Assembly (NCBI GenBank): GCA_019347795.1
Contig: JAHWKS010000081.1
Span: 1 to 11,092 of the forward strand
Origin: Planctomycetota bacterium
Lineage (GTDB): Bacteria; Planctomycetota; Planctomycetia; Pirellulales; Pirellulaceae
DNA: 11,092 bases
Reading direction: 5' to 3'
Both the position numbers and the translations under genes were made by a program. The notes below the pieces were generated by a model that worked only from the letters and a program-made list of their open reading frames with translations, was not told where the DNA came from and made no database searches. The stretch's first letter is position 1; every line of letters begins with the position of its first letter. Positions 1 through 11,092 of this stretch are shown here, piece by piece.

Positions 1-198
1 CCTTTCGCAAACCGCGGCTCTTCCTATCCCCGCACCGCGGCCGGCCGGCGGTTGAGCGGTGATTTTTCCTTGCGCCCAGCCAAAAACCGCATAAAGTTTG
101 ATTATTCAAAAAGCCCATCTGAAGTGGTCAGTCTCGTTGCGAAAATGGCTAAAAACCCAAGGAAAACGCACGTTCTCGCGCAATATTCGCACCCGCAG
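1..198. other. Non-coding flank left of the IS66 fragment
   Basis: I see no supported gene here. The stretch contains a GC-rich near-palindrome around 35-51 (CCGCGG next to GGCCGGCCGG) and an A/T-richer part at about 90-165. It ends where the presumed IS66 left terminus begins. The eight bases before the terminus (191-198, ACCCGCAG) would be one copy of a target duplication. The other copy cannot be checked because the right end of the element is absent. Confidence 0.4.
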
Positions 199-205
199 GT
201 AAGCG
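199..205 (+). repeat. Probable IS66 left terminal repeat
   Basis: GTAAGCG at 199-205, followed by CGCATCGTC, lies 80 bases upstream of the tnpA start. This sequence and position are usual for the left end of IS66-family elements. The inward extent of the repeat cannot be set because the matching right end is missing. Confidence 0.6.
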
Positions 206-284
206 CGCATCGTCGGGGCCATGATTGACGGGGGTGGTAGGTTGGCGGGTGGTTGGAATCACACGCACCTACGGGAGGTCGATC

Positions 285-638
285 ATGGCGCGGGGGGAGT
301 TGGGGAAGGAGGCGGTGTGGCGGGATAGGCTGCGGCGGTTTCGGGCGTCGAGGATGACCGTCGCAAGGTTCTGTGAATTGGAGCGGGTGTCGCTTGCGTC
401 GTTTTATCAGTGGCGGAGAAAGTTGGAGTCGCGGAGCGGCGGAGCGGAGAAGACGCAGCCCGCGTTTCAGCAGGTGGTGGTGACGTCGGCGATGGTTTCG
501 CCGGGCCTGCGGGTGCGGCTGGCAAGCGGGGCGGAGATCGAGGTGGCGGCAGGAGACCTGGATGTGATTCGGGCCGTGGTCGGCGAGTTGGCTCGCGCCG
601 AATGCGAGTTCGCCGCCGAGGAGGATGCGGCATGCTGA
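285..638 (+). CDS. tnpA: IS66-family TnpA (Orf1), helix-turn-helix accessory protein
   Basis: This 117-residue protein has the IS66 Orf1 layout. An N-terminal helix-turn-helix lies at about residues 12-47, with W..RLRRF..S..TVARFCE and then VSLASFYQWRRKL. A variable hinge follows, then a short C-terminal block (LRVRLASGAEIEVAAGDLDV). TnpA is one of three proteins needed for IS66 transposition and is thought to act through DNA binding. ATG 285 was chosen because GGGAGG at 273-278 lies six bases upstream. An in-frame start at 225 has no comparable site and would add residues unlike the family. The length is normal and no break is seen. The stop overlaps the tnpB start (ATGCTGA), so the two are probably translationally coupled. 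The protein is likely functional on its own, but the element is not. Confidence 0.85.
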   Translation: MARGELGKEAVWRDRLRRFRASRMTVARFCELERVSLASFYQWRRKLESRSGGAEKTQPAFQQVVVTSAMVSPGLRVRLASGAEIEVAAGDLDVIRAVVGELARAECEFAAEEDAAC

Positions 639-975
639 GCATCCCCAGCACGATCAGGATCTACCTGCACACGCAGCCCACCGATCTGCGCAAAGGCGCC
701 GACGGCTTGTGCGGCGTCATCCGCGGACAGTTCCAAGGCGACCCGCAGGACGGCAGCTTGTTCCTGTTCTTCAATCGCCGCCGCGACCGGGTGAAGATGC
801 TCCACTGGGACGGCACGGGCTACTGGATCTACTACAAGACGCTTGAGTCGGGCACCTTTGAATGATCTCCACGCACGAGCCGCGCGTGCGAATCGACGCC
901 GTGCAACTGGCGATGCTCTTGAGCGGCGTCTCGCTGAAAGGCCCGCGCCGCAAGCGCTATCGGCGCGTCGCCTGA
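632..975 (+). pseudogene. tnpB: IS66-family TnpB (Orf2), frameshifted
   Basis: TnpB is the small conserved second protein of IS66 elements and is required for transposition, though its biochemical role is not established. Translation from ATG 632 gives a recognisable N-terminus (IRIYLHTQPTDLRKGADGL, then LFLFFNRRRDRVKMLHWDGTGYWIYYK...LESGTFE). It stops at TGA 863-865 after 77 residues. The remainder continues in another frame from 862 to TGA 973-975 (RIDAVQLAMLLSGVSL, ending in an arginine-rich tail). Restoring one base near 861-863 gives a single protein of 114 residues, the normal family length. A one-base deletion (or sequencing error) is therefore the simplest explanation. The second part begins with ATG 862 overlapping the stop as ATGA, so it could in principle be made by reinitiation as a 37-residue piece. 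Confidence 0.8.
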
Positions 976-987
976 CCTAGTTCTGAG

Positions 988-1017
988 CTGGAAAAACCCA
1001 GTAAATCCTTTTTCCAG
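988..1017. repeat. Inverted repeat in the tnpB-tnpC gap
   Basis: CTGGAAAAA (988-996) and TTTTTCCAG (1009-1017) are perfect nine-base arms around a 12-base loop. They lie just after the tnpB stop and before a G8 run (1020-1027). The structure could fold in the tnp mRNA or be a relic of the element's internal regulation. It is not followed by the T-run of a plus-strand terminator. Confidence 0.55.
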
Positions 1018-1062
1018 AAGGGGGGGGTTGCGCTTTGCGCGGAGCGCATAGATTTGGGCGAT

Positions 1063-1479
1063 ATGAGCACCTTGCCCCTCTCCTTCGCGATCCCCAACGA
1101 CCTCGGCGCCTGCCAAGCTCTGGTGGAGCAACTGGCGATGACGGTGGAAGAGGTAACCCAGAAGAACGCGAAGCTGGAACAAGAGAAGCAAGAGCTGGAA
1201 TTGGCGTACGCCGAACTGCTGCAGCGCGGGTTCCGCAACTGGAGCGAGCGGTATCTCAACAACCCCGATCAACTGCGGCTGGACTTCGACAACACCGACG
1301 ATGCGGCCGACGCAGCCGCGGGCTTGGCCGAAGCGATCGAAGAAGCGCGCCCGCAGGATGAGCAGGTGATCCCTGAGCACACGCGTCGTCGTCCGCGGCG
1401 TCGGCGTCAGGAGAAGCTTCCCGAGCATCTGGAGCGCGTCGTGGTGGAGGTGGAGGCGGCGCCGGAAGCGCTCGAGTGA
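1063..1479 (+). pseudogene. tnpC: IS66-family transposase TnpC, N-terminal fragment
   Basis: The 138 readable residues match the N-terminal part of IS66 transposases. There is an opening helix (PNDLGACQALVEQLA), then a leucine-zipper-like coiled coil at about residues 21-55 (KNAKLEQEKQELELAYAELL). The family block FRNWSERYLNNPDQLRLDF follows, then an acidic linker, an Arg-rich stretch and LPEHLERVVVEVE. Intact TnpC proteins run to about 500 residues and carry a Cys-rich region and a DDE domain, none of which is present. The frame closes at TGA 1477-1479, after which no IS66 similarity continues in any frame. This is a real truncation, not a simple frameshift. ATG 1063 was preferred on protein pattern. 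TTG 1054 is an alternative with a GGAG (1041-1044) nine bases upstream. Confidence 0.8.
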
Positions 1480-1814
1480 TGCGATAAGATCGGCATGAGC
1501 TCGTGGGCGTCCTGCTCGCTGATCTCGCGTCCCCAGCTCTTGAGGGTCCGAACCTGCAGCTCCGCTTCATAGCAGGAGCCATCGTCCCAAAACTCATGAA
1601 AGTAGAACGTGTCAGGAGTAAACGGGCGAGCGGCTACGATCAGGCGAATTGCCGAACCGTTGCCTCGCCGTCGCTTCAAGTAGGCACCGACGGACAAGGG
1701 CTTCGGGCACCGCTGGTTCGCTGCACGCCCCGGCTCATGTCCGGAACCGGATCGAGCGCCGCCGGCGGATTCTCCGGTGGCCGGCACCTTGCCATCTTCT
1801 TGTGTGGACTTCAT
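1407..1814 (-). CDS. Hypothetical protein, 3' end replaced by IS66 sequence
   Basis: I do not recognise this gene. Reading from ATG 1814 leftwards gives a low-complexity, Gly/Ser/Pro-rich N-terminus. A well-behaved globular-looking segment follows (PFTPDTFYFHEFWDDGSCYE, then ELQVRTLKSWGREISEQDAH, then ELMPIL) with codon use typical of a GC-rich gene. After about 1480 the frame crosses into the antisense of the tnpC fragment, and its last 20-25 residues are probably not native. The native gene was therefore probably cut by the event that left the IS66 remnant. No clear Shine-Dalgarno site precedes ATG 1814, and TTG 1850 is a possible longer start. It lies downstream of the terminator at 1860-1886, so it would need its own promoter. 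It may be an inert relic. Confidence 0.45.
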   Translation of the reverse strand: MKSTQEDGKVPATGESAGGARSGSGHEPGRAANQRCPKPLSVGAYLKRRRGNGSAIRLIVAARPFTPDTFYFHEFWDDGSCYEAELQVRTLKSWGREISEQDAHELMPILSHHSSASGAASTSTTTRSRCSGSFS

Positions 1815-1859
1815 TGGGCAACACTGCCATGATTCGCCGAGAGAATCCAAGTATCCGCG

Positions 1860-1886
1860 AAAAAAACCACCGCGCGGTGCGGTGGT
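1860..1886 (-). terminator. Rho-independent terminator of the DUF932 unit
   Basis: On the minus strand the arms ACCACCGC and GCGGTGGT form a perfect eight-base stem around a five-base loop. An uninterrupted T6 tract follows (A-run 1860-1865 on the plus strand). It sits about 23 bases after the restored stop of the small partner gene (1910-1912). It therefore closes the minus-strand unit formed by DUF932 and that gene. A second hairpin (TGAGCC/GGCTCA, 1891-1905) lies just upstream. Confidence 0.85.
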
Positions 1887-1890
1887 GGGT

Positions 1891-1905
1891 TGAGCCGTCG
1901 GCTCA
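1891..1905. repeat. Short hairpin before the terminator
   Basis: TGAGCC (1891-1896) and GGCTCA (1900-1905) are perfect six-base arms with a three-base loop. The repeat lies between the partner-gene stop and the terminator. It may stabilise the 3' end of the mRNA or assist termination. It has no T-tract of its own. Confidence 0.5.
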
Positions 1906-1909
1906 GCAG

Positions 1910-2178
1910 CTATTCGGCGTCGCCGCCATTGTCGGCGGCTTCATTCGGGATCATTGGCTCTCGGCCCTGCTCGTTCACCGCCCGGGCGAGTGCGTGACTG
2001 CAAAACGCCCGGGCGACTGTGGCGTGATCGGCCGGAGTTGTGGGATCGCCCTCGGTATCGGGGGGAAGCCGCCCCGCATCAGCCAGCCGAGGAGATCGCC
2101 GGCCCGTTGCTCGACTTCGGCCCAGTCCCTTTGCCTGTAGGCGGCGAGAAGTTCATCCCAAGCCGTTTGCGGGTCCAT
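1910..2178 (-). pseudogene. Small conserved DUF932-partner protein, frameshifted in a C-run
   Basis: From ATG 2178 the frame reads MDPQTAWDELLAAYRQRDWA, then a segment ending LLGWLMRGGFPP. This pattern is familiar from small proteins of unknown function next to DUF932 genes. As sequenced, the frame then drifts into Pro/Arg-rich sequence and stops at 1975 after 67 residues. In the next frame the natural-looking C-terminus appears (DTEGDPTTPADHATVARAF..., ending AADNGGDAE) and stops at TAG 1910-1912. Adding one C to the C6 tract (2060-2065, G on the plus strand) joins the halves into 89 residues with the FPPD junction expected of the family. The start is strong: GGGAGG (2184-2189) lies five bases upstream, and the gene starts 12 bases after the DUF932 stop. 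Either a natural one-base loss or a homopolymer sequencing error explains the break. Confidence 0.7.
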
Positions 2179-2190
2179 TGGCGCCTCCCA

Positions 2191-3225
2191 TCAGGCTTCG
2201 ACCAAGTCGAGAAGCGACGCCGCTTTGTGATCGGCCTCCAGTCGTTCACCCGCATTCGGCATCTCGCGGGCGAGGCGAGTAAGAGCATCCACGACTGCGA
2301 AGATCGTGAGCGCTCCCTGCCGGCGAGCGGTCTCCAGGGCTTGGTTCGCCAGCGATCGGGTGACGCCGTGGCGGGCGAGGAGTTTCTGGGCCTCCTCGAC
2401 CTCGGCCGGGAGCTTGGTCTGCATCGCCATTTCGACGACTCGTACGAATGAGTCGCGGCGTTGGTCGCGGCGTTCGACTAACTGCTCGATCGTGCGGCGG
2501 ACGCCGGCGAGGGCTTCGTGGACATTGGCGGTGTGCTTTCGGCTGAACTCCTGCACTTCGACTGAGTCCCAGACGATGTGGTTCGCGCAGACCTTCTGAA
2601 ACCAGAAGGTCGAGACGCCGACTGAGCGCTTGCCGACCTCGCTGTTCCACAGGAAGAACCCGGGCGCGAATGTCTCGCCTTCGATCTCCGCCCAGCCGGT
2701 CGGGTCAACCAGGAACACGAAGAGGTCCTGCTCGCCGCAGTACAGCCCGGCGCCGCCGGTGGATGCCTGCTGCGGCGGTTGGAAATCGACGGCGAACTCC
2801 TGAACGACCTGGAGTAAGTCGGCGTTCCAGAGTCGCGTATAGCTGATGCCGTGGATCGAACGCAGGGAGCCGTTGCTCGTGAGAAGCTGCAGCGGCTTGT
2901 TGCCGCTTGGTAGCGTCTCGCGGAAGGCCTGGGCGGCCGTGTCCGGCGAGAGGCGATTGATGGTGTCTTTGCTCACGCGGGCTAGGCCGCACAACTGGGT
3001 GAAACTCCAGTCGTTCATGAGAAAGACACCGTCGCTGCCCGCTTCCAAGATTAAGCGGTTCTCCTGAGGACGCGGCGTCAGTTCCTGCGGCGGAAGCCAT
3101 CGGTCGGTGGCCCGCTCCTTATCGGCTCGGCAATGATCGACGAGAGCCGCAAGGGAAGGGAATTGTTCGTCGGGGGTGCGGCGGAACAGTTCGTTGTGAG
3201 CCTGCTTGAGGTTTTGCGTGCGCAT
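2191..3225 (-). CDS. DUF932 domain protein (plasmid/phage-type)
   Basis: This is a 344-residue member of the DUF932 family, common on plasmids, prophages and genomic islands and without an established biochemical function. The core spans about residues 55-235. It includes GVFLMNDWSFTQLCGLARVS, SNGSLRSIHGISYTRLWNAD (118-137), DLFVFLVDP (167-175) and GFFLWNSEVGKRSVGVSTFW followed by KVCANHIVWD (189-220). The C-terminal third is a helical, charged tail that includes a region of paired Arg/Glu (HEALAGVRRTIEQLVERRDQ). ATG 3225 was chosen because GAGGA (3232-3236) lies six bases upstream. The longer TTG/ATG-type extension to 3303 adds 26 atypical residues. It is the first gene of a minus-strand unit with the small partner at 1910-2178, and it diverges from the methyltransferase operon. 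No catalytic motif is visible. Confidence 0.85.
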   Translation of the reverse strand: MRTQNLKQAHNELFRRTPDEQFPSLAALVDHCRADKERATDRWLPPQELTPRPQENRLILEAGSDGVFLMNDWSFTQLCGLARVSKDTINRLSPDTAAQAFRETLPSGNKPLQLLTSNGSLRSIHGISYTRLWNADLLQVVQEFAVDFQPPQQASTGGAGLYCGEQDLFVFLVDPTGWAEIEGETFAPGFFLWNSEVGKRSVGVSTFWFQKVCANHIVWDSVEVQEFSRKHTANVHEALAGVRRTIEQLVERRDQRRDSFVRVVEMAMQTKLPAEVEEAQKLLARHGVTRSLANQALETARRQGALTIFAVVDALTRLAREMPNAGERLEADHKAASLLDLVEA

Positions 3226-3263
3226 AGCGATTCCTCGGTGCGAGAAGTGAAGGAAACTCCGCA

Positions 3264-3278
3264 GCGCCAGCCTGGCGC
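3264..3278. promoter_or_regulatory. Palindrome upstream of DUF932, possible operator
   Basis: GCGCCAG (3264-3270) and CTGGCGC (3272-3278) form a seven-plus-seven inverted repeat with a single central base. It lies 39-53 bases before the DUF932 start, between that start and the weak minus-strand promoter candidate. A one-base centre favours a protein-binding operator over an RNA hairpin. The binding protein is unknown. Confidence 0.4.
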
Positions 3279-3301
3279 GTTGGGAAGGAACAAGTGGGAT
3301 C

Positions 3302-3331
3302 ACGGTAGCGCGGAATCAGGCCGGCAGTCAA
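3302..3331 (-). promoter_or_regulatory. Candidate promoter for DUF932
   Basis: On the minus strand TTGACT (3331-3326) matches five of six bases of a -35 box. It is followed after 18 bases by TACCGT (3307-3302), a poor -10 box. The position is about 75 bases upstream of the DUF932 start. The weak -10 makes this tentative. Confidence 0.25.
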
Positions 3332-3397
3332 AACGGTAGAACATTCAGCCCCAGGAGAAAACCTCGCCCAAACCGGCGTCGGTGCCCGTAAGCGCCC

Positions 3398-3426
3398 TTG
3401 AACTGTCCAGCAAGACCGAATAAAAC
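3398..3426 (+). promoter_or_regulatory. Candidate sigma70 promoter of the methyltransferase operon
   Basis: TTGAAC (3398-3403) and TAAAAC (3421-3426) are separated by exactly 17 bases. They resemble -35 and -10 boxes at the optimal distance. The implied start of transcription is near 3433, leaving a leader of about 35 bases before ATG 3468. The ACCGAA repeats overlap the -10 and start region, where a repressor could act. Confidence 0.5.
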
Positions 3427-3439
3427 CGAAAAAACCCGA
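3415..3439 (+). repeat. Phased ACCGAA repeats over the promoter start region
   Basis: ACCGAA occurs at 3415-3420 and 3425-3430, with a related ACCCGA at 3434-3439. Spacing is 9-10 bases, one helical turn, so the copies lie on the same face of the DNA. They are separated by A-rich tracts and overlap the -10 box. The arrangement suits binding of a small dimeric regulator such as the HTH protein encoded just downstream. Confidence 0.4.
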
Positions 3440-3467
3440 TTATGAACTGCAAGGTCACGAGCACCGG

Positions 3468-3701
3468 ATGGAAGAACGCTGGCTCTCTGTCGACGAGATT
3501 GCCACCCACCTCGGGATCAGCCGGGATACGGTCTACAAATGGATTTCGCGCAAACAAATGCCTGCTCACAAGCTCGGGAAGCTGTGGAAATTCCGCGTGA
3601 GCGAGGTTGACGCCTGGGTAAAGAGCGGCCGCACAAATGACGGCAACGCGCCGAATAACGATTCCGGGTCCGAATCCAAGGACGGAGGGGCCTCGCCGTG
3701 A
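3468..3701 (+). CDS. Excisionase-family helix-turn-helix protein, probable operon regulator
   Basis: This 77-residue protein consists mainly of one HTH_17 (excisionase/MerR-like winged helix) domain at residues 4-53. It shows the family pattern WLSVDEIATHLGISRDTVYK, then W, two basic residues and PAHKLGKLWKFRVSEVDAW. The remaining 24 residues are hydrophilic and probably disordered. Such proteins bind DNA in recombination directionality factors and also act as small regulators at the head of defence operons. No integrase or tyrosine recombinase is nearby, so a regulatory role fits better here. The stop overlaps the methyltransferase start (GTGA, 3698-3701), tying translation of the two genes together. 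The Shine-Dalgarno signal for ATG 3468 is weak (AAGG at 3451-3454, far upstream), so expression of this first gene may be low. Confidence 0.8.
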   Translation: MEERWLSVDEIATHLGISRDTVYKWISRKQMPAHKLGKLWKFRVSEVDAWVKSGRTNDGNAPNNDSGSESKDGGASP

Positions 3702-5020
3702 CGCAACAACGCACGTTCATCGATGTATTCGGAGGATGCGGGGGGCTATCGTTGGGCCTGATGCAAGCCGGCTGGAAAGGGCTGTTTGCCATCGAGGCGG
3801 ACACGTTCGCATTCGATAGCCTGAAATCCAACTTGCTGGCTAAGGGCGGTCGATACCGGTATTCCTGGCCCAAGTGGCTCGACAGAGAACCGTGCGAGGT
3901 CACAAAGTTCATTGAGACCCACCGCGACCAGCTCAAGAAGCTCGCAGGCAAGGTCTATTTGATTACGGGCGGGCCACCCTGCCAGGGGTTTTCGCTGGCG
4001 GGACGGCGCAAGAAAAACGACCCGCGAAATGGGCTGTTTCGCCACTATCTTGAAATCGTCAAGATCGTGCGCCCGCCGCTGCTCTTTTTCGAGAATGTGC
4101 GTGGCGTCGCAGTCGAGTTTGGAAAAAAACATCAAAAGAAACGGAAGCGCGGGCCCGGTCGCCCCAGGGTCGCATTCTCTGTCAAAATCCAACAGGAACT
4201 CGACGCGCTCGGATACAAGGTCTTCCCAAAGCTCGTTCGGGCTGCTGATTTCGGCGTTCCGCAGCTACGTCCACGCTACATCATGATTGCCATCGACAAG
4301 GTGGCGCTGTGTGGCGATGAGGAATTCACTCCTTTTACCTGGCTGGAAGAGATCAGGAAACAATTCCTTGCCGAGAAGGGGTTGCCGCCGCGAAGGCCAG
4401 TGTGGGTCAGGGAGGCCATTTCTGATCTTAAGCTGCGGGGCAAGAAGCTGGTTCCCTGTGAAGACACCGATGGCTACGAGCAAATCGAGTATAAGGGCCC
4501 TTTGACGCATTACCAGTCGCTGCTTCATGGGGACATGAATGGGACGGCGCCCAATAGCATGCGGATCATCAAGCACGGGGATGTGGTACGGGAGCGGTTC
4601 GCAAAGATACTTGAGACTGCCCGGCGCGGCGTGCAGCTCAGCCCAGCAGTGCGAAAGAAGCTGGGCATTAACAAGATGTGCGTCGTGCCATTGAACCCTG
4701 AAAAACCATCCCACACCCTGACGAGTTTGCCCGACGATCTAATCCACTATTCGGAACCACGTGTTCTGACGGCGCGCGAATACGCCAGGCTCCAGTCGTT
4801 TCCTGACTGGTTTGAATTCAAGGGTAAGTATTCAACGGGTGGCAACAGGCGCGTTCGCGAATGCCCTCGTTACACCCAAATAGCCAACGCGGTCCCTCCC
4901 TTCCTCGCGGAAGTGATCGGGCTGCTCCTGGCACGTGTTGCAGAGGAGATCGAAAATAAGCAGAAGCAGTCCAACGGCGCGACGAAAAGTCGCTCGATGC
5001 CTGAGGCAGGCCGGACATGA
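3698..5020 (+). CDS. DNA cytosine-C5 methyltransferase
   Basis: This 440-residue enzyme transfers a methyl group from S-adenosylmethionine to carbon 5 of cytosine in a specific DNA sequence. The C5-MTase motifs are present in order. Motif I is FIDVFGGCGGLSLGL (residues 7-21). Motif IV is GGPPCQGFSLAGRR with catalytic Cys95. Motif VI is FFENVRGV (130-137), motif VIII is PQLRPRY (188-194), motif IX is LTAREYARLQSFPD (357-370) and motif X is QIANAVPPF (394-402). The target-recognition region lies between VIII and IX (about 200-350), and the target site cannot be read from it. A basic insert between VI and VIII (142-158) contains GRPR in an AT-hook-like setting. The start is GTG 3698, with GGAGGGG (3684-3690) seven bases upstream and overlap with the HTH stop. 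Its own stop overlaps the next gene's start (ATGA, 5017-5020). All catalytic motifs look intact. It presumably marks self DNA for the downstream genes. Confidence 0.95.
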   Translation: MTQQRTFIDVFGGCGGLSLGLMQAGWKGLFAIEADTFAFDSLKSNLLAKGGRYRYSWPKWLDREPCEVTKFIETHRDQLKKLAGKVYLITGGPPCQGFSLAGRRKKNDPRNGLFRHYLEIVKIVRPPLLFFENVRGVAVEFGKKHQKKRKRGPGRPRVAFSVKIQQELDALGYKVFPKLVRAADFGVPQLRPRYIMIAIDKVALCGDEEFTPFTWLEEIRKQFLAEKGLPPRRPVWVREAISDLKLRGKKLVPCEDTDGYEQIEYKGPLTHYQSLLHGDMNGTAPNSMRIIKHGDVVRERFAKILETARRGVQLSPAVRKKLGINKMCVVPLNPEKPSHTLTSLPDDLIHYSEPRVLTAREYARLQSFPDWFEFKGKYSTGGNRRVRECPRYTQIANAVPPFLAEVIGLLLARVAEEIENKQKQSNGATKSRSMPEAGRT

Positions 5021-7251
5021 GTTACGTTCAGAATCCGCTGGTGTCATGGCTCCTCCTGCATGCATATGGCCAAGGGGGCACGGTAGCAGTACCGTCTTCG
5101 GGAACTGCCGGTCCCTTGGTGATGGGCGCGTTTCCCCCAGGGATCGATGACGTCCTCCACCATGTCACGAGCCGACATACGGCTTGGTCTGTGGCCACGC
5201 GCGAGTTTGACTGGTGCATCCTTGTAGGCGGTCCGGGCAACGGGAAATCGGAGGCCTTGCGATCGCTCGCTTCAATGCTTGGAATCACCCTTCCGCCCCG
5301 CGTTCCGGGACAGGCCGTACCGCGTACGATCCCCAGCGATTGGCCCGCCAATGCGCACCCTCTCACCAACGGCCTGCGGATAGCATTCGTAAACGATGCC
5401 TCCATCCCCAGGCAGGACTTGCCAGCGGATGGTAGTGTTCCTGGCCTCTTTCACGACATTGTCAACGCGCTAGAACGGACCGCCCAGGGTGAGCCAACCT
5501 CGCTGTTCGTGAACGTCAACCGCGGGATTTTGATTGAGGAACGCGGTGGGTTAAATGCGGTGTCCGACTGGAGTGCGGAGCCGCTGGCTCGGCGCCTGGG
5601 TGCGGCTGCTGTAGAGTGGCTCGCCGGTCCTGTGGATACCCTTGACGGGCTTGAGAGCATTCTTCGACCAAGTCCCGAGAGGCCGCACTACGGTCAATTC
5701 ACGCTGTCGCTGCCAACAGCAAGTGGCGAATCAGTGTCGATCTGCGTGCGTGTTGTTTTCCTCGATGTGCTTTCATTGCTTGAGCCGATGCCAGGAGCCG
5801 GGGCATCCGTGGTGGACTTCAGCACGTCGCCGCCGGAGGTGGCACAGTACCTGACGCTGGGGCGTCTGGTCAGTCTTGATGTGACCAGGGATAGTACTGT
5901 CGCAGGCACATTGGCTTCAATGTACGCAGAGGACGCCAACTGGGGTGGAGGAGGATGCAAAGATGCGTCCGGGCAGCTCTGTTCCGCCCATGCACTGTGC
6001 CCGTTTGCGCAGAATGCACATTGGCTAAGGGAGCCAGCACTCCGGCAGCGTTTCTTGGATATTCTTCGGGGGGCAGAGATAGCAGCCACTCGCAGGCTCA
6101 CCTACCGAGATTTACTTGGCCATGTCTCACTGGCCGTCGTCGGCGCTCCTGAGGAGGACTGGTTGGCGGGTAAACACCCATGCCAATGGGTTGCGGACAA
6201 TCACCAGCAAATCAGTAGTGGGGCGGGGCAGAAAGCAGCGACAATTCGGCTAGCACGTCACCGGATATATACGAACCTTTACCCTGGAGGCGGATTTCAG
6301 GTAAGTGGAGAAATCGCCCGGAGAACGCTCAAGGAGGATAGCGTCTTTGGTTCGATCATCGACTTGTTGGTTGTTGGGGGGGAGGCTGCTCGGCTCCAGC
6401 CGTTTGAGAAAGCATTCGCGGACATTGACCCGGCGCGAGACACGGAGAGTTGGGACGGCCTGCGAAAACGCGTTCTCGATGCGGTCGAGTCCCTGGATAT
6501 CGTTTCGCCTTCGGAGCAACTTGTCTCGTGGACGGAGCTCCCGGCGGCGGCGAGCTGTGAGATCGACAAACAGCTTGATCGCGTGCTGCGCGAGGAAATT
6601 GCCGTCGAATTACCAAAAGGCACAAGGGCATCCATCTCCCGCGTGCGAGTTCTTCGACGCTGGCGGGCCGTCATGCTCCTGCGCAATGTCGGCACGGCGC
6701 TTGGGCATCTGAGATACGCGGAGGCAATTGGATCATGGCTGGCCGAGCAGGAGAGTGCCCTGCTTGGGGGGCAGCGGCTGCGGCTCGGAGATGGCGTTAA
6801 CAACCTCATCATCCCGGCAGGAACAGGCGGAAAGGTGTTCATGGCCCCACTTCGGCCCAGGACATACTGCCTAACCGGCGACCTTGATCCGAATACGCTC
6901 CTAGTCACCGTCCAGACAAACGAGCTAGACGTTTCAATTGTTGCGCAGGGAGATGTGCTGGTAGCCGAGGTGAGGATGCGCCAGCGGGGAAGCTCGACGG
7001 AACCGCTTGCGACGCTGGCTATCGACTTGGCGGTGGCCAGGGAGGCCCTGCTGTATTCAGATGGCAAGACCGACGCCTTCACGGAAATTGGGGATACGGC
7101 GTTTGCAAGAATCGAGCGGGCGAGGGCCTCGCTCATCAGCCGGGAACGGCTCCGGAGAATCAATGTGTGGTTTACTGACGGCAAAGGTACGCCTTTCCAG
7201 CTTGTTCCAAGTCCAACCGGTGCGACTGCCCTTCGCGTTCAACGGGGTTGA
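5017..7251 (+). CDS. P-loop ATPase with Cys cluster, DptF-like
   Basis: This 744-residue protein has a clear Walker A motif, ILVGGPGNGKSEALRSLA (residues 68-85, Lys77). A hydrophobic strand with Asp (RVVFLDVL, 245-252) is a candidate Walker B. A Cys/His group at 314-328 (C314, C322, H325, C328) runs into CPFAQNAHWL, followed by an AEIAATRRLTYRDLLGHVSL helix pair (353-372). I associate this order, P-loop then Cys-rich CP...N then a TxRDLL helix, with the DptF ATPase of phosphorothioation-dependent restriction. The match is from memory and is partial. The C-terminal 230 residues are beta-rich (TYCLTGDLDPNTLLVTVQTN) and may be an added domain, since DptF proteins are usually shorter. No signal peptide or membrane segment is seen. 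ATG 5017 overlaps the methyltransferase stop, so the two are coupled. No nuclease motif is recognised. Confidence 0.65.
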   Translation: MSYVQNPLVSWLLLHAYGQGGTVAVPSSGTAGPLVMGAFPPGIDDVLHHVTSRHTAWSVATREFDWCILVGGPGNGKSEALRSLASMLGITLPPRVPGQAVPRTIPSDWPANAHPLTNGLRIAFVNDASIPRQDLPADGSVPGLFHDIVNALERTAQGEPTSLFVNVNRGILIEERGGLNAVSDWSAEPLARRLGAAAVEWLAGPVDTLDGLESILRPSPERPHYGQFTLSLPTASGESVSICVRVVFLDVLSLLEPMPGAGASVVDFSTSPPEVAQYLTLGRLVSLDVTRDSTVAGTLASMYAEDANWGGGGCKDASGQLCSAHALCPFAQNAHWLREPALRQRFLDILRGAEIAATRRLTYRDLLGHVSLAVVGAPEEDWLAGKHPCQWVADNHQQISSGAGQKAATIRLARHRIYTNLYPGGGFQVSGEIARRTLKEDSVFGSIIDLLVVGGEAARLQPFEKAFADIDPARDTESWDGLRKRVLDAVESLDIVSPSEQLVSWTELPAAASCEIDKQLDRVLREEIAVELPKGTRASISRVRVLRRWRAVMLLRNVGTALGHLRYAEAIGSWLAEQESALLGGQRLRLGDGVNNLIIPAGTGGKVFMAPLRPRTYCLTGDLDPNTLLVTVQTNELDVSIVAQGDVLVAEVRMRQRGSSTEPLATLAIDLAVAREALLYSDGKTDAFTEIGDTAFARIERARASLISRERLRRINVWFTDGKGTPFQLVPSPTGATALRVQRG

Positions 7252-7260
7252 GGTACCGTC

Positions 7261-8799
7261 ATGCCAAATAATTGGGTAAACGAACTACTACCGCTGCCTC
7301 GCCCTGAATACGGGAAGTTGACCGAATCGCTGTTGGTTGACCTCATATGGCGTTCTCCGGGTTCATCCCTTGCAACGCGAATGGGCGAGAAGACGCTATT
7401 TGAGCATCTGCGCGGGTTGAAAACGCCGGAGGATGATCCAGCGTTGCCGGAGCCGGAGCGCCTGGTTCCAAGGAGGTTGGGCGGAAAGCCGCTGACGGTT
7501 GAGACAATGCCGCTTGCCGAGTCCTTCAATCTGGCCGGGTTGGTCACGGCGCCAGTGGGGAACCAGGGACCGGTCATGCCGATCCTGGAGTCTCTCAAAG
7601 CACCTCGGGCCCGCGGTAACACATCGACGGCTTGTGTGCCAATTCACCCGGCAACGGTCGCACTTCAAACGCTGCATGGTCTTGTCAACAAACGAAGTCC
7701 TTCGGACCTTGCGGAGGCGATTGAGCAGGTGGGGTGGCTTGGTGGGGCACAGGCGGAAGGCGCGGTCGCAAGATCGTTTCTTTCACTGTTCAGCGGAACG
7801 CCCGATCCACGCAGAGGAGCGACGGGGGCAATCGAGTGGCTCCTTCCACAGATTGCCGCACATTCCTGGGCGGGTTTGCCCGCGAAGTTCGCAAAAGCGT
7901 CAACCAGTCTACCAAGTTGGCCGCATGTCGGACCCGTGGTGCCAGTTAGCAGGGTGCCATCGCGTCTTGCCACATGCCGGCAGACGCCGTTTGCTTGGTT
8001 TTGGAGGAAGTGGCAAAGCCTGTGCGACCCGACGAGCCGCTGGCACGAGCGTCTCCCGGCTCGAAGGTTTGTGGATTGGGCACTGTGCCTTTTGCGAACC
8101 GGGCTTGCATTCGCATATCTATGGGAAGCTGAGTTTTTTTGCCGTCTACACGCTATGGTCGCAAGGCGGCTTGGCGGGCTGGCGGCCCCCGGGCGCAGTC
8201 CCATCGAGTCATTGCTCGCCGAGGGAGTGGTACTGGCCACGATCGATCCTCCAAGCGTGCCCGCCAACCAAAAGGGGATATGGCCGGCGACGTCGGACTT
8301 GATCGCTCGCGGATGGAAGGCGAGGCATCAGCTTCTTGAGACCGCCGGCCTCGGGGATACCTTGCCCGACGCTCCCACGCTTTCTGGCGCACTGCAGCTT
8401 TGGGTCGATGGCCTGACCGCGGATCAGGTGCAGTCCATTGGGGAGAGCATTCGGGTCACCGGGTCGATGGCGAATAACCAAAAGGAGTTCGTGCGATACC
8501 TGCTCGTCCCCCGGTCGTCTGACGACGATTCCGTTGACCAGGCGGACTTCTACTCGCTTGCGAGGACGAACAGTCGGCACATCTGGTTTCGCCCCGGCCC
8601 GGAATGGCTCGTCGTGGTGACGAGCTTGCTCTGCACCGGACCCGGAGGATTCTGCACGCTCGGCGACTTGACACGGGATCTCGGCTCCCTTGGTATGCGG
8701 GTGGAACGTTCGGTTCTGGTGGGCATGTTGGAGGAAGCAGGATTGAGTACAGACAGCCCAGACGCCGACGATGCGCTGGTGATCAGGTCGGGTTTCTGA
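7261..8799 (+). CDS. Uncharacterised protein, DptG-like C-terminus
   Basis: This 512-residue protein has no catalytic motif that I recognise. It is mostly helical by composition. A hydrophobic stretch at 272-296 (DWALCLLRTGLAFAYLWEAE) is more likely a buried helix than a membrane span. The last 80 residues (about 430-512) stand out. They run as an IWFRPGPEWLVVVTSLLC strand-helix, then CTLGDLTRDLGSLGMRVERS, then LVGMLEEAGLSTDSPDADDA, ending in a short strand. This looks like a winged-helix-type fold. It recalls the C-terminal tail of DptG proteins, where a helix and an RG-type turn lead to a Ser-Asp-Ala-rich end. ATG 7261 is preceded by TGAGGT (7249-7254), part of which is the previous stop. 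Between an ATPase and a very long third protein, it may be a scaffold or adaptor. The family call is tentative. Confidence 0.55.
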   Translation: MPNNWVNELLPLPRPEYGKLTESLLVDLIWRSPGSSLATRMGEKTLFEHLRGLKTPEDDPALPEPERLVPRRLGGKPLTVETMPLAESFNLAGLVTAPVGNQGPVMPILESLKAPRARGNTSTACVPIHPATVALQTLHGLVNKRSPSDLAEAIEQVGWLGGAQAEGAVARSFLSLFSGTPDPRRGATGAIEWLLPQIAAHSWAGLPAKFAKASTSLPSWPHVGPVVPVSRVPSRLATCRQTPFAWFWRKWQSLCDPTSRWHERLPARRFVDWALCLLRTGLAFAYLWEAEFFCRLHAMVARRLGGLAAPGRSPIESLLAEGVVLATIDPPSVPANQKGIWPATSDLIARGWKARHQLLETAGLGDTLPDAPTLSGALQLWVDGLTADQVQSIGESIRVTGSMANNQKEFVRYLLVPRSSDDDSVDQADFYSLARTNSRHIWFRPGPEWLVVVTSLLCTGPGGFCTLGDLTRDLGSLGMRVERSVLVGMLEEAGLSTDSPDADDALVIRSGF

Positions 8800-8816
8800 G
8801 GTGAAGGAGATGCCGG

Positions 8817-11092
8817 ATGCCAGTCATGGGACATGCCATTGGCCGGTACCTCGCATCATTGCGAGGTCTTTACTCTGTTGAGTTGCCCGAGTCACTTGCA
8901 TCGGAGATGGTCGAGCTTGTGCAGCAAGCAAACGCGAACGTGGCGAACCGGGCCTTTCTCGTGTCTTCGGCTGCTCCTCTGCCCGGCATGGCAAACGCGA
9001 CGATTAGTTGGCGGCAACTGCTCGCCTGGCGCACTGACGAAGATCGGGTTTTTGTCTGGCAACGCGGGCTACAGGAGCCGGATTCGTCATTCCAGAGCGT
9101 CGTTCGCCCGTTCATCTCGCGGCGGTTTCCGGGGGCCGGTGGGGGCGAATGTAGCCTGCCGCTACTGGTCCGTGCGTGTGTCCGCGAGTTGTGGCAACGT
9201 CGAGGGTGGTGGCCCACTGGAGACACATACGAGGCCTTTCTAACGACGGCCTCTTGGGTCGCCGACCTCTTGTCCACGATGTTTGAAAGGGCTGGCAATA
9301 CGCCCGGCGTCCACTGGAGTGATCGATTCCTGGTGCATCTCGCATCGATGTTGGACAACGCCGACGCCGCCTTGGAAACATTTGATGCGGATGCGGGTGT
9401 TTTGGTCCCGCGCCATGCTTGGGAAATTGTCCGGCTGTCAGGTCTCCCGTTACCCGCAGCACTTGTTGGCGTCGCAAATCGATTCTTGAACGCACCTGAG
9501 TCTTTGCCGCCGAATCAGGTGAAGAAAGTGACTGAGTTGTGGGAGGACATCGTTCAGTCATTTCTCCTGCGCGAAGGAGGTGTACCCGAATTCCTGCTGG
9601 CGCTCGACCGTGAAAGCGTTGGTCCGGTGAAGGTGAGTCCTTGGCGGGACCTCGACTGGAATCAGCTTATGGGCGTTCCGCCGGATGCTCCTGCGCCGGT
9701 GGTTGGGGCCGCTGTTTTCGCATCGGCTCCGTCGCCGACGGTCTTGTCGGACACGATTCCGAATACGTCGGCACCGGAGCGGCCCTCCTGGTGGGGAGTT
9801 ACAACAGGGCACCTTGAAAATGCCCGCGCTCACCTGCGTAAGTCGATGCCCCTTTCTCCGGACGACACGAGGCCGGGCTTTCTCGCTCTGGGGGGAACCG
9901 GATCGGCGCCGTTCGTGCTTGACACTCGTCCCGGCACCGTCGCCCACGCGCATACGCCTACCAAGTGGCGGTCGAGGGTTGTCCTGGGTGGACTTGGGCT
10001 GCGGTACAAGGAAGATTGGAGGGCGCTGCATGTCGGGGACATCGAACCTGCCGCTGCGGACGCAGGCGATGCATGGGTGGCTCCGGCGAGCATCAAGCTC
10101 GAAATGAAGGGTTGCAGCTTCAGCCAGATGCAGGTGACGGCGAGCGCGGGCGGGCAGTTGCAGATCGCATTCGATTTGCAGGTTGAATTCACCGCCAGCC
10201 GCGATCGGCAGTCGGGCGATTTATCAGGATCTTGGAACCCGGAACGGAGATTAAAGGCGACGATCGATGTCAGGCTGAGACATGGTGGCCAATGGGAGGC
10301 GGCGCGGCGCGTAGCGACCGAAATCAAGGTCATTATCCCCTCGCCGTTCTCCCCGACCGTATTGGTAACGGCAGACGACAAGTTGAAAGCGGTTGGGCCA
10401 GACGATGAGGAATCATTTGCAGCAGTAAATGCTGGTGCCACTACATGGTCCGCGGTGACCACACCAACAATCCTGCTCGACGAAGAAGGCCGCTTCGCGG
10501 TAGGCGTCTACGACGGCGTGCTCGAACCGTGGTCGGCAGCGTTTCGGGACGTAGGCGAGCCAGCCGTAGACGATGTTGCATTTGCGCCTTCACCCAGCGG
10601 CTTCTTCCCGGCTGCAGAACACGACCTGGACGACGGCGTGGTCGTTTCTGACAATCATCCGATGCATGGCGGCGAAATTGCCGTCTTCCGGGTGAAGGAG
10701 CGGTCGAAGAACCTCTCATCGGGTATCCTTTCCGCGGTACGCGGCCTCCCGTCCGGGCGGCGCCCACCGGCGGCAGCCGCCCGCGAGGGCGTGCTCGGCC
10801 AATACCAGGACAGCATCACACCGGTGCTCTGCGCCTCTTCGCCCGCATCGCTGGATTCGCTGTACCAGCACGTCATTGCTGCTTCCGACGACCCTATCAC
10901 ATGGACGGAGCACCTAGGGGGACCAGCTCCGCAGATCCTGTTCGATAGGCCAGACGGATTTGTATTGCCAGGGGTCGGCAATGGCCCGACGCTCTCACTT
11001 ACGGCTACGCCGGAGTGGGCAAATTTCATGGCCGTGATGGGGCAAGTGTGCGCCGGGATCGGACTACGCCCAGGGGCGGAAACGATGTGGTT
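8817..11092 (+). CDS. Large uncharacterised protein, 3' partial, DptH-like by position
   Basis: The frame is open from ATG 8817 to the end of the window (758 codons plus two bases), so the gene continues beyond it. The start is supported by AAGGAG (8804-8809) seven bases upstream, 17 bases after the previous stop. Residues 1-100 look like a compact alpha/beta domain (AIGRYLASLRGLYSVELPES, then TISWRQLLAWRTDEDRVFVW). A helical region follows (115-265), then a Pro/Ala/Ser linker (286-325). A beta-sandwich-like part spans about 385-565 (QLQIAFDLQVEFTAS, LKATIDVRLRH). The last part is mixed (IAVFRVKERSKNLSSGIL; VLGQYQDSITPVLC). No P-loop, helicase or nuclease motif occurs in the visible part. In Dpt systems the third protein, DptH, is a very long FtsK/HerA-type protein with its ATPase near the C-terminus, which would fall outside this window. 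Druantia DruE is another possible relative. Confidence 0.6.
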   Translation, partial: MPVMGHAIGRYLASLRGLYSVELPESLASEMVELVQQANANVANRAFLVSSAAPLPGMANATISWRQLLAWRTDEDRVFVWQRGLQEPDSSFQSVVRPFISRRFPGAGGGECSLPLLVRACVRELWQRRGWWPTGDTYEAFLTTASWVADLLSTMFERAGNTPGVHWSDRFLVHLASMLDNADAALETFDADAGVLVPRHAWEIVRLSGLPLPAALVGVANRFLNAPESLPPNQVKKVTELWEDIVQSFLLREGGVPEFLLALDRESVGPVKVSPWRDLDWNQLMGVPPDAPAPVVGAAVFASAPSPTVLSDTIPNTSAPERPSWWGVTTGHLENARAHLRKSMPLSPDDTRPGFLALGGTGSAPFVLDTRPGTVAHAHTPTKWRSRVVLGGLGLRYKEDWRALHVGDIEPAAADAGDAWVAPASIKLEMKGCSFSQMQVTASAGGQLQIAFDLQVEFTASRDRQSGDLSGSWNPERRLKATIDVRLRHGGQWEAARRVATEIKVIIPSPFSPTVLVTADDKLKAVGPDDEESFAAVNAGATTWSAVTTPTILLDEEGRFAVGVYDGVLEPWSAAFRDVGEPAVDDVAFAPSPSGFFPAAEHDLDDGVVVSDNHPMHGGEIAVFRVKERSKNLSSGILSAVRGLPSGRRPPAAAAREGVLGQYQDSITPVLCASSPASLDSLYQHVIAASDDPITWTEHLGGPAPQILFDRPDGFVLPGVGNGPTLSLTATPEWANFMAVMGQVCAGIGLRPGAETMW

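Follow-up and report, generated by a model that had tools for sequence, protein, structure and literature searches.

A planctomycete operon probably couples a DndFGH-type three-protein machine to cytosine methylation

Until now the F-G-H machine has been met chiefly as the part of phosphorothioate immunity that cuts DNA, and to our knowledge it is not settled how DndFGH and SspFGH recognize self, or why DndFGH often occurs without dnd modification genes. Here we ask why three genes that recall this machine share one operon with a cytosine C5-methyltransferase (C5-MTase) in a planctomycete. The preliminary description proposed a self/non-self system that reads base methylation with Dpt-type machinery, and homology of F, the fold of G, conserved motifs in H and a recurrent association with a methyltransferase support that reading at the level of sequence. 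The window, by which we mean the whole 11,092-nucleotide stretch analyzed, is the entire contig JAHWKS010000081.1 (C412) of a 5.9-Mb genome assembled in 976 contigs and 72% complete. As described earlier, five frames follow one another on the forward strand, overlapping or at most 17 bases apart: a 77-aa helix-turn-helix (HTH) protein (3468..3701), a 440-aa C5-MTase (3698..5020), the 744-aa F (5017..7251), the 512-aa G (7261..8799) and the N-terminal 758 aa of H (8817..11092), with 4-bp overlaps at the HTH/MTase and MTase/F junctions, 9 bases between F and G and 17 between G and H. H is open at the window's end because the contig stops there, not at a stop codon. No dndBCDE or sspBCD modification genes were recognized within the window. 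Upstream of the operon lie truncated IS66-family remnants (225-1479) with a TnpC leucine zipper (LZ_Tnp_IS66, 2e-6) and short TnpA/TnpB-like frames recognized by eye, and a divergent gene on the minus strand (2191-3303) encodes a 370-aa phage- or plasmid-type protein (DUF932, 2.7e-6; TIGR03299 below cut-off).

The first two genes supply a probable regulator and a DNA methyltransferase with its motifs in place. The HTH protein (HTH_17, 1.5e-17) is probably a MAD1/excisionase-like regulator that falls narrowly under the cut-off of the MAD1 model (NF047737, antiphage_MADS1; 78.8 versus 80 bits), and relatives of it are present in loci L013, L028 and L033. The methyltransferase motifs reported from the sequence hold up: the protein passes PF00145 (2.3e-47; 162 bits, cut-off 22) and has motifs IV (PPCQ), VI (ENV), VIII and X, at positions kept in 54 to 61 of 61 aligned MTases. 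The catalytic Cys95 of motif IV (3974..3985, forward strand) is a cysteine in 60 of the 61, the remaining one having a gap. Its target-recognition region can be aligned end to end with that of 49 of 60 relatives and cannot in the other 11.

F is, as judged from profile and motif comparisons, a P-loop protein homologous to DndF/SspF. By hhalign it scores 92.6/96.7% with SspF and 21.9/76.1% with DptF, against less than 1% for controls, the near clade against DptF alone being weak; PADLOC returns only a weak SspF match (0.0044). The P-loop noted earlier is the Walker A sequence GGPGNGKS (5227..5250), with six positions invariant and two nearly so in 30 homologues and the motif present in 30/30 near and 58/58 distant F proteins. 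An ND motif and an Asn in Walker B have been described for DndF (PMC10853773). Candidates for these in F are NDAS (5392..5403), invariant in the 30 homologues, and NVNRG (5512..5526), found in all 30; in the profile alignment their counterparts are LDAT and GINIG, the latter of DptF. The pattern [NQ]DA occurs in 55 of 58 distant F, 1 of 7 DptF and 0 of 7 SspF, and [NC]xNRG in 30/30 near and 56/58 distant F and in none of the seven DptF or seven SspF. The cysteine cluster also noted in F is confirmed: C314, C322 and C328 (5956..6000), a candidate zinc site, are invariant or nearly so among the 30 homologues, and the full pattern fits 26 of these 30 but only 3 of 58 distant F. F is about 200 aa longer than the DptF proteins of the proteobacterial loci seen here (529-549 aa). 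At least 131 F homologues exist in a large protein set, and those among the matches listed are named "hypothetical protein"; one metagenomic homologue (P0114) has 1028 aa with an extra N-terminal part, for which the protein set gives PF26345 without confirmation by Pfam scan. Pfam and NCBIfam offer no convincing family for F, G or the H piece, and profiles of F, of G and of the middle part of H run against the PDB returned nothing credible.

G, which spans about 490-535 aa in relatives, has the DndG fold, an assignment that fold comparison (VIA-align) alone supports. No sequence similarity was found between SspG and DptG, SspG and G, or DptG and G.

The last protein, described as longer than 758 aa, is represented in the window by its N-terminal part, whereas H of relatives measures about 1700-1950 aa except in L003, where it is split into 1396 and 510 aa (L003 13811-19687) with the motor region in the shorter part. 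The C-terminus of the L004 H, used as query against the window's genome, hit one place, contig G000:C859 (51% identity), whose minus strand opens inside H where the window stops: the window corresponds to residues 1-748 of L004 H and C859 continues from 753. This frame (L113:1860-5531, minus) runs for 1224 aa without a stop and overlaps by 4 bp a 237-aa HhH-GPD glycosylase (L113:1150-1860, minus). C859 therefore very probably carries the rest of H, a physical link that we infer between contigs with no exact shared end of 12 bases or more. The C859 piece contains RAD...EVK, a Walker A motif and a mad8 match (5.5e-14), with weak DUF87 and DndH matches. Residues invariant in 62 full H proteins include D1248, R1265, D1267, E1288, K1290 and Q1315 (L004 numbering), and the arrangement R-x-D...E-x-K is, by its sequence, a PD-(D/E)XK-type pattern, with D...ExK in 62/62 relatives. 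RAD...EVK aligns with AD...EAK of SspH (in six of seven SspH); the nuclease pattern is found in none of six DptH. Relatives and C859, in parts outside the window, thus assign to H a predicted nuclease followed by a C-terminal HerA/FtsK-type ATPase. Judging from identities, this motor is exchanged even among near relatives: that of C859 is 59% identical to L004, 52% to L005 and 21% to L002, although the region before it is 47% identical to L002, and the L002 H has an SspH-type FtsK domain at its end (1.3e-126). In L002 (Chloroploca, 9935-21722) a window-clade-like N-part joins a motor of the SspH/FtsK-alpha type, and the C5-MTase lies downstream on the opposite strand. For DndH, HerA/FtsK captures of this kind have been reported (PMC10853773).

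How do these proteins relate to the known phosphorothioate systems? We compared them with seven Dpt and seven Ssp loci from 13 plasmid-collection records and one genome, leaving out of the Dpt profiles the dptG of L102 (in two pieces) and the dptH of L103 (whole frame not found). The Dpt-like relation suggested for the three genes is borne out remotely, by an F homologous to DndF/SspF, a G with the DndG fold and H relatives with nuclease and ATPase, but the curated DptF, DptG and DptH models, proposed as a check, matched none of window F, G and H. TIGR03238 (DptF) hit none of 199 genomes from the window's phylum and none of six genomes with the system, but since no control gave a signal either, this does not establish absence; it exceeded its cut-off in 1 of 185 genomes in the class of G294. 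Searches of protein sequences with DptF and DptG from E. coli gave only close relatives among the matches listed. SspABCD-SspFGH (PMC8092258) resembles the operon in having modification genes upstream of F-G-H, a homologous F and the H nuclease motif; it differs in using a sulfur pathway where the operon has a C5-MTase and an added T:G repair gene, and its F, G and H are only remotely similar. DndABCDE-DndFGH (DptFGH) has dnd genes in place of the C5-MTase. In the passages available to us, DndFGH is described as lacking an inbuilt modification module and often standing without modification genes, while cytosine methylases are linked to DndDE/CxC systems and not to DndFGH (PMC10853773, abstract and passages); the present system, in contrast, has a module built in. 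A search with the MTase profile in the seven Dpt and seven Ssp loci, with partly short flanks (0.9 to 12 kb downstream), found none. Three of the seven Ssp loci (L106, L110 and L111) do carry an annotated "DNA phosphorothioation-associated putative methyltransferase", so that a methyltransferase near FGH is by itself not decisive.

Whether the pairing is more than a local accident can be judged from its recurrence. A contig scan with a 30-row F alignment gave 67 loci, where an earlier scan with a single F protein had given none; two fragments, L008 (with MTase) and L013 (with HTH and, within 4 kb, no MTase), do not enter the counts. Of the remaining 65 loci, 63 yielded a G call and 63 an H call, since L030 and L031 have no whole G frame and the sequences of L027 and L046 stop short of a full H; near copies (L034/L035, L016/L018, L028/L033) make the counts partly non-independent. 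The relatives belong to Pseudomonadota, Chloroflexota, Planctomycetota, Gemmatimonadota, Verrucomicrobiota, Bacteroidota and Myxococcota, and the gene order recurs across these many phyla, more than chance would give. A C5-MTase, sought by profile, lies within 0.9 kb of the F-G-H block in 63 of 65 loci, which disposes of the possibility, raised in the preliminary description, that homologues never co-occur with one. In 53 loci it precedes F-G-H on the same strand, at distances of up to 732 bases but mostly below 50; in one it is upstream on the opposite strand, and in nine it is downstream. Two loci depart from this: the contig of L027 breaks off within H, and for L021 a C5-MTase is located some 14.8 kb upstream, probably on the same contig. 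The 20-kb L021 stretch (Verrucomicrobia, 5843-19566) has intact FGH with a reverse transcriptase upstream, an HNH protein downstream and no C5-MTase. By this association, the METHYLTRANSFERASE belongs to the F-G-H system.

The system is rare. Two of the 294 genomes in the window's phylum match, the window's own and, in part, G011, where the partial F (L070 2-2751) is preceded by a frame resembling the window MTase by eye; in the class of G298, 6 of 289 genomes match, strongly in G298 itself (the source of L036) and weakly, over a short P-loop stretch, in five. It also occurs on plasmids and in a viral collection: the plasmid loci L090, L091 (R. leguminosarum pRL31b4, CP050082) and L121, recruited by H, are complete with MTase, and viral-collection contigs gave one locus by F search and none by G search, the contig L122 being complete with MTase and Vsr. 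On S. fredii p64a (L120 7548-11502) a truncated H stands beside an IS21-like insertion with Vsr kept; the stretch contains neither F nor G nor an MTase.

A repair gene accompanies most of these loci. Vsr and MIG.Mth both repair T:G mismatches arising from deaminated 5-methylcytosine (5mC). Among the 63 loci with H, Vsr directly follows H in 34 and lies elsewhere in the locus in L005 and L026, an HhH-GPD gene adjoins H in 11 (only 119 aa in L038; on the other strand in L007) and follows the split H in L003, none has both and 15 have neither. Vsr is annotated in L091 and L120, and HhH-GPD was confirmed by Pfam in all six proteins tested. For the C859 glycosylase the nearest solved structure is the G-T mismatch enzyme 1kea (116.6 bits, against 109 for MutY structures), and G-T mismatch specificity is likely on this resemblance; PADLOC labels the protein REase_II, a type II nicking endonuclease (5.8e-33). 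The presence of a repair gene is an argument that these enzymes do methylate their host genomes. L002-L006 and L014, the relatives nearest to the window's system, divide into three with the glycosylase, one with Vsr and two with neither, and alternation between the two types needs at least three changes on the F tree, a quick tree with long branches. Nearest-neighbor prediction of the repair-gene type succeeds for 41 of 47 loci from the MTase, 42 from F and 43 from G or H.

The modification and effector genes have different histories. Pairwise identities computed for 61 systems co-vary at rho 0.974-0.977 among F, G and the H N-part, whereas those of the MTase co-vary only weakly with F, G and H (rho 0.48-0.50); the closest relatives of the window's F are L002-L004 (44-47% identity), and those of its MTase are the Phycisphaerae loci L028 and L033 (57% and 56%), outside the nearest-F set. 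We take this to mean that FGH travels as a unit while the C5-MTase is exchanged, and repeated replacement by another C5-MTase argues that its function is needed.

We consider it likely, by analogy with the studied relatives, that the operon is a restriction-modification-like defense system in which a DndFGH-type complex is held back by 5mC as the self mark. Gene content, homology, conserved motifs and association are its observed basis; the complex, its attack on unmodified DNA and the defensive role we infer mostly from SspFGH and DndFGH. According to portions of the published accounts, SspFGH damages non-modified phage DNA and FGH is toxic in cells without the modification (PMC8092258), and DndFGH is in some cases toxic without its modification, suitably modified DNA being protected (PMC12707154). 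From this homology we propose that 5mC takes the place of phosphorothioate. The C5-MTase would methylate a cytosine in one particular target site across the host genome, and F, G and H would form a surveillance complex in which G may help DNA binding and the discrimination of marked from unmarked sites, F may act as a nucleotide-binding P-loop switch and H would translocate on DNA by its HerA/FtsK-type motor and cut or nick through its D...ExK nuclease. Methylation would restrain the complex on the host's own DNA, phage or plasmid DNA that lacks methylation would be attacked, the glycosylase (Vsr in other lineages) would repair T:G mismatches left by 5mC deamination, and the HTH protein would probably regulate. 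Against this reading stand the description of DndFGH as often occurring without modification genes (PMC10853773), by which FGH need not read a mark, L021, with FGH and no near C5-MTase, the weak co-variation of MTase and FGH, the presence of only part of H in the window, the putative methyltransferases in three Ssp loci, and the failure to find the nuclease pattern in six DptH.

Two catalogued systems come close in gene content. MADS, the methylation-associated defense system, uses base methylation, and the operon could be a reduced variant in which a C5-MTase replaces the usual MTase and accessory genes, a reading that overlaps with the 5mC-restrained complex and does not exclude it. The MAD1-like HTH protein and the Mad8-like ATPase (mad8 matches in 30 of 34 H C-termini as well as the C859 piece) speak for kinship, and in L100 a mad7-like gene after an SspF-matching protein suggests FGH-like proteins in MADS. 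Yet none of mad3-mad7 matches the window's F, its G or its part of H at E 1, mad2 is not among the best 25 of 62 families for the MTase, the mad8 model covers the ATPase region only, and no extra MADS-type genes lie between the five frames of a system made up of a single MTase, of the C5 type, with F, G, H and a repair gene; we regard a MADS variant as unlikely. L100 (7340-18058) encodes a 1286-aa protein with the SspF match and a long N-terminal part, the mad7-like G (601 aa) and an H of 1673 aa, with no C5-MTase found, on a 20-kb contig whose two ends carry one and the same frame, oppositely oriented. We dropped the PADLOC mad6 model, which matched 153 of 185 genomes and probably catches common kinases. 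Druantia type II is composed of a C5-MTase (DruM) followed by three genes (DruF, DruG and DruE), and its gene count, order and DruM match to the MTase (1.9e-53) are shared with the operon. The effector differs: MTase_II fits the MTase better (2.2e-73), no Dru model matches the three window proteins (H by its piece) at E 1, or five proteins of four relatives or 43 F proteins at 0.01, none is among the best 25 of 41 families for 34 H C-termini, and H relatives have D...ExK and a terminal HerA/FtsK-type ATPase. The match to Druantia named earlier as a possible refutation did not appear, and this identity is strongly disfavored, to the point of being highly improbable. Type II restriction-modification loci with Vsr or MIG.Mth also combine a C5-MTase and a T:G repair gene, but there with a simple endonuclease in place of a three-protein module with a motor.

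Other readings keep the proteins and change their roles. FGH might instead sense invader modification or lost host methylation, as a type IV-like attack or an alarm that ends in abortive infection with the MTase guarded; F retains its nucleotide-binding motif, and DndF has been proposed as a sensor of phage-modified nucleotides (PMC10853773). A complex that cut at 5mC would hit its own methylated host, however, the MTase is nearly always adjacent, and the studied relative SspFGH attacks unmodified DNA, so we hold this to be quite improbable. Still less probable is that a Dcm-like regulatory MTase and its repair gene merely neighbor a standalone DndFGH: the differing histories (rho about 0.5) would fit, but adjacency in 63 of 65 loci and at least seven phyla, against none of 14 Dpt and Ssp loci, the 4-bp overlaps in the operon and the repeated C5-MTase exchange all speak against it.

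The recurrence of the same MTase-FGH pairing in at least seven phyla suggests that the three-protein machine probably serves a methylation-based immune system absent from the catalogues searched. We found no description of a C5-MTase with DndFGH or SspFGH in the titles and abstract openings of the open-licence PMC papers listed, and the coupling of DndFGH-type restriction to base methylation may be new, with strong anatomy and association, good homology and a function argued by analogy. DndFGH-type complexes may be an all-purpose restriction engine that does not depend on the kind of mark and has been coupled to phosphorothioation (Dnd, Ssp) and, separately, to 5mC, an idea to which we give slightly less than even chances. 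If it is true, FGH would read a disturbance at a DNA site rather than sulfur itself, and many pairs that look like an orphan Dcm-type C5-MTase with Vsr or a glycosylase would be the modification halves of an unrecognized multi-subunit restriction-modification class. Because one easily assayed C5-MTase would replace a whole sulfur pathway, self-recognition would become directly testable by swapping the mark and keeping the engine. For the annotated cytosine methyltransferase and Vsr genes that occur as pairs in rhizobia, sphingomonads and pseudomonads, the system would also supply a partner and a reason, and three hypothetical-protein families would gain meaning together.
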